DNA of 64,000 nt, from the NCBI GenBank assembly GCA_902593735.1, contig CACJJL010000001.1:62001-126000 (forward strand). The letters are read 5' to 3'. Position numbers and translations under genes: made by a program. Shown here in pieces: positions 1 through 64,000 of the stretch. Origin of the DNA: an uncultured SAR116 cluster alpha proteobacterium. Lineage in GTDB: Bacteria > Pseudomonadota > Alphaproteobacteria > Puniceispirillales > Marisalimonadaceae. Below the pieces are notes generated by a model. It was not told the DNA's origin and did not search any database. It worked only from the letters and a program-made list of their open reading frames with translations. Every line of letters begins with the position of its first letter. The first letter of the stretch is position 1.

Positions 1-716
1 ACGCAGTTATGTACTCATGTTCTCGTAACAAGTCCTATTGGCTTTCTTTGAAAGTGCCAGAAGAAAAAATGTTTTTTATAAAGTGTGCTGTCGATAATAT
101 TCAACTCCAAAGAGATAGACTCAAATTATTACCAGAACGTGAAAAATTTCGTCACACGCTTGGTATTGGAGACAGTGATTTTGTGATTTTATTTTGTTCG
201 CGATTTACTAATCGTAAAAGACCTTTGGACTTGATAGATGCTGTTGCATCTATAGGGATGCGTAATATTGTGCTTTTGCTTGTTGGTGACGGACCAGAGC
301 GAAAAAAAATGGAAATTGCCTCGAAGAAAAAAAACATCAGAACTGTATTTACTGGGTTTGTCAACCAAAGTCAGTTACCTAAATACTACAGTATAGCAAA
401 TTCCTATGCAATACTATCTGAGTATGATGCTTCACCAAAAACTTTAAATGAAGCTCTAAACTTTGGTCTGCCAATAATTTGTTCTAATATGGTTGGTACC
501 TCAGATGATTTAGTTAGGAATAACTATAATGGTTTCATAGTAGAAGTTGGTGATATCCAAGGTATCAGCCAGCATTTGAAAAATTTGAGCAAATCACATC
601 AGTTATCACTAAAAATGGGAAAGCGCTCAGAGCTTTTGGTTAGAGAGTGGAATTTTGATCAAAATGCAAAAGCAATTTTCAAAGCATGTAACTATGTCCT
701 TTTAAAATCATATTGA
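1..716 (+). CDS. Glycosyltransferase family 4 (GT-B), C-terminal part; 5' end truncated by window edge
   Basis: Frame is open to the window start (GCA GTT ATG...). Motifs 'LFCSRFTNRKRPLDLIDAV', 'LLLVGDGPERKKME', 'SEYDASPKTLNEALNFGLPIICSNMVGTSDDLV' are typical of GT4 C-terminal domains. Confidence 0.85.
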   Translation, partial: AVMYSCSRNKSYWLSLKVPEEKMFFIKCAVDNIQLQRDRLKLLPEREKFRHTLGIGDSDFVILFCSRFTNRKRPLDLIDAVASIGMRNIVLLLVGDGPERKKMEIASKKKNIRTVFTGFVNQSQLPKYYSIANSYAILSEYDASPKTLNEALNFGLPIICSNMVGTSDDLVRNNYNGFIVEVGDIQGISQHLKNLSKSHQLSLKMGKRSELLVREWNFDQNAKAIFKACNYVLLKSY

Positions 717-792
717 TTTTTTACAAATTTAGTCAACTGTTTCGTTTAATTTCTAGGTTTTTTATCAAATTAATATGCTTTATATAAATATG

Positions 793-812
793 TTTCTAAT
801 TGAAATTAGAAA
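793..812. terminator. Perfect inverted repeat TTTCTAATT-GA-AATTAGAAA between convergent genes (possible bidirectional terminator)
   Basis: 9-bp perfect arms read directly; lies between the ends of a + gene (716) and a - gene (905). AT-only stem, so terminator function is uncertain. Confidence 0.35.
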
Positions 813-904
813 ATTAAATTGAAAAATAAGAACAAATTAGTTACTTTAAATTATCAAAAAAATTAAGATACAATTATTGGCTATAACCTAAGATTTTAAT
901 CCAA

Positions 905-1840
905 TTAAATATTTCCGTGTTTTTTGTGAGACAGACAGGGTAAACATTTTATCAGTTCAGAAATTCCTTTGCTTATAGTAACTTTAGGGAAAAAACCAAA
1001 TGTTTCTATTTTTTTATTTGAAACAATATAATTTCTCTGATCTGGATCTTTTCCTACTTCAGCATTCTTAAAATAAAATTCTGGTATTTGTTTTTTAATT
1101 TCTTCACAAAGTTCAATTTTAGATAAGTTAGCTTCTGAAAGTCCTATATTAAAAATCTCTCCCGAAAACTTTATTTCGTTTTCTAAGGCATAAATAAAAG
1201 ATCTAGCAACGTCTGAGACGTGAATATAGTTCCTTTTAAAATTTCCTTCAAACAAAATTATAAATTTATCATTTAGAGCTCTGTTTACAAAATCGTTAAC
1301 TAACAAGTCTAGTCTCATCCTTGGAGAGACGCCAAAAACTGTAGCAAGACGAAAACTTACAGATTTTTCTCTTTCCATCAAAAGCTTTTCTACTTCAACT
1401 TTATCAACTGCATATTTAGAAATTGGTTTTAATGGAGTTGACTCGTCACAATAAATATTGCCTTGACCATCTCCATAGGCACTATTAGTGGTTGGCATGA
1501 TTATAAATTGTTGATTAGAGACCTTTGATAAAAGGAATTTTATTGACTCTTTATTAACGGAATTAGCTCCAACAGGATCTTTTGAGCAAAGGGGTGCTCC
1601 CACATATGCAGCTAAAGGAATTATGATATCATTCTTGGAAATAAGTTTAGTCATTGTTCCTTCATTTCGAACATCATCCACTATTACCTTAAGTTTTTTG
1701 TTAGGTATAAGGTGACCTAAACTAAATTGGTCGTACATATGATTATCAATTATAGTTACATTATATTCGTTTTCTAAAAGATAACTTGTAAGTACTGAGC
1801 CTATATAACCAGCTCCACCTGTTAGAAGAATGTTTGTCAT
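905..1840 (-). CDS. NAD-dependent epimerase/dehydratase (extended SDR), nucleotide-sugar modifying
   Basis: N-terminal GGAGYIGS Rossmann motif; 'PTTNSAYG...YAVDKVEVEKLL' catalytic S/T...YxxxK. Confidence 0.85.
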   Translation of the reverse strand: MTNILLTGGAGYIGSVLTSYLLENEYNVTIIDNHMYDQFSLGHLIPNKKLKVIVDDVRNEGTMTKLISKNDIIIPLAAYVGAPLCSKDPVGANSVNKESIKFLLSKVSNQQFIIMPTTNSAYGDGQGNIYCDESTPLKPISKYAVDKVEVEKLLMEREKSVSFRLATVFGVSPRMRLDLLVNDFVNRALNDKFIILFEGNFKRNYIHVSDVARSFIYALENEIKFSGEIFNIGLSEANLSKIELCEEIKKQIPEFYFKNAEVGKDPDQRNYIVSNKKIETFGFFPKVTISKGISELIKCLPCLSHKKHGNI

Positions 1841-2565
1841 AAATATTGCCTATCTTTAAAGTATTTTGGTATCAAGATTTGAGCTGATTTATAATCCAAA
1901 GGAGTCCCAATATCTATAAAAAAATTATTTTGCAAATATCCATATACTTTTTTTTCTCTGATTAATGTTATTAATATTTCATCTTCAAAAGATATTGAGG
2001 ATTTTTTTAACTTTAAAAATTTATTCAAAACACCCTTTTTTATTAAATATACACCGCTATTAATTAATAAATTTTTATCTTTAGAAAAATAAAGTCTCGA
2101 ATTTTTGTCCAAACAGAACTTAAAGTTAGTATTTATTAACTCTTTTTTCCTACAAATTAGAGATAAGTCACTATTTAAATTTTGATGAAATTTAAAAAAA
2201 TCTTCATAATTTATTTCTGATAAAGTATCTCCATTCACGACTAATATATTAGCATCATTATATTTGTTGTCAGAAAAAATTAAACCTCCCCCTGTCCCCA
2301 TAGGTTTGTTCTCGACTTCATAAATCAATTTTGACCCTCTGAATTTATTACCAAAATAATTTTGAATAATCTTGTATTTAAAACTAACTTGAAGAATGAA
2401 AACTTTAATTCCTAAATTAATTAAATATATTAACAAATATTCTAGAAAAGGAATGTTATCAACTAAAGCCATTGGTTTAGGTCTGTCTGGATTAATTTTT
2501 TTTAATCTAGTACCTAAACCACCGGCTAAAATAATAGCAGTATCAGTTGTGTTTTTAGAAATCAT
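1837..2565 (-). CDS. hddC: Sugar-1-phosphate nucleotidyltransferase, HddC-like (D-glycero-D-manno-heptose-1-phosphate guanylyltransferase)
   Basis: 'AIILAGGLGTRLKKINPDRPKPMALVDNIPFLEYLL' nucleotidyltransferase signature; adjacent to HddA-like kinase; 4-nt overlap with the SDR. Confidence 0.75.
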   Translation of the reverse strand: MISKNTTDTAIILAGGLGTRLKKINPDRPKPMALVDNIPFLEYLLIYLINLGIKVFILQVSFKYKIIQNYFGNKFRGSKLIYEVENKPMGTGGGLIFSDNKYNDANILVVNGDTLSEINYEDFFKFHQNLNSDLSLICRKKELINTNFKFCLDKNSRLYFSKDKNLLINSGVYLIKKGVLNKFLKLKKSSISFEDEILITLIREKKVYGYLQNNFFIDIGTPLDYKSAQILIPKYFKDRQYL

Positions 2566-3727
2566 GTATCACGTTTAAAATGTAATCTATAGACTTTTCG
2601 TCAAGATCTGGATAGTTACCTATGTAATATCCATAAAAATGAATGTGATCACAGATAGGATAATTTTCTGGATTTATATTATCAATTAATTTTTTGACAT
2701 ATGGTTGTCTAATTTGATTTCCACCACCAGCACTACCTCTTCTAAATTCAATGTTAGCTGAATTCATATTTTTTTCTAATGTATCTCTTTTATTTTTATC
2801 TTTATTAACAAAAATAAGATTAAAAGCATAATTACTTTGACCATTTAAATCAAAATCAGTGTAAAAAATATCTCCATCTAAACCAGATAAAAACTTATTA
2901 TTATTTTTATTTCTTAAATTTATATTTTTATCTAATCTCAATAATTGGTTAAGACCAATTACAGCATTTAATTCAGTGCTTCTCATATTATATCCAGCAA
3001 CCGCAAAAATAAACTCTGGGTTTAATTGTTCGTTATTTTCAATCCATTTATTTCTGGTTTTTTCACTTTGCATCTCTCTAACTAATCCATGACTTCTATA
3101 TGCTCTCAACAAATCATTATATTCGTCATTATTAGTGCATATCATTCCACCTTCTATTGTACTTAAATGATGAGCATAATAAAAAGAAAAGTTTGATAAA
3201 TGACCAAACGTCCCCAATTTTTTGTCATTAAATTTTGCTCCATGGCTCTCACAAACATCTTCAATTAACCAAATGTTTCTATCCTTAACAATTTCCAAAA
3301 TTTTATTAGTGAGTCCATTGTAACCTTGTGCGTGAGTTAGAAAAATGCATTTTGTATTTTTTGTAATTTTTTCTTCTAATAAGCTTGAATTTATAGCTAA
3401 GTTTTTTAGAGAAACATCAGCAAAAACGGGTGTGAAGCCATTTCTAATTATAGAAAAAACATCTGAAGACCATGTTAAAGGTGGAACAATGATTTCACCT
3501 CCCTCAGGAAAGTAATGTTTTAATAATGATATTGATATCAAATTAGCTGAGGAACCAGAATTTACAAAAATGCTGTGTTTAACTCCTAGCCACTTTGACC
3601 AAGCAATTTCAAAAGCTTTAACCTTTTCTCCTTGAGTAAGACGGACGTTATCATCTTTTAGAAAATTAATTATTGTAGATAAATCATCATTTGTTATATT
3701 ATTTTTCATCAAAGGATAATTTTTCAT
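2555..3727 (-). CDS. DegT/DnrJ/EryC1-fold PLP enzyme of the ColD/RfbH dehydratase type (His in place of PLP lysine)
   Basis: 'FVNSGSSANLISISLLK', 'EDVCESHGAKF', and 'NFSFYYAHHLSTIEGGM', where the aminotransferase Lys position is His186; 390 aa. Confidence 0.8.
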   Translation of the reverse strand: MKNYPLMKNNITNDDLSTIINFLKDDNVRLTQGEKVKAFEIAWSKWLGVKHSIFVNSGSSANLISISLLKHYFPEGGEIIVPPLTWSSDVFSIIRNGFTPVFADVSLKNLAINSSLLEEKITKNTKCIFLTHAQGYNGLTNKILEIVKDRNIWLIEDVCESHGAKFNDKKLGTFGHLSNFSFYYAHHLSTIEGGMICTNNDEYNDLLRAYRSHGLVREMQSEKTRNKWIENNEQLNPEFIFAVAGYNMRSTELNAVIGLNQLLRLDKNINLRNKNNNKFLSGLDGDIFYTDFDLNGQSNYAFNLIFVNKDKNKRDTLEKNMNSANIEFRRGSAGGGNQIRQPYVKKLIDNINPENYPICDHIHFYGYYIGNYPDLDEKSIDYILNVIHDF

Positions 3728-3771
3728 GTGAGTTTTTCCTTTTAATTTTAGTTCTCGTCTAGAGTTATTAT

Positions 3772-4761
3772 ATGATCATTTCAAAAACACCATTTAGAAT
3801 ATCTTTCTTTGGAGGAGGTAGTGATCATCCAAGTTGGTATGAACAATATGGTGGTGCAGTTCTTTCTGCTACAATTAATAAATACTGTTACATAAGTTGT
3901 CGACCTTTAGATGCCTTTTTTAATTATAATTATCGTATTGTATATTCGAAAGTAGAAAGTGTAAACTCAATATCAAAAATTCAACATCCCTCTGCTAAAG
4001 CGGTGTTAGAATATTTTTCTTTAGACAAAAACTTAGAAATTCATCATGATGCGGATTTACCCGCAAAATCAGGTATGGGATCAAGTTCTGCTTTTACAGT
4101 GGGTTTAATAAATGTTTTGTTGGAATATAAAAAACAAAAAATGACAAATATGGAAATTGCTGAACTTGCAATTTATTTAGAGCAAGAAGTAATGAAAGAA
4201 TGTGTAGGTTCACAAGATCAAATCGCTACATCTTTAGGTGGATTTAACAAAATAGATTTTTTAGAAAACAAAAAAATTTTAGTTTCATCTTTGTTGAAAT
4301 ATAAAGATAATATAATAAATTTAGAAAATAACATTCTACTTTTCTATTCAAAAAAACAGAGAATTGCCTCAACAATAGAGTTAGAAAAATTAAAAAATTT
4401 TAAAAATAAAATTGATGAAATGAAATTTATTAGTCAATCGGTTGATCATGGTTTAAGTTTGTTGAAAGCACAAAATTTTGACATTTATGAATTTGGCAAC
4501 TTAATGCATCAAAATTGGTTAAGGAAAAGGAAACTTCATCCCAAAGTTTCGAATGATAGTTTTGATACTGCCTATGATATTGCTATCAAAAATGGTGCGA
4601 TTGGAGGCAAAATGTTAGGTGCTGGAGGTGGAGGATTTGTTCTTTTTGTTGTACCTAAAGAAAAACAAAATAATATAATAAAAGCACTCAAACCATACAT
4701 AAATGTTAAATTTAAATTTGAAAACACTGGTACAAAAAGATATATTACGAACCAAGTCTAA
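3772..4761 (+). CDS. hddA: GHMP kinase, D-glycero-D-manno-heptose 7-phosphate kinase-like
   Basis: 'MIISKTPFRISFFGGGSDHPSWY' and 'LPAKSGMGSSSAFTVGLINVL' GHMP motif; 'GAIGGKMLGAGGGGFVLF'. Confidence 0.85.
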   Translation: MIISKTPFRISFFGGGSDHPSWYEQYGGAVLSATINKYCYISCRPLDAFFNYNYRIVYSKVESVNSISKIQHPSAKAVLEYFSLDKNLEIHHDADLPAKSGMGSSSAFTVGLINVLLEYKKQKMTNMEIAELAIYLEQEVMKECVGSQDQIATSLGGFNKIDFLENKKILVSSLLKYKDNIINLENNILLFYSKKQRIASTIELEKLKNFKNKIDEMKFISQSVDHGLSLLKAQNFDIYEFGNLMHQNWLRKRKLHPKVSNDSFDTAYDIAIKNGAIGGKMLGAGGGGFVLFVVPKEKQNNIIKALKPYINVKFKFENTGTKRYITNQV

Positions 4762-4788
4762 CCGTAAAATTTAAAACAGGATAAAATT

Positions 4789-6300
4789 TTGATTGACATT
4801 TTATTTGTACATCCAAATGCATCTAAAAAGATATATCAAGATCTTCACAAAAAAGATGCAGCTATTGAGCCACCAATTTGGGCTGGTCTCTTAGCTAATA
4901 GTGTTAAATCTATGGGGAAAGGAGCGGCTATTTTAGACGCAGAAGCTGAGCATCTTTTAGATAGTCAAATTGCTATAAAAGTGCAAGACTTCAAACCTAG
5001 AATTGTGTGTTTGGTAGTATACGGACAACAACCATCTGCCTCTTCGCAGAATATGTCAGGTGCTGTATCTGCGGCAAACGAAATAAAAAAACTTAATCCT
5101 GAAACTTTTATTTTGTTTGTTGGTGGTCATGTCGCAGCGCTTCCAAAAGAAACTCTAAAAAATGAACCAAGTATAGATGCTGTATGTACAAATGAGGGTG
5201 TGTACACAATAAGAGCGCTTGTGTCGGATAAAAACTTTAGATCACATTTAGACAAAATCAATGGTTTGGCTTATAGAGATTTTGAAAATAATATAATTTT
5301 AAATCCATACAATCATCCAGTTGAAAAGAGAAATTTAGACACTATTTTGCCAGGTATTGCTTGGGATTTACTACCATCTTTAAAAAATTATAGAACTGCA
5401 GGATGGCACTCATGGTCAAATAAAAGTGAAAAAAAACCTTTCGCAGCTTTATACACTAGCCTAGGCTGTCCTTACAGGTGTTCTTTTTGTATGATTAATA
5501 TAATTAACAGAACTTTACCAGGCACTGAAATAACCAGTGCGGATAGTAATAAATTTAGAACGTGGACACCTGATTTTATAATTAAGCAATTTGACTTTCT
5601 CGCTAAAAATAACATAGTTAATATTAAAATAGCTGACGAATTATTTGTGTTAAATCCAAATCACTTTATGAAAATTTGTGATTTAATAATTGAAAGAAAC
5701 TATAAATTTAACATTTGGGCATACTCAAGAGTTGATACATGTAAACCAGAATATTTATCAAAACTAAAAAGAGCAGGTGTTAATTGGTTAGGATTAGGCA
5801 TTGAAAACCCAAGTGAAAGTCATAGAGCAGAAATTCACAAATCTGGGTATAAAATCATTAATATTGTAGATCAAATTAAAATGATAAGAAATGAGGGCAT
5901 TAATGTTGGTGGTAATTATATTTTTGGGCTTCCAAACGAAACTCAAGATTCTATGTTAGGAACTTTAGAATTTGCAAAGGAAAATCCAACTGAAATGGCT
6001 AATTTTTATTGTGCAATGGCATATCCAGGGTCTCCTTTATACAGTGAAGCGAAACAAAAGGGTATTGAATTACCCTCAAAATATGAAGGCTTTAGTCAAC
6101 ATTCATATGAAACATTAAATCTAAGCAATGATAATTTAACAGCATCAGAAATTTTAAAATTTAGAGATAAGGCATGGCAAGATTATCATACGCATCAACC
6201 CTATAAGAAATTACTATTAGAAAAGTTTGGAAATAAAGCAGTAGAACAACTAGAAGAAACAACTAAGATTAAACTTAAAAGAAGATTAGTTGATGGTTAA
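4789..6300 (+). CDS. B12-binding-domain radical SAM protein (class B-like / BchE-like)
   Basis: TTG start; N-terminal 'ILFVHPNAS...PIWAGLLANSVKSMG' B12-like domain and 'TSLGCPYRCSFCMI' CxxxCxxC [4Fe-4S] motif; 'WLGLGIENPSESHRAEIHKSG'. Confidence 0.88.
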   Translation: MIDILFVHPNASKKIYQDLHKKDAAIEPPIWAGLLANSVKSMGKGAAILDAEAEHLLDSQIAIKVQDFKPRIVCLVVYGQQPSASSQNMSGAVSAANEIKKLNPETFILFVGGHVAALPKETLKNEPSIDAVCTNEGVYTIRALVSDKNFRSHLDKINGLAYRDFENNIILNPYNHPVEKRNLDTILPGIAWDLLPSLKNYRTAGWHSWSNKSEKKPFAALYTSLGCPYRCSFCMINIINRTLPGTEITSADSNKFRTWTPDFIIKQFDFLAKNNIVNIKIADELFVLNPNHFMKICDLIIERNYKFNIWAYSRVDTCKPEYLSKLKRAGVNWLGLGIENPSESHRAEIHKSGYKIINIVDQIKMIRNEGINVGGNYIFGLPNETQDSMLGTLEFAKENPTEMANFYCAMAYPGSPLYSEAKQKGIELPSKYEGFSQHSYETLNLSNDNLTASEILKFRDKAWQDYHTHQPYKKLLLEKFGNKAVEQLEETTKIKLKRRLVDG

Positions 6301-6318
6301 ATTATCTTATCTGTACTT

Positions 6319-7224
6319 TTAAAGCTTTAACCTTGTAAGAGACCCAGTTGTATAGTTACTGTATGTAGTTTTTTTTTCAATAACAGCATTCTTTTCGGAT
6401 CTTTCACATACAATAAACAAGTTTTCACCAATTCTAGGGATTTCATCGAGGTATTCAACATCTCTATCTGGATGGATTGGGTGGTCTCCAACTAAAATTG
6501 TAGTGTCTATTGATATTCTTGAACCACAATGAGGTTCTCTTTTGGTTTTATGAAGTAATGTATAATCAGATAAATTGAGATAACCTTCATTTGGTATTAA
6601 ACTATCCTCTTTGTAGTTTTCCAAAACCCATTGCATATCGTTATAAGATTCCGAAGTTTTTAAAAAATTATCATCGAATTTGTTTTCACTTATTAAACGA
6701 TAAAAACATAAATAATTTGATTTACAATCACCTATGATTGGTACATGCATATTTAATCCAAAAGGTCCCTCTACCCATGAGTCTGAATGTGGGATCGCAG
6801 TGTTTAAATTTCTATTTTTGTTTTCAGTGATTTCGTCGCCAAATTTTATTCTTATATTTGGGGTAACTCTAAATTTTTTAAGTAGTTCTGGATTAGGTTC
6901 TACTAGAGATGCAGTGATTTCACACCAATGTTTCAAAAATAAATTATATTCTATTGCGTATTCTTTTTTGGGAACAACTGCACCATTTGGAGTAATATTT
7001 GTTAAATCATGTTTGCCAACTTCTACGTTTTGCATGAACTGATCATCATTGTCAGCATATTCAATGTGCATAGCTTTTGAAATATAAGCTTTTATTGAAT
7101 TTTTTAAGTTAAGGAACTGATTACGTGCTATTTTTTTTTCAAGAAAAAAGTTATTACGTTTAGTCATATGCCATTTTTGACTAATTTCGTCCATTCTTTG
7201 TTTTCTGTAATTTAGTGATGACAA
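6319..7224 (-). CDS. Putative non-heme Fe(II)/2-oxoglutarate-type oxygenase (HxD...H...R), paralogue of 10636..11577
   Basis: 'AIPHSDSWVEGPFGLNMHVPIIGD' ... 'LLHKTKREPHCGSRISIDTTI' gives HxD, distal H and R; shares 'NITPNGAVVPKKEYAIEYNLFLK' with the second copy. Confidence 0.6.
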   Translation of the reverse strand: MSSLNYRKQRMDEISQKWHMTKRNNFFLEKKIARNQFLNLKNSIKAYISKAMHIEYADNDDQFMQNVEVGKHDLTNITPNGAVVPKKEYAIEYNLFLKHWCEITASLVEPNPELLKKFRVTPNIRIKFGDEITENKNRNLNTAIPHSDSWVEGPFGLNMHVPIIGDCKSNYLCFYRLISENKFDDNFLKTSESYNDMQWVLENYKEDSLIPNEGYLNLSDYTLLHKTKREPHCGSRISIDTTILVGDHPIHPDRDVEYLDEIPRIGENLFIVCERSEKNAVIEKKTTYSNYTTGSLTRLKL

Positions 7225-7228
7225 TATT

Positions 7229-8149
7229 TTATCCTTTGTTTAAATTAATAATTCTCAAAATTTCTTTTTTAATTTCTTCTGATGACGGAGGAAGATTATC
7301 AACTTTTTTGTCAAAACCTGCTGTTTTATTCTTAAGACCCAATACGCTTACATTGTTTTTCGTATTACACATTAATTCATAAGCAATTGCTTTCGCAATT
7401 CCATCAACATAATCATCATCAAGAACCAATCCTCCATATTTAGAGTTTTTTAGACTCGTCAGTTCTTCTTCGTTAAGTATCAAAGGTTTCAACCTCCATA
7501 GATGTATTAAATTAATTACATAACCAAGTTTAGATAAAGCTTCATGTGCTTTTATTGCGCTAAATCTAGTGATTGAAATGGCAAATATAGTAAAATCAGC
7601 TTTTTCGTTAATTATATTTTCAAAATTCTCTTGATTATCAAAAGATTTTCTATGTTCTGATATATAAAATACTTCTTCTTTTGCCATGAATTCTTTGTAA
7701 ACGGTTGAGTATTCATTAGGTGTCATTGGGCTAAAAATTTTTATACCAGGCATTCTATAATAAATTGAATGATGAGAAGAACCAGCGACTGGCCCAATTC
7801 CACCTTCCATCGCTATTGATCTTACAAATATTGGGCATGGTATCCCCCAAATTTCTTTACTTTTCGCTGCATAATTTATAATTATTGGAGCATTAAACCA
7901 ATTAAAACCTTGATATCTTATAATATAAATTGGCCTTTTGCCTGCCAAAGCAGACCCAACTGCAAACCCCCCTCCTGCTACATCAGCCATTGAAAGTTCT
8001 ATCATACCATCTTCCTCATACAATTCAGGCAAAGTTCCACCAACCCAGCCAACAGCTGACAAGCATTGGCCCATTGCAATGCCATTATTTGTTTTTAAGT
8101 GATCATATACTATTTCTTTAATAGTTTGCCTTAGAGATTTTTGCTGCAT
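7229..8149 (-). CDS. Transketolase-like / pyruvate dehydrogenase E1 beta-like protein
   Basis: 'ADVAGGGFAVGSALAGKRPIYIIRYQGFNWFNAPIIINYAAKS', 'GPVAGSSHHS', C-terminal transketolase domain; overlaps the E1-alpha-like gene by 19 nt. Confidence 0.85.
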   Translation of the reverse strand: MQQKSLRQTIKEIVYDHLKTNNGIAMGQCLSAVGWVGGTLPELYEEDGMIELSMADVAGGGFAVGSALAGKRPIYIIRYQGFNWFNAPIIINYAAKSKEIWGIPCPIFVRSIAMEGGIGPVAGSSHHSIYYRMPGIKIFSPMTPNEYSTVYKEFMAKEEVFYISEHRKSFDNQENFENIINEKADFTIFAISITRFSAIKAHEALSKLGYVINLIHLWRLKPLILNEEELTSLKNSKYGGLVLDDDYVDGIAKAIAYELMCNTKNNVSVLGLKNKTAGFDKKVDNLPPSSEEIKKEILRIINLNKG

Positions 8150-8973
8150 TTTTCCCAGATTTCTTCTATCATTTGATCTGCTAATTCTTGTTTTTTTGAA
8201 TTCTTATATTTATCAATGTATATTGCGTGTCTATCAAATTCTTTTTCGTTATCTATTCCAGCACCCGCATGCCAAAAAAGTCTTTTAGTATTTATATTAA
8301 ATAGAGCAGGTTGGTTTAAAGATGCTCTTTCAAGAGTTTCCCATAAAGCTTTTGGATCGTCATCTACATTGAATGATTGCATACCAAAACCTTTTGCTAC
8401 ATTATTCATTTCCCAATTTCTTCTAAATTTTTTTTCTGTCAATATTGACAAATTATTGTCTTCAACAATAAACCAAATAGGTAAAGATTTGGTGACTGCC
8501 CATCCAATAGATGCTAAAAAATAATCTTCTTCTGCCGCTGCATCACCTGCAAAACATAGAGTAAATATTTTGTTTCCAAAACATGCTCCTGTTGCTATTG
8601 GACCTTGACTTCCCATCAAGCCGTCATGACCAAAGAGATTGATATCTTTTCCTTGTATTGATGCGGATCCTCCCATCCCATTTGCACAACCCTTTGTACT
8701 TCCTAGAAGCTCATAAATTAGTAATTCTAGTTTACCACCAAATGCTAAATATGTTGAATGTCCTCTATGTTGAATGAAAATTTGCTTTTCGTTTTGTTTT
8801 TTGAAATCAAGGTAAGTTGCGATTGTACTAGCTATATATTCTTGGCCTGCAGATAGATAAACTGGAATAGTTATTTCTTTATTTTTAACTGCTTTATAAA
8901 CTTTTTTCTCAAAAGCCCTGCATAAACAAGCTTTATTAAAAATATTAATTTCGTTTTTTTTGTAATCTGTCAT
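8131..8973 (-). CDS. Thiamine diphosphate-dependent E1 alpha-like protein
   Basis: 'QHRGHSTYLAFGG', ThDP motif 'CFAGDAAAEEDYFLASIGWAVTKSLPIWFIVEDNN', 'GKDINLFGHDGLMGSQGPIATGAC'. Confidence 0.88.
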   Translation of the reverse strand: MTDYKKNEINIFNKACLCRAFEKKVYKAVKNKEITIPVYLSAGQEYIASTIATYLDFKKQNEKQIFIQHRGHSTYLAFGGKLELLIYELLGSTKGCANGMGGSASIQGKDINLFGHDGLMGSQGPIATGACFGNKIFTLCFAGDAAAEEDYFLASIGWAVTKSLPIWFIVEDNNLSILTEKKFRRNWEMNNVAKGFGMQSFNVDDDPKALWETLERASLNQPALFNINTKRLFWHAGAGIDNEKEFDRHAIYIDKYKNSKKQELADQMIEEIWEKCSKNL

Positions 8974-9127
8974 TATTATTCTTTAGGTTATAATATATAT
9001 AATTCTATTATAGTATTAAAACAACTATTTAATAAAACTTGTATTGATGCTTGAGTGGAAAATTCTTTAATTAAATAGATTAAGAATCTGAAATATTTAT
9101 AGTTCTTCTTAAGGTTTAAAAAATCTT

Positions 9128-9137
9128 ATTAGCTAAT
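9128..9137. promoter_or_regulatory. 10-bp palindrome ATTAGCTAAT in divergent intergenic region (possible operator)
   Basis: Perfect self-complementarity read directly; located between divergent E1-alpha and HemN-like genes. Confidence 0.2.
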
Positions 9138-9197
9138 TTAAATAAATTGTGATATAAAGTTTTCGCTTTTGCTTGTACAATTTTAAAGAGATATATA

Positions 9198-10625
9198 ATG
9201 GAAATTACAGACAACATAAATCTTTTAAAAAAATATATTCAACCTCTGGTATTTGATTACACTGAATACCCAACAAAAGCTCATTGGGATGAAAGTCTTC
9301 AATCAATTGACTACAAAGAAGCTTTAAAAGATTGGTTGTCTAACAGCGATGGTTCTAACTCTATGTTTTATGTGCACACACCATTTTGTGAACAATTATG
9401 TTATTTTTGTCTATGTTCAAAGGAAATTACTAAAGACTATCAAAAGGTTAAAGATTATCTTTATAATGTTTTATTCAAAGAAATTGACATGCTTGTAGAT
9501 GTTTTCAAAGAAATTGGAAAAAAGCCCAAATTCAAAGAGATATATTTTGGTGGTGGTTCGCCGACTTATTATAAAAAACCAGAATTTCTAGCCTTAAAAG
9601 ATAAGATGAAAGATCTTATAAATTTTGAAAATATAGAAACATGGACAGTTGAAATAGACCCTAGAAGAGTTGATGTCGACAAACTAAAATTTTACCACTC
9701 AATGGGAGTAAATAGATTATCTTTCGGTATACAAGATTTTAATTTAGGAGTGCAACAAGAAATAAATAGAATACAACCACCACAATTGGTTGAAGAATTA
9801 TTGACTGAAGAGATCAGAAGTTTATTTCCTGCAATTAATTTTGATTTGCTAATTGGTCTTCCGGCTCAAACTGTAGAAACTATAGAAGAAACAATTGATC
9901 ATGTTTCAAGAATTAAACCAACTCAACTTCAAACAATGTATATGCATTATAAGCCTAATACTAGACGATATATGACTAATATGGTTAGAAATCAGGCTTT
10001 ACCAGATTTTTATGATAGAAGAGCAATTTTTCATAGAGCTAGAAATCTTTTAATTAAATCTGGATATAAGCAAGCAGGTTTTGAAAGTTATGCACTTCCT
10101 AACGACGAGTTGTCTGAAGCTATGGAGGAGAAGAAAGCTTATTACAACTCTTTAGGTACCCAAGTTGGAGAAGCCAACAATTTCATAGCAGTAGGGAGTT
10201 CTGCTCACGGATCATTCGGAGATTATTATTTTCAAAACTATTATGAAAGAAACTTATATACTGACGCAATAAAATCAGGTGATTTCCCTATTTATAGAGG
10301 CCTTAAACTAAATAAAGAAGACAAGTTGAGAAGAGACATAATAAAAACTATAAGAACTTATTTTAAAATAAGCTTTAAAGACTACGACAACCAATGCATC
10401 AATAGCTTTGTAGATCATTTTGAAAATGAAATTAATCTTTTAAAACAAGTTGAACAAGATGGCCTTCTGATAATGAATGAAGATGGTTTTGAACTAACTG
10501 AAATTGGATATCATTTGTCACCACACATATGTGAAATTTTTGACACTTATAATGACAGAGATGTTTTTAACAAAAACATTAAAATTGAACCTCTTAATTT
10601 TTCGCAAATGAGTGTAGGTAAATAA
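9198..10625 (+). CDS. HemN-like radical SAM protein
   Basis: 'FYVHTPFCEQLCYFCLCSKEITKDYQKVKDYL' matches HemN CxxxCxxCxC; 'YFGGGSPTYY', 'VEIDPRRVDVDKLKFYHSMGVNRLSFGIQDF'; C-terminal HemN-like domain. Confidence 0.88.
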   Translation: MEITDNINLLKKYIQPLVFDYTEYPTKAHWDESLQSIDYKEALKDWLSNSDGSNSMFYVHTPFCEQLCYFCLCSKEITKDYQKVKDYLYNVLFKEIDMLVDVFKEIGKKPKFKEIYFGGGSPTYYKKPEFLALKDKMKDLINFENIETWTVEIDPRRVDVDKLKFYHSMGVNRLSFGIQDFNLGVQQEINRIQPPQLVEELLTEEIRSLFPAINFDLLIGLPAQTVETIEETIDHVSRIKPTQLQTMYMHYKPNTRRYMTNMVRNQALPDFYDRRAIFHRARNLLIKSGYKQAGFESYALPNDELSEAMEEKKAYYNSLGTQVGEANNFIAVGSSAHGSFGDYYFQNYYERNLYTDAIKSGDFPIYRGLKLNKEDKLRRDIIKTIRTYFKISFKDYDNQCINSFVDHFENEINLLKQVEQDGLLIMNEDGFELTEIGYHLSPHICEIFDTYNDRDVFNKNIKIEPLNFSQMSVGK

Positions 10626-10635
10626 GAGTTAACTA

Positions 10636-11577
10636 ATGTCATTAGAAATAAGAAAAAAATATTTTCAATCCCTGACAGAATCATTTGAGTGTAAAAAAAT
10701 TAACGACTTAATGGTAGAAGTCAAAATTAATGATGAGTTGTTTAAAAATTTGCAATTATACGCTGCGATATATTTGTCAAAATGTATGAAATTAGATGCA
10801 TTAACTACTAACATAGATTTATTAATTGAAAAAATCCTAAATAATGAAGGGTGCATTAAAAATATGACACCTAACGGAATGCTTGTGCCAAAAAGAGAGT
10901 TAAGTTTAGACTTTAATAACTTTTTAAAATCTTACATCAAGATATTAGACAGCTTAAAGATTTTTTCAAAAATTGAAAACTTTCACTTTCCACCTAATAT
11001 CAGGTTGAAGTATGGTGTTGAAGATAAAAGTAATCTAAATAGAGCTCACCCTACAGAAAAAATGCACTCTGACACTTGGACTGGAGCTAACCCAAATTGG
11101 ATTGCTGTTCATTTATATATACTGGGTGATATTGAAAATAATCACCTAAAATATGCTTATCCACCGAGTGATTTTTCAGAGGATTGGCTGAAACCAGTTA
11201 AAAAGGCTGAAGACGGTGATAATTTTGCCAAAAAATTTAAAGAAATTGATTATGAACCAAAAGCTGGTTTTATGATATTGGCAGACGCTACAATTATTCA
11301 TCGATCTTTTCGTAAACCTGGTGCGGGAATAAGAGTTTCACTCGATACTGGTTTTGATGGATTAATACCAGATTTGAAAAGTTTTAAGGATGCTAAGATT
11401 GATAACATGAATGTGTCATCGATAAGAAAGGAAGAAACAGTTGATAAAGATACTTTTTGGAGTATGGGTGACAAAAATTTTTGTTTTTTTCCAGATAATT
11501 TTGAAACACATAATGACACTCTAGGCGGATATAAACATCCTAGTAATCCAAAGATTTTTAAATTAGTAAATGATTGA
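10636..11577 (+). CDS. Putative non-heme Fe(II)/2-oxoglutarate-type oxygenase (HxD...H...R), paralogue of 6319..7224
   Basis: 'EKMHSDTWTGANPNWIAVHLYILGD' ... 'ATIIHRSFRKPGAGIRVSLDTGF'; shares 'NMTPNGMLVPKRELSLDFNNFLK' with paralogue. Confidence 0.6.
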   Translation: MSLEIRKKYFQSLTESFECKKINDLMVEVKINDELFKNLQLYAAIYLSKCMKLDALTTNIDLLIEKILNNEGCIKNMTPNGMLVPKRELSLDFNNFLKSYIKILDSLKIFSKIENFHFPPNIRLKYGVEDKSNLNRAHPTEKMHSDTWTGANPNWIAVHLYILGDIENNHLKYAYPPSDFSEDWLKPVKKAEDGDNFAKKFKEIDYEPKAGFMILADATIIHRSFRKPGAGIRVSLDTGFDGLIPDLKSFKDAKIDNMNVSSIRKEETVDKDTFWSMGDKNFCFFPDNFETHNDTLGGYKHPSNPKIFKLVND

Positions 11578-12521
11578 CTTTTATGAAAAAATTGTCATTA
11601 ATTTCAATTCTATATAATGAGCAAGAATGCGTTGAACCCTTTGTTAGAGAAGTTGTTAAAGTTTTAAAATCAATTAAAACGATTGATTATGAAATAATTT
11701 TTATTAACGATTGTTCAACAGACAACTCCCTAATAAATATTGTTAACCAGCACAAAATAAATCCTAAAGTTAAACTTATCAACATGTCGAGAAGATTTGG
11801 ACCTATGGAAAGTATAATGGCAGGTGTTAAAGCAGCTAGTGGTGATGCGCTTATAAATATTGATATAGACCTGCAAGATCCACCAAGATTAATTCCTCAA
11901 ATGGTCAAATATTGGATAGAAGATGAATATGATGTTGTCTATACCACAAGAACAAAAAGAAAAGGAGAAACCATTTTAAAGAAAGTTATTTCTAATATTG
12001 GCTATAGAATACTTAAGTTATTTACATATGTTGAGATTCAAAGAGATTCTGGTGACTTTAGATTAATTTCTAGAAGAGTTATAAATGAATACGTAAAGTT
12101 TGGTGAAAATCTACCTTTTTTTAGATTTGTTATAGATTATATAGGTTTTAGTAGAAAACAAATTTTTTATGAAAGAGAGGCTAGAAAGTATGGTTCTTCT
12201 GGTCATCCATTAGGTTTGGGAGTAATATTTAATTTTTTTGAGATTTCTCTGACGCCATTTTCAGACTTCCCTGTCCGGTTTTCACTTATACTTGGACTTA
12301 TATCTTTTTTAATATCAGCAATTCTTATATTGAGGACTTTATTTTTATTTTTTACTGGAGAAGATAGCATTAGTTCAACTTCATTATTTTTGGGTATCTT
12401 AATATTTGGAAGTTTTCAAAGTTTAATGCTAGGTTTCTTAGGACTTTATATTGGTTCTATTCATAGAGAAGTTAAAAAGAGACCTAGATACATTGTTAAT
12501 AATTATATTGGTTTCGATTAA
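11574..12521 (+). CDS. Glycosyltransferase family 2, polyprenyl-phosphate type with C-terminal TM helices (DPM1/ArnC/GtrB-like)
   Basis: 'SLISILYNEQECVEPFVREV', 'FINDCSTDNSL', 'INIDIDLQDPPRLIPQMVKYW', two C-terminal hydrophobic segments; overlaps upstream stop. Confidence 0.88.
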   Translation: MTFMKKLSLISILYNEQECVEPFVREVVKVLKSIKTIDYEIIFINDCSTDNSLINIVNQHKINPKVKLINMSRRFGPMESIMAGVKAASGDALINIDIDLQDPPRLIPQMVKYWIEDEYDVVYTTRTKRKGETILKKVISNIGYRILKLFTYVEIQRDSGDFRLISRRVINEYVKFGENLPFFRFVIDYIGFSRKQIFYEREARKYGSSGHPLGLGVIFNFFEISLTPFSDFPVRFSLILGLISFLISAILILRTLFLFFTGEDSISSTSLFLGILIFGSFQSLMLGFLGLYIGSIHREVKKRPRYIVNNYIGFD

Positions 12522-12538
12522 TAAAATATTTAAAAAAA

Positions 12539-13531
12539 CTAAGCACACCAATCAATTTTGTTAAATTTTTTATCACTTTTAGTTGAAATGACTAAATCAT
12601 CTTTGGACAACTCAAATTCAAATGCTTTTGATGTAAATTTTTTATCTTTTTTACTAAGATTTATAATCAAAATGGGTTTAAATAATCTATTATGAACATT
12701 ACAACGAACTCTACACCTATTTTTTAAAAATTTCTCCATAGTGTATTTAATTCCAACATCGTTATTCACATCTAAATCTCCACCTTCGTGAGGGCACACT
12801 CTATGAAAAATATGAAGGAAGTTATCTTTTCTGTATATTTGAAAACCTAAAATATCAATGTCTCCAAATTTGTTCATCTGGTTATTTTTAATTTCGTTTA
12901 GATTAATCTTAATGGATGATTTTTCTGAATTTTCTTTTGTAAAAAAACAACGTTGCTTTTGAATATTTATAGTGCTGTCAAAACTGAAAGTAGAATTATC
13001 TCTATCAAATACAAATCCTTTTTGCCTTAAATCACCTCTTCTATTTAAAAAAGGATGATCATCATTTTTATAGTCTTCAAAACTTTTCTTAAACATTTTT
13101 TTAAAAAATGGTGTGAACATACTGAGGATAATATTACTTTTGCAACCAATGTAGTATGTAATTTTTGACTCACATTGATCATTTTTCAAGTCTGTTTCAG
13201 TGTTTACTTTCATGAAATAAAAACAAAAAAAACTAAAAGTTTCTAAAACAGTGTTTTTTGTATCATCTTTCATTAAGGTAACAATTGGGAAGGTAAATCC
13301 CAAAAATTTAAAGTATCTAATAAAAGATGCAATTTCCCCATAATGTAACCCTTCATTTCCAAACCCATACGCTAAATTAGGATGTAAATGATTAAAATGC
13401 GGAACATCTCTGTGATTAAATAGTGCATCGCAACTTTTATAATTACCTACTATTGAGTAATCGAAAGTTCTAAATTTAAAACCTTTGTCTTTACTTATTT
13501 TCAGAATATCCCTGTATCCTACAGTTTGCAT
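12539..13531 (-). CDS. Protein with C-terminal Rieske-type [2Fe-2S] motif, N-terminal domain unknown
   Basis: 'HRVCPHEGGDLD...CRVRCNVHNRLFKP' gives CxH...CxxH; N-terminal ~230 aa not recognised. Confidence 0.6.
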   Translation of the reverse strand: MQTVGYRDILKISKDKGFKFRTFDYSIVGNYKSCDALFNHRDVPHFNHLHPNLAYGFGNEGLHYGEIASFIRYFKFLGFTFPIVTLMKDDTKNTVLETFSFFCFYFMKVNTETDLKNDQCESKITYYIGCKSNIILSMFTPFFKKMFKKSFEDYKNDDHPFLNRRGDLRQKGFVFDRDNSTFSFDSTINIQKQRCFFTKENSEKSSIKINLNEIKNNQMNKFGDIDILGFQIYRKDNFLHIFHRVCPHEGGDLDVNNDVGIKYTMEKFLKNRCRVRCNVHNRLFKPILIINLSKKDKKFTSKAFEFELSKDDLVISTKSDKKFNKIDWCA

Positions 13532-13554
13532 TATATACCTATTATTTATTTGGA

Positions 13555-13581
13555 AATTATGATAATTCTTATATCATAATT
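13555..13581. promoter_or_regulatory. Inverted repeat AATTATGATA-N7-TATCATAATT upstream of Rieske-protein gene / DedA-like gene
   Basis: 10-bp perfect arms read directly in a divergent intergenic region. Confidence 0.35.
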
Positions 13582-13654
13582 ATTTAATTTTCAAGAAATG
13601 TTTACTTTGCAACTAAAATTATTTATTGCACTAAAATTAATGTAAAGATTATTT

Positions 13655-14266
13655 ATGGAATTATTTAGTAATGAAATATTTTTATTTTTAAAAGAATTTT
13701 CCCAAGGCAATATATATTTAATAATAATATTTATAATCATATTACAAATATTTTCTGCAATATTTTTTATGCCGTGTAGTTACATTCCAATTTTGAGTGG
13801 TGGGTTGCTAGGATTTGAAATTGGTGGTGTGATTGCTTTAATTGCTCAATGTTGTGGAAGCAACATTACCTTTTACTTAGGAAATTATTTCAACAAAAAT
13901 TCATTCTTATATAAATTCAAAACATTTAACAAAATACAAAAAAATATGAATAAAAATTTTTTGAAACTAACATCAAGTTGGAAAAACATTTTTATTTTTT
14001 ACTTTAATCCTCTTCTTCCAGGATCAAGTATGGGTTATTTTTTTGGCTTAAGTAGAGCAAAAAGATTTAGTTTTTTCTATAAAGCTTTACTAAGTTCATT
14101 TCCAGGCTGTTTTATTCCTGCTGGTTTCGGGGCTGGCATAATTGATCAACTTGCATACGGACAAACTTCATTTTTGCTTAAAATGATTATATGCTCTTTT
14201 ATTTTTTTAATAATAATTATTTCTCTTTACAAGAGATTTAAGAATTCAAGTTATATATCTGATTGA
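13655..14266 (+). CDS. TVP38/TMEM64 / DedA (VTT domain) family membrane protein
   Basis: 'FFMPCSYIPILSGGLLGFEIGGVIALIAQCCGSNITFYLGNYF...NPLLPGSSMGYFFGLSRAKRFSFFYKALLSSFPGCFIPAGFGAGI' resembles SNARE-associated/VTT proteins. Confidence 0.7.
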   Translation: MELFSNEIFLFLKEFSQGNIYLIIIFIIILQIFSAIFFMPCSYIPILSGGLLGFEIGGVIALIAQCCGSNITFYLGNYFNKNSFLYKFKTFNKIQKNMNKNFLKLTSSWKNIFIFYFNPLLPGSSMGYFFGLSRAKRFSFFYKALLSSFPGCFIPAGFGAGIIDQLAYGQTSFLLKMIICSFIFLIIIISLYKRFKNSSYISD

Positions 14267-14286
14267 TTTTTAATAATTAATTTTGT

Positions 14287-16080
14287 TTAAAACAACTGAT
14301 AAACATCATTGTCGTAAAAAGTATAAACCTTATTCAATTTTATGTTCCAATCTTGAGGTGTTACTATGTATTTAATTTTCAATTTTCTTAGCTTGTTTAT
14401 TAATTCCTCTGAAACACTGTATTCCCAGTATTTTTTAAATAAATCACTATTGAATTGGATTAGGGTATCATTTTTTTTGGATAACTTAGGATTTAAAAGA
14501 TTAATACCATAGGTAATCTTAAACAAATCTATAAATTCAACCATTTTATTTTGATTGTAAAAAATTCCATCTTGGATAGAAGGCATCATAAATGGAACAA
14601 TTTCGCATGACCTAAGTAAATAATTGTATTGAATAAAATTTGATACTAACACACCTCTGCCGGGCAATATCTTTGGACAATTATTTTCTTTTATTAAAAG
14701 AGCATTAGCTTTAAATTTAGAGTTAGAAAAATAAGAAATAGAAGAGAATTTCTTTTCATAAAAGAACACTAATAATGCTAGAACAGATGACAAGAAAATT
14801 ATTTTTTTGTCTTTGCCTTTGATATTAACTATAGCTTTAAAACTAAATAAAATTAGTAAAACTACTAAAAATGATAAATTATATAAATTCAATTTAGTAA
14901 ATATTAATAATTGATTAAGTGAAATATTATTTATCATAAAAGAGTAAAAAAATGGCCAAAGAAAAAAAAATGACGAGAAAACAAATAAAGGTAAAAACTT
15001 TTTATGAAAAAATAAAACAACTATAAATTTAAAAAAAAATAATTTTACAACAAAATTTGAAAAAATTAAAAACCTTCCTGGTATATATTGATCTATAAAT
15101 AAAAAATTAAAAAATAACAAAATTTGACTAATTATAGCAATAAGGAATGGTAGCATAAAAGTTACAAATAATAGGCTATAATTATCATTAAAATAGTTAT
15201 AATGTTGATACTTTAATAAAAAAATTAGGTAAATCGCAAACAAAATTGATGGAATATAAAAACTTAAATCAAATGATTGGTTTCTGTGAGAAAGTTCCCA
15301 AATTTTGTGAAGTGTAATTGAAAGATCAACGTTTTGGATACTATCGTCGTATGAAATTAAAGTGGACGTTTTAATAACATTTTGTGTATAACTGAAGGAT
15401 ACGATAAAAAAAGTAAATAAAAATAAAATTATAATTAGATAAATAATATTTTTTTTTTCAATTTTGAAAATATCTATTTTTTTTAGCAATAAGAAAAACC
15501 CTAGAATTAATAAATTAAAAATACCCAAAATTGGGTGAACAATGATATTTAACAGACTGATAAATATGCTTTTTGTATACTTTTGGTTTAAAAATATAGA
15601 AATTGAGCCAATAAAAATAGCACTTGAAAAAGTTGATAAGTGAGGATTGTATGTTATAGGATATTCATATGAAGGATTTATAAAGGTAAATAAATTTATT
15701 TGTGTAATAAACCACACAAAGATTAAAATTAAAAATGCATTATCTGTAACATACTTTTTAATTATGTTTGCACAAGAAAACCAAAAGATTATGTTTGTAA
15801 AAAAAAACAAACTTATTGAAAGGAAATAATGGCTTACTCCAAGTTTTAAAAAGATTAAACCTAAGTAGTGAATAATACTCTTACCAGTTGCTACATCAAC
15901 AAAAAAAACTGTACTTTGATTAAACAATGAATTTAAAAGAATAGACTCATCTACTGCGTAGTGATTTTTTGCACAAAATAAAGTTATAAAAATACAATAT
16001 AAAAATGATATGTTTTTGAAGGAATGATCAAAATTAACTTCAAACTGATTATAAATTATTTTTTTTATTGTTTTGTACAA
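14287..16080 (-). CDS. Polytopic membrane protein with C-terminal soluble tail, GT-C-like topology, function unknown
   Basis: Many hydrophobic segments over 597 aa; located in glycan cluster; no specific family recognised. Confidence 0.65.
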   Translation of the reverse strand: MYKTIKKIIYNQFEVNFDHSFKNISFLYCIFITLFCAKNHYAVDESILLNSLFNQSTVFFVDVATGKSIIHYLGLIFLKLGVSHYFLSISLFFFTNIIFWFSCANIIKKYVTDNAFLILIFVWFITQINLFTFINPSYEYPITYNPHLSTFSSAIFIGSISIFLNQKYTKSIFISLLNIIVHPILGIFNLLILGFFLLLKKIDIFKIEKKNIIYLIIILFLFTFFIVSFSYTQNVIKTSTLISYDDSIQNVDLSITLHKIWELSHRNQSFDLSFYIPSILFAIYLIFLLKYQHYNYFNDNYSLLFVTFMLPFLIAIISQILLFFNFLFIDQYIPGRFLIFSNFVVKLFFFKFIVVLFFHKKFLPLFVFSSFFFLWPFFYSFMINNISLNQLLIFTKLNLYNLSFLVVLLILFSFKAIVNIKGKDKKIIFLSSVLALLVFFYEKKFSSISYFSNSKFKANALLIKENNCPKILPGRGVLVSNFIQYNYLLRSCEIVPFMMPSIQDGIFYNQNKMVEFIDLFKITYGINLLNPKLSKKNDTLIQFNSDLFKKYWEYSVSEELINKLRKLKIKYIVTPQDWNIKLNKVYTFYDNDVYQLF

Positions 16081-16664
16081 TTTAAATCTAATTCTTTTTC
16101 AACTTCTGCTATAATTATATGTGCAAAGCAAATATAAGTTTCTTGAATAATTTGGGTGTTTTTTGATTGTACTACAAATGGAATATCACTGTTATCAATT
16201 AAGTTTTTACCTGACAATCCTGTAAATGAGATTCTAGATAAACCTAACTTTTGTCCAAGTTTCATACCATTATTTACATTTTTAGAATTACCGCTAGTTG
16301 ATATGCCTAGAAGAACATCTCCTTTTTTTGCAAGACCAGCAATCTGTCTTGTAAAAATATTGTCAAAGTGAAAGTCGTTAGCATGGGCCGTTATAAATGC
16401 GATATCAGTTGCTAAGGAAATAGCACTAAGTGGGCCTCTATCGTGGTTTTTTTTTTCTAATACGCTCATAAATTCGGCAGAAATATGTTGACTGTCTGCA
16501 GCAGAACCACCATTACCAAAAATTAGAATTTTGTTACCTCTTTTCAATGTAGTTGATAATTCACTTACAATTGATTTGCAAATTTTTTCCATCTTGTTTA
16601 AAGTTTTCATCTTGACTTCTGATGATTCCCGTATATGTGCTTCAAAATTTGTATAACTTTTCAT
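16065..16664 (-). CDS. gmhA: Sedoheptulose 7-phosphate isomerase (SIS domain)
   Basis: 'GNKILIFGNGGSAADSQHISAEFM' and 'DVLLGISTSGNSKNV' SIS/GmhA signatures. Confidence 0.93.
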   Translation of the reverse strand: MKSYTNFEAHIRESSEVKMKTLNKMEKICKSIVSELSTTLKRGNKILIFGNGGSAADSQHISAEFMSVLEKKNHDRGPLSAISLATDIAFITAHANDFHFDNIFTRQIAGLAKKGDVLLGISTSGNSKNVNNGMKLGQKLGLSRISFTGLSGKNLIDNSDIPFVVQSKNTQIIQETYICFAHIIIAEVEKELDLNCTKQ

Positions 16665-16844
16665 TTATGGACCTTCTTGAATTAACTAAAAATTATCATA
16701 TAATCATACAATATTAATACACATATTAAAATATCAATACTAAAGATATGATTGTTTACTAAAACATATAATTTATTAAATTTTAAATCATAAGAGTTAG
16801 TCTTAAAGTCACCTACAACTTGATTCATGTAAATTTACAAGATA

Positions 16845-17339
16845 TTATAATTTAGACTTCAAAGTTTCATAGAATTTTCCTTCTTCTATTAAAATTGACC
16901 CGCATCCTGCATTTTCACCAGTTTTAAGATCTACATTAGTATTTCCAACCATATAACTTTTTTTGATATCTATATTGTATTTATAGCATAAATCTAAAAT
17001 CATTTTAGGGGATGGTTTTCGACAATTACAACGGCGCATTTTTTTGTCTAATGCATTAGGGTGATGAATACAATACCTAATTTCAACTATTTCTATATCA
17101 TTTTTATACAATTCAGTCGTAAGTTTTTTATTAAATGAAACCATATCTTCTAACGTAAATTTTTTTAAACTAATACCTCCTTGATTAGAAACAACAAAGA
17201 GTTTAAATCCTTTATCCAAAGCAAATCTTAACCCTTCAATTACACCTTTTAGTAATTCAAAATCTTGTATTTTATGAACATACCCATTATCTCTAACTAA
17301 GGTACCATCTCTATCTAAAAATAAAGCTGAAATAGACAC
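16845..17339 (-). CDS. gmhB: D-glycero-manno-heptose 1,7-bisphosphate phosphatase (HAD)
   Basis: 'ALFLDRDGTLVRDNGYVHK', 'FVVSNQGGI', 'CIHHPNALDKKMRRCNCRKPSPKM' Zn-loop of GmhB. Confidence 0.9.
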   Translation of the reverse strand: MSISALFLDRDGTLVRDNGYVHKIQDFELLKGVIEGLRFALDKGFKLFVVSNQGGISLKKFTLEDMVSFNKKLTTELYKNDIEIVEIRYCIHHPNALDKKMRRCNCRKPSPKMILDLCYKYNIDIKKSYMVGNTNVDLKTGENAGCGSILIEEGKFYETLKSKL

Positions 17340-17353
17340 TTTTTCAACTCCCT

Positions 17354-18316
17354 TTATAAATTATTTAAGAAGTAATCATAAGTCTTACAGAGACCTTCTC
17401 TCAATTTTGTTTTGTAACTCCAACCCATAGAATAAAGCTTTGAAACATCTAATATTTTTCTCATTGCACCGTCTGGACTTAAGTTATCAAATTCTATTTT
17501 ACCATTGTAATTAACAATTTCGGCAATTAAACATGCCAAATCAAATATAGAAATTTCTTCGCCACTTCCGACATTTAGATGTGGTACATTATTAATAATC
17601 TTTTCATATTTATTTTTTTCAGAATTCATTACAAAAATTGCAGCATCTGCAAAATCTTCAATAAATAAAAACTCTCTTTTTGGTTTACCAGTACCCCATA
17701 AAACTATTTTCTCTGACTCATTTATTTTTGCCTCATGCATACGACAAATTAAACTAGAAATTACATGAGATTCTTCAATATTATATTTATCTCCAGGTCC
17801 ATATAAATTTGTAGGAACAACAGCTCTGTAGTCAAGATTATGAGATTTTTCATATTGCTTGTTATAACTATTACAAAGTTTTAATCCTGCAATTTTTGAA
17901 ATAGCATAAGGTTCACTAGTTAACTCAAGTGGTCCTGTTAAAAGTTCTTCTTCAATAGTAGGGAAGCTTGTTATTTTTGGATATACACAGCTAGAACCAA
18001 TAAAAAGTATTTTTCTAACATTGTTTAAAAAACAAGAATTTATAATGTTAGTTTGAGAGACTAGATTATTGTAAATAAACTCTGCAGGATATTTACTATT
18101 GGCTAATATTCCACCAGATTTACCACCAGTTATATATACTTGATCAATAGTGTGTTTTTGAAAGAAAAATTCTACATCTGACTGAGAGGTTAAATCTAAA
18201 TTTTCATTAATAAATATTTTAATATTTTCACCAGATTTTTTAAGTCTATTGATGATAGCTTTACCTATCATATTTTCGTGGTAAGTAACAAATATGTTAA
18301 TAATTTTTTTAGACAA
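17354..18316 (-). CDS. GDP-L-fucose synthase (Fcl/WcaG)-like nucleotide-sugar epimerase/reductase with altered Gly-rich motif
   Basis: 'GSSCVYPKI', 'EPYAISKIAGLKLCNSYN', 'VPTNLYGPGDKYN', 'PDGAMRKILDVSKL' match Fcl; N-terminal motif reads 'TYHENMIG'. Confidence 0.82.
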   Translation of the reverse strand: MSKKIINIFVTYHENMIGKAIINRLKKSGENIKIFINENLDLTSQSDVEFFFQKHTIDQVYITGGKSGGILANSKYPAEFIYNNLVSQTNIINSCFLNNVRKILFIGSSCVYPKITSFPTIEEELLTGPLELTSEPYAISKIAGLKLCNSYNKQYEKSHNLDYRAVVPTNLYGPGDKYNIEESHVISSLICRMHEAKINESEKIVLWGTGKPKREFLFIEDFADAAIFVMNSEKNKYEKIINNVPHLNVGSGEEISIFDLACLIAEIVNYNGKIEFDNLSPDGAMRKILDVSKLYSMGWSYKTKLREGLCKTYDYFLNNL

Positions 18317-18474
18317 ATTTCACCTTTACATTGTTTTATTAGCAACTAGACAATGAAATAATGCCTAACATATCATAAAAACTAGCATCTAATTAGATAT
18401 AAATCATAGTATTTTTAAATATATAAGTTTTGAATTTATTTTTAAATTTAGTTTTGTTTTAAAATATTTAGTAG

Positions 18475-18529
18475 GATAAATTACACTATTAATTTCTTTT
18501 AAAAAAGAAAAATAGAATGTAATTTATTC
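18475..18529. repeat. Long imperfect inverted repeat / hairpin upstream of GT2 gene
   Basis: Outer arms ATAAATTACA (18476-18485) / TGTAATTTAT (18518-18527); inner arms TTTCTTTT (18493-18500) / AAAAGAAA (18503-18510); read directly. Confidence 0.55.
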
Positions 18530-18547
18530 ATTATCCAATAAGTTAGT

Positions 18548-19384
18548 GTGAAAATGCAATCTAAAAGGGAAAAAATTTCATTAGCTGTAATTATGATTAC
18601 TTTAAATGAAGGTCATAATTTGAATGATGCTATAAAACAGTTGGAAAACTGGGCTTCTGAAGTATTTGTCCTAGATAGCTTTAGCAATGATAATACAATA
18701 AATATTCTTAAAAAAAATAATATAGTATACAAGCAAAGAAAGTTCACAAATTTTGGCGATCAGTGGAATTTTGCGCTTAAGATATTCAATATTAAAAGTA
18801 AATTTACAATGAAAATAGATCCAGATGAGAGGCTGACTGAAAAGTTAAAGGTTGAAATATCAGAAAATTTAAAAAATAAAAATAATGTGGGATACGCTTT
18901 TGATAGAGTTTTATATTTTATGGGTAAAGAACTGCCAATTACTCAAGAGGTAACAAGAATATGGAAGACAGGTAAAGCAAAATTTACAGATGTTTTGGTT
19001 AATGAAACTCCAATTATAGAAGGTAATGTTTTTAAGTTGAGTGAAAAATTAATCCATTTAGATAGCCCAACTTTAGAACATTGGTACGCAAAACAAAATC
19101 AATATAGTTCTTCAGAAGCAATGGCTAGAGTAAAAAAACAACATTTACCTTTCAAACCTTCTTTATTTGGAAATAGAGACAACAAAAGAATGTGGATTAA
19201 ACAAAACTTTTCAAGTATCCCAGGAAGGTTTTTATTGTTATTTTTATATTATTATATCATAAGAGGATTGTTTTTAGCTGGTAAAGAAGGCTTTATTTGG
19301 TCTCATCTTAGATCTGAGGTTATGAGAATGAGAGAATATAAGTTCTACGAACTATCAAAGAAGAATAATTTGAGAGATTTATAA
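18548..19384 (+). CDS. Glycosyltransferase family 2 (WaaE/KdtX-like)
   Basis: 'LAVIMITLNEGHNLNDAIKQLENWASEVFVLDSFSNDNTI', 'FTMKIDPDERLTEKL'. Starts with GTG or downstream ATG. Confidence 0.82.
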   Translation: MKMQSKREKISLAVIMITLNEGHNLNDAIKQLENWASEVFVLDSFSNDNTINILKKNNIVYKQRKFTNFGDQWNFALKIFNIKSKFTMKIDPDERLTEKLKVEISENLKNKNNVGYAFDRVLYFMGKELPITQEVTRIWKTGKAKFTDVLVNETPIIEGNVFKLSEKLIHLDSPTLEHWYAKQNQYSSSEAMARVKKQHLPFKPSLFGNRDNKRMWIKQNFSSIPGRFLLLFLYYYIIRGLFLAGKEGFIWSHLRSEVMRMREYKFYELSKKNNLRDL

Positions 19385-21495
19385 TGAAACAACTGATTCA
19401 AGATCTAATGCATGGAAACTTGCAAATTGTTGAAACCTCCTCCCCAACGGTAAGAGAAAGCTATGTTTTGATTAGAACGGAGATGTCACTTATATCATTA
19501 GGAACTGAAAAAATGCTGTTAGATTTTGGTAAAGGAGGATTAATTTCAAAAGCCAGACAAAAACCTGAAAAAGTTAAGCAAGTCCTAGATAAAGTAAGGT
19601 CTGATGGTCTTGCGGCAACAGTTGCAACTGTCAAAAGAAAATTAACAGACCCACTCTCTCTCGGATATTCTAATGTCGGGAAAGTTATTGCTATAGGAAA
19701 AGGTGTTGAAAATGTGTCAATAGGTGACAGAGTCTTATCTAATGGATCACACGCAGAAATAGTAAATGTTCCTTCTAATTTGGTTTCCAAGATTCCAGAT
19801 AATGTAAAAAGTGAAGATGCTGTTTTTGGAGTAATTGGAGCTATTGCGCTTCAGTCTGTAAGATTGGTAAAACCAACTATTGGTGAAACTATTTGTATAA
19901 TGGGATTAGGTTTAATAGGTAATATTTTGGTACAAATTTTACTTGCAAATGGTTGTAATGTAGTTGTAGTTGAAAAAAATAAAGACAGACTCTCTCTTAT
20001 AAAGAATAAAAACGTTAAGAAAATAAACCTTTCATCCTGTAATAATATTGAAAAAGAGATTGAAGAAATTACTAATGGCCAAGGAGTTGATGGAGTTATA
20101 ATTGCAACAGCAACTAAGAGTAATCAACCTTGTGTTGATGCTGTTAAAATCACAAGATCAAGGGGCAGAATAATCATTGTTGGGACTGTTGGTATTGATG
20201 TAGATAGAGACTTACTATTCAAAAAAGAAATATCAATTCAGGTTAGCAGGTCTTATGGTCCTGGAAGATACGATACTAAATATGAAAATAAAAATCAAGA
20301 TTACCCTATAGATTATGTCAGATGGAGTGCTGGAAGAAATTTTAACGCATTCCTAAATTTATTACAAAATGAACAAATTTCACTATTTGGAGTTTCTAAG
20401 CAAAAACATAAATTTGAGGATGCTGTTGAAGTTTATAAGCAATTGAATAAAAATAATACTATCTTGGGTAATATTTTATATTTTTCAAATCCTGAGAAAA
20501 AAGCGCAAAAAAATAAAAATTTTATTATTAATGATAAAACTATAGTAGAAAAAAAAATAATCTCAAATTCTATAAAAAAAATAGGGTTTATTGGTTCAGG
20601 TAATTATGCTCAATCCTTTTTATTACCTTGTTTAGCAAAATTTAGAGTAGATTTAAAAACTTTAGTTTCAAGAAATCCAGTTACTTTAGCTCATTTAGGA
20701 AAAAAGTTTAGATTTAAAAATTTTTCGTGTGATTTAAAAGATATACTAGAAGATAATGAAATTGAAACTGTTTTTGTTGCCACCAATCACGATAGTCATG
20801 CTCAATTAGTAATTGATTGTCTTAAAAAAAATAAAAATGTTTATGTTGAAAAACCGCTATGTATTAATAACAAAGAGTTAAATGCAATAATTGATGAATA
20901 TCAAACTTCTAAATCAAGTCTTTTTATTGGTTTTAATAGACGATTTGCACCATTTTACCAACTTAGTAAGTCTCTTGTGGTAGATACTTACTCTCCTATT
21001 GTCATTAATATTACAATTAATGCAGGTATTATATCCAAAGATCATTGGGTACATGATAGTAAAATTGGGGGCGGTAGAATAATTGGAGAAATGTGTCATT
21101 TCTTAGATTTGTTAGTTTACATTACTAATTCTCTTATAGTAGATATAGATGTCAATTCTTTATCACATTCCAATGGTAAAAATGTGTTTGCAACAATAAA
21201 ATTAAATAATGGGTCAATTGGAAACATTCACTATATAACTAACGGGAACAGGAGTTTCCCAAAAGAGAGAGTTGAAATATTTCACTCCGAAAAAATAATT
21301 CAAATTAATAATTTCAAGTCAATTAAATTTTATGGGTATAAAAATCAAAGTTCAAAATTTTCTTTTATACAAAATAAAGGTGTAGAAAAAATGATGAATA
21401 CGTTATTAAATTATAATCAAAATAAAGATGTTCCTTCAATAGAAGAAATTATCAACGTAACAAAAGCATCTTTTGAGATAGATAAAAGTATTTAA
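19384..21495 (+). CDS. Fused oxidoreductase: zinc-type alcohol dehydrogenase-like domain + Gfo/Idh/MocA-like domain
   Basis: Two Rossmann motifs: 'ICIMGLGLIGNILVQILLANGCNVVVVEKN' and 'KIGFIGSGNYAQSFLLPCL', plus 'VYVEKPLCIN' (Gfo/Idh/MocA). Confidence 0.88.
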   Translation: MKQLIQDLMHGNLQIVETSSPTVRESYVLIRTEMSLISLGTEKMLLDFGKGGLISKARQKPEKVKQVLDKVRSDGLAATVATVKRKLTDPLSLGYSNVGKVIAIGKGVENVSIGDRVLSNGSHAEIVNVPSNLVSKIPDNVKSEDAVFGVIGAIALQSVRLVKPTIGETICIMGLGLIGNILVQILLANGCNVVVVEKNKDRLSLIKNKNVKKINLSSCNNIEKEIEEITNGQGVDGVIIATATKSNQPCVDAVKITRSRGRIIIVGTVGIDVDRDLLFKKEISIQVSRSYGPGRYDTKYENKNQDYPIDYVRWSAGRNFNAFLNLLQNEQISLFGVSKQKHKFEDAVEVYKQLNKNNTILGNILYFSNPEKKAQKNKNFIINDKTIVEKKIISNSIKKIGFIGSGNYAQSFLLPCLAKFRVDLKTLVSRNPVTLAHLGKKFRFKNFSCDLKDILEDNEIETVFVATNHDSHAQLVIDCLKKNKNVYVEKPLCINNKELNAIIDEYQTSKSSLFIGFNRRFAPFYQLSKSLVVDTYSPIVINITINAGIISKDHWVHDSKIGGGRIIGEMCHFLDLLVYITNSLIVDIDVNSLSHSNGKNVFATIKLNNGSIGNIHYITNGNRSFPKERVEIFHSEKIIQINNFKSIKFYGYKNQSSKFSFIQNKGVEKMMNTLLNYNQNKDVPSIEEIINVTKASFEIDKSI

Positions 21496-23147
21496 TGTCA
21501 AATCTCCTAAATTTAAAACTATTTTTGGTTACTTTATATTATTTAAAAATTAGTCAAATATTATGGAGAATATACTACTATTTAAAACCAAGAAAATTTA
21601 CTAAATTTAATACAATTAAAAAAATTAATAATTTAAAAATTAAAACTAAATTTTTGCCAAAGCCAAATTCTATAATTAGTAAAAATAAATTTGTTTTTTT
21701 AAACAAAGTTAAATCTATCCCAGATAATTTAGAAATAGAGAAAATAAAATATTCAAAATTGTGGATATACAATTTAAACTATTTTGATTTTCTTAATTGT
21801 AACATGGACAAAATTAGACATTCAATAGCCTTAGATTTTATGAAAAGATGGGTGAATGAGGTTAAATCCCCAAACTACTATGGTTACGACCCTTACCCTA
21901 CTTCTATAAGAATAGTAAATTGGATAAAATTTTATTTGCATACTAACATAATGAACGACAATGTTAAGTTAAGTTTGAGAAAGCAAACTGACTATTTGTA
22001 TCATAATCTTGAATGGCATTTATTAGGTAATCATATCTTAGCAAATGCAAAAGCTTTAATATTTTCAGGGCTTTTTTTTGTTGATCAAGACTCAAAAAAG
22101 TGGAGATTAAAAGGAGTACAAATTTACAGAAAGCAACTCAAAGAGCAAATTTTACAAGATGGTGGCCATTTTGAAAAATCACCTATGTATCACGCTATAA
22201 TACTTGAAGATATTTTAGATATAATCAATCTTTCGTATAAGTGCAACAATATGTTACCTCTTAATTTCAGAAATCAATTAAATTTGACTGCCAAAAAAAT
22301 GTTATCGTGGTTAAATATAATGTCTTACAAAAATGGTGAAACTCCAAATTTTAATGATAATTCATCAAATATTTCTAATAATATAATTACATTGTCTAAA
22401 TATGCCAAAAAACTTGGTATCAATGCTTCAAATAATTATAAATCAAGCAATAATATAAGTATAAAAAAATTGCAAAGTTCAGGCTTTATTAGGGTTGATC
22501 AAAAAGATGCTACAAGTTTTTTAGATGTAGGTTCAATTGGTGCATCTTATATTCCAGGTCACGCTCATGCAGACTCATTATCATTTGAGGCTTCTTTCTT
22601 TAAAAAAAGATTTTTTGTAAATTTAGGTGTTTCTACGTATGAAAACTCGTATAGAAGGTTTTTAGAAAGAAGTACTAAATCTCACAATACTGTTGAAGTA
22701 GATAAAAAAAATTCAACAGAGGTTTGGTCCAGCTTCAGAGTTGCCTTTCGGGCAAGGGTATTTGGATTAAAAACAAAAAAATCTGAATCAACATATTATA
22801 TCTCTTGCTATCATGATGGATATAGTACAATAACAAAAAAAAATTATCATTATAGAAATTGGATTTTTAACGAAAATAAAATTTTTATAAAGGATGAAGT
22901 GGTTTCTAAAAATTGTTCTGCAATAGCAAATTTTATATTACATCCCGACATAAAACTCATTAAAAATGATTTAAAAAAAAAATATATTTTAAAAAATAAA
23001 AGTGATAAAGTTTATCTTTTAATTAAACATGGCGAGCCCAAAATAGTAGAAAAATTTTATGCACCTGAATTTGGGATATTAAAAAAAACTAAGTGCATAT
23101 CAATATCATTACAAAAATCGAAATCAGAAATAATCTTAACTTGGTAA
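21495..23147 (+). CDS. Heparinase II/III family protein (polysaccharide lyase-like)
   Basis: 'YLYHNLEWHLLGNHILANAKALIFSGLFF', 'QDGGHFEKSPMYHAIILEDILDI', 'YIPGHAHADSLSFEASF...STYENSYRRFLERSTKSHNTVEVD' are classic heparinase II/III motifs. Confidence 0.92.
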   Translation: MSNLLNLKLFLVTLYYLKISQILWRIYYYLKPRKFTKFNTIKKINNLKIKTKFLPKPNSIISKNKFVFLNKVKSIPDNLEIEKIKYSKLWIYNLNYFDFLNCNMDKIRHSIALDFMKRWVNEVKSPNYYGYDPYPTSIRIVNWIKFYLHTNIMNDNVKLSLRKQTDYLYHNLEWHLLGNHILANAKALIFSGLFFVDQDSKKWRLKGVQIYRKQLKEQILQDGGHFEKSPMYHAIILEDILDIINLSYKCNNMLPLNFRNQLNLTAKKMLSWLNIMSYKNGETPNFNDNSSNISNNIITLSKYAKKLGINASNNYKSSNNISIKKLQSSGFIRVDQKDATSFLDVGSIGASYIPGHAHADSLSFEASFFKKRFFVNLGVSTYENSYRRFLERSTKSHNTVEVDKKNSTEVWSSFRVAFRARVFGLKTKKSESTYYISCYHDGYSTITKKNYHYRNWIFNENKIFIKDEVVSKNCSAIANFILHPDIKLIKNDLKKKYILKNKSDKVYLLIKHGEPKIVEKFYAPEFGILKKTKCISISLQKSKSEIILTW

Positions 23148-23150
23148 ACT

Positions 23151-24371
23151 ATGATGCATATACTTCTTATTTCTGATAACTTTTATCCTGAAACCAATGC
23201 GCCTGCAACTAGGGGCTTTGAGCATTGCAAAGTATGGGTAAAACAAGGTCATAAGGTAACTGTTATAACCTCATTTCCTAACTTTCCTTCAGGGAAAATA
23301 TTTGAGGGTTATAAGAACAAATTCCGTAATATTGAAAATATTGATGGTATAAATGTTTTTAGAGTCTGGACATACATGTCTCCAAATTCTGGAATATGGA
23401 AAAGAATATTAGATCAAGCTAGTTTTATGTTTACATCATTTATAAACGGTCTTTCCATAAAAAATATAGATGTGATTGTTGGAACTACCCCACATATGTT
23501 TACACCTATAGCTTCTCTGATGTTAGCAAAAATTAAAAAAACTTCTTTTATATTAGAATTAAGAGATTTGTGGCCAGATAGTATGTTAGCAGTTGGTATC
23601 AATAACAAGAGGCATTTATATAATATTGCAAAAGTAATTGAAAAAAAATTATATTTTTCAGCTGATTTAATTATACCGGTAACCTATTCTTTTAAAAGAT
23701 ATCTAATTAATCTAGGGTTACCAGAAAAAAAAATCAAAGTAGTTATGAACGGAGTCGATACTAAGTTTTTTGATTTTAAAAAAAATAAATATGTTAAAAG
23801 AAGCTCTAAATTTTTTACAATAAGTTATATTGGAACAATTGGTATGGCGCACTCTATCAAAACCATAATAGAAGCTGCTAAAATTATATATAAAAAACAC
23901 AGAGATTTAAGAATTGTATTTCAAATAATTGGTGATGGTGCAGATAAAAAAAATATAGAACATGAAGCATTAAAAATTAATAATGTTAAAGTTTTACCAT
24001 CAGTTCCTAAAAATCTAGTATTAGAATATCTTGACAGGACAGATGCAGGCATAATTCATTTAAAAAAAAATCCTTTATACAAAACTGTTGTTCCTTCTAA
24101 AATGTTTGAATATATTGCTATGGGAGTTCCAATTTTACATGGTGTAGATGGTGAATCCCATAATATTTTGAAAAAATATAAACTAGGTTTATATTTTGAA
24201 CAAGAAAGCCCAAATGCTCTATATTCAGCTATAATAAAACTTTATAATGACAAACCATTATATAATGAAATATCTGAAAACTGTGTTAAAACTTCCAAAG
24301 TTTTTGAAAGAGAAATTTTAGCTCTTAAAATGTTAGAGGAATTAAAAAAATTTGAAAAAAACAAAAAATAA
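23151..24371 (+). CDS. Glycosyltransferase family 4 (WbuB-like)
   Basis: 'HILLISDNFYPETNAPATRGFEHCKVWVKQGHKVTVITSFPNFPSGKIFEGYKNK' and 'YIGTIGMAHSIKTIIEAA'. Confidence 0.9.
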   Translation: MMHILLISDNFYPETNAPATRGFEHCKVWVKQGHKVTVITSFPNFPSGKIFEGYKNKFRNIENIDGINVFRVWTYMSPNSGIWKRILDQASFMFTSFINGLSIKNIDVIVGTTPHMFTPIASLMLAKIKKTSFILELRDLWPDSMLAVGINNKRHLYNIAKVIEKKLYFSADLIIPVTYSFKRYLINLGLPEKKIKVVMNGVDTKFFDFKKNKYVKRSSKFFTISYIGTIGMAHSIKTIIEAAKIIYKKHRDLRIVFQIIGDGADKKNIEHEALKINNVKVLPSVPKNLVLEYLDRTDAGIIHLKKNPLYKTVVPSKMFEYIAMGVPILHGVDGESHNILKKYKLGLYFEQESPNALYSAIIKLYNDKPLYNEISENCVKTSKVFEREILALKMLEELKKFEKNKK

Positions 24372-25515
24372 TAAAATTAAAGTTCTTTTGATATTTGGAA
24401 CAAGGCCAGAGGTTATAAAAATGGCTCCGATTTTATGGCAATTAGAAAAAAATAAAGATTTTTTTGAAACTTTTACTTGCGTAACATCTCAACACAAATC
24501 TTTGATTACAAAACTCATTGACACGCTTAAAATTAATGTTGATTTTAATCTAAGAATTATGAAAAAGGGCCAAAGCTTATCTGATTTAAGCTCATCTTTA
24601 ATTAAAAAAATAAACTTGGTAATTAAAAATGTTAACCCTAATGTAGTGATGGTTCAAGGTGACACTATCTCTTCATTTGCTGGAGCTTTATGTGCTTTTT
24701 ATAATAATATAAAAATATGTCATATTGAGGCAGGGTTAAGATCATTTGACATGCAAGCTCCCTTTCCTGAAGAATTTTACAGAAAATCTATAAGTTCAAT
24801 TGCATATTTAAATTTTTCACCGACATCAATAAATAAAAATAATTTGTTAAAGGAAAAGATTTGTAAAGAAAATATTTATATAACAGGAAATACAGTAATT
24901 GATTGTTTAGTCAAAATGTTAAATTTATATAAAACAGATAATAATACAAATCGTAAAATTAAAAAAAATTTAGACAATAAAATAAGTTTTAATTGGCAGA
25001 CAGAAAAATTTATATTGATCACTGGCCACAGAAGGGAAAATATAGGTCAAGCATTTGAAAATATTATGAAAGCACTTTCATTTCTAGCAAAGAAATATCC
25101 AAAGATTCAATTTGTTTATCCAATCCATCCAAATCCGTGGGTAAGAAAAACTTTTAAAAGTTTAACAACTAAATTAAAAAACTTTCATTTAATTGAGCCC
25201 CTTGAATATTTGGAATTTTCTATATTAATGAGCAAATGTTTCTTCTTGATGACGGATAGCGGAGGTGTTCAAGAAGAGGCTCCATCTTTAGGAAAGCCAG
25301 TTCTTGTTATGAGAGACAAAACAGAAAGAATTGAAGGACTTCAAAAAGGAGTTGTAAAACTTGTTGGATCAAATTCTGATAAAATTATTAAAGAAGCTCA
25401 AATTTTGATATCAAACCAAAATGAGTATATTAAAATGTCTAAGATAAATAATCCCTATGGAAATGGTAAAGCAGCTGAAAAAATTGTTACAATAGTTAAA
25501 GATAGATTTTCATGA
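24352..25515 (+). CDS. wecB: UDP-N-acetylglucosamine 2-epimerase (non-hydrolysing)
   Basis: TTG start; 'LLIFGTRPEVIKMAPI', 'VQGDTISSFAGALCAFYNNIKICHIEAGLRS', 'TDSGGVQEEAPSLGKPVLVMRDKTERIEG'. Confidence 0.95.
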   Translation: MKKTKNNKIKVLLIFGTRPEVIKMAPILWQLEKNKDFFETFTCVTSQHKSLITKLIDTLKINVDFNLRIMKKGQSLSDLSSSLIKKINLVIKNVNPNVVMVQGDTISSFAGALCAFYNNIKICHIEAGLRSFDMQAPFPEEFYRKSISSIAYLNFSPTSINKNNLLKEKICKENIYITGNTVIDCLVKMLNLYKTDNNTNRKIKKNLDNKISFNWQTEKFILITGHRRENIGQAFENIMKALSFLAKKYPKIQFVYPIHPNPWVRKTFKSLTTKLKNFHLIEPLEYLEFSILMSKCFFLMTDSGGVQEEAPSLGKPVLVMRDKTERIEGLQKGVVKLVGSNSDKIIKEAQILISNQNEYIKMSKINNPYGNGKAAEKIVTIVKDRFS

Positions 25516-26720
25516 AAGAAAAAGTTTGTATTTTAGGTTTGGGTTATATTGGTCTTCCAACGGCTTGTTTGATTTCAGAAAATTCATTTGACGTTTGTGG
25601 AATAGATGTGGATGAACAAGTCCTAAAAAATGTAAGGAATTTAAACATATATATTAATGAACCTTCTTTAAATTCATTATTAAAGAAATGTTTAAAAAGT
25701 GAAAATTTAAAAGTTCAAAATATACCTACTTACGCTGACTATTTCCTGATCTGTACTCCTACACCTATTGTTTATAACAACAATCAAGCCAAGCCAGATT
25801 TGAGTTTCGTTTTTGGAGCTATTGATAGTATTCTATTTTTTTTAAAAAATAATAATACCATTATTATAGAATCAACTGTACCAGTTGGAACTACTGAAAA
25901 AATAACTAAATATGTAAAGCAAGCTCGTCCTGATTTAAATAAGATTTTCATAGCTTACTGTCCAGAAAGAGTTTTGCCAGGCAATATAGTTTTTGAATTA
26001 AAGAACAATACTAGGATAATAGGTGGGATAAACAAAATCAGTACAAATAAAGTCGCTAAGTTTTATCAAAGTTTCGTTTTGGGAGAGATTTTACATACGA
26101 CAAGTAAGGTTGCAGAAATATGTAAACTTGCGGAAAACGCTTTTAGAGATGTAAATATAGCTTTTGCTAATGAATTGTCACTTATTTGTAAAGATAAAAA
26201 TATTAATGTATCTGAAGTTATAAATTTTACAAATAAACATCCTAGAGTAAATATTTTAAAGCCTGGTATCGGTGTTGGTGGCCATTGTATACCTGTAGAT
26301 CCATGGTTCTTAATATCTGAAAATTATAAAAAAAGTGAATTGATGAGAACCGCTAGAGAAGTTAATACAAAAAAAACTATCTATATAATTAATGATATTG
26401 AAATGCAAATTGAATCATTTTTTAAAAATAACAAACGATTACCTGTTGTTTCCTTTTTTGGCGTATCTTACAAAGAAAACTCAAATGATGTTAGAGGGGC
26501 TCCTGCCGTTCAAATAATAGATAAAATAATAAAGAAATTAGATAAGTTTTATATTGTAGATTCATTTGTTGAAAAAATTTTAAATATCAAAACACATAAT
26601 TTAGAAACAGCATTAGAAAACTCTGATATTATTTTTATTTTAGTAAAACACGACAATTTTAATGATATTGATATAAAAATTTTTAATAAAATTATTTTTA
26701 TTGATTATACTTGTAGCTAA
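25512..26720 (+). CDS. wecC: UDP-N-acetyl-D-mannosamine dehydrogenase (UDP-glucose/GDP-mannose dehydrogenase family)
   Basis: 'VCILGLGYIGLPTACLISENSFDVCGID', 'ESTVPVGTTEKI', 'KLAENAFRDVNIAFANELS', 'GVGGHCIPVDPWF'. Confidence 0.95.
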   Translation: MKEKVCILGLGYIGLPTACLISENSFDVCGIDVDEQVLKNVRNLNIYINEPSLNSLLKKCLKSENLKVQNIPTYADYFLICTPTPIVYNNNQAKPDLSFVFGAIDSILFFLKNNNTIIIESTVPVGTTEKITKYVKQARPDLNKIFIAYCPERVLPGNIVFELKNNTRIIGGINKISTNKVAKFYQSFVLGEILHTTSKVAEICKLAENAFRDVNIAFANELSLICKDKNINVSEVINFTNKHPRVNILKPGIGVGGHCIPVDPWFLISENYKKSELMRTAREVNTKKTIYIINDIEMQIESFFKNNKRLPVVSFFGVSYKENSNDVRGAPAVQIIDKIIKKLDKFYIVDSFVEKILNIKTHNLETALENSDIIFILVKHDNFNDIDIKIFNKIIFIDYTCS

Positions 26721-27493
26721 TTATTAAGTTTATAAATTTCATATGGTTTACCTATTCTTTCAACAACATCAATTATTTTTTCTACAGAAACCTTCATATT
26801 AAACATATTTGAATGAACCATATTGTCATTATCGATAATAATTCCAACGTGGCCATCCCAAAAAATTAAATTTCCTCTCTCTAAATTGTTTAAGTTTGTT
26901 AAAACCAATTTTCCAAATAATTTTTGTTCGGAGGAATTTCTTGATATTTTTATACCCCCAGCTTGAAGAGAAAGTTGAACTAAGGCAGAACAATCAATGC
27001 CTAAACTATTTCGTCCTCCCCATTTATAAGGTGTATTAACAAAGGACTCTGCAATGGTTACCCAATCTTCAATTTTTTTTGAAAGTTCAATAAGGTGTTG
27101 TTTTGAAACATAACCAAATTTTTTTTGTTTTTTGTCTAAAAGAATTTTAAACAAAGTTTTTCCCTTTGATGAAACGTGTATTTGAGAACCCAAGGGTAAA
27201 TACATTAAGGGTTTGGATTTTATATCCTCTTTTTCGTATACAATAGTTCTTAATGATAAGACCCTGTGGTTTGCCTTAGAAAGATTTCCAAGATCACTAA
27301 AGCTCAACCAACCTTTATAATTATCTGTTAAGAGTCTCCCATAACAAAGTTTATCTTTGATTTTTAAAACCTCAAATTCTTCTCCAAATAAGCATTCTGT
27401 TTCTACATGAAACTCTTTGTTTTTAATTGAAAATAATTCTGTAGAAGGTTCAATTATTTTTAAGATATTTTTAGAATATATTTCTATGTTCAC
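26717..27493 (-). CDS. NlpC/P60 (C40) cell-wall peptidase with N-terminal SH3-like domains
   Basis: 'NTPYKWGGRNSLGIDCSALVQLSLQAGG' catalytic Cys, 'GNLIFWDGHVGIII' catalytic His. Confidence 0.92.
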   Translation of the reverse strand: MNIEIYSKNILKIIEPSTELFSIKNKEFHVETECLFGEEFEVLKIKDKLCYGRLLTDNYKGWLSFSDLGNLSKANHRVLSLRTIVYEKEDIKSKPLMYLPLGSQIHVSSKGKTLFKILLDKKQKKFGYVSKQHLIELSKKIEDWVTIAESFVNTPYKWGGRNSLGIDCSALVQLSLQAGGIKISRNSSEQKLFGKLVLTNLNNLERGNLIFWDGHVGIIIDNDNMVHSNMFNMKVSVEKIIDVVERIGKPYEIYKLNN

Positions 27494-27878
27494 ACCAAGC
27501 TTTTACATCAAAATTAGGACATGTTTTATTAGTAGATTTTGTATTATTGTGACCTTCTATTTCAGCAAGAGGATATTTTGTTTTCCACCATCTAAGAATA
27601 TTTTCCAAGGAATCAAATTGGCTTGTTGTAAACTCGTCCCTACCTATTAAACATACTCCTAGAGAAATTGTGTTTTTGCCTTTTACGTGAGCTCCAATCC
27701 AATATTCAGGTCTACCATTCTGAATTTCTCCATTCCTCAATATTACTTTGTGATAACCAATGCCATTCCAGCCAAAATTTAAGTGCATTTGATGTAAATC
27801 ACTTGCGTTTAAATTTTCACTATTTGGAGTGTCAGAACAGTGTACTATTAGGAATTGAATATTTTTTTTATTTAGCAT
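27471..27878 (-). CDS. N-acetylmuramoyl-L-alanine amidase, type 2 / T7-lysozyme-like
   Basis: 'FLIVHCSDTP', 'WNGIGYHKVILRNGEIQNGRPEYWIGAHVKGKN', 'IEGHNNTKSTNKTCPNFDVKAW'. Start moved to internal Met (MLNKKNIQFL), just after the manC stop. Confidence 0.9.
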   Translation of the reverse strand: MLNKKNIQFLIVHCSDTPNSENLNASDLHQMHLNFGWNGIGYHKVILRNGEIQNGRPEYWIGAHVKGKNTISLGVCLIGRDEFTTSQFDSLENILRWWKTKYPLAEIEGHNNTKSTNKTCPNFDVKAWCEHRNIF

Positions 27879-27885
27879 AATTCTA

Positions 27886-29289
27886 TTATTTTCTGTTATA
27901 AGGATCATCTAGTCTAATAATGTCATCTTCACCAAAATATGTACCAAGTTGTGTTTCAATTATAATTAAAGTTTCATTTTTTTTGTTTTCTATAAAATGT
28001 TGACTTCTTCTAGGTATATCAATTGAATTTCCTGGTTTTAATATTTTTACTAAACCGTCTATAAATATTTTCGCCTCACCTTTTACAACCAACCAGTGTT
28101 CACTTCTATAATTATGATATTGAAGCGACAATCTTTTTTTTGGTAAAACTTCAATTTTCTTTACTTTACAATATTCAGTATTTAAGAGATTAGTAAACTT
28201 ACCCCAAGGTCTGTTTTCGAAAGAGTGCTCTGATGCCTCTTCCATGTTTTCTGAATAAAGTTCATCTACAATATTTTTCACTTTTTCTGTATGACCTTTT
28301 TTCGCAACTAAAGTTGCATTATCGCTGTCTACAATAATAAGATCTTCTACTCCTATTGCGGCAACAACTCTATTATCATTTTTTATAAATGTATTTTTAG
28401 TGGAAATTTCAAAAATGTTTTTCTTTATTTTTTTTGAATTAGCTATCTTTGATAGTGCATCCCAAGATCCAATATCATCCCATTTACACTCTAATGGAGT
28501 AAAAAATACGTTGTTTGTTTTTTCCATAACAGAATAATCTATTGATTTTGCTGGAATGTTATCAAAAATTTCTGTATCAAAAGTAATCTCATCATTTTCT
28601 TGATTATGGCATGCTGTATTATAAGCTTTGTCACATGCATTTGCGATTTCAGGAGCATGTAATTCTACTGATTTAATAATCATAGATGCATTGCCCATAA
28701 AAATACCCACATTCCAAAAATAAGATTTTCTTTTTATTAAGCTATCTGCTTTTTTTTTAGAGGGTTTTTCAACAAAACTTTTAACTTTAAAAAAATTGTT
28801 TAATTTATTATCAGATTCTAATTTAATATTAATATAACCATATTGTTCAGCAGGGTATGTGGGGTGAATACCAAAAATTAGCCAATTATTTTTATCGATT
28901 TTTTCACTAACATCTTTTATTTTTCTTGCAAAATAATCATTATCACTAATGAAAGCATCAGAACTCATTATAATTAAAGTATCGTTTCTATTAGAAAATT
29001 TAGCACCTAAATAAATAGCTGCAGTTGTATTTTTACCCATTGGTTCAAGTATTGTAGAGGCTTTCAAATTATTTTTTTTAAGAGCATCATTAATAAAGAA
29101 TCCATGATCTTTGGAGGATATCAAAATAGGTTTTTTCTTGCTTTTGAAAAGTTTAACTCTTTCAAGCGTAAGGTCTAATAAAGTTTTATCCTCAAAAAGA
29201 GAAAGAAATTGTTTTGGCATACGTTTTCTACTTGCAGGCCATAATCTTGTGCCAGATCCTCCACATAGAATTATAGGTTTTATATTCAT
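27886..29289 (-). CDS. manC: Bifunctional mannose-1-phosphate guanylyltransferase / mannose-6-phosphate isomerase
   Basis: 'IILCGGSGTRLWPASRKRMPKQFL', 'FVEKPSKKKAD', 'RPWGKFTNL...LSLQYHNYRSEHWLVVKGEA' type II PMI domain. Confidence 0.95.
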   Translation of the reverse strand: MNIKPIILCGGSGTRLWPASRKRMPKQFLSLFEDKTLLDLTLERVKLFKSKKKPILISSKDHGFFINDALKKNNLKASTILEPMGKNTTAAIYLGAKFSNRNDTLIIMSSDAFISDNDYFARKIKDVSEKIDKNNWLIFGIHPTYPAEQYGYINIKLESDNKLNNFFKVKSFVEKPSKKKADSLIKRKSYFWNVGIFMGNASMIIKSVELHAPEIANACDKAYNTACHNQENDEITFDTEIFDNIPAKSIDYSVMEKTNNVFFTPLECKWDDIGSWDALSKIANSKKIKKNIFEISTKNTFIKNDNRVVAAIGVEDLIIVDSDNATLVAKKGHTEKVKNIVDELYSENMEEASEHSFENRPWGKFTNLLNTEYCKVKKIEVLPKKRLSLQYHNYRSEHWLVVKGEAKIFIDGLVKILKPGNSIDIPRRSQHFIENKKNETLIIIETQLGTYFGEDDIIRLDDPYNRK

Positions 29290-29393
29290 AATTCCTCTCT
29301 AATTAAAAAGATATTAGATTAACTTAAGATTGATTAAAAGAAATTATTAAAACTTTAACGCAATGGTTTAACAAATTTTTACATAAAGTGTTA

Positions 29394-30434
29394 TTAATGT
29401 TCAACTTCCCAATAAACTGGGAAATTGGGCTTAAAAATTACAATATCTTTATCATTTATGGATAAGATACTATTAAATTTTATAGGAGAGTTTTTTTTAA
29501 TCATTTTAATTTTCTTTTTATTAAGGTGCTGTTTATAGTGCTTTGCACCATTAATACTAGTAAATTTTTCTAAAATATGTAAAGCGTCGTTATCATCAAA
29601 AATTTGTGCTAATATTGCCATACAATAAGTTGCATTAAAAACTCCTGCGCACCCACATTCACTTTCCTTATCATTTTTTAAATGGGGTGCTGTATCTGTT
29701 CCTAAGAAAAATTTGGAGTTTCCACTTATTGCTACTTCAACAAGAGATTTTCTGTGTGTTTCTTTTTTAAGTATTGGTAAGCAAAAATTGTGGGGTCTTA
29801 TACCACCAGAAAAAATATCATTTCTATTCATAGCTAAGTGATGAGGGGTTATAGAGGCTACTAAATTTTGATTTCCTTCTTTGACATAAACAGTTGCTTC
29901 TCTAGTGGTAATATGTTCTAGTGTAATTCGGAGTTGAGGTATTTCCCTACAAATAAAGTCAAGTTTTTGTTCTATAAATACTTTTTCTCTATCAAAAATA
30001 TCGATATTTTTATCAGTAACTTCGCCATGAATTAGTAAAGGCATACCAATTGTAGCCATTGTCTCAAGAACTGGCATAATTTTTTCAATATTCTTCACAC
30101 CAGAAGCAGAATTTGTTGTTGCTCCAGCAGGGTATAGTTTAACAGCAAAAACATGTCCATCAAGATATGCTTCTTTTAATTTATTTTTATCAGTATTTTC
30201 AGTTAAATAAATTGTCATTAAAGGTGTAAAATCATTATCTTTTGGAATTGCTTTTTGAATTGTTTTTTTGTATTCAATCGCTGCTTTCGCACTCAATATT
30301 GGTGGTAATAGATTAGGCATTACTATTGAGCGTCCAAAATGTCTTGTTGTTTCAGGCACAACAGCTTGTAAAATTTCTTTATCTCTAAAATGAACATGCC
30401 AATCGTCTGGTTGGATGATTTCGATTTCTTTCAT
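29394..30434 (-). CDS. pyrC: Dihydroorotase
   Basis: 'QPDDWHVHFRDKEIL', 'VMPNLLPPI', 'KLYPAGATTNSASGV', 'GTDTAPHLKNDKES'. Start set to internal Met (MKEIEIIQPDDW); upstream ATG at 30494 lies in a palindrome. Confidence 0.93.
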   Translation of the reverse strand: MKEIEIIQPDDWHVHFRDKEILQAVVPETTRHFGRSIVMPNLLPPILSAKAAIEYKKTIQKAIPKDNDFTPLMTIYLTENTDKNKLKEAYLDGHVFAVKLYPAGATTNSASGVKNIEKIMPVLETMATIGMPLLIHGEVTDKNIDIFDREKVFIEQKLDFICREIPQLRITLEHITTREATVYVKEGNQNLVASITPHHLAMNRNDIFSGGIRPHNFCLPILKKETHRKSLVEVAISGNSKFFLGTDTAPHLKNDKESECGCAGVFNATYCMAILAQIFDDNDALHILEKFTSINGAKHYKQHLNKKKIKMIKKNSPIKFNSILSINDKDIVIFKPNFPVYWEVEH

Positions 30435-30477
30435 ATTTTCGATCAAATCTTTAAAAATAAAATTTAGTGTGTTAACT

Positions 30478-30497
30478 TTAATGTTGTTCAACATTAA
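30478..30497. promoter_or_regulatory. Perfect inverted repeat TTAATGTTG-TT-CAACATTAA between pyrC and FMN reductase genes
   Basis: 9-bp perfect arms read directly, in divergent intergenic region. Confidence 0.45.
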
Positions 30498-30518
30498 TTA
30501 GTTTTTGGAAAGTTTGCT

Positions 30519-31118
30519 ATGAAAATTTCAATTATTTCTGCCAGTCATAGACCTAATTCTCAATCAAAAAAAGTTGCTACTTTTCTAAAAAATAATCTAT
30601 TGAACATAAACTCTGAATTAGTCCCCTTTCTTCTAGATTTAGCTGAATCAGCTCTGCCTCTTTGGTCTCCAGAGAAAAAAAATGGTAAAGATATCTGGGG
30701 GAAGCCTTGGAAATCAATATCAGACAATCTTAACAAATCAGATGGGTTTATTTTAGTTGTGCCTGAATATGGAGGAATGGCCACTCCTGCTGCTAAAAAT
30801 CTTTTTCTATTATGTGGAAATGGAGAGTTTGCGCATAAGCCAGGTTTAATTGTATCAGTAAGTAGCGGAGATGGAGGTGCTTATCCAATTGCAGAGTTAA
30901 GATCCTCTTCATATAAGAACACTCACATTATGTGGATACCTGAAAATATAATTATAAGAAATGTAGAAGAATTTAACCCTGGGTCTCATGGGAAAAGTAT
31001 ACCTAATTGGTTGGATAACAGAATTGATTATGTTTTGAATTTATTTTTAGCTTACGTACTAAATATGAATCCACTTAGAGATAAAATTAATAGAAAGGAT
31101 TTTGGTAATGGAATGTGA
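30519..31118 (+). CDS. NADPH-dependent FMN reductase-like flavoprotein
   Basis: '[21 protein letters not shown]', '[18 protein letters not shown]' flavodoxin-like fold. Confidence 0.85.
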
Positions 31119-31398
31119 AGATTATAAACAAAAATTTGAGGAAATTAATGGTTGGAAGCCAACTTCTGATGGTAGGGAAGCTTATAGTAAACTTTTTAAG
31201 TTTGCTGATTTTAAACAAGCATTTTCCTTTATGACATCTTTAGCTATGAAAGCTGAACAAATAAATCATCATCCTGAATGGGAAAATGTTTATAATAAAG
31301 TCAAAATCACTCTAACTACTCATGATAAAGGCGGAATTACAGAATTAGATTATGACATGGCGCTTTTTTCTGAAAGTTGTTTTAAAAACTATACTTAA
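31102..31398 (+). CDS. phhB: Pterin-4a-carbinolamine dehydratase
   Basis: '[48 protein letters not shown]' matches PCD family (HHPEW, TTHD.GG.T). Confidence 0.9.
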
Positions 31399-31409
31399 TT
31401 TTTAGTGAA

Positions 31410-33383
31410 TTGATTATGAAAAAAGAGATAGTTTCTAATCCTATTTTATGGTCTCCATCTGACGAAAGAATTAAGTCTTCTCAGATGTATAAATTTATTA
31501 AAATTATTAACGAAAAACATGATATAAATATTAAAGATTTTACTGATTTACATACATGGTCAATAAAAAACAAGGCTGATTTCTGGTCTACTATTTGGGA
31601 TTTTTTTGATGTCATTGGATCTAAAGGTACGGAACCTTATATTGATCCAATAAATCAAATGCCTGGAAGTAAGTTTTTTCCAAATGGCAGGGTTAATTAT
31701 GCCGAAAACATGCTTTCTGGAGAAATTTCTGGCACTGCTATTGTATTTAAATCTGAAGATAAAATTAGAAAAGAGTTGTCGTGGAAAGAGTTGAAAGTTC
31801 AAGTGGCTACATTGGCAAATTTTTTAAAAACACAAGGAGTTTCTAAAGGCGATAGGATTGCTGCTTACATGCCTAATATGCCTGAGACTGTGATAATGAT
31901 GTTGGCAACTTCATCGATAGGGGCAATTTTTTCCTCTGCGTCACCAGATTTTGGTGTAGACGGAGTTTTAGATAGGTTTGGTCAAATAGAACCAAAAATT
32001 TTACTTACTACAGATGGTTATTGGTATAATGGTAAAGAAATTAATATTACCAAAAAAGTGATAGACGTAGTTAGAGCTTTACCTTCTTTAGAAAAAATAG
32101 TGTTAGCACCTTTTTTAGGAATTGAATTTGATTATAATAATGACAAATTCATAAATTATTATGATGTTCAAAATCAATTTAAAACAAATAAAATGCTTTT
32201 TGAACCACTTGAGTTAAGTGATCCTTTATATATCATGTTTTCTAGTGGCACCACTGGAAAACCAAAATGTATTGTTCATTCTAATGGTGGAATACTTTTA
32301 AAACATTTAGTTGAAATTGGGCTACACTCAAATGCAAAAAAAGAAAGTAGAGTATTCTATTTTACAACTTGCGGATGGATGATGTGGAATTGGCTTATAT
32401 CTGGTCTGTTGTTAAAGTCTACAATTTTTTTGTATGATGGTTCACCTTTTTATCCTAATTCAGAAGTTTTGTGGAATTTTGTTGATAACGAAAAAATAAA
32501 TTTTATGGGTGTGTCAGCAAAATATATAGACGCTTTAAGTAAGGAAAATATCAATGTGATTGGTAAATATAAATTAAAAAATTTGGAGATTATAGGTTCA
32601 ACAGGCTCCCCATTAATCCATGAGAGTTTTGATTATATTTACACTAGTGTAAAAAAAGATGTTTCGGTTGCAAGCTTATCCGGTGGAACAGATATAGTTG
32701 GATGTTTTATAGGTGGCAATCCAATGTCAGTGGTTAGAAGAGGAGAAATTCAAGGACCAATTTTAGGTATGGATGTACATGTGTATGATGAAAATGCAAA
32801 CTCCTTAAAAAATGAGAAAGGAGAATTAGTTTGCATTAAAAGTTTTCCAAGTATGCCATTATTCTTTTGGAACGATAATAATAATCAAAAATATCACGAT
32901 GCGTATTTTAATAAATATGAGAATGTGTGGTGTCATGGTGATTACGTTTTAAAGACTGAAAATAATGGGTTTATAATTTTTGGGAGATCAGATGCCACTC
33001 TAAATCCTGGGGGCGTTCGCATTGGTACAGCTGAGATTTATAGACAAGTTGAACAAATTGAAGAAGTTTTGGAAGGTTTAGTTATTGGTCAAATTTGGGA
33101 AGGGGACACAAGAGTTGTGCTATTTGTGAGGCTTAAAGAAAGTTCTCATTTGACAAAAAATTTAATTAATCAAATTAAAACTAAAATTAGAGAAGGTGCA
33201 TCACCAAGACATGTTCCAACAAAAATAATAGCAGTTAAGGATATTCCAAGAACAAAGTCTGGTAAAATAGCTGAACTTGCAGTAAGAGATTTAATTCACA
33301 ATAGACAGATTAACAATATTACTGCACTAGCAAATCCCCAATGTTTAGAGGAGTATAAAAATAAAAAAGAGTTAAGCTTTTAG
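31410..33383 (+). CDS. Acetoacetyl-CoA synthetase
   Basis: 'FPNGRVNYAENML', 'IMFSSGTTGKPKCIVHSNGGILLKHL', 'TTCGWMMWNWLISGL', 'GRSDATLNPGGVRIGTAEIYRQVE'. Confidence 0.93.
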   Translation: MIMKKEIVSNPILWSPSDERIKSSQMYKFIKIINEKHDINIKDFTDLHTWSIKNKADFWSTIWDFFDVIGSKGTEPYIDPINQMPGSKFFPNGRVNYAENMLSGEISGTAIVFKSEDKIRKELSWKELKVQVATLANFLKTQGVSKGDRIAAYMPNMPETVIMMLATSSIGAIFSSASPDFGVDGVLDRFGQIEPKILLTTDGYWYNGKEINITKKVIDVVRALPSLEKIVLAPFLGIEFDYNNDKFINYYDVQNQFKTNKMLFEPLELSDPLYIMFSSGTTGKPKCIVHSNGGILLKHLVEIGLHSNAKKESRVFYFTTCGWMMWNWLISGLLLKSTIFLYDGSPFYPNSEVLWNFVDNEKINFMGVSAKYIDALSKENINVIGKYKLKNLEIIGSTGSPLIHESFDYIYTSVKKDVSVASLSGGTDIVGCFIGGNPMSVVRRGEIQGPILGMDVHVYDENANSLKNEKGELVCIKSFPSMPLFFWNDNNNQKYHDAYFNKYENVWCHGDYVLKTENNGFIIFGRSDATLNPGGVRIGTAEIYRQVEQIEEVLEGLVIGQIWEGDTRVVLFVRLKESSHLTKNLINQIKTKIREGASPRHVPTKIIAVKDIPRTKSGKIAELAVRDLIHNRQINNITALANPQCLEEYKNKKELSF

Positions 33384-34594
33384 ATAGGTTGCTTTAATTC
33401 AGAGTTTACAGAAAATGCCTTTTCTTTAACAGTAACTGTTAGTAAGAATGCTATTATCCCTAGAGCTACACTAAGCCACCACATATTTTGATAACTACCG
33501 TATAAATCGAAAATTTTACCTCCAAGCCAAGCTCCTAAGACAGCACCAATTTGATGGAAAATAAAACATATACCAGACAATGTAGCTAGGAATTTTGGTC
33601 CTATAAACGATAGAATAATTGCGTTTGTCATAGGTACTGTAGCTAACCATAAAATGCCAATTACAGCTCCAAATAATATAGCAAGAGTTGCAGAGGGCGG
33701 TGATAAAACAAAAATAGTTATAGTTAATGATCTCATCAAATATATAAATGCTAATGGTATAGGTTTTTTTACTTTCGTTCCTAACCATCCAAAACTTAAA
33801 GTTCCAATAATGTTTGTAACTCCAATTATTCCTAGAGACCATCCAGCAATTTCTGCAGAGATTCCTTTTGATATGAGATCAGTAGGTAAATGTAATCCTA
33901 TAAAAGTAACATGGAAGCCACATACGAAAAATCCTAAAATTAGTAAAATATAATTTTTTTCTTTTAAAGAAAAATAAATTGTGTTTTTTAGCTCTTCTTT
34001 GAATTGTTTGGTTCTTTCTGAGATTTGAGCAGTATTATTCAACAGAGGCAAAAGTAACAATAGAGAAGCTGAGATTAATGATAAAACAATCAAGCTAAAC
34101 TGCCAACCAAATTTCTCATTCATCCACATTGTAGGCACAACAACTGCAAATTGACCAAAGGATCCAGCAGCTGCAACTAAACCCATTGCTAAAGAGCGTT
34201 TTTTTACTGGTGCTACTTTACCTGCAATACTGACTATAGTAGCCATCCCTGCACCACCAAGTCCAAAACCCATAAGAGTTGTTCCTGAAAATAATTTAAT
34301 TTCCGATGTAGGATTGCTCATTAAAAAAATGCCTAACGCAAGACATATTATGCCAAGTGTTAAAACTTTTTTTGGGCCAAATTTATCTAAAATAATTCCT
34401 AAAAAAAAAGTAACGATACCCCATACAATTGCTTGAAAGCCTATTGCAAATGAGAAAAATTCTTTACCACTATTCATATATTGAGTTATGGGTTCAAGAA
34501 ACAAACCCAAAGCTTGTCTAATTCCCATGGCAATCATTATTATGGCAGAACATACAAGTATAACGACTTCCCATTCAATTTTTTTTGTTTCCAT
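33380..34594 (-). CDS. MFS transporter
   Basis: 12 hydrophobic segments; 'GIILDKFGPKKVLTLG' MFS motif A-like; 'RQALGLFLEPI'. Confidence 0.9.
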   Translation of the reverse strand: METKKIEWEVVILVCSAIIMIAMGIRQALGLFLEPITQYMNSGKEFFSFAIGFQAIVWGIVTFFLGIILDKFGPKKVLTLGIICLALGIFLMSNPTSEIKLFSGTTLMGFGLGGAGMATIVSIAGKVAPVKKRSLAMGLVAAAGSFGQFAVVVPTMWMNEKFGWQFSLIVLSLISASLLLLLPLLNNTAQISERTKQFKEELKNTIYFSLKEKNYILLILGFFVCGFHVTFIGLHLPTDLISKGISAEIAGWSLGIIGVTNIIGTLSFGWLGTKVKKPIPLAFIYLMRSLTITIFVLSPPSATLAILFGAVIGILWLATVPMTNAIILSFIGPKFLATLSGICFIFHQIGAVLGAWLGGKIFDLYGSYQNMWWLSVALGIIAFLLTVTVKEKAFSVNSELKQPI

Positions 34595-34617
34595 ATCAAA
34601 ATCCTAAAAAATTTAGC

Positions 34618-35073
34618 TTACCCCCGACCCCTATAATTAGGTACTAAATGATCAGGTATAAATAAATCATTTGGCTGCTTGCAAGTCTGCCAAAAAATAT
34701 CAATTGGGATCCCCCCCCTTGGATACCAATAACCACCTATTCTTAACCATTTAGGTGATAGAAGCTCAACTATATCTTGAGCTAATGTTATTGTACAATC
34801 CTCATGAAATGCTCCATGGTTTCTATACCCCAACAAATATAATTTAAAAGATTTACTTTCTACAATAAACTTGTTTGGTATATAATCAATTACGATATAA
34901 GCAAAATCTGGTTGAGAGGTAACAGGACATATAGATGTAAATTCTGGACAAGTCAATCTTATTGAATAGTTAACTCCAATCTTAGGATTATTTACTTTTT
35001 CAAGAACATTTTTGTTAGGGTGATTTGGAATATTACTTTTATTACCAAGTGCATCAAGTTGCTTTTTTTTCAT
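34618..35073 (-). CDS. queF: NADPH-dependent 7-cyano-7-deazaguanine reductase (preQ0 reductase), short form
   Basis: '[54 protein letters not shown]' active-site motif and '[14 protein letters not shown]'. Confidence 0.95.
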
Positions 35074-35086
35074 AAATTAAACTCTT

Positions 35087-35995
35087 TTAAATATTTGTAT
35101 TAATAAGTTCATCATTAGTGTTATTTAATTGTGTTAATATTATATCTTGCCATTCTTTAATATTATCAACCAAATATGAATTTTGTGGAAACAATATACT
35201 TCTAGATGCATTAATTAAACCAAAATTTCTAAGACCAGAATAACTCTTATCTATAATTAGTGGAGCAGAGGCTTCAAAAGCAGAGGCTCCTTGGGCTCCA
35301 TATCCTGGAATTAAGAATGGCGCGCTTGGAAGTATTTTTCTCAACGATATGGCTTGTTCTTTATAAGTTGCGCCTGAAACAACGCCAATAGAAGATAATC
35401 CTAAATTGCCATTATTTTTTTCAATAATGGGTTTAAGAATATTGGCTAAGTGTTCATAACATTTTAAATCTCGATTTATTAAAATTTCTTGAATATCTTG
35501 TGAGCCTTTATTACTAGTATGAACTAAAATAAACAAACCTGATCCCGAATCTTGTGCTTTGTTAAAAAAGGGTTCTAGACTATCAAGCCCTAGCCAAGGA
35601 TTAATAGTAAGCGCATCACTAGGAAAAGGAGCGGTTTTACCAAGATAAGCGTTTGCATAAGCCTTGCTAGTGCTACCTATATCACCTCTTTTTGCATCCA
35701 TTATAACTAGAAAATTTTTAGAATGCGCATATTTGCATAAAGATGATAACAAATTCATTCCTTCTGGTCCTAATTGTTCAAACAATGCAATTTGTGGTTT
35801 AACAGCTGGAATTTTTCCAACAACTGTTTCAAGTAATGAAAAACAAAATTTTTCAACTTTTTTAATGTTATTTACTTTGTTATTGTTATTAAAAATTTCT
35901 GGTATCAAATCTAAATGAGGATCAATGCCAAGGCACAAAAAAGATTTGGTACTTCTTATTTTTTTTACAAGTCTGTCGCCAAAATGATCAATCAT
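35087..35995 (-). CDS. pyrF: Orotidine 5'-phosphate decarboxylase (type 2)
   Basis: 'FLCLGIDPHLDLIPE', 'VIMDAKRGDIGSTSKAYANAYLG', 'IPGYGAQGASAFEA'. Confidence 0.93.
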   Translation of the reverse strand: MIDHFGDRLVKKIRSTKSFLCLGIDPHLDLIPEIFNNNNKVNNIKKVEKFCFSLLETVVGKIPAVKPQIALFEQLGPEGMNLLSSLCKYAHSKNFLVIMDAKRGDIGSTSKAYANAYLGKTAPFPSDALTINPWLGLDSLEPFFNKAQDSGSGLFILVHTSNKGSQDIQEILINRDLKCYEHLANILKPIIEKNNGNLGLSSIGVVSGATYKEQAISLRKILPSAPFLIPGYGAQGASAFEASAPLIIDKSYSGLRNFGLINASRSILFPQNSYLVDNIKEWQDIILTQLNNTNDELINTNI

Positions 35996-35998
35996 CTA

Positions 35999-36127
35999 TT
36001 AGTAAATACCTATTACATTTCTACAAATATTTGATAATGCTTCTTGATCAATTCTTTCTATTAAGCTCTCAAGTTTCTCGTCTTTTTTTGGAATTATGAC
36101 TAGTAAATGAATTGATTTTTCTCTCAT
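35999..36127 (-). CDS. Small ORF (42 aa) immediately downstream of the DUF1244 gene
   Basis: ATG 1 nt after the DUF1244 stop (TAA C ATG): MREKSIHLLVIIPKKDEKLESLIERIDQEALSNICRNVIGIY. Confidence 0.4.
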   Translation of the reverse strand: MREKSIHLLVIIPKKDEKLESLIERIDQEALSNICRNVIGIY

Positions 36128-36128
36128 G

Positions 36129-36428
36129 TTAATGTTCTTGAGCAATAGATTTTTTAAATTTATTTTTTTGATCTTCATCCGTGTCAGTTTGATATTTTTT
36201 CTTCCAGACTGAATGAGGCATTCCATATATTATTTCTCTAGCTTGTTCTTTGTCTATTTTAAAACCAGTTTCTTCAGCGGCTTCTGCGTACCATCTTGAT
36301 AGGCAATTTCTACAAAATCCACTTAAATTCATAAGATCAATATTTTGAACGTCAGTTCTATTTTGAAGATGTCCAATAAGTTTTTTTAAAACAATGGATT
36401 CAACTTTAATTTTTTGATCAGCATTCAT
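36129..36428 (-). CDS. DUF1244 family protein
   Basis: 'LMNLSGFCRNCLSRWYAEAAEETGFKIDKEQAREIIYGMPHSVWKKKYQ' DUF1244 signature. Confidence 0.9.
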   Translation of the reverse strand: MNADQKIKVESIVLKKLIGHLQNRTDVQNIDLMNLSGFCRNCLSRWYAEAAEETGFKIDKEQAREIIYGMPHSVWKKKYQTDTDEDQKNKFKKSIAQEH

Positions 36429-36523
36429 AAGATTACCTATTTTGAAAATTTTAAATAAATTTTTAATCTAAATTTAATATAAAGACAAATAAATAAAAAA
36501 TTTGTAAAGTTTAAAAAATTATA

Positions 36524-36537
36524 TTAGCTTAGGCTAA
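36524..36537. promoter_or_regulatory. Putative MntR/DtxR-family operator TTAGC-TTAG-GCTAA upstream of mntR
   Basis: Perfect 5-bp arms with 4-nt centre, 12 bp before the listed mntR ORF start; composition resembles DtxR-family boxes. Confidence 0.45.
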
Positions 36538-36548
36538 CTTTAGGAGTA

Positions 36549-36968
36549 TTGTTTATGATTAATGATATTGAGATTAACTCTGACAGATTTGCTCAGGTTA
36601 GAAATGCTAGAAACACAGAAACAGCTGAAGATTATACTGAGATGATTGCAGATTTGATTAGAGAAACTGGGGAAGCAAGAGCTGTTGATTTAGCAAAACA
36701 TTTTGGAGTGACTGGACCTACAGTTAATAGCATTATAAGGCGGTTGGTAAGAGAGGGTTTTGTAGAAAGCAGACCATACAGATCTATTTTTTTGACGGAA
36801 AAAGGAAAATTGTTGGCTGATTATTGTAAAAAAAGACATGAAATTGTTTATAATTTTTTAATCAAAATTGGTGTGAACCATGATGTTGCTAAGAATGATG
36901 CTGAAGGTTTAGAGCATCATGTAAGTGCTGAGACTTTAAGTGTTTTTGAAAAATTCAATAAAACATAA
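36549..36968 (+). CDS. mntR: Manganese-responsive DtxR-family regulator MntR
   Basis: 'TAEDYTEMIADLIRETGEARAVDLAKHFGVTGPTVNSIIRRLVREGFVESRPYRSIFLTEKG' and 'AEGLEHHVSAETL'. Conserved N-terminus suggests listed start or next codon. Confidence 0.93.
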   Translation: MFMINDIEINSDRFAQVRNARNTETAEDYTEMIADLIRETGEARAVDLAKHFGVTGPTVNSIIRRLVREGFVESRPYRSIFLTEKGKLLADYCKKRHEIVYNFLIKIGVNHDVAKNDAEGLEHHVSAETLSVFEKFNKT

Positions 36969-36972
36969 AAAT

Positions 36973-38460
36973 TTATTTTATTGTTCCTACATATAGAAAA
37001 TAAGTGCGTTCTAAATTTTCAACTGTTTTTGTGGTAATTCTTTTAATGAATTTACTTTCGCTTAAATTATAAGTGTTCTCTGTCAAATTAGAAATATTCT
37101 TCACAATTAATATTTTTTCCCCCTTTGTTTTATTTACCAAGTCGTAATTGAAATTTGATTCATAGAAGTTACTTGGAACTAAACTGTTTGTTTTTATAAA
37201 AAATCTATTTTCAAATTTGTTGTCATGACGATTTAGGTAATAATTAAATCTAGAAATATCTCCTCTTTTTTCAAAGACGATTTTTGATATTTTTTCTTTT
37301 ATAAAAGTGTCATGCATTTTTGAAGCAAGATTTTCAAATCCTAAATTTTTTCTCAGTGGATTAGATTTTAAATTTAATGGATAGAAGCTTGCATTGATTG
37401 TGATCATTAAGATATATAATGAAATTGCTATATTTAATAACAGTCCAAAATAAAAAAAAACTTTAAAAATATTACTTCTTGTTAAGGTTAGATAGTAACT
37501 CAAGATTAAAGTAGCGCCTAAGTAAGCAGTTACTGCCCAATTTGCATTTGCAATTTTTAAAAAACTTTGAATAGTAATTAAAATAATTATAGGAAGAGAA
37601 ATCAAAGCTAATAAAGTTATATCGCGGTTTTTAAAAAAACTATCTATTACTACTAATAGATACAGTAAAAATAATAAAGGCCCAAAGACTAAAAATTGAG
37701 ATGACAAAAAATCAATCATATTATCATAGTTGAGATTTATTTTTGAGAGATTTGCGTTTGAAATAGTGTGATTTATCGTTGCAAAATCATTTAAGTAATT
37801 CCAATATAAATTTGTGCTTGCTATCAAGGCACTTATAAAAATTATTATTAAAATATCTTTAAATTTCAAAAATTTATTTCGGTCATAAATTAGCCACCAT
37901 ATAATTAAGAAAATTAAAAAATATAAGGCTGCATATTTGGATAAAAAAGCAAATCCAAGAAAAATACCTACAAATAAAGATGAAAAGCTAGAATTTTCTT
38001 TAAAAGAGACTAATAAAAAATATACAGATAAAGACCAAAAAAATAATAGTGGAGTATCAGTTGAAATTATAAATCCACCTAAAGAAGCAGCTGGTGTGAA
38101 TATCCAAATTAAAGCTGCAATTTTCCCTGAGTTTGTGTCAAATGCAAATTTCGCAGTAACCCATAAAACTAAGGAAATAAATAGATGTGTTATAGGTGAA
38201 AAAAGTCTCACAGCCCATTCCTCATTTCCACAAATAAAAGTTGAAAATGAAATCATCCATGCTATCAAGGGCGGTTTAGTAAAATAACCGAAGTCTATAT
38301 TTCTTGACCAATGCCAATATTGTGCTTCGTCAACTGACAATTCTATGGGGGATACATATAAGGAATATATCCTTAAAGTAGTTATAATTATTAGGATAAA
38401 AAAAACTACATGGGTGTTTAGTAAGATAAAGCTTTCTCTCTTGTTACGGAGTGATAACAT
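36973..38460 (-). CDS. Glycosyltransferase family 39 / ArnT-like membrane protein
   Basis: 'ELSVDEAQYWHWSRNIDFGYFTKPPLIAWMI...EEWAVRLFSP' ArnT/PMT_2 N-terminal motif; multiple TM segments. Confidence 0.9.
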   Translation of the reverse strand: MLSLRNKRESFILLNTHVVFFILIIITTLRIYSLYVSPIELSVDEAQYWHWSRNIDFGYFTKPPLIAWMISFSTFICGNEEWAVRLFSPITHLFISLVLWVTAKFAFDTNSGKIAALIWIFTPAASLGGFIISTDTPLLFFWSLSVYFLLVSFKENSSFSSLFVGIFLGFAFLSKYAALYFLIFLIIWWLIYDRNKFLKFKDILIIIFISALIASTNLYWNYLNDFATINHTISNANLSKINLNYDNMIDFLSSQFLVFGPLLFLLYLLVVIDSFFKNRDITLLALISLPIIILITIQSFLKIANANWAVTAYLGATLILSYYLTLTRSNIFKVFFYFGLLLNIAISLYILMITINASFYPLNLKSNPLRKNLGFENLASKMHDTFIKEKISKIVFEKRGDISRFNYYLNRHDNKFENRFFIKTNSLVPSNFYESNFNYDLVNKTKGEKILIVKNISNLTENTYNLSESKFIKRITTKTVENLERTYFLYVGTIK

Positions 38461-38519
38461 TCCAATCTCCTAATTGATATAAATTATTCTATATTTAATC
38501 AAAATACAATCCTATTTGT

Positions 38520-38544
38520 GTTTGATAGCCTGAGCTAATCAAAC
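38520..38544. promoter_or_regulatory. Near-perfect inverted repeat GTTTGATAGC-CTGA-GCTaATCAAAC between ArnT-like gene and sufE
   Basis: 10-bp arms with single bulged A, read directly; divergent intergenic region. Confidence 0.35.
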
Positions 38545-38611
38545 TTACCTTCTTGATTTGTTTTCCAATTGAGTTTAATTAATAAAGTATATCAATAATT
38601 GAGAGTTTTGA

Positions 38612-39028
38612 ATGGGTTTTAATAAAGAAATAAATGAATTAATTGAGGATTTCTCTTTTTTTGATTCTTGGGAAGATAAGTATCAATATCTTATTGATAT
38701 GGGAAGAAATGTTCCTCAAATGGATGAAGGGCTTAAAACTGAAGAAAATAAAATGAAAGGCTGCCAATCCCTAGTATATTTTTATAAATATTATAATCAA
38801 GATGGAACTATTACTTTTTTAGCGAACAGTGATGCAGCCATAGTTCAGGGCTTAATTGCTCTAATGTTAAAAGTATTTTCAGGGAAAAAACCCCAAGAAA
38901 TTTTAGATACAAATATAAATTTTCTTGAACAAATTGGATTGAATGATCATTTATCCCCCACAAGAAAAAATGGTCTTTCTTCTCTTGTCTCTTCGATTAA
39001 AAATTCGGCTAAAGAGAAATTATTATAG
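38612..39028 (+). CDS. sufE: SufE family Fe-S cluster assembly sulfur acceptor
   Basis: 'DSWEDKYQYLIDMGRNVPQM', 'NKMKGCQSLVYF', 'LSPTRKNGLSSLVSSIK'. Confidence 0.95.
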   Translation: MGFNKEINELIEDFSFFDSWEDKYQYLIDMGRNVPQMDEGLKTEENKMKGCQSLVYFYKYYNQDGTITFLANSDAAIVQGLIALMLKVFSGKKPQEILDTNINFLEQIGLNDHLSPTRKNGLSSLVSSIKNSAKEKLL

Positions 39029-39038
39029 GAAATACAAT

Positions 39039-39848
39039 TTGGTTGTTTCAGGAAAACAATATGAAATTTCTAGTTTAACTAATGATAAAGTTAAATTAAT
39101 AAATAGTTTATATCATCGTAAATATAGAAGAGATTTGAACCTTTTCGTCGCAGAAGGTGTTCGAATTTGCAAAGAAGCTTTAGAGAATAAATGGGACATT
39201 AAATATTTATTATTTAATAAAGAGAATAGAGATAACTTAGCTATACATGATTTAGTGAATGAGACAACTTCATTAGGTGCAGATACAATAGCAGTATCTT
39301 CTCAAATTTTATCTAAATTGTCACATAAAGATAACCCTCAAAATGTATTAGGTGTTTTTATACAAAAATGGCATCGTCTTCCTAATTCCGTTGATAATAA
39401 ACGCATTGTAGCTCTTGAAAATGTAAGGGATCCTGGTAATTTAGGTACAATACTAAGGACTATGGATGGTATGGGGGCTAGCGACTGCGTTCTACTTAAT
39501 GAATGCACAGATCCTTTTTCATATGAAGCAGTGAGGGCGAGTATGGGAGCTATTTTTAACATAAACATTATAGCCACAAATCTTGAAAAGTTTTTAAAAT
39601 GGAAGTCTGATAAAAATATAAGTTTGATTGGAACCTCATTAAAGAAAGCTTCCAATTATACCAAGACTAATTGGAAAACACCTTTTGTTTTAGCAATGGG
39701 TAATGAGCAAAACGGTTTGTCGCATGAATTTATCAATAATTGTGATCAATTGATAAAAATACCAATGCTAGGTAAATCAGACAGCCTTAACCTAGCTGTA
39801 TCTACGGGGATTTTTCTATACGAATCAATTAGGAAAAATCCTAATTAA
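39039..39848 (+). CDS. TrmH/SpoU family RNA 2'-O-methyltransferase
   Basis: 'FVAEGVRICKEAL', 'ALENVRDPGNLGTILRTMDGMGA', 'LAMGNEQNGLSHEFINNCDQLIKIPMLGKSDSLNLAVSTGI'. Start set at in-frame TTG after the sufE stop. Confidence 0.92.
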   Translation: MVVSGKQYEISSLTNDKVKLINSLYHRKYRRDLNLFVAEGVRICKEALENKWDIKYLLFNKENRDNLAIHDLVNETTSLGADTIAVSSQILSKLSHKDNPQNVLGVFIQKWHRLPNSVDNKRIVALENVRDPGNLGTILRTMDGMGASDCVLLNECTDPFSYEAVRASMGAIFNINIIATNLEKFLKWKSDKNISLIGTSLKKASNYTKTNWKTPFVLAMGNEQNGLSHEFINNCDQLIKIPMLGKSDSLNLAVSTGIFLYESIRKNPN

Positions 39849-40762
39849 GTTCTCTGTTGTTCCCATCTTGCAAAGATAGCGGTGTTAATTTGTCTTGGAT
39901 TTTTCTGATCTTCAACAACAGATAGTTCACCTGATTCAACTTTACCAGAAAATTCTCTCATTATTTCATTTAATGCAAAATGTAAAGCTAAGTGACTAGA
40001 TCTAATCGCATAGCTATTCAGAATAATAAAAATAGGTTTGGGAGTCAAAATTTGTGGAATTAATTTTAATAAAACCGGAAGGTGCTTATGTAATTCCCAT
40101 TTTTCTCCATTTGGACCTCTCCCATATTTTGGTGGATCTAGTATAATAGCATCATATTTATTATGACGACGAACTTCACGATTTACAAATTTTAAAGCGT
40201 CATCAGTAATAAATTTAATCGGTAGATGTTGAAATGAGGATAGGTTCCTATTTTCAAAAGCAAGTTTAATTGCTTTCTTGCTTGCATCAACATGTGTTAC
40301 AGAAGCACCATGGTAGGCAGCATGTAAAGAAGCAAGTCCAGAATAACCAAAAAGGTTGAGAATTTTGGGAGAATAATTTTTATCTTGAATTTTAATAAAA
40401 GATTGTATTTTTTTGGAAGCCCAAACCCAATGGGGAGATTGATCTGGAAAAAAACCAAGATGTCTGAAAGAAGTTGGAGTTGCAAAAAATTTAATATTGT
40501 CATATTGCATCTCCCATTTAGGTGGTAAATCTTTTTTAAGAGACCATTTACCAGTGGCATCTTCGTTTAATGGATTTGAGGATGATAGAAATGTTCCAGA
40601 AGATTTTTCCCATTCTTTAAAGGGTAATTTAGGTGACCATAGGGCTTGTGGTTCAGGTCTACTAAATAAAAAATTTCCAAAACGTTCCAATTTTTTACCA
40701 TCGCCAGAGTCAACTAAAGAATAGTCTTTCCAATTTATAGGATGAAGTAGGAGTGGCTTCAT
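39845..40762 (-). CDS. Class I SAM-dependent rRNA methyltransferase (RlmI/RlmK-like)
   Basis: 'ILNLFGYSGLASLHAAYHGASVTHVDASKKAI', 'DAIILDPPKYGRGPNGEKWELHKHLP'. Confidence 0.9.
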   Translation of the reverse strand: MKPLLLHPINWKDYSLVDSGDGKKLERFGNFLFSRPEPQALWSPKLPFKEWEKSSGTFLSSSNPLNEDATGKWSLKKDLPPKWEMQYDNIKFFATPTSFRHLGFFPDQSPHWVWASKKIQSFIKIQDKNYSPKILNLFGYSGLASLHAAYHGASVTHVDASKKAIKLAFENRNLSSFQHLPIKFITDDALKFVNREVRRHNKYDAIILDPPKYGRGPNGEKWELHKHLPVLLKLIPQILTPKPIFIILNSYAIRSSHLALHFALNEIMREFSGKVESGELSVVEDQKNPRQINTAIFARWEQQRT

Positions 40763-40838
40763 TAGGAAATTTCCTTACAAATAAAATTTTGCAAAGTTTA
40801 AAACTAATGACAATATAAAGAAAAAAAAAAGAAATTAA

Positions 40839-41639
40839 ATGAAAATAAATATTTCAATAATAATACCAGTATATAGAGCAGTTAAAACACTGAGAAAATC
40901 TTTAAATTCAATAAATAACCAAAATATAAATTTAGAAAAAAAAATTGAGGTTATTTTAGTAATAGATGATGGAAAAAAATACAATGACATTGTTCCAAAA
41001 TTTAATAAAAAAATGTCAATTAGATTCTTAAAAACAAATGGTATAAAAACAGGCCCAGGTAATGCAAGGAATATTGGACTTTCAAAGGCAAGAGGAGAAT
41101 ATATAGGTTTTTTGGATGCTGATGACGAGTGGTCAGAAAACTATCTTAAAAAAATGTATGAATTAGCAAAAAAAAATGGATTATCATTTGCGCCAACAAG
41201 AGTATACAAAAATAATGAATTGATTGGAGAATTCAAAGGAAAAAACAAAAAGTATTTATCTATAAATGATATAGGAGAAATTCCTTGTAGCTATCATCCA
41301 TTAGTAAAAAAGGGCTTAATTAATAAATTTGAGAATTATAGAAGTCAAGATGTTTATAACACAGCGATATTACTAAACAAAAAAAACAAAGTAGAGATGA
41401 TACAAAATGATTATTATAAGTTAAATATTCAAAAAGAATCAGTAACTAAAGAAAAAGGGTTTTCAATTAAAATTGACCAAGCCTATAAAAAATATCAGGT
41501 AAAATCATTGAAAATAAAAAATTTAAAGGTATCAAAGATTTTTGCATTAAGACGAATTAAAAATAAGAAGTATATGGAATGGGCACAAAAAAATAAAAAA
41601 GGTTTTTATGAATATTTAAGTGAGGAAAGAAATGAATAA
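40839..41639 (+). CDS. Glycosyltransferase family 2
   Basis: 'NISIIIPVYRAVKTLRKSLNSI', 'GPGNARNIGLSKARGEYIGFLDADDEWSENYL'. Confidence 0.88.
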   Translation: MKINISIIIPVYRAVKTLRKSLNSINNQNINLEKKIEVILVIDDGKKYNDIVPKFNKKMSIRFLKTNGIKTGPGNARNIGLSKARGEYIGFLDADDEWSENYLKKMYELAKKNGLSFAPTRVYKNNELIGEFKGKNKKYLSINDIGEIPCSYHPLVKKGLINKFENYRSQDVYNTAILLNKKNKVEMIQNDYYKLNIQKESVTKEKGFSIKIDQAYKKYQVKSLKIKNLKVSKIFALRRIKNKKYMEWAQKNKKGFYEYLSEERNE

Positions 41640-42303
41640 AATAACAACATGTGTTTTTGATGCATACGGCACATTATTCGATGTAAATGCAGCCTGTCGA
41701 GAATTATCAAAAGAAGTTGGTGAAAAATGGAACGAACTCTCAAATTTATGGAGACTAAGGCAAGTAGAATACACGTGGTTAAGAAATTCAATGAAAGAAT
41801 ATATAGATTTTTGGAAAATCACATCTGATGCTCTAGATTATGCTATGGAAACATTAAATATAAAAAATAGTAAATTAAGAGATGAATTATTATCACTATA
41901 CTTAAAACTAGAAGCTTATCCTGAGATTAAATCTGCTTTAGAAAATATCAAAAATAAGGGGTTGAAAACTGCTATATTATCTAACGGAAATAATAAAATG
42001 TTAGAGAGCGCAGTAATAAATGCGAATATCAAAACTTTAATTGATGAAATTATATCCGTAGATGAGTGCAAAGTGTATAAACCTGCTAGTATAGTATATG
42101 ATTTAGTAGAAAAAAAAATGAGAGTAAATAAACAAAACGTATTATTTTTTTCAAGTAACGCATGGGATATGCATGCAGCTTCTACATATGGATTTAAAAC
42201 TATATGGGTAAATAGATTTAATAGTACATTGGAGAAACTACCAGGAAAACCAGATCAAATTATAAATACATTAGAACAGATAGAAAAAATATTAAAAAAC
42301 TAA
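41632..42303 (+). CDS. Haloacid dehalogenase type II (HAD hydrolase)
   Basis: 'CVFDAYGTLFDVNAACREL', 'AILSNGNNKMLESAV', 'FFSSNAWDMHAASTYGFKTIWVNR'. Start set to second Met. Confidence 0.9.
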   Translation: MNKITTCVFDAYGTLFDVNAACRELSKEVGEKWNELSNLWRLRQVEYTWLRNSMKEYIDFWKITSDALDYAMETLNIKNSKLRDELLSLYLKLEAYPEIKSALENIKNKGLKTAILSNGNNKMLESAVINANIKTLIDEIISVDECKVYKPASIVYDLVEKKMRVNKQNVLFFSSNAWDMHAASTYGFKTIWVNRFNSTLEKLPGKPDQIINTLEQIEKILKN

Positions 42304-43499
42304 CTATCGTGTCCAATACCCCAATGCCAAAAATCAGTTTTATAATTATTAAAAAATCTATTAATAATCATTTGATGAACTTCTGAAGCTCCGTCAACTA
42401 ACTTTGCTTGGCGTGCATAACGATAAATCCATTCAAGTATAATATCTTTACTATAGCCTTTAGCACCATTTAATTGAATAGCAGTATCAGAAACATTATT
42501 TAAGGTATCGGCGACGTATATTTTTGCCATTGAAACATCTTGTCGAGATTTACTACCATGTTCAATTTTCCATGCAGCCCTCATTACAAGTAAGCGAGAA
42601 ATATCAATGTCCATTGCAGATTTACCAAGTTTAATTTGAACTGATTCTCTATCAGAAAGTTTGACACCGAAGCCTTCTCTATTGGAAACATAATCCAAAG
42701 CTATTTCTAAACATCTTTTAGAGAGCCCTATCCATCTCATGCAATGTGTGAGACGAGCAAGCCCAAGACGTATTTGAACAATTTTAAGACCCTTACCAAC
42801 TTCTCCAAGCCTATTTTCGTCAGGAATTTCTAGACCATTATACTCTATTTCACAATGCCCACCGTGTTCTTCAGGGCCCATAATTGGAATACGTCTTTTA
42901 ATTTTCCAACCTGGTTGATTTTTATGATAGAGGAAAGCAGTTAAGCCATCTTTAGTTTTGGCAAGTAGGATAAAATGAGATGCAACAGCAGCTCCTGTAA
43001 TATACCACTTAAGACCATTAATTATCCATTTACCATTTGAATAAACAGCTTCTGTTTTAATCATTGATGGATCAGAGCCACCGCCAGGTGCTGGTTCAGT
43101 CATGGCAAGAGAAGAGCGAACATCCCCCTTAATTATTGGATCAAGCCATTTAACTTTTTGTTCTTCAGTTCCGATTTTATTAAGTATGTACATATTACCA
43201 TCGTCAGGAGCGGCACAATTGAAACAAACAGGACCAAAAATGGATCTATTCATTTCTTCATATAGGGCAGACAAACCAATAGGACCTAACCCAAGACCAG
43301 ATCTAGATGAAGGCATTTGTGGTGACCAAAGACCAGCTGCTTTAACATCTAAACGGATTTGATTTAGCAAATCTTCATTTATATTTTCATGTTTATCATA
43401 TGATGAAATATCTGACTCTAAAGGAATAATCTTTTGATTAACAAAGTTTCTTGTTTTTTGTCTAAGAGTTTCGATATGTTCAGGAAGTGTGAAATCCAT
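42300..43499 (-). CDS. Acyl-CoA dehydrogenase family protein
   Basis: 'SLAMTEPAPGGGSDPSMIKTEAVYSNGKWIINGLKWYITGA', 'QLNGAKGYSKDIILEWIYRYARQAKLVDGASEVHQMII'. Confidence 0.93.
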   Translation of the reverse strand: MDFTLPEHIETLRQKTRNFVNQKIIPLESDISSYDKHENINEDLLNQIRLDVKAAGLWSPQMPSSRSGLGLGPIGLSALYEEMNRSIFGPVCFNCAAPDDGNMYILNKIGTEEQKVKWLDPIIKGDVRSSLAMTEPAPGGGSDPSMIKTEAVYSNGKWIINGLKWYITGAAVASHFILLAKTKDGLTAFLYHKNQPGWKIKRRIPIMGPEEHGGHCEIEYNGLEIPDENRLGEVGKGLKIVQIRLGLARLTHCMRWIGLSKRCLEIALDYVSNREGFGVKLSDRESVQIKLGKSAMDIDISRLLVMRAAWKIEHGSKSRQDVSMAKIYVADTLNNVSDTAIQLNGAKGYSKDIILEWIYRYARQAKLVDGASEVHQMIINRFFNNYKTDFWHWGIGHDS

Positions 43500-43514
43500 A
43501 AATTTCTCCTATTG

Positions 43515-44249
43515 TCAAAGTCCTGTGCTTAGTCCACCATCAACAGCTATTGTAGCACCAGTCATATAGGTATTTAGTGGATTTAATAACATAGAAATAA
43601 TTACATCTAGTTCTTCTACAGTAGCAAATCTTTTGAGAGGTATTTTCTTTTTAAGTAAAACTCCAGCATCACCTTCTAATTGTTTTCTATTGATGTCCGT
43701 AAGTATGTAACCTGGTGCAAGTGCATTTACACATATATTATATTTTGCTAATTCTATTGATTGAGATTTAGTAATTTGTATTAAAGCAGCTTTGGTTGCG
43801 GAATATGCTCCAACAAATGATAAAGGTCTATAACCAAGAGTGGAAGCAATGTTAATAATTTTTCCATTATTATTTTTAATCATATTTGGAATTAAGGCAT
43901 TTGATACATTAATTGAACCTAATAAATTAGTATCAATTATTTTTGATAAATCTGAATAAGTTTCTTCATGTAACAATTTGGTATTTGCAATACCCGCATT
44001 ATTTATTAAGGCGTAAATGTTTAGATCATTTAACATCTTCTGCACTTGTAACTCATCTGTAATGTCAAGTTCTAAATAAGTATGACCTAGATCTTGGTTA
44101 GGAAGAGATGAAATAACTGATTTTAGATTTTGTATATTACGTCCAACACCAACAATTTGGAAACCATCCTGCGCTAATACCTTAGAAAAATTGGCGCCTA
44201 AGCCTCTGCTTGCACCTGTTATTAAAACAGTGTTAGATTGAACATTCAC
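43515..44249 (-). CDS. Short-chain dehydrogenase/reductase
   Basis: 'VLITGASRGLGANFSKVLAQDGF', 'NNAGIAN', 'AYSATKAALIQITKS'. Confidence 0.92.
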   Translation of the reverse strand: MNVQSNTVLITGASRGLGANFSKVLAQDGFQIVGVGRNIQNLKSVISSLPNQDLGHTYLELDITDELQVQKMLNDLNIYALINNAGIANTKLLHEETYSDLSKIIDTNLLGSINVSNALIPNMIKNNNGKIINIASTLGYRPLSFVGAYSATKAALIQITKSQSIELAKYNICVNALAPGYILTDINRKQLEGDAGVLLKKKIPLKRFATVEELDVIISMLLNPLNTYMTGATIAVDGGLSTGL

Positions 44250-44313
44250 GTATAATATACCTAAAAATAATTTAAATTTAATGTATCAACAATAATAAAT
44301 TAGTCATGTAAAT

Positions 44314-45354
44314 ATGTCAGTAAAAAATAAAATTAATAACATAAATCTTTGGTTAAAAAAAAATACATCAATTAATGAAAAAATATTATTTGTGACAAAG
44401 TTTGAAAGCGGCCAATCTAATCCTACATTTCTTCTGAAATCTGAAGATAAAAGCTATGTACTTAGGTCAAAACCATTGGGTAATCTTCTTAGAGGTGCAC
44501 ATCGGATTGATAGAGAATATAAAGTAATGAGTGCATTATCAAATTCAAAAATCCCAATTCCTAAAATGTACGGATATTGTTGTGACATGAATATAATTGG
44601 AAGTGAATTTTATGTTATGGAATTTTTAAATGGTGCACACGAGTTTGATCCAGATCTTCCAAATTATTCAACAGAACAAAGAGATAAAATTTATAAACAT
44701 AAAATTAAAATTTTGGCAGAATTAGTTAAATTAGATTTAAAAAAAATTGGTTTAGAGAATTTTGGCAAACCTTATGGTTATCTTGAAAGACAAATCAGTT
44801 TATGGATAAAACAATACAGAGACTCCGAAACAAAACATATAAAAAGTATGGAATACTTAATTGATACCATACCAAAATATATTCCAACTGAAATAGATAA
44901 TTTGAAACCATGTCTTTTACATGGTGATTTTCGTTTAGATAATATGATTTTAGAAAAAAATAAATCTACTCCAAGAATAATTGGTTTGTTAGATTGGGAA
45001 TTGTCAACACTATCACCTCCTTTTATTGATTTATCTTACTGGGTTTTAATGCTTAAATTTGAAAAAGTATGGCCAATAGGTGGTTTAAGTAATTTAAATA
45101 ATCAAAAGTTTTACTCTGGCATACCAACTGAAGAAAAAATTTTAGAAAGTTATTTAAACTTAACTAGTTTTAATAAGCCAAAATATTGGAAATATTTATT
45201 AGCATTTAATTGTTTTAGATTTGCTGGCATTCTGCAAGGTATAGCAAAGCGTGTTATTGATGGAAATAACTCAGGTGAAAATGCTTATGAAGTGGGAGAA
45301 CAAGCAGAACCAGTCGCAGATTTAGGTTCAAGAATACTCAAAGAATATCTCTAA
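44314..45354 (+). CDS. Phosphotransferase (APH) family protein, ACAD10/11-type
   Basis: 'FESGQSNPTFLLKSEDKSYVLRSKP', 'CLLHGDFRLDNMIL', 'IIGLLDWELSTLSPPFIDLSYW'. Confidence 0.92.
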   Translation: MSVKNKINNINLWLKKNTSINEKILFVTKFESGQSNPTFLLKSEDKSYVLRSKPLGNLLRGAHRIDREYKVMSALSNSKIPIPKMYGYCCDMNIIGSEFYVMEFLNGAHEFDPDLPNYSTEQRDKIYKHKIKILAELVKLDLKKIGLENFGKPYGYLERQISLWIKQYRDSETKHIKSMEYLIDTIPKYIPTEIDNLKPCLLHGDFRLDNMILEKNKSTPRIIGLLDWELSTLSPPFIDLSYWVLMLKFEKVWPIGGLSNLNNQKFYSGIPTEEKILESYLNLTSFNKPKYWKYLLAFNCFRFAGILQGIAKRVIDGNNSGENAYEVGEQAEPVADLGSRILKEYL

Positions 45355-46516
45355 ATTTACTACTAAGAAATCTTTTTGGATTAATCATTAATATAGAAGC
45401 AATAAAAAGTGATATTGAGGATATAGTTAATGCAATGCTATAAGAATTAAATAAATCTATTATAACTCCACCAAAATAAGGTCCTATCATTTGTCCAAGA
45501 CTAAATGATGAAGTTAAAATTGCAGTAGAAACTCTAATGGATCCATCATATCTAGACTGACCCTCTAATAATGCAAGTGCAGTTATTGGTATAAACGTTG
45601 AACCAAGTAAAATAGATGCAGAAGTAATCCCAACTTTATTTTCTAATAACACGGGCATTAAAACGCCTAATCCCATTATAGCACAAGCTAAAAAAAGAGC
45701 TAAATCATTACCAATTTTTTTGCCAAACCATGGCCAAAAAATTACCATAGGTATGCCTGCTAAACCTACTAATAACCAAACATACATTTCAGTTGCTTCC
45801 AAACCAGACGTTTCCCTAGCCATGGCTGAAATAAAAGTCCCCAAAATTACATATCCAAAACCATATAAGCCATATGAAATAGAAATTAAAGAAAAACTAA
45901 AATTATTTTTATAATTTGAGTTTTGATAATCCGAGTGTTGCAAATTTTCGTTAGGAGTACAAATAAAGATTGGAACAGCTAATATTACTGATAACACAGC
46001 CACTCCAATCCATAAATCATCCCAATGGAAACCTAATTCTCCTAAAAATGTAACTAGCATGGAAGATATGACTATTCCAAAACCTACACCCATGAAGTGT
46101 GAAGTGCTAAGTGATTTTTTTCCTAATGCTTGTATGCTTGGTAGAATTAACGCTGTGCCAAATATGAGAACAAAAGCACTGGATAAACCACTTATAAATC
46201 GAATAATAATAAAAAATATCACTTTATCATCTATGCTCATTAAAAATGTAGTTGATATTGAAATAACTATAGAAATAAAAAAAACTAGTTTAACTCTTTT
46301 TTTAAAAATTGACGAAATTGATAACAGTGAACCAAATAGGTACCCAAAAAAGTTCCATGAGGCAATTAAACCACCTTCAGTTTTAGTAATGTTTAACTCT
46401 TCTAACATAAAGGGTAGTATAGGAGTATAAGTAAACCTACCAATACCTATTGCTAGAGCAAGAGCGGCTGTTCCAGTTAAAATTAAGACTAAAACTTTAT
46501 AATTAAAATTTTTCAT
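45338..46516 (-). CDS. YbfB/YjiJ family MFS transporter
   Basis: 'ALALAIGIGRFTYTPILPFML' N-terminal motif; 12 hydrophobic segments. Confidence 0.88.
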   Translation of the reverse strand: MKNFNYKVLVLILTGTAALALAIGIGRFTYTPILPFMLEELNITKTEGGLIASWNFFGYLFGSLLSISSIFKKRVKLVFFISIVISISTTFLMSIDDKVIFFIIIRFISGLSSAFVLIFGTALILPSIQALGKKSLSTSHFMGVGFGIVISSMLVTFLGELGFHWDDLWIGVAVLSVILAVPIFICTPNENLQHSDYQNSNYKNNFSFSLISISYGLYGFGYVILGTFISAMARETSGLEATEMYVWLLVGLAGIPMVIFWPWFGKKIGNDLALFLACAIMGLGVLMPVLLENKVGITSASILLGSTFIPITALALLEGQSRYDGSIRVSTAILTSSFSLGQMIGPYFGGVIIDLFNSYSIALTISSISLFIASILMINPKRFLSSKFRDIL

Positions 46517-46553
46517 TTAATAACAATTCTTTTGTAACAAATTTAATGTGCTT

Positions 46554-46573
46554 TTTATTTTAAGTAAAATAAA
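46554..46573. promoter_or_regulatory. AT-only perfect inverted repeat TTTATTTTA-AG-TAAAATAAA in divergent intergenic region
   Basis: 9-bp arms read directly; low complexity. Confidence 0.2.
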
Positions 46574-46649
46574 CAATGAAATAAGATTATTGATTGACCA
46601 AAATTCAAAATATCTTTCAAATGGTAAATAAACAATTTATGATCATAAT

Positions 46650-47432
46650 ATGGATAATTTTTTTTCTATTAAAAATGAAACTGAAAACATAGTTAGGATA
46701 GAATTAACTAACGGTGAAAAACATAATCCATTATCTTTACAATTAATAAAAAATCTTACAAAAGCTTTAGGAGATGTTTCTGCGCAAACTAAAATAAAAG
46801 TAATAATTATTTCTTCTGAGGGACCTGGTTTCTCAGCTGGGCACGATCTAGAAGAACTAAGACAAAATAAGAAAAATAAAGTTTTCTTTAAAAATTTGTT
46901 TGATGAATGTTCAATCTTAATGCAAACCATATTAAGGTTGCCACAACCAGTTATAGCTGAAGTTTGTGGAATTGCTGCTGCTGCTGGTTGTCAACTAGTA
47001 GCAAGTTGTGATTTAGCTGTTGCTTCGGAACAATCTTCATTTATGACCCCAGGTGTAAATATAGGTCTTTTTTGCTCAACACCTATGGTTGCGGTTTCTC
47101 GAAACATTAGCAGAAAAAAAATCATGGAAATGCTTTTAACTGGAGAAAAACTTAGCGCACAAGAAGCTGTTCAGTTTGGGCTTATTAATAAATGTGTGCC
47201 ATTAGAACGCCTTCATGTTGATACACTAAACTTGGCAAAATTAATAGCTTCAAAGCCAACTTCTACAGTAAAGATTGGAAAGGAGGCTTTTTATAAACAA
47301 GTAGACATGTCACTAGATGAGGCTTATCACTATACTTCTGAAGTAATGGCAATTAACATGATGGAAATAGACGCACATGAAGGTATTAGTGCCTTCTTAG
47401 ACAAAAGACCTCCTTCTTGGAACGAAAAGTAG
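46650..47432 (+). CDS. Enoyl-CoA hydratase/isomerase family protein
   Basis: 'GPGFSAGHDLEELRQ', 'PQPVIAEVCGIAAAAGCQLVASCDLAVASEQSSFMTPGVNIGLFCSTP'. Confidence 0.92.
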   Translation: MDNFFSIKNETENIVRIELTNGEKHNPLSLQLIKNLTKALGDVSAQTKIKVIIISSEGPGFSAGHDLEELRQNKKNKVFFKNLFDECSILMQTILRLPQPVIAEVCGIAAAAGCQLVASCDLAVASEQSSFMTPGVNIGLFCSTPMVAVSRNISRKKIMEMLLTGEKLSAQEAVQFGLINKCVPLERLHVDTLNLAKLIASKPTSTVKIGKEAFYKQVDMSLDEAYHYTSEVMAINMMEIDAHEGISAFLDKRPPSWNEK

Positions 47433-47558
47433 AATTAAGTGGTTTTAAAAATTTTCTTATGAAGCAGATTTAAATTTTTTTACATAGAAAATTATTTTTA
47501 TTTCAAATACTATAATATCAATTTTTATTATTTTATACAATTATAAAAGGCAAACTGT

Positions 47559-49160
47559 ATGACACAAAGCTTTGATTTTATCGTTGTTGGTGCAGGAACT
47601 GCTGGATGTCTCTTAGCGAATCGATTATCAGCAAACGATAGATATTCTGTCGCATTAATAGAAGCTGGAGGAAATGATAATTACCACTGGGTTCATATAC
47701 CAGTTGGATACCTTTATTGTATGGGAAATAAAAGAACAGACTGGCTTTATAAAACTACTTCTCAAAAAGGATTAAACGGAAGATCTCTAAATTATCCAAG
47801 AGGTAAAATCATGGGAGGTTGTTCGTCAATAAATGGTATGATTTATATGCGAGGACAAGCAGATGATTATGACCAATGGAGACAAATGGGTAATGAAGGT
47901 TGGAGTTGGGATGATGTTTTACCATATTTCAAAAATATGGAAGATAGTTATGAAGGTGAAAGTCAGTTTCATGGCGCTGGTGGTGAATGGAAAGTAAATC
48001 AACAAAGACTTTCATGGGATATTTTAGATAGTTTTAGAGACGCAACTATTGAAGCTGGAATACCTAAAACAGATGATTTTAATGAAGGAAATAATTTTGG
48101 AGTTTCTTATTTTAAAGTAAATCAAAATTCTGGATTAAGGTGGAATACTGTTAAAGCATTTATTAAACCAATTCAAAATAGAAAGAACCTTAAAATAATA
48201 AGTAAATGTGAAGTTAATAAAATAATTTTGAACAACAAAAAGTGCAAAGGTATACAAGTATTTAGAAATGGAAAGCTAGAAGACATTTTTACAAACAGAG
48301 AAGTTATACTTTCTGCTGGATCTATAGGGTCACCTAAAATATTAGAATTATCAGGTATTGGTAATCCAAAAATACTCTCAAACTTAGGCATTAATACTTT
48401 GGTTGAGAGTAATAATGTTGGTGAGAATTTACAAGATCATCTTCAATTGAGAGTTATTTATAGGCTAGAAAATGCTAAAACACTTAATCAAAAAGCAAAC
48501 TCTTTACTTGGTAAAATAGCCATTGGTTTAGAATATGCTCTCAAGAGATCTGGACCAATGTCAATGGCGCCAAGTCAATTAGGTATTTTTGCAATGTCTG
48601 ATAAATCTTATGAAACACCCAATCTTCAATTTCATGTCCAACCTCTTTCTTTAGATAAATTTGGAGACCCTTTACATAGTTTTCCAGGTTTAACAGCAAG
48701 TGTTTGTAACCTTAACCCTCAAAGCAGAGGAAAAGTTCACATTACTTCAAAAGATTACAAGATAGCTCCATCAATAGACCCCAATTACTTATCTGAAGAA
48801 AAAGATAAAATTGTAGCTGCTCAATCTATAAAGTTAGCAAGAAAAATAATTTCCCAACCTGCAATGAAAAAATATAATCCCAAAGAATTTGCGCCGGGTA
48901 TACAGTTTCAATCTGAAGATGAACTCAAAAAAGTTGCTGGTGATATTGGTACAACGATTTTTCATCCAGTCGGCACGTGTGCAATGGGCTCTAATAAAAC
49001 CTCAGTGACAGATAGTAACTTAAAAGTAAGAGGAGTGGATGGTCTTAGGATTGCTGATGCTTCAGTAATGCCAACTATAACTTCTGGTAATACGAATGCG
49101 CCGACATTAATGATTGCTGAAAAGGCATCAGAGATGATTTTGCAGTCACATAAAATTTAG
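47559..49160 (+). CDS. GMC oxidoreductase (choline dehydrogenase-like)
   Basis: 'FIVVGAGTAGCLLANRLSA', 'PRGKIMGGCSSINGMIYMRGQADDYDQW', 'AGSIGSPKILELSGIG', 'GTTIFHPVGTCAMG'. Confidence 0.95.
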   Translation: MTQSFDFIVVGAGTAGCLLANRLSANDRYSVALIEAGGNDNYHWVHIPVGYLYCMGNKRTDWLYKTTSQKGLNGRSLNYPRGKIMGGCSSINGMIYMRGQADDYDQWRQMGNEGWSWDDVLPYFKNMEDSYEGESQFHGAGGEWKVNQQRLSWDILDSFRDATIEAGIPKTDDFNEGNNFGVSYFKVNQNSGLRWNTVKAFIKPIQNRKNLKIISKCEVNKIILNNKKCKGIQVFRNGKLEDIFTNREVILSAGSIGSPKILELSGIGNPKILSNLGINTLVESNNVGENLQDHLQLRVIYRLENAKTLNQKANSLLGKIAIGLEYALKRSGPMSMAPSQLGIFAMSDKSYETPNLQFHVQPLSLDKFGDPLHSFPGLTASVCNLNPQSRGKVHITSKDYKIAPSIDPNYLSEEKDKIVAAQSIKLARKIISQPAMKKYNPKEFAPGIQFQSEDELKKVAGDIGTTIFHPVGTCAMGSNKTSVTDSNLKVRGVDGLRIADASVMPTITSGNTNAPTLMIAEKASEMILQSHKI

Positions 49161-49192
49161 TAAGTATGAAATGGGTAATGAAGAGGTAAAAA

Positions 49193-50335
49193 ATGAACTT
49201 TGAGTATAACGAGGATCAGTTAAATATAAAAGAAATGGCAAAAAATTTCGCTGAAACAGAACTCATGCCTCATGCATCTGAATGGGATCAAAATGAAATT
49301 TTTCCTGTCGAAACTTTAAAAAAAGCAGCTGAACTTGGTTTGGCTGCAATTTATGTGAATGAGACTTATGGAGGTTCAGGTCTTAGTCGGTTGGATGCTG
49401 CTATTTGCTTCGAAGAACTTTCTAGGGGATGTGTGTCCACTGCAGCTTATATATCTATCCATAATATGGTTACTTGGATGATAGATGCTCATGGATCAGA
49501 TTATATAAAAGAAAGGTTTATTAAAAAGCTATCAACTATGCAAATGATGTCTAGTTACTGTCTTACAGAACCAGGTTCTGGATCAGATGCTGTGTCATTG
49601 AAAACTAAAGCTACAAAAAAAGGAAATAGTCATTACGTTTTAAATGGTTCAAAAAGTTTTATATCTGGAGGACCTACAAGTGATATTTTTGCAGTAATGT
49701 GCAGAACAGGTGAAGATGGTGCTAGTGGTGTTTCATGTATATTAGTAGAAAAAGGAACAAAAGGTTTATCATTTGGAAAACAAGAAAAGAAAATGGGTTG
49801 GAATAGTCAACACACATCTATGGTAAATTTTGATAATTGTGAAATACCAATAGATAATCTTGTTGGAAATGAAGGTGATGGATTTAAAATTGCAATGAAA
49901 GGTCTAGATGGTGGAAGAGTAAATATTGCCGCATGTTCTTTGGGTGGAGCAAGAGCAGCTTTAGAAGCATCTATGAGTTATTCTGCAGAAAGAAAACAGT
50001 TTGGTAAATCACTAGATAAATTTCAGGTTACACAATTTAAGTTAGCCGATATGGCAACTGAGTTGGAGGCTTCTCGCCTTATGGTTTTAAGAGCCGCTTG
50101 TGCATTAGATACCGCAGATAAACAAGCTACAAAACTATGTGCAATGGCTAAAAGATATGCAACGGATGTATGCTCTGAGATATGTAATATGGCTCTTCAA
50201 ATTCATGGTGGTTATGGATATTTGAAAGACTTTCCGCTAGAAAGACTTGTAAGGGATTTAAGGGTTCATCAAATCTTAGAGGGGACTAATGAAATAATGA
50301 GAGTTATTATTTCAAGACATTTAAAAGCTAATTAA
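49193..50335 (+). CDS. Acyl-CoA dehydrogenase, isobutyryl-CoA dehydrogenase-like
   Basis: 'MMSSYCLTEPGSGSDAVSLKTKATKKGNSHYVLNGSKSFISGG', 'QIHGGYGYLKDFPLERLVRDLRVHQILEGTNEIMRVI'; adjacent to HIBCH. Confidence 0.93.
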   Translation: MNFEYNEDQLNIKEMAKNFAETELMPHASEWDQNEIFPVETLKKAAELGLAAIYVNETYGGSGLSRLDAAICFEELSRGCVSTAAYISIHNMVTWMIDAHGSDYIKERFIKKLSTMQMMSSYCLTEPGSGSDAVSLKTKATKKGNSHYVLNGSKSFISGGPTSDIFAVMCRTGEDGASGVSCILVEKGTKGLSFGKQEKKMGWNSQHTSMVNFDNCEIPIDNLVGNEGDGFKIAMKGLDGGRVNIAACSLGGARAALEASMSYSAERKQFGKSLDKFQVTQFKLADMATELEASRLMVLRAACALDTADKQATKLCAMAKRYATDVCSEICNMALQIHGGYGYLKDFPLERLVRDLRVHQILEGTNEIMRVIISRHLKAN

Positions 50336-50351
50336 ATTTAAAAGGATAATT

Positions 50352-51437
50352 TTGACAATGCAGGATGAAGTTATATTCACTGAAGATAATGGCGTAGGTG
50401 TAATTACCCTTAATAGGCCAGATAGGTTAAATGCACTTACTTATTCAATGGTTCAAAAAATAAATAAAAATCTCAATTCTTGGGAAATTAACGATGATAT
50501 AAACTGCATTATAATTGAGGGTGCTGGAGATCGTTCTTTCTGTGCTGGAGGAGATGTTGTTAAGTTAAGAAAAGAAGTTTTAGCAGACGGTGGACCACCA
50601 ACCAATTTATCTAAATCTTTTTTTTATGACGAATATACTCTTAACTATAAAATTAGTAATTATAAAAAACCTTTCATTTCCTTAATTAATGGATTTACCA
50701 TGGGTGGAGGTGTCGGTGTGTCAATGCATGGTAGTCACGTGGTTGCCTCGGAAAAAACAATGTTTGCAATGCCGGAAACAGCAATTGGATTATTTCCAGA
50801 CGTTGGAGGAGGGTGGTTGCTTGGTCAGTTAGATAAAGGAATTGGGGCTTGGTTGTCTCTAGTTGGTGCAAGAATTAAAGCTTATGACTTATTGAAGCTT
50901 AAACTAATTACTCATTACGTTTCCTCAGAAAAAGTTGAGATTTTAAAGAATTCAATCATTTCTTCTTCACCAAATTCTAATCAAAATGTTAACAATATTA
51001 TTGATCAATTTTCATCAAAACCAGAAACTGAAGATAGTGTGTTGATGAATAATGGGGAATTGATTAAAAAAGTTTTCTCTTATGATACAATTGAACAAAT
51101 ATTTGATGAATGTGAAAAACTCATTGAAAATGAAAATGAATTTTTAAAGGTTCAATACGAAGAGTTAAAACATAAATCTCCAACTTCCTTAAAAATCTCT
51201 TTAAAGCAAATAAGAAATGCTAGTCACATGAGTTTAAAAGACGAACTTATAATGGAGTACAGAATGGTTCAACGTTGTGTAGAAATTGGTGATTTTTTTG
51301 AAGGCGTTAGAGCAATGCTTGTAGATAAAGATAGAAAACCAAATTGGAAACCTAATAACATTCAAGATGTTGATGAAACTCGAGTTAATCTATTTTTTGA
51401 AGATTTAGGAGACTTAGACTTAATTTTAAAAAATTAG
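50352..51437 (+). CDS. 3-hydroxyisobutyryl-CoA hydrolase-like (enoyl-CoA hydratase/isomerase family)
   Basis: 'DRSFCAGGDVVKLRKE', 'NGFTMGGGVGVSMHGSHVVASEKTMFAMPETAIGLFPDVGGGWLL'. Starts with TTG or nearby ATG. Confidence 0.92.
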   Translation: MTMQDEVIFTEDNGVGVITLNRPDRLNALTYSMVQKINKNLNSWEINDDINCIIIEGAGDRSFCAGGDVVKLRKEVLADGGPPTNLSKSFFYDEYTLNYKISNYKKPFISLINGFTMGGGVGVSMHGSHVVASEKTMFAMPETAIGLFPDVGGGWLLGQLDKGIGAWLSLVGARIKAYDLLKLKLITHYVSSEKVEILKNSIISSSPNSNQNVNNIIDQFSSKPETEDSVLMNNGELIKKVFSYDTIEQIFDECEKLIENENEFLKVQYEELKHKSPTSLKISLKQIRNASHMSLKDELIMEYRMVQRCVEIGDFFEGVRAMLVDKDRKPNWKPNNIQDVDETRVNLFFEDLGDLDLILKN

Positions 51438-51468
51438 AATAAAAGTTAATTTCTGGAGGAAAACTAAA

Positions 51469-52641
51469 ATGAACAATGTTTACATTATGTCAGCAAACAG
51501 ATCTGCAATTGGAGGATTTGGAGGTACCCTTAAAAATCATTGTCCTGTCGATCTTGGAACTTTAGTGGCAAAAGAAGCTATTGCAAGATCTGGATATGAG
51601 GCTAATGAAGTTGAGCATGCTGTTTTTGGTAATGTCATACATACAGAACCTAGAGATATGTATGTAAGTAGAGTTATTGCATTACAGGCTGGAATGGACA
51701 AAGCATCTGCTGCGTTGACTGTAAATAGACTTTGTGGCTCTGGGCTTCAGGCAATTGTAAGTGCCTCACAAATTCTCATGCTTGGAGATGCTTCAGTTGC
51801 AATAGCAGGAGGTGTAGAAGTTATGTCAAATGGTGCACATATTGTTCAAGGGTTTCGATGGGGTTCAAGAATGGGTGATGGACAAGTTCATGATATGATG
51901 TTAGGTGCACTTCATGATCCTTTTGGTCATGGACATATGGGTATAACCGCAGAAAATATTTCTAGTAGATATCAAATTAGTAGAGAAATGCAGGATGAAT
52001 TTGCATTAACTAGTCAAAAAAGGGCTCATGAGGCCATTGAAAATGGTAATTTTAAAGATCAAATCCTTCCTATTGAAATAAAAACAAGAAAGGGAATTCA
52101 GATTTTTGAAATAGACGAGCATCCAAAACCAGAAACTAGTATGGAAACATTAACAGGTCTCAAAACTGCTTTTAAAAAAGATGGTGTAGTAACAGCTGGT
52201 AATGCTTCAGGAATTAATGATGGAGCTTCCGCTTTAGTACTAGCTAATGAAGAAAAAGCAAAAAGTGGTAAACCGTTAGCTAGAGTAGTTTCATACGGAT
52301 TTGGAGGTGTTGACCCTGATGAAATGGGAATGGGCCCAGTACCTGCATCAAAAATGGCATTAAATAAAGCTCAACTAACTGTTTCAGATTTAGATTTAAT
52401 TGAATCTAATGAAGCTTTTGCAGCTCAAGCGTGTGCCGTTAATAAACAATTAGGTCTTAATCCTGAGATAGTAAATGTTAATGGAGGAGCTATTGCATTA
52501 GGTCATCCTGTGGGTGCGACTGGTGCAATTATTATGACAAAACTTGTATATGAATTAAGGAAACGTAAAGGAAAATATGGTCTTGCTACTATGTGTATTG
52601 GTGGAGGACAAGGAATAGCAGTTATTATCGAAGCTTTATAA
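51469..52641 (+). CDS. Acetyl-CoA acetyltransferase / thiolase
   Basis: 'TVNRLCGSGLQAIVSASQ' catalytic Cys, 'NVNGGAIALGHPVGATGA', 'ATMCIGGGQGIAVI'. Confidence 0.95.
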   Translation: MNNVYIMSANRSAIGGFGGTLKNHCPVDLGTLVAKEAIARSGYEANEVEHAVFGNVIHTEPRDMYVSRVIALQAGMDKASAALTVNRLCGSGLQAIVSASQILMLGDASVAIAGGVEVMSNGAHIVQGFRWGSRMGDGQVHDMMLGALHDPFGHGHMGITAENISSRYQISREMQDEFALTSQKRAHEAIENGNFKDQILPIEIKTRKGIQIFEIDEHPKPETSMETLTGLKTAFKKDGVVTAGNASGINDGASALVLANEEKAKSGKPLARVVSYGFGGVDPDEMGMGPVPASKMALNKAQLTVSDLDLIESNEAFAAQACAVNKQLGLNPEIVNVNGGAIALGHPVGATGAIIMTKLVYELRKRKGKYGLATMCIGGGQGIAVIIEAL

Positions 52642-52647
52642 AACAAA

Positions 52648-52953
52648 ATGTCTTACAATCGTATTTCAGTAAAAGATGCAAAAGACCTTTTATCAAAAGA
52701 TGATCTAATCTTAATAGATATAAGAGATTACAATTCGTTTGAGAATGGGCATATTGATAATGCCATTCATGTTGACGATTTAAATATTCAAAACTTTCTT
52801 AAAGAAAAAGATAAGAACGATACAATTTTAATTTACTGTTATCATGGCAACTCAAGCCAATCAGTTGCCAATTTTTTCAATCATCACGGTTTCAAAAATG
52901 TATTTAGCATGGATGAGGGATATGAAGGCTGGATAAATATTAATCAAATATAA
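52648..52953 (+). CDS. Rhodanese-domain protein (GlpE-like)
   Basis: 'LILIDIRDYNSFENGHIDNAIHV', 'ILIYCYHGNSSQSVANFF' catalytic Cys loop. Confidence 0.9.
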   Translation: MSYNRISVKDAKDLLSKDDLILIDIRDYNSFENGHIDNAIHVDDLNIQNFLKEKDKNDTILIYCYHGNSSQSVANFFNHHGFKNVFSMDEGYEGWININQI

Positions 52954-53028
52954 AATTTATTTTGAATTAAGGTTTCATAGCTTGTTTCAACAAAAATGAT
53001 TATATATATATCAAGTTATAATAATTAA

Positions 53029-53574
53029 ATGAGGGAAATTTTGGAAACTCGCAAAGGTGGTCGTCTTATAGATAGACCTGAATTTAAAAATAAACCACAA
53101 CCTATAACATTCCTAGGAAAAGACAAAGTGTCTGATGCGATCACCGTCATGGCTGATAAAAATTATGGATCAGTTGTCATTGTAGATAATAAACAAAAAG
53201 TTGTTGGTATTGTTACAGAAAGAGATATCTTAAAAAAGTTAGTGAAAAATAACAAATCACCTAAAACTACCAAACTGGAAGAAATAATGACCCCTAACCC
53301 AAGAGTAGCCAATGAAAATGATGATGTTCTTGATTGGTTAAGAATAATGTCAAATGACAGATTCAGAAGATTGCCAGTTGTAGATGCTAACGGTAAAATT
53401 AAAGTGATTTTTACACAAGGTGATTTTGTATCTTACACATGGCCAGACTTAATTTTTCAAGCCTCTCAATTAGCTAAAGCTTCATTCATGAAAGGATTTT
53501 CTATTAATACATTGCTATTGTTTATGATTGTTTATGGAGTTGCCTTAGTGGCAGCAATGAAAGCTTTTTTATAA
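53029..53574 (+). CDS. Tandem CBS-domain protein with C-terminal transmembrane helix
   Basis: 'MADKNYGSVVIVDNKQKVVGIVTERDIL' and 'MSNDRFRRLPVVDANGKIKVIFTQGDF'; C-terminal 'FSINTLLLFMIVYGVALVAAMKAFL'. Confidence 0.88.
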   Translation: MREILETRKGGRLIDRPEFKNKPQPITFLGKDKVSDAITVMADKNYGSVVIVDNKQKVVGIVTERDILKKLVKNNKSPKTTKLEEIMTPNPRVANENDDVLDWLRIMSNDRFRRLPVVDANGKIKVIFTQGDFVSYTWPDLIFQASQLAKASFMKGFSINTLLLFMIVYGVALVAAMKAFL

Positions 53575-53576
53575 AA

Positions 53577-54029
53577 TTAAGATTTTGTCCTAAGCATTTG
53601 GTTAGATATCCATGTCATAACAATTTCATTATTTTGATTTGTTACAGTATGTTTTAATCTTGCAGTACCTCTTCTAGGGTTTTTTGCTGATTTTCTTGCT
53701 TCTAGAACTTCTATTTTTGTTTTTAATAAATCGCCCGGATACACAGGTTTAGTCCACCTTAGCTCGTCAATTCCCCAAGCACCCATACTTGTTCCATCAT
53801 AAACACCAGTTTTAAAAATTTGTGTAAATGATTTACCTAGTGTCATAAATCCACTTGATGTTAACTGACCAAATGGACCATTTTTAGCAGCTTCTTCATC
53901 TAAGTGGAATGACTGTGGGTCGTATTTTGAAGCAAAGTCAATAATCTCTTCTTTTGTTATTAGAATGAATTCAGTTTCAAAATTTAAACCTACCTCAAAA
54001 TCTTCAAAATATTTTGGCTTAAGTTTCAT
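53577..54029 (-). CDS. MaoC-like (R)-specific enoyl-CoA hydratase/dehydratase
   Basis: 'KYFEDFEVGLNFET', 'FASKYDPQSFHLDEEAAKNGPFGQLTSSGF', 'RWTKPVYPGDLLKTKIEVLE'. Confidence 0.9.
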   Translation of the reverse strand: MKLKPKYFEDFEVGLNFETEFILITKEEIIDFASKYDPQSFHLDEEAAKNGPFGQLTSSGFMTLGKSFTQIFKTGVYDGTSMGAWGIDELRWTKPVYPGDLLKTKIEVLEARKSAKNPRRGTARLKHTVTNQNNEIVMTWISNQMLRTKS

Positions 54030-54050
54030 AAAGAAAATACACTATGTATA

Positions 54051-54800
54051 TTATCTAGGAGCTAAACGAACTGAACCATCAAGTCTAATAGTTTCACCAT
54101 TAAGTAATACGTTAGTCACTATACTCTCTACTAACATCGCATACTCCAAAGGTGTTCCTAAACGTTTGGGAAAGACAGTTGTAGCAATTAAACTTTTTTG
54201 AACTTCGTCACTCATTCCTGCAAGCATGGCAGTGGCAAACAACCCTGGTGCAATAGTATTTACTCTGATACCATTTGATGCAAGTTCACGGGCAATAGGT
54301 AAAGTCATTCCAACAATACCACCTTTTGAAGCAGAATAGGCTGCTTGCCCTACCTGACCATCATAAGCTGCGACTGAAGCTGTATTAATGACAACCCCTT
54401 TTTCACCTTCGGTATCAGGTTCATTGGCTTGCATTTTGTCAGCGCATAATCTAAGCATATTAAAGCTTCCTATTAAGTTGACCTTAAGTACCTTTTCAAA
54501 TAATCCTAAATCATGCATCCCTCTGCTAGATACAACTTTTGCCCCAACTGCTATACCTGCACAATTTACTAAGCAATTTATACCATTAAAACCATCAATA
54601 GCATTTTTCATCTCTTCTTCGTTAGAAACATCTCCAACAACGTATTTACAATTTATGTCATCAGCAACCTTCTTTAGTCCATCAGCATTTAAATCAATAA
54701 GCAGTAATTCTGCTCCTTTATTTTTTAGGTATCTAGCAGTTCCTTCACCAAGACCACTTCCTGCACCTGTAATAACAGCTTTAACATTTTCTATTTTCAT
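54051..54800 (-). CDS. SDR, 3-hydroxyacyl-CoA dehydrogenase type 2 (HSD17B10)-like
   Basis: 'AVITGAGSGLGEGTARYL', 'NTASVAAYDGQVGQAAYSASKGGIVGMTLPIARELASNGIRVNTIAPGLF'. Confidence 0.93.
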   Translation of the reverse strand: MKIENVKAVITGAGSGLGEGTARYLKNKGAELLLIDLNADGLKKVADDINCKYVVGDVSNEEEMKNAIDGFNGINCLVNCAGIAVGAKVVSSRGMHDLGLFEKVLKVNLIGSFNMLRLCADKMQANEPDTEGEKGVVINTASVAAYDGQVGQAAYSASKGGIVGMTLPIARELASNGIRVNTIAPGLFATAMLAGMSDEVQKSLIATTVFPKRLGTPLEYAMLVESIVTNVLLNGETIRLDGSVRLAPR

Positions 54801-54803
54801 TTT

Positions 54804-56048
54804 TTACTCTCCAAAATCACGGATATCATCTATCACTTTACCATCATTTGGTAAACTTTTTATGGGTACTATTTTAGCAGTGCCTCTTAAATTTATAATA
54901 TTTTTAATTTCATCAGATATTTTTTGTTCTAAAGATGCTATCTGATTTGTGTCTGTAACTTCAGCCTCGACTTTCAAAAGTAATTCATCTTTATCATTTG
55001 ATCTACTAACAATCATTCTGGCAGAGCTGTTTATCTTTAAAGATTCTAAAATTTTATTAACTTGTGATGGTTGAACAAACATACCTCTAACTTTTGTTGT
55101 TTGGTCTGCTCTACCCATCCAACCTTTTATTCTTTTATTAGTTCTACCAGTTGAACTATTTCCTTCTAATATTGCTGAAAGATCACCTGTAGCAAACCTG
55201 ATTATAGGTAACTCATAATTATCTAAAACAGTTACGACAACTTCCCCTACCTCACCGTCATTTAAAGGTTTCCCAGTGCCCGGTTTAACGATCTCTAAAA
55301 TCACATTTTCATCTATAACCATTCCATCATTTTCTGCTGCTTCATAAGCAACAAGTCCCAAATCTGCAGTTCCATAGCATTGTCTTACTTGAATATTTCT
55401 TTCTCTAAAAGTTTGAGCAACTGCAGGAAATAAAGGCCCTCCAGTTACCATTGCTTTTTTCAATTTTGAAAGTGATATTTTTTTTTCGTCAGCTTTTTCT
55501 AAAATGATTTTCAAAAAATCTGGAACACCTACATATGCAGTTGTTCCAATATCTTTCATTACTTCGAGTTGTAAATCAGTATTTTCTCCACCTGCTGGGA
55601 AAACTGTACATTTTAAGATTTTTGCTGCTTCTTCAAACATGGCGCCAGCAGGAGTGAAATGATAAGAAAAACAGTTTTGTACAATATCTCCATAACCAAA
55701 ACCAGCAGCGTGCAATGCTCTTGAAAATCTCCACCAATCTTTTGAGTGACCATCTAAGTCATATATCGGACCTGGAGACCTATATATATGCGCAAAATCC
55801 TTTATTTCAGAAACATTTAATTCTGCAAATGGTGGAAAATCAGATTGTTTTTGAATTAATTCTGATTTTCTCAACAAAGGTATTGAGCTTAAATCTTCTA
55901 AGGTCTCAAGAGGTTTTTCAAGTCTTACAGATTGATTATAATTATCTTTAGCTATTTTGGTTAGGTTCTTTAATTTTTTTAGATGATCACTATCTCTTTC
56001 ATCAATTGAACGCGTTTCAAGAGCATCAAAAAATTTATTTTTTGTCAT
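54804..56048 (-). CDS. Phenylacetate-CoA ligase family protein (AMP-binding)
   Basis: 'AAGFGYGDIVQNCFSYHFTPAGAMFEEAAKILKCTVFPAGGENTDLQLEVMKDIGTTAYVGVPDFL', 'RQCYGTADLGLVAYE', 'KVRGMFVQPSQVNKI'. Confidence 0.9.
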   Translation of the reverse strand: MTKNKFFDALETRSIDERDSDHLKKLKNLTKIAKDNYNQSVRLEKPLETLEDLSSIPLLRKSELIQKQSDFPPFAELNVSEIKDFAHIYRSPGPIYDLDGHSKDWWRFSRALHAAGFGYGDIVQNCFSYHFTPAGAMFEEAAKILKCTVFPAGGENTDLQLEVMKDIGTTAYVGVPDFLKIILEKADEKKISLSKLKKAMVTGGPLFPAVAQTFRERNIQVRQCYGTADLGLVAYEAAENDGMVIDENVILEIVKPGTGKPLNDGEVGEVVVTVLDNYELPIIRFATGDLSAILEGNSSTGRTNKRIKGWMGRADQTTKVRGMFVQPSQVNKILESLKINSSARMIVSRSNDKDELLLKVEAEVTDTNQIASLEQKISDEIKNIINLRGTAKIVPIKSLPNDGKVIDDIRDFGE

Positions 56049-56055
56049 ATAAATA

Positions 56056-56895
56056 CTACAACCATCTTTTTCGTCTGCGATATTGTTTTACATCCTTAAA
56101 AGATTGTCTTCCTTCACCTGAAATACCAAGATAAAACTCTTTAACATCCTCATTATCTCTCATAGATTCTGCAGTACCTTCCATAACAACACGACCATTT
56201 TCTAGGATGTAAGCATACTCTGCATATTGAAGTGCCATATTAGTATTCTGTTCTGCTAATAGAATTGTCACTCCTTCTTTCCTATTTATTTCAGCAACAA
56301 TTTCAAAGATTTGTTTGACTAATTGAGGTGCAAGACCCATTGATGGTTCATCTAGTAAAATCATACTAGGGTGAGCCATCAAAGCTCTACCAATCGCTAT
56401 CATTTGCTGCTCACCACCTGAAGTGTAACCAGCTAGTGATGTTCTTCTGTCACGAAGTCTAGGAAAGTAACTATATACCCTTTCTAAGTCTTCTTTAACT
56501 TCTTTGTTGTTACTTCTAGTATATGCACCAGTTAGAAGATTTTCTTCAACAGTTAAATGTTCGAAGCAGTGTCTTCCTTCCATTACTTGAATTACACCTT
56601 TCTTGACTAATTGAGATGGGTCAAGATCGTGTATATGTTCGTTACTGTAAGTAACAGAACCTTTAGTGACCTCTCCTCTTTCTGATGCAAGTAAATTCGA
56701 AATTGATTTCAATGTAGTGCTTTTCCCAGCTCCATTTCCACCAAGTAAGGCTGTGATACCTCCTTTTTTAACTTTTAAGCTTACGCCTTTTAATACAAGG
56801 ATAACATGGCTGTAAACAACCTCTATATTATTTACAATTAAAATATCTTCAGATGTGTTGGGATTTTTATTTTTACTTACTTTTATGTCATCCAT
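56056..56895 (-). CDS. Branched-chain-type ABC transporter ATP-binding protein (LivF-like)
   Basis: Walker A 'LLGGNGAGKSTTLKSI', signature 'YTSGGEQQMIAIGRALM', Walker B 'MILLDEPSMGLAP'. Confidence 0.93.
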   Translation of the reverse strand: MDDIKVSKNKNPNTSEDILIVNNIEVVYSHVILVLKGVSLKVKKGGITALLGGNGAGKSTTLKSISNLLASERGEVTKGSVTYSNEHIHDLDPSQLVKKGVIQVMEGRHCFEHLTVEENLLTGAYTRSNNKEVKEDLERVYSYFPRLRDRRTSLAGYTSGGEQQMIAIGRALMAHPSMILLDEPSMGLAPQLVKQIFEIVAEINRKEGVTILLAEQNTNMALQYAEYAYILENGRVVMEGTAESMRDNEDVKEFYLGISGEGRQSFKDVKQYRRRKRWL

Positions 56896-56947
56896 TTAAT
56901 TTTCCTATGGGTTAAAGAGAGCCTAAATAAATAGGCTCTCAATTTTT

Positions 56948-58243
56948 TTAATTACAACGCTCAGCAATTTTTTGCTCTTTAGCATATTTACCAGAATCTT
57001 CAGCAATTAATTTATCAATTATTGCTCTGTCGCTTCCCATATAATCAGTAATCATGCTCCATGACTTTTTATTTGCATCCCACTGTTGAACAGCTGCGAG
57101 ACCACTACCACCGTGGTTAGCACAACTATTTGCAAAAGGGGGTGAAAAGTTTTTAAAACCAAGCTCAGTTAATCTTTTTTCGTCAAGCTTAACATTTTCC
57201 ATTCCATCACGATACATTGCAGGTGTGATTTTTGATGTACCATGAATTTTTTGTGCAACAACAGCTGCTTCTACTTGAACCATAGCTTGGAATAATCCTC
57301 TATTATATAGAACTGTTCCAAAATGAGATCCGTCACCTGAAGCTTCACCCTTATCATGCACAAACTTCTTGATATCTTTATGTACTTGATAATTTGTACC
57401 AGGAGCATTAAAAGTTAATGATTTATAACCATTAGCACCTTTGCCAGCTGGTAAAACATCGTTTTCAGAACCTGACCACCAAATTCCAATAAACTTGTCC
57501 ATCGGGAATTTAATGGATGCTGCAGACTTGATTGCAACTTGATTCATAACTCCCCAGCCCCACATCAAAATATTGTCAGGACGTGCTTTACGGATTTTTA
57601 ACCATGTGGCTTTCTGCTCTTGGCCTGGATGATCAACAGGTAATAACATTAACTCAAAACCATGTTTTTTTGATAATACTTCAAGAGTTCTTATGGGTTC
57701 TTTTCCGTACGCAGAGTTATGATAGACAAGAGCAATTTTTTTACCCTTTATGTTGTTTGAGTTATTACTTAAAATGTGTTTAACAGCAATAGATGCTCCA
57801 TCCCAGTAGGTAACGGGTGCGTTGAAAATCCACTTGAAGACTTTACCGTTAGCAGCAGATGTTCTTCCATATCCTGTTGAGTAGATAGTAACACCATCTG
57901 CGGTAGCTTTTGGAATTAACTGATAGGTAATACCAGTTGACATTGGTTGAAATACCATAGCGCCTTTTTTATTTTTTTCATAACACTCAACACCAACTTG
58001 AGTCTTATATCCTGTTTCACACTCGGGGTGTAGAATTTTCTCACCACCAATACCACCATCTCTGGCATTGATCATTTTGTAGTAATCTACAAAACCATCA
58101 GCATTTGGAATACCATTAGGTGCATAAGCTCCTGTTCTGTAAACCAACATAGGAAACTTCAGATCTGCAACAGCCATTTCTATATAACTAGAAACAGCAA
58201 TAACAGAAGCTGTCATTCCTATTAAAAGTTGTTTTATTCTCAT
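56948..58243 (-). CDS. ABC transporter periplasmic substrate-binding protein (LivJ/LivK-like)
   Basis: Signal peptide-like N-terminus from MRIKQLLIGMTASVIAVSS; 'YRTGAYAPNGIPNADGFVDYYKMINARDGGIGG' type I periplasmic-binding fold. Start set to internal Met. Confidence 0.9.
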   Translation of the reverse strand: MRIKQLLIGMTASVIAVSSYIEMAVADLKFPMLVYRTGAYAPNGIPNADGFVDYYKMINARDGGIGGEKILHPECETGYKTQVGVECYEKNKKGAMVFQPMSTGITYQLIPKATADGVTIYSTGYGRTSAANGKVFKWIFNAPVTYWDGASIAVKHILSNNSNNIKGKKIALVYHNSAYGKEPIRTLEVLSKKHGFELMLLPVDHPGQEQKATWLKIRKARPDNILMWGWGVMNQVAIKSAASIKFPMDKFIGIWWSGSENDVLPAGKGANGYKSLTFNAPGTNYQVHKDIKKFVHDKGEASGDGSHFGTVLYNRGLFQAMVQVEAAVVAQKIHGTSKITPAMYRDGMENVKLDEKRLTELGFKNFSPPFANSCANHGGSGLAAVQQWDANKKSWSMITDYMGSDRAIIDKLIAEDSGKYAKEQKIAERCN

Positions 58244-58289
58244 TAGATCCTCCCTTAGAGAAAAAATTAACATTATCTACTAAATTACT

Positions 58290-59402
58290 TTAGTAGGGGA
58301 ACGGCCATCTTCTTAACTTTTCTTTTGCGATGGACCAAAGTCTTGCAAGGCCATGTGGCTCTACAATTAAAAAAACTATCATTAACAATCCCCAGATTGT
58401 TATCTCAAAATGTTTTGCTGTTACAGCTGAAAGACCAACCATATCAACCATAAGAAATTTTAGACCTATTGGTAAGGTAACAACGAATGCAGCTCCTAGA
58501 AAAGAGCCTAACATTGAACCTAGTCCTCCAATAATAATCATAAATAAAACTGGAAATGAGATTGTCATAATATCAAATGATTCTGTAACTTCAATAGCAC
58601 CTAAAAAGACTGCAAAATACAATGCCCCAGCAACACCAATGTAGAATGAGCTTATGGCAAATGCTGATAACTTTGTCTTAAGAGGTGGCACACCAATAAT
58701 TTCTGCAGCAATATCCATATCTCTGATAGCCATCCAGGAGCGACCCATTTTGCTTCTTATTAAATTTTTGGCAGCAAAACTTAACAATACTACTAGAACT
58801 AAACAGAACAAATAAGTTGCGTATGAAGGGGCCTCTGCTCCTGTAACAGGAATACCAAACATTGTTCTTTCTGAAACAGTAATTTGACCTGTATCAGAGT
58901 AATTATAAAACCATGGAACTTTATTAAAAAGCCAAACTAGAAAAAATTGAGATGCAAGTGTGGCAACAGCTAAATAAAAACCTTTAATTCTCAGAGATGG
59001 CAGACCAAAAATAATACCAACAGCAGCCGTAATCAGTCCTGAAATAAGGATAATAATCATAATATTCATATCTGGGAAATAGGTCATAATCTTATAAGTT
59101 GAGAAAGCCCCAACAGCCATAAATCCACCCGTTCCCAATGATACTTGACCACAATATCCAGTTAAAATATTTAATCCTATTGCAGCTAATGAAAATATCA
59201 AAAATGGAACTAGAATAGCTTTTTCCCAGTAACTATTAATTACAAATGGTATTATTAAAAAAGCTATGAACATTAGAGTAATAAATGCTATTTTATCCTG
59301 TAATAGAGGAAAAATGGCGTGGTCTGATTTATATGAAGATTTGTACTGACCAGTTTCTTTGTAAATCATTAAATTAAACCCTCTCAATAATCTTATCGCC
59401 AA
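58290..59402 (-). CDS. Branched-chain-type ABC transporter permease (LivM-like)
   Basis: 'FSLAAIGLNILTGYCGQVSLGTGGFMAVGAF', 'GLPSLRIKGFYLAVATLA', 'IIGGLGSMLGSFLGAAFV'. Confidence 0.94.
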   Translation of the reverse strand: MAIRLLRGFNLMIYKETGQYKSSYKSDHAIFPLLQDKIAFITLMFIAFLIIPFVINSYWEKAILVPFLIFSLAAIGLNILTGYCGQVSLGTGGFMAVGAFSTYKIMTYFPDMNIMIIILISGLITAAVGIIFGLPSLRIKGFYLAVATLASQFFLVWLFNKVPWFYNYSDTGQITVSERTMFGIPVTGAEAPSYATYLFCLVLVVLLSFAAKNLIRSKMGRSWMAIRDMDIAAEIIGVPPLKTKLSAFAISSFYIGVAGALYFAVFLGAIEVTESFDIMTISFPVLFMIIIGGLGSMLGSFLGAAFVVTLPIGLKFLMVDMVGLSAVTAKHFEITIWGLLMIVFLIVEPHGLARLWSIAKEKLRRWPFPY

Positions 59403-60378
59403 ATAAACCTTGTGGACGAAATAATAAAAAGACTAAAGCCATGACATAGGCAAACCAATTTTCAAGCGCACCTGTTTCAAAATAACCACCAATATAAATT
59501 TCAGCCAACTTTTCACCTACACCTATAAGAAGTCCTCCAATAATAGCTCCAGGTATAGAAGTGAATCCTCCTAGTATTAGAACAGGCAACGCCTTTAAAG
59601 CTATTAATGACAAAGAAAACTGAACCCCTGACTCAGTTCCCCACATAATCCCAGCTACCATTGCAATAAAACCAGAAATAGCCCAAACAAGTATCCAAAT
59701 ACTTCGTAATGAAATACCAACGGACAGTGCAGCTTGATGATCGTCAGCAACAGCTCTTAATGCTCTACCTGTTTTTGTATACTGTGAGAAAAGAGCTAAG
59801 GATACAACTAAAATGACAGCAATTACTGTTGCCCAAATATTAAGTACATCCACATACATTCCATAATAATCACTTCCTTCTGTAGCGAGCCCAATTGTAG
59901 CTTCTTCTAACCAGATAGATCCTCCACTCGGAATACCAACGTCTAACACTTTAACATCTGATCCCCACATTAAATCACCAACACCTTCGAGTGCAAAGGC
60001 TAAACCAATAGTAGCCATAAATAAGATTATTGGATCTTGATTAACTAGATGTTTTAGTACTAGCCGTTCTATTATCCAAGCAAGAGCAATCATAGTCACC
60101 ATCGTTAGTAAGATAGCAAGAAAATTTGGCATTGAAGCGTACCAATTATGGTAATTTGTTCCAAAAAGTTCGTTTATTAGATGTGCAAATGGAACCTGTC
60201 CAGTTTGATATCCCACAAGAGTAAGCGCTGCAAAGAGTGCAAATACTCCTTGAGCAAAGTTAAACACTCCTGATGCCTTAAAAATTAACACAAATCCTAG
60301 AGCCACAAGTGAATACATCACTCCCGACATTAACCCATTTAATACGGTTTCAATAAAATTAAGTAATTCTACACTCAT
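59374..60378 (-). CDS. Branched-chain-type ABC transporter permease (LivH-like)
   Basis: 'NGLMSGVMYSLVALGFVLIFKASGVFNFAQGVF', 'ILGGFTSIPGAIIGGLLIGVGE'. Confidence 0.94.
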   Translation of the reverse strand: MSVELLNFIETVLNGLMSGVMYSLVALGFVLIFKASGVFNFAQGVFALFAALTLVGYQTGQVPFAHLINELFGTNYHNWYASMPNFLAILLTMVTMIALAWIIERLVLKHLVNQDPIILFMATIGLAFALEGVGDLMWGSDVKVLDVGIPSGGSIWLEEATIGLATEGSDYYGMYVDVLNIWATVIAVILVVSLALFSQYTKTGRALRAVADDHQAALSVGISLRSIWILVWAISGFIAMVAGIMWGTESGVQFSLSLIALKALPVLILGGFTSIPGAIIGGLLIGVGEKLAEIYIGGYFETGALENWFAYVMALVFLLFRPQGLFGDKIIERV

Positions 60379-60393
60379 AAAATAAATTCCTTA

Positions 60394-61197
60394 TTAATCA
60401 TCAGATACACCTAGATATGCATCAATAACTGCCTTATTGTTCCTAATTTCTTTTGGCAATCCAGATCCAATTTTTTTGCCATAATCCAAAACAACTATTC
60501 TATCTGAAATATCCATGACGACACCCATGTCGTGTTCTATTAACACAATTGTGGTCTTTAATTCATTATTTACTGTGAGAACAAATCTACTCATATCTTG
60601 TTTTTCTTCTACATTCATACCAGCCATAGGCTCGTCTAGTAGAAGTATTTCTGGTTCCATTGCTAATGCACGACCAAGTTCTACTCTTTTTTGCAAACCA
60701 TATGGAAGTGATCCAACAGGTGTCCGTCTTATTGATTGAAGGTCTAAAAAATCTATTACTTTCTCGACTTTTTCACGATGTTCTTCCTCTTCCTTTGCTA
60801 CTGGACCAAAATAAATTGCCTGCATTAAAAAGTTTTTCTTTTGTTTTAACAATCTTCCAGTCATAAGATTGTCTAATGTACTCATTCCTTTGAACAATGC
60901 TATGTTCTGAAATGTCCGAGCTATACCACTTTTTGCAGCAAATTCAGGTTCCATTTCACTTCTGTCTGTTCCAGCAAAATTTATAGTGCCACTTGTAGGT
61001 TTATAAAATCCATTTATAACGTTCAGCATTGAGGATTTACCAGCCCCATTGGGTCCTATAATTGCAAAAACTTCTCCCTTTTTAACATCAAAGGACACTT
61101 CGGTTAAGGCTTTGACACCTCCAAACGCTAAGCTAATGTTATTGAGCTCAATCGCGGTCTTTCCGTAAGGTATTTTTTTTAAATCTTCTAAACTCAT
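60394..61197 (-). CDS. Branched-chain-type ABC transporter ATP-binding protein (LivG-like)
   Basis: Walker A 'AIIGPNGAGKSSMLNVINGFYKPTSG', 'GIARTFQNIALFKGMSTLDNLMTGRL', Walker B 'ILLLDEPMAGMN'. Confidence 0.94.
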   Translation of the reverse strand: MSLEDLKKIPYGKTAIELNNISLAFGGVKALTEVSFDVKKGEVFAIIGPNGAGKSSMLNVINGFYKPTSGTINFAGTDRSEMEPEFAAKSGIARTFQNIALFKGMSTLDNLMTGRLLKQKKNFLMQAIYFGPVAKEEEEHREKVEKVIDFLDLQSIRRTPVGSLPYGLQKRVELGRALAMEPEILLLDEPMAGMNVEEKQDMSRFVLTVNNELKTTIVLIEHDMGVVMDISDRIVVLDYGKKIGSGLPKEIRNNKAVIDAYLGVSDD

Positions 61198-63164
61198 TTA
61201 TTTTTACCTTTTGCTGATTTCTTCACTTTAGAACCAGGTTTTTTAGATTTTGCAGTAGATGTTTTTATTAAATGTCTTATTTCCATAGACGCACTTATTT
61301 TACTTTTTCTTCCATCTTCTAGGGTAAATTCAGTATTAATTGTAGCAGTATCTTTATCTAAATACAGATCCTTTATTATATCTTTATACCTATTATTAAT
61401 AACACTTCTTCTAACCTTTCTTGTTCTAGTTAATTCACCATCGTCTGCCTCTAACTCCTTAAATAATAATAAAAATTTTGCAATTTTAGTATTATCAGGT
61501 AGTTGTTCGTTAACTTTTTTGATTTCATCTTCTATTAGTTGATATATTTCTTTATGTGATGCTAATCCAGTATATGAGGTGAAAGGTAATTGTAATTTCT
61601 CAGCAAGTTTAGATACAATAGAAAATCTTATACAAATTATTGCAGTTAAGTAGGGTTTTTCAGAACCAATAACCACAGCCTCTCCCACATATGGAGAAAA
61701 TTTTAGTTTATTCTCTATATTTTGAGGAGAAAACTTAACACCATCTGATTTAACGGCAATGTCGTTTACACGATCAAGAACATTTAGTCTTCCTTTTTCA
61801 TCAAAAAATCCTGCGTCGCCGGTATACATCCATCCTTTTTTAATAGTGTCTTTATAAGCTTTTTCATTATTATAATATCCGGAAAACATACTTGGGTGTT
61901 TTGTTATTATTTCACCAAGCCCATTTGGATCAGGATCTACAATTTTAACTTCACAATCTGGAAATGGAACACCTACGGTCTCACAATCCATTGTACCCTC
62001 TGGTGCATCCTGAAGTGTGTAAGCACCCATTAGTTCAGTTTGCCCATAAAGTTGTCTAAGAGGTATACCCATTGCAAGAAAGAACTTAAATGTTTCAGGA
62101 CCAATAGCAGATCCACCAGTAGCTGCAGATTTAACTTTGCTAAAGCCTAGTCTGTCTTTTAATGAAGAAAATAATAGTTTGTCCGCAAGAAAATCTCTTT
62201 TTCCCTGATCAACGGCTTTTAATCCTCTTTCTACCATAGTATTAAATAACCACTGTGTTATTTTAGGGGCGTCTAAGATTCTTGATCTCATATCAGCTGC
62301 AATTTGTTCCCATAATCTAGGAGCTCCAAGCATAAAGGTTGGCCCAACTTCTCGCATGTCTTCCATAGCAGTCTCAGGTCTTTCAGGAAAATTTACCTTC
62401 ATTCCTCCAACAATATTAAAACCTACACCATAAGTTTGTTCCATTATCCATGGAAATGGAAGCACTGAAACGTACTCATCATCAACAGACTTTGGGTCAA
62501 CTTTAAGATACCTTATCACATGTTCAATAAACTTAGCCCCTGGAAGCATCGCCAATTTAGGATTTGAAGTTGTTCCAGATGTAGTGCATAAAATAGCATT
62601 TTTTTCACCTGAGATTTTCTCTACCATTTTATTGTATTTATTGGCGTCTTTCGAGGCAATCTCCTTCCCTTCCTCAATTAAATCAGACATGTCTGTAATT
62701 TTTGGATCATTCAATTCTTTAAGACCACGACTATCTTCATAGAAAATATTGATTTGATTACTTTTAGGTCTTTTAATAGTCAATATTTTATCTACTTGTT
62801 CTTGATCTTCTGCATAAACAAAGTTTACTTTTGCAGCATTTATTAAATAGCCTACTTCTTCATCTAGAGTGTCTCTATATATACCCAAGCTCATTCCACC
62901 TAATGCTTGTGCGGCGATTTCAAAAAATAGCCAGGAAGGTTTGTTATCTCCAATTAAACCAATTACGTTACCTGACTTAAAGCCTCTTTTACCCAGACTA
63001 AGAGCTAAATATGAAACGTTATCATTATACTCTTTCCATGTAATTTCGTTCCAAATCCCTAAATCTTTATCCCTCAAAGCTACTGTATTTGGCATAGTTT
63101 CAGCTCTGTGTTTTAGAATTTTTGGAAGTGTGTCGTGAATATTTGTGTTTGGATAATTAGACAT
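61194..63164 (-). CDS. Long-chain-fatty-acid-CoA ligase-like AMP-binding enzyme
   Basis: 'AILCTTSGTTSNPKLAMLPGAKFIEHV', 'LRQLYGQTELMGAYT', 'GWMYTGDAGFFDEKGRLNVLDRVNDIAVKSDGVKFSPQNIEN'. Confidence 0.93.
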   Translation of the reverse strand: MSNYPNTNIHDTLPKILKHRAETMPNTVALRDKDLGIWNEITWKEYNDNVSYLALSLGKRGFKSGNVIGLIGDNKPSWLFFEIAAQALGGMSLGIYRDTLDEEVGYLINAAKVNFVYAEDQEQVDKILTIKRPKSNQINIFYEDSRGLKELNDPKITDMSDLIEEGKEIASKDANKYNKMVEKISGEKNAILCTTSGTTSNPKLAMLPGAKFIEHVIRYLKVDPKSVDDEYVSVLPFPWIMEQTYGVGFNIVGGMKVNFPERPETAMEDMREVGPTFMLGAPRLWEQIAADMRSRILDAPKITQWLFNTMVERGLKAVDQGKRDFLADKLLFSSLKDRLGFSKVKSAATGGSAIGPETFKFFLAMGIPLRQLYGQTELMGAYTLQDAPEGTMDCETVGVPFPDCEVKIVDPDPNGLGEIITKHPSMFSGYYNNEKAYKDTIKKGWMYTGDAGFFDEKGRLNVLDRVNDIAVKSDGVKFSPQNIENKLKFSPYVGEAVVIGSEKPYLTAIICIRFSIVSKLAEKLQLPFTSYTGLASHKEIYQLIEDEIKKVNEQLPDNTKIAKFLLLFKELEADDGELTRTRKVRRSVINNRYKDIIKDLYLDKDTATINTEFTLEDGRKSKISASMEIRHLIKTSTAKSKKPGSKVKKSAKGKNK

Positions 63165-63196
63165 GTCTACCTTTAACTTAACCTCATAAATATTAA

Positions 63197-63222
63197 AGTA
63201 ATTACTAACCTAGTAAATTACT
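63197..63222. promoter_or_regulatory. Tandem palindromes AGTAATTACT and AGTAAATTACT upstream of acyl-CoA ligase/liv operon
   Basis: Two self-complementary elements, centres ~15.5 bp apart, 32-58 nt upstream of the minus-strand start. Confidence 0.4.
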
Positions 63223-63416
63223 CACAGTAAAAATAAATGATGAGATCAAACTTAGAAATAAGCAACCCCCCCCTATATAATTTATAGGCTATCCAAAAAA
63301 ACATTAAAATCAACATAAACTTAAATAAAAATTTAAAAAAAATATAATATTTACTTTCAATGACTTATTCAGCAAAAATACCATCTTTTTTTTATAAAAT
63401 TAAATTAATTTACTTG

Positions 63417-64000
63417 TTAAATAAAAGAATCGTTTGTTGATTGAACTATTGATGCACCTTTAGTTACAATTTTGAAATGAGATTCAACTCTAGGCAAAAT
63501 ATGAAAATCAAAAAATTCAGCTGAGATAATTTTACTTTTTAGAAAATCATCATTTTGAGATTTTTCTGATAATTTTAATTTTGCTTTAACTTTTCCTTTA
63601 TGCATTAGCCATCCACCAATTAAATAGCCAAAACCCATCATGTAATCAAAACTAATACAAGATAGCATTTCAGCATCATCTCTATTTTCTAAAATAAAAT
63701 CTAGAGTATTTGATGTTAAGGCAATCATATTTGACATTTCTTGATTTTGTTCACAATCGACTTTGATTTCTTCTAATAATTCTTTTGCAGTTTTCCCATT
63801 ATCTCTAATAGTTTTCCTGAACATAAAGTCATTGGCTTGAATTGCATTAGTGCCCTCATATATCGGTAATATTCTTGCATCTCTCATATACTGAGCGGCC
63901 CCAGTTTCTTCAATGAAACCCATGCCCCCGTGAATTTGTAGTCCATTACTCGTAACTTCTTGTGCTAATTCAGTTGACCAACCTTTGATTATAGGAATCA
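63417..64000 (-). CDS. Acyl-CoA dehydrogenase C-terminal portion (FadE/DmdC-like), truncated by window edge
   Basis: Frame open to window end; complement reads '...IPIIKGWSTELAQEVTSNGLQIHGGMGFIEETGAAQYMRDARILPIYEGTNAIQANDFMFRKTI'. Confidence 0.88.
   Translation of the reverse strand, partial: IPIIKGWSTELAQEVTSNGLQIHGGMGFIEETGAAQYMRDARILPIYEGTNAIQANDFMFRKTIRDNGKTAKELLEEIKVDCEQNQEMSNMIALTSNTLDFILENRDDAEMLSCISFDYMMGFGYLIGGWLMHKGKVKAKLKLSEKSQNDDFLKSKIISAEFFDFHILPRVESHFKIVTKGASIVQSTNDSFI

Follow-up and report, generated by a model that had tools for sequence, protein, structure and literature searches.

Protein pairs resembling the alpha and beta chains of pyruvate dehydrogenase (PDH) E1 have been proposed to acetylate 4-keto sugars in the avilamycin, paulomycin and everninomicin pathways, on the basis of genetics or by proposal (PMC4425429, PMC4753412, PMC10338323). 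These pairs (AviB1/AviB2, Pau11/Pau12 and EvdU5/EvdS3) belong to actinobacterial antibiotic clusters, where their proposed role is to place a C2 unit onto a 4-keto sugar. In yersiniose biosynthesis the ThDP-dependent ligation of acetyl to a 4-keto-3-deoxy nucleotide sugar, supplied by a PLP 3-dehydratase, is carried out by YerE, a single acetolactate-synthase-type flavoprotein chain. In the capsule heptose pathway of Campylobacter jejuni, which employs Cj1427 and the HS:5 C3-dehydratase, the ketone is reduced and no ThDP enzyme takes part; in vitro, Cj1427 and a C3-dehydratase together yield GDP-D-glycero-4-keto-3-deoxy-heptose (PMC10680097). O-antigen-type sugar genes and glycosyltransferases are also found among the LPS genes of pelagimyophages, aquatic T4-like phages comparable to those described below, and the main text of that paper, unlike the module presented here, mentions neither pyruvate dehydrogenase nor thiamine (PMC7029224).

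Here we analyse a gene pair at 7229-8973 of a 64,000-nt stretch of DNA (the window) from an uncultured SAR116 cluster alphaproteobacterium. Like the antibiotic pairs, to which it is likened by description and not by sequence, it encodes PDH-like alpha and beta chains within a sugar cluster, and the same role is proposed for it. It differs from them in its GDP-heptose or deoxyhexose pathway, in being shared with phages, in chain length (280/306 aa, compared with 325 and 345 aa for Pau11 and Pau12) and in having Asp for the catalytic Glu. With YerE it would share the reaction and the type of acceptor, but two E1-type chains stand in place of the single-chain flavoprotein. With C. jejuni it would share the precursor steps up to GDP-4-keto-3-deoxy-heptose, the ThDP pair being the difference. 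Our favoured reading, which we consider fairly probable, is that this E2/E3-free pair joins a two-carbon unit to a nucleotide sugar at its C4 ketone, the most likely donor being pyruvate.

The E1-type gene pair and its relatives

The pair consists of the following features:
7229-8149, minus strand: E1-beta-like subunit, 306 aa, pyrimidine-binding half (Pfam Transket_pyr, 1.4e-10)
8131-8149, minus strand: 19-nt overlap of the two genes, read from the ORF coordinates
8131-8973, minus strand: E1-alpha-like subunit, 280 aa, ThDP/Mg-binding half (Pfam E1_dh, 1.9e-19)

The preliminary description of this DNA had reported overlapping E1-alpha-like and E1-beta-like genes, which the coordinates and the E1-type Pfam domains of both chains confirm. 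An overlap of 16-37 nt is kept in 24 related bacterial loci, so the two genes form a real, conserved pair. AlphaFold (AF2) models of E1-alpha (pLDDT 86.5) and E1-beta (pLDDT 83.8) had as top PDB matches BCKDH/PDH E1-alpha and PDH E1-beta (1w85_B), respectively, and by Pfam and by these models both chains have the E1 alpha/beta fold. Pfam, profile and fold searches all place the pair inside the PDH/BCKDH E1 family, far under the curated cut-offs (98.6 bits for E1-alpha vs TIGR03182, cut-off 393.85; 53.8 bits for E1-beta vs PRK09212, cut-off 321).

The fold comparison also bears on a transketolase-like ketol transfer, in which hydroxypyruvate or a ketose phosphate would donate a glycolaldehyde unit to a keto sugar, giving a hydroxyacetyl branch, or to an aldose phosphate, which would become a longer ketose precursor. 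The structural matches do include a split transketolase and human transketolase, and E1-beta matches a transketolase profile weakly (22 bits, covering the C-terminal domain alone), but both chains are nearer to PDH/BCKDH E1 in sequence and fold. In the Pfam search E1-alpha carries E1_dh and no Transketolase_N domain; the combination of Transketolase_N with a transketolase profile, typical of split transketolases, is not found in the pair. A true split transketolase does occur in a glycan cluster of SAR11, next to genes of the RmlC and ColD types (L077:5821-7424), a point in favour of ketol transfer.

A scan of genome contigs yielded 24 close relatives of the pair, 57-67% identical, in SAR11, SAR116, Betaproteobacteria and one gammaproteobacterium. 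The family is sporadic, occurring in 3 of 136 genomes from the window's order and 17 of 347 from the SAR11 family. A maximum-likelihood tree of E1-alpha unites the 25 bacterial members (support 100/99) and leaves two more distant ones outside; lipoyl-E2-linked E1s form a separate group (100/99) which the window protein does not join, and a third E1 group has several members in or near glycan clusters. The E1-beta tree is split in the same way (family 100/100, lipoyl-linked group 92/93). Among the matches listed, plasmid and phage proteins are about 24-33% identical to E1-alpha; the annotated ones examined adjoin E2 genes, and a match on a Streptantibioticus plasmid (L037) is without annotation.

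In a further E1 group (L071, L072, L073, L081, L082) several members adjoin sugar-nucleotide genes and lack E2, and fused alpha-beta forms of about 700 aa belong to it as well (L101-L103, L107, L109-L111). This group may include the AviB-type enzymes.

In an alignment of 104 homologues, E1-alpha residues H69, R70, H72, D144, N173 and H235 are invariant; the H-R-x-H motif belongs to the active site, and D144 and N173 bind Mg. The motif GDA..EDN is a variant of GDG..NN. In E1 enzymes the catalytic Glu of E1-beta activates ThDP. At this position (56) all 104 pairs have Asp, while every outgroup shown has Glu, and at position 122 Ala replaces a conserved His in 103 of the 104 members; the Glu and His expected of a 2-oxoacid dehydrogenase E1 are thus both changed. 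One distant member (G438 contig) has an open E1-alpha and an E1-beta interrupted by stops and frameshifts (L069:10800-11753); this broken copy has Asp in the catalytic Glu column and retains the His.

The preliminary description had found no E2 or E3 gene near the pair, had considered a 2-oxoacid dehydrogenase role unlikely and had suggested searching the genome for a separate PDH E1. In the source genome (1.81 Mb, 84% complete) the E2 domain PF00198 occurs once, at C11:32.2-32.9 kb; its neighbours on contig 11 are the only other E1-alpha (C11:29.3 kb) and a lipoyl-bearing E1-beta (C11:30.6 kb). A complete PDH separate from the 7229-8973 pair is encoded on contig 11, and no E2 or E3 genes lie near the pair itself. 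The outcome named in advance as refuting, grouping with PDH or acetoin dehydrogenase E1, did not occur in the tree. The tree, the residue changes, the scores under the curated cut-offs and the lack of a linked E2 rule out a housekeeping PDH or acetoin dehydrogenase. PDH, BCKDH and acetoin dehydrogenase E1s do have the same fold and alpha/beta split. That shared fold, and the E2/E3 set elsewhere in the genome, would allow a degenerate or borrowed dehydrogenase E1 served by the housekeeping E2/E3. We regard this as highly improbable, given the position of the pair outside the lipoyl-linked clade, the exchange of both E1-beta residues, the absence of lipoyl genes near the pair in the loci examined and the phage copies, which travel without E2.

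Glycan cluster and proposed reaction

The other genes of the window on which the proposed pathway draws are:
905-1840, minus strand: Cj1427-like GDP-heptose C4-dehydrogenase, proposed source of the 4-ketone (PDB 6vo6/6vo8, 1.5e-100; we take 6vo6 to be Cj1427)
1837-2565, minus strand: HddC-like heptose-1-phosphate guanylyltransferase (NF049965, 5.2e-44, under the curated cut-off)
2555-3727, minus strand: ColD-like PLP 3-dehydratase with His for the PLP Lys (AHHLSTIEGG; ColD 2gms, 3.6e-59, aligned)
3772-4761, plus strand: HddA-like heptose 7-phosphate kinase (NF049969, 3.2e-47, under the curated cut-off)
4789-6300, plus strand: B12-binding radical SAM protein (Pfam Radical_SAM, 1.2e-17; B12-binding, 7.9e-11)
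6319-7224, minus strand: protein of unassigned family directly after E1-beta (no Pfam, NCBIfam or PDB match)
16065-16664, minus strand: GmhA-like sedoheptulose-7-phosphate isomerase (TIGR00441, 1.2e-42)
16845-17339, minus strand: GmhB-like heptose bisphosphate phosphatase (TIGR00213, 8.5e-40)
17354-18316, minus strand: Fcl-like GDP-sugar epimerase/reductase (NF047922, 397.5 bits, cut-off 500)

The 6319-7224 protein may be a non-heme Fe oxygenase, to judge by eye from an H-x-D..H pattern; in 15 viral loci its homologue is the next gene after E1-beta on the downstream side. At 9198-13531 the glycan cluster also has a HemN-like radical SAM protein (309 bits; HemN cut-off 325), a second protein paralogous to that at 6319-7224, a glycosyltransferase-like gene and a Rieske protein.

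As in the AviB-type systems, an E1-like pair without E2 is found in a nucleotide-sugar cluster with a keto-sugar. The link of an E2/E3-independent pair to a keto-sugar pathway, put forward in the preliminary description, is hence retained, but its assignment of ketone formation to the ColD-like enzyme is corrected: the ketone would come from the Cj1427-like dehydrogenase (905-1840) or, elsewhere, from a 4,6-dehydratase. Judged from its sequence, the ColD-like enzyme is predicted to remove the C3 hydroxyl and keep the ketone.

In the proposed route, sedoheptulose 7-phosphate would be converted by GmhA, HddA, GmhB and HddC to GDP-heptose, which would be oxidized at C4 by the Cj1427-like enzyme and deoxygenated at C3 by the ColD-like enzyme, making GDP-D-glycero-4-keto-3-deoxy-heptose the probable acceptor in the window. 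With ThDP bound between E1-alpha and E1-beta, a 2-oxo acid (pyruvate being the likeliest) would lose its carboxyl group, leaving a two-carbon carbanion that would attack the C4 ketone of the nucleotide sugar in place of lipoamide. The expected product is a 4-C-branched sugar with a tertiary alcohol, the transferred unit being probably acetyl. Later reduction and tailoring could involve the Fcl-like protein, possibly as the reductase for the sugar or its branch, together with the B12 radical SAM and oxygenase-like proteins, and the end product would be a surface-glycan building block.

Among the 25 bacterial loci with the pair, where flanks were 10 kb or less and counts are thus lower bounds, we noticed a bicupin in 22, a DJ-1/PfpI protein in 20, an HddA-like kinase in 18, a ColD-type PLP enzyme in 15, a Cj1427-like dehydrogenase in 14 and a B12 radical SAM protein in 10. 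The ColD-like proteins have His instead of Lys with a sole exception, an ordinary Lys-type aminotransferase (L023) counted among the 15. Eight loci have, close to the pair, an aldo-keto reductase, the enzyme class to which Pau7 of the paulomycin pathway belongs. A close ColD-like gene was present somewhere in the genome in 8 of the 12 family genomes tested directly. The gammaproteobacterial locus (L020) has GMD and RfbH, i.e. a second module type.

In SAR11, a Cj1427-like gene accompanies E1-beta in 14 of 17 genomes, compared with 40 of 347 overall (Fisher p 4e-12), and a ColD-like gene in 13 of 17, compared with 31 of 347 (p 3e-12), both p values being indicative since the 347 genomes are not independent. 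Both genes also occur without the E1 pair among these genomes. The pair thus tracks C4-ketone and 3-dehydratase genes and not GmhA (6/25 bacterial loci), which, added to the sequence and fold evidence, makes ketol transfer unlikely in our view.

The module in phages

The preliminary description made no mention of phages, in which the module proved to be widespread. An IMG/VR scan revealed 85 virus contigs encoding the family, of which 80 were retained, some near-identical to one another. Both E1 genes are present in 79 of the 80 loci, within a compact cassette lying on one strand (1063 of 1085 ORFs) and made up of cupin, DJ-1, E1-alpha, E1-beta and dehydratase, often with B12 radical SAM. Counted over the 80 loci, the partners are DJ-1 (77), cupin (75), a PLP enzyme (69; His-type, i.e. 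a 3-dehydratase, in 61), B12 radical SAM (49), a Cj1427-like gene (35; 34 by a stricter count, 26 of these with HddA) and HddA (31). A search of the phage flanks, about 10 kb each, for GmhA, GmhB and HddC gave one weak HddC match and nothing else, a point against the proposed route.

The viral loci encode either a Cj1427-like enzyme (34) or a GMD-like one (GDP-mannose-4,6-dehydratase-like; 16) and never both (p 4e-5). Both module types accompany the 3-dehydratase, with a few loci in which it or the ketone-forming enzyme was undetected. Since GMD-like enzymes replace the dehydrogenase while the 3-dehydratase stays, we infer that the shared acceptor would be an NDP-4-keto-3-deoxy-sugar, as in yersiniose biosynthesis, and not heptose as such.

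The most constant partners, DJ-1/PfpI and bicupin, have no place in a yersiniose-like scheme, which speaks against ligation at C4. The pair could instead act in the same pathway by making a small activated unit, or on another carbon together with DJ-1 and cupin. We think this improbable: the 3-dehydratase and the C4-ketone former are also frequent, the latter in two interchangeable forms, and DJ-1 and cupin are absent locally at the window locus. In the window's whole genome no cupin match was found, and the DJ-1 match was weak.

Contigs that also encode a T4-type polymerase, tail sheath, portal and terminase show that the module is carried by real phages. On the 95.7-kb contig G805 the genes follow one another as cupin, HAD phosphatase, B12 radical SAM, DJ-1, E1-alpha, E1-beta, oxygenase-like, HddA, ColD-like and Cj1427-like; a DNA helicase and an SbcC-like exonuclease border this stretch, and the same contig encodes terminase, portal, tail sheath, head protein, scaffold and a T4-type polymerase. 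Terminase and portal are likewise encoded on G798 (186 kb). For the contigs examined with terminase, portal, tail sheath and DNA polymerase, misbinned bacterial DNA is rejected. A PF03237 terminase match was obtained for 13 of 50 larger contigs (12 above the cut-off), so phage status is verified for part of the 80. Phage origin of the window itself is unsupported, as its contig has pyrC-, pyrF- and transporter-type genes, judged from translations.

Phage E1-beta had no match in PHROGs, and neither subunit closely matched any of 50,697 catalogued phage records; the E1-pair module in uncultivated phages appears to be previously undescribed. In the combined tree bacterial rows stand at several places among viral ones, and well-supported branches force at least three changes. 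Within the module family, the rooted alpha tree has viral sequences as its earliest branches (moderate support), and the two family members furthest removed lie on bacterial genome contigs. Such a topology would fit a phage reservoir with repeated bacterial capture.

With less assurance than for the ligation itself, we tentatively propose a phage-carried, host-shared route to C4-branched 3-deoxy sugars through a lipoyl-independent E1-type ThDP carboligase with Asp for the nearly universal Glu, captured several times by bacteria. Phages would probably use it for remodelling host O-antigen or for decorating their own parts. If so, a heptose precursor would become a nine-carbon sugar, and an E2-independent E1 carboligase would build quaternary carbon centres on nucleotide sugars, which E1-type enzymes have until now been mostly presumed to do. 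The route would also give a natural outlet to GDP-4-keto-3-deoxy-heptose, known from Campylobacter work in vitro only. As an aquatic phage sugar module common to SAR11 and SAR116 bacteria, yet outside phage protein families and catalogued phages, it bears on the contest between phages and these bacteria over surface glycans.

A second, shorter E1-like pair of about 200 + 178 aa, whose beta chain is without the C-terminal domain and keeps the usual catalytic Glu, was observed at L026:10915-12057, in L025 and L030 and in the viral loci L133, L178 and L191; in some loci it lies directly after or near the main pair.
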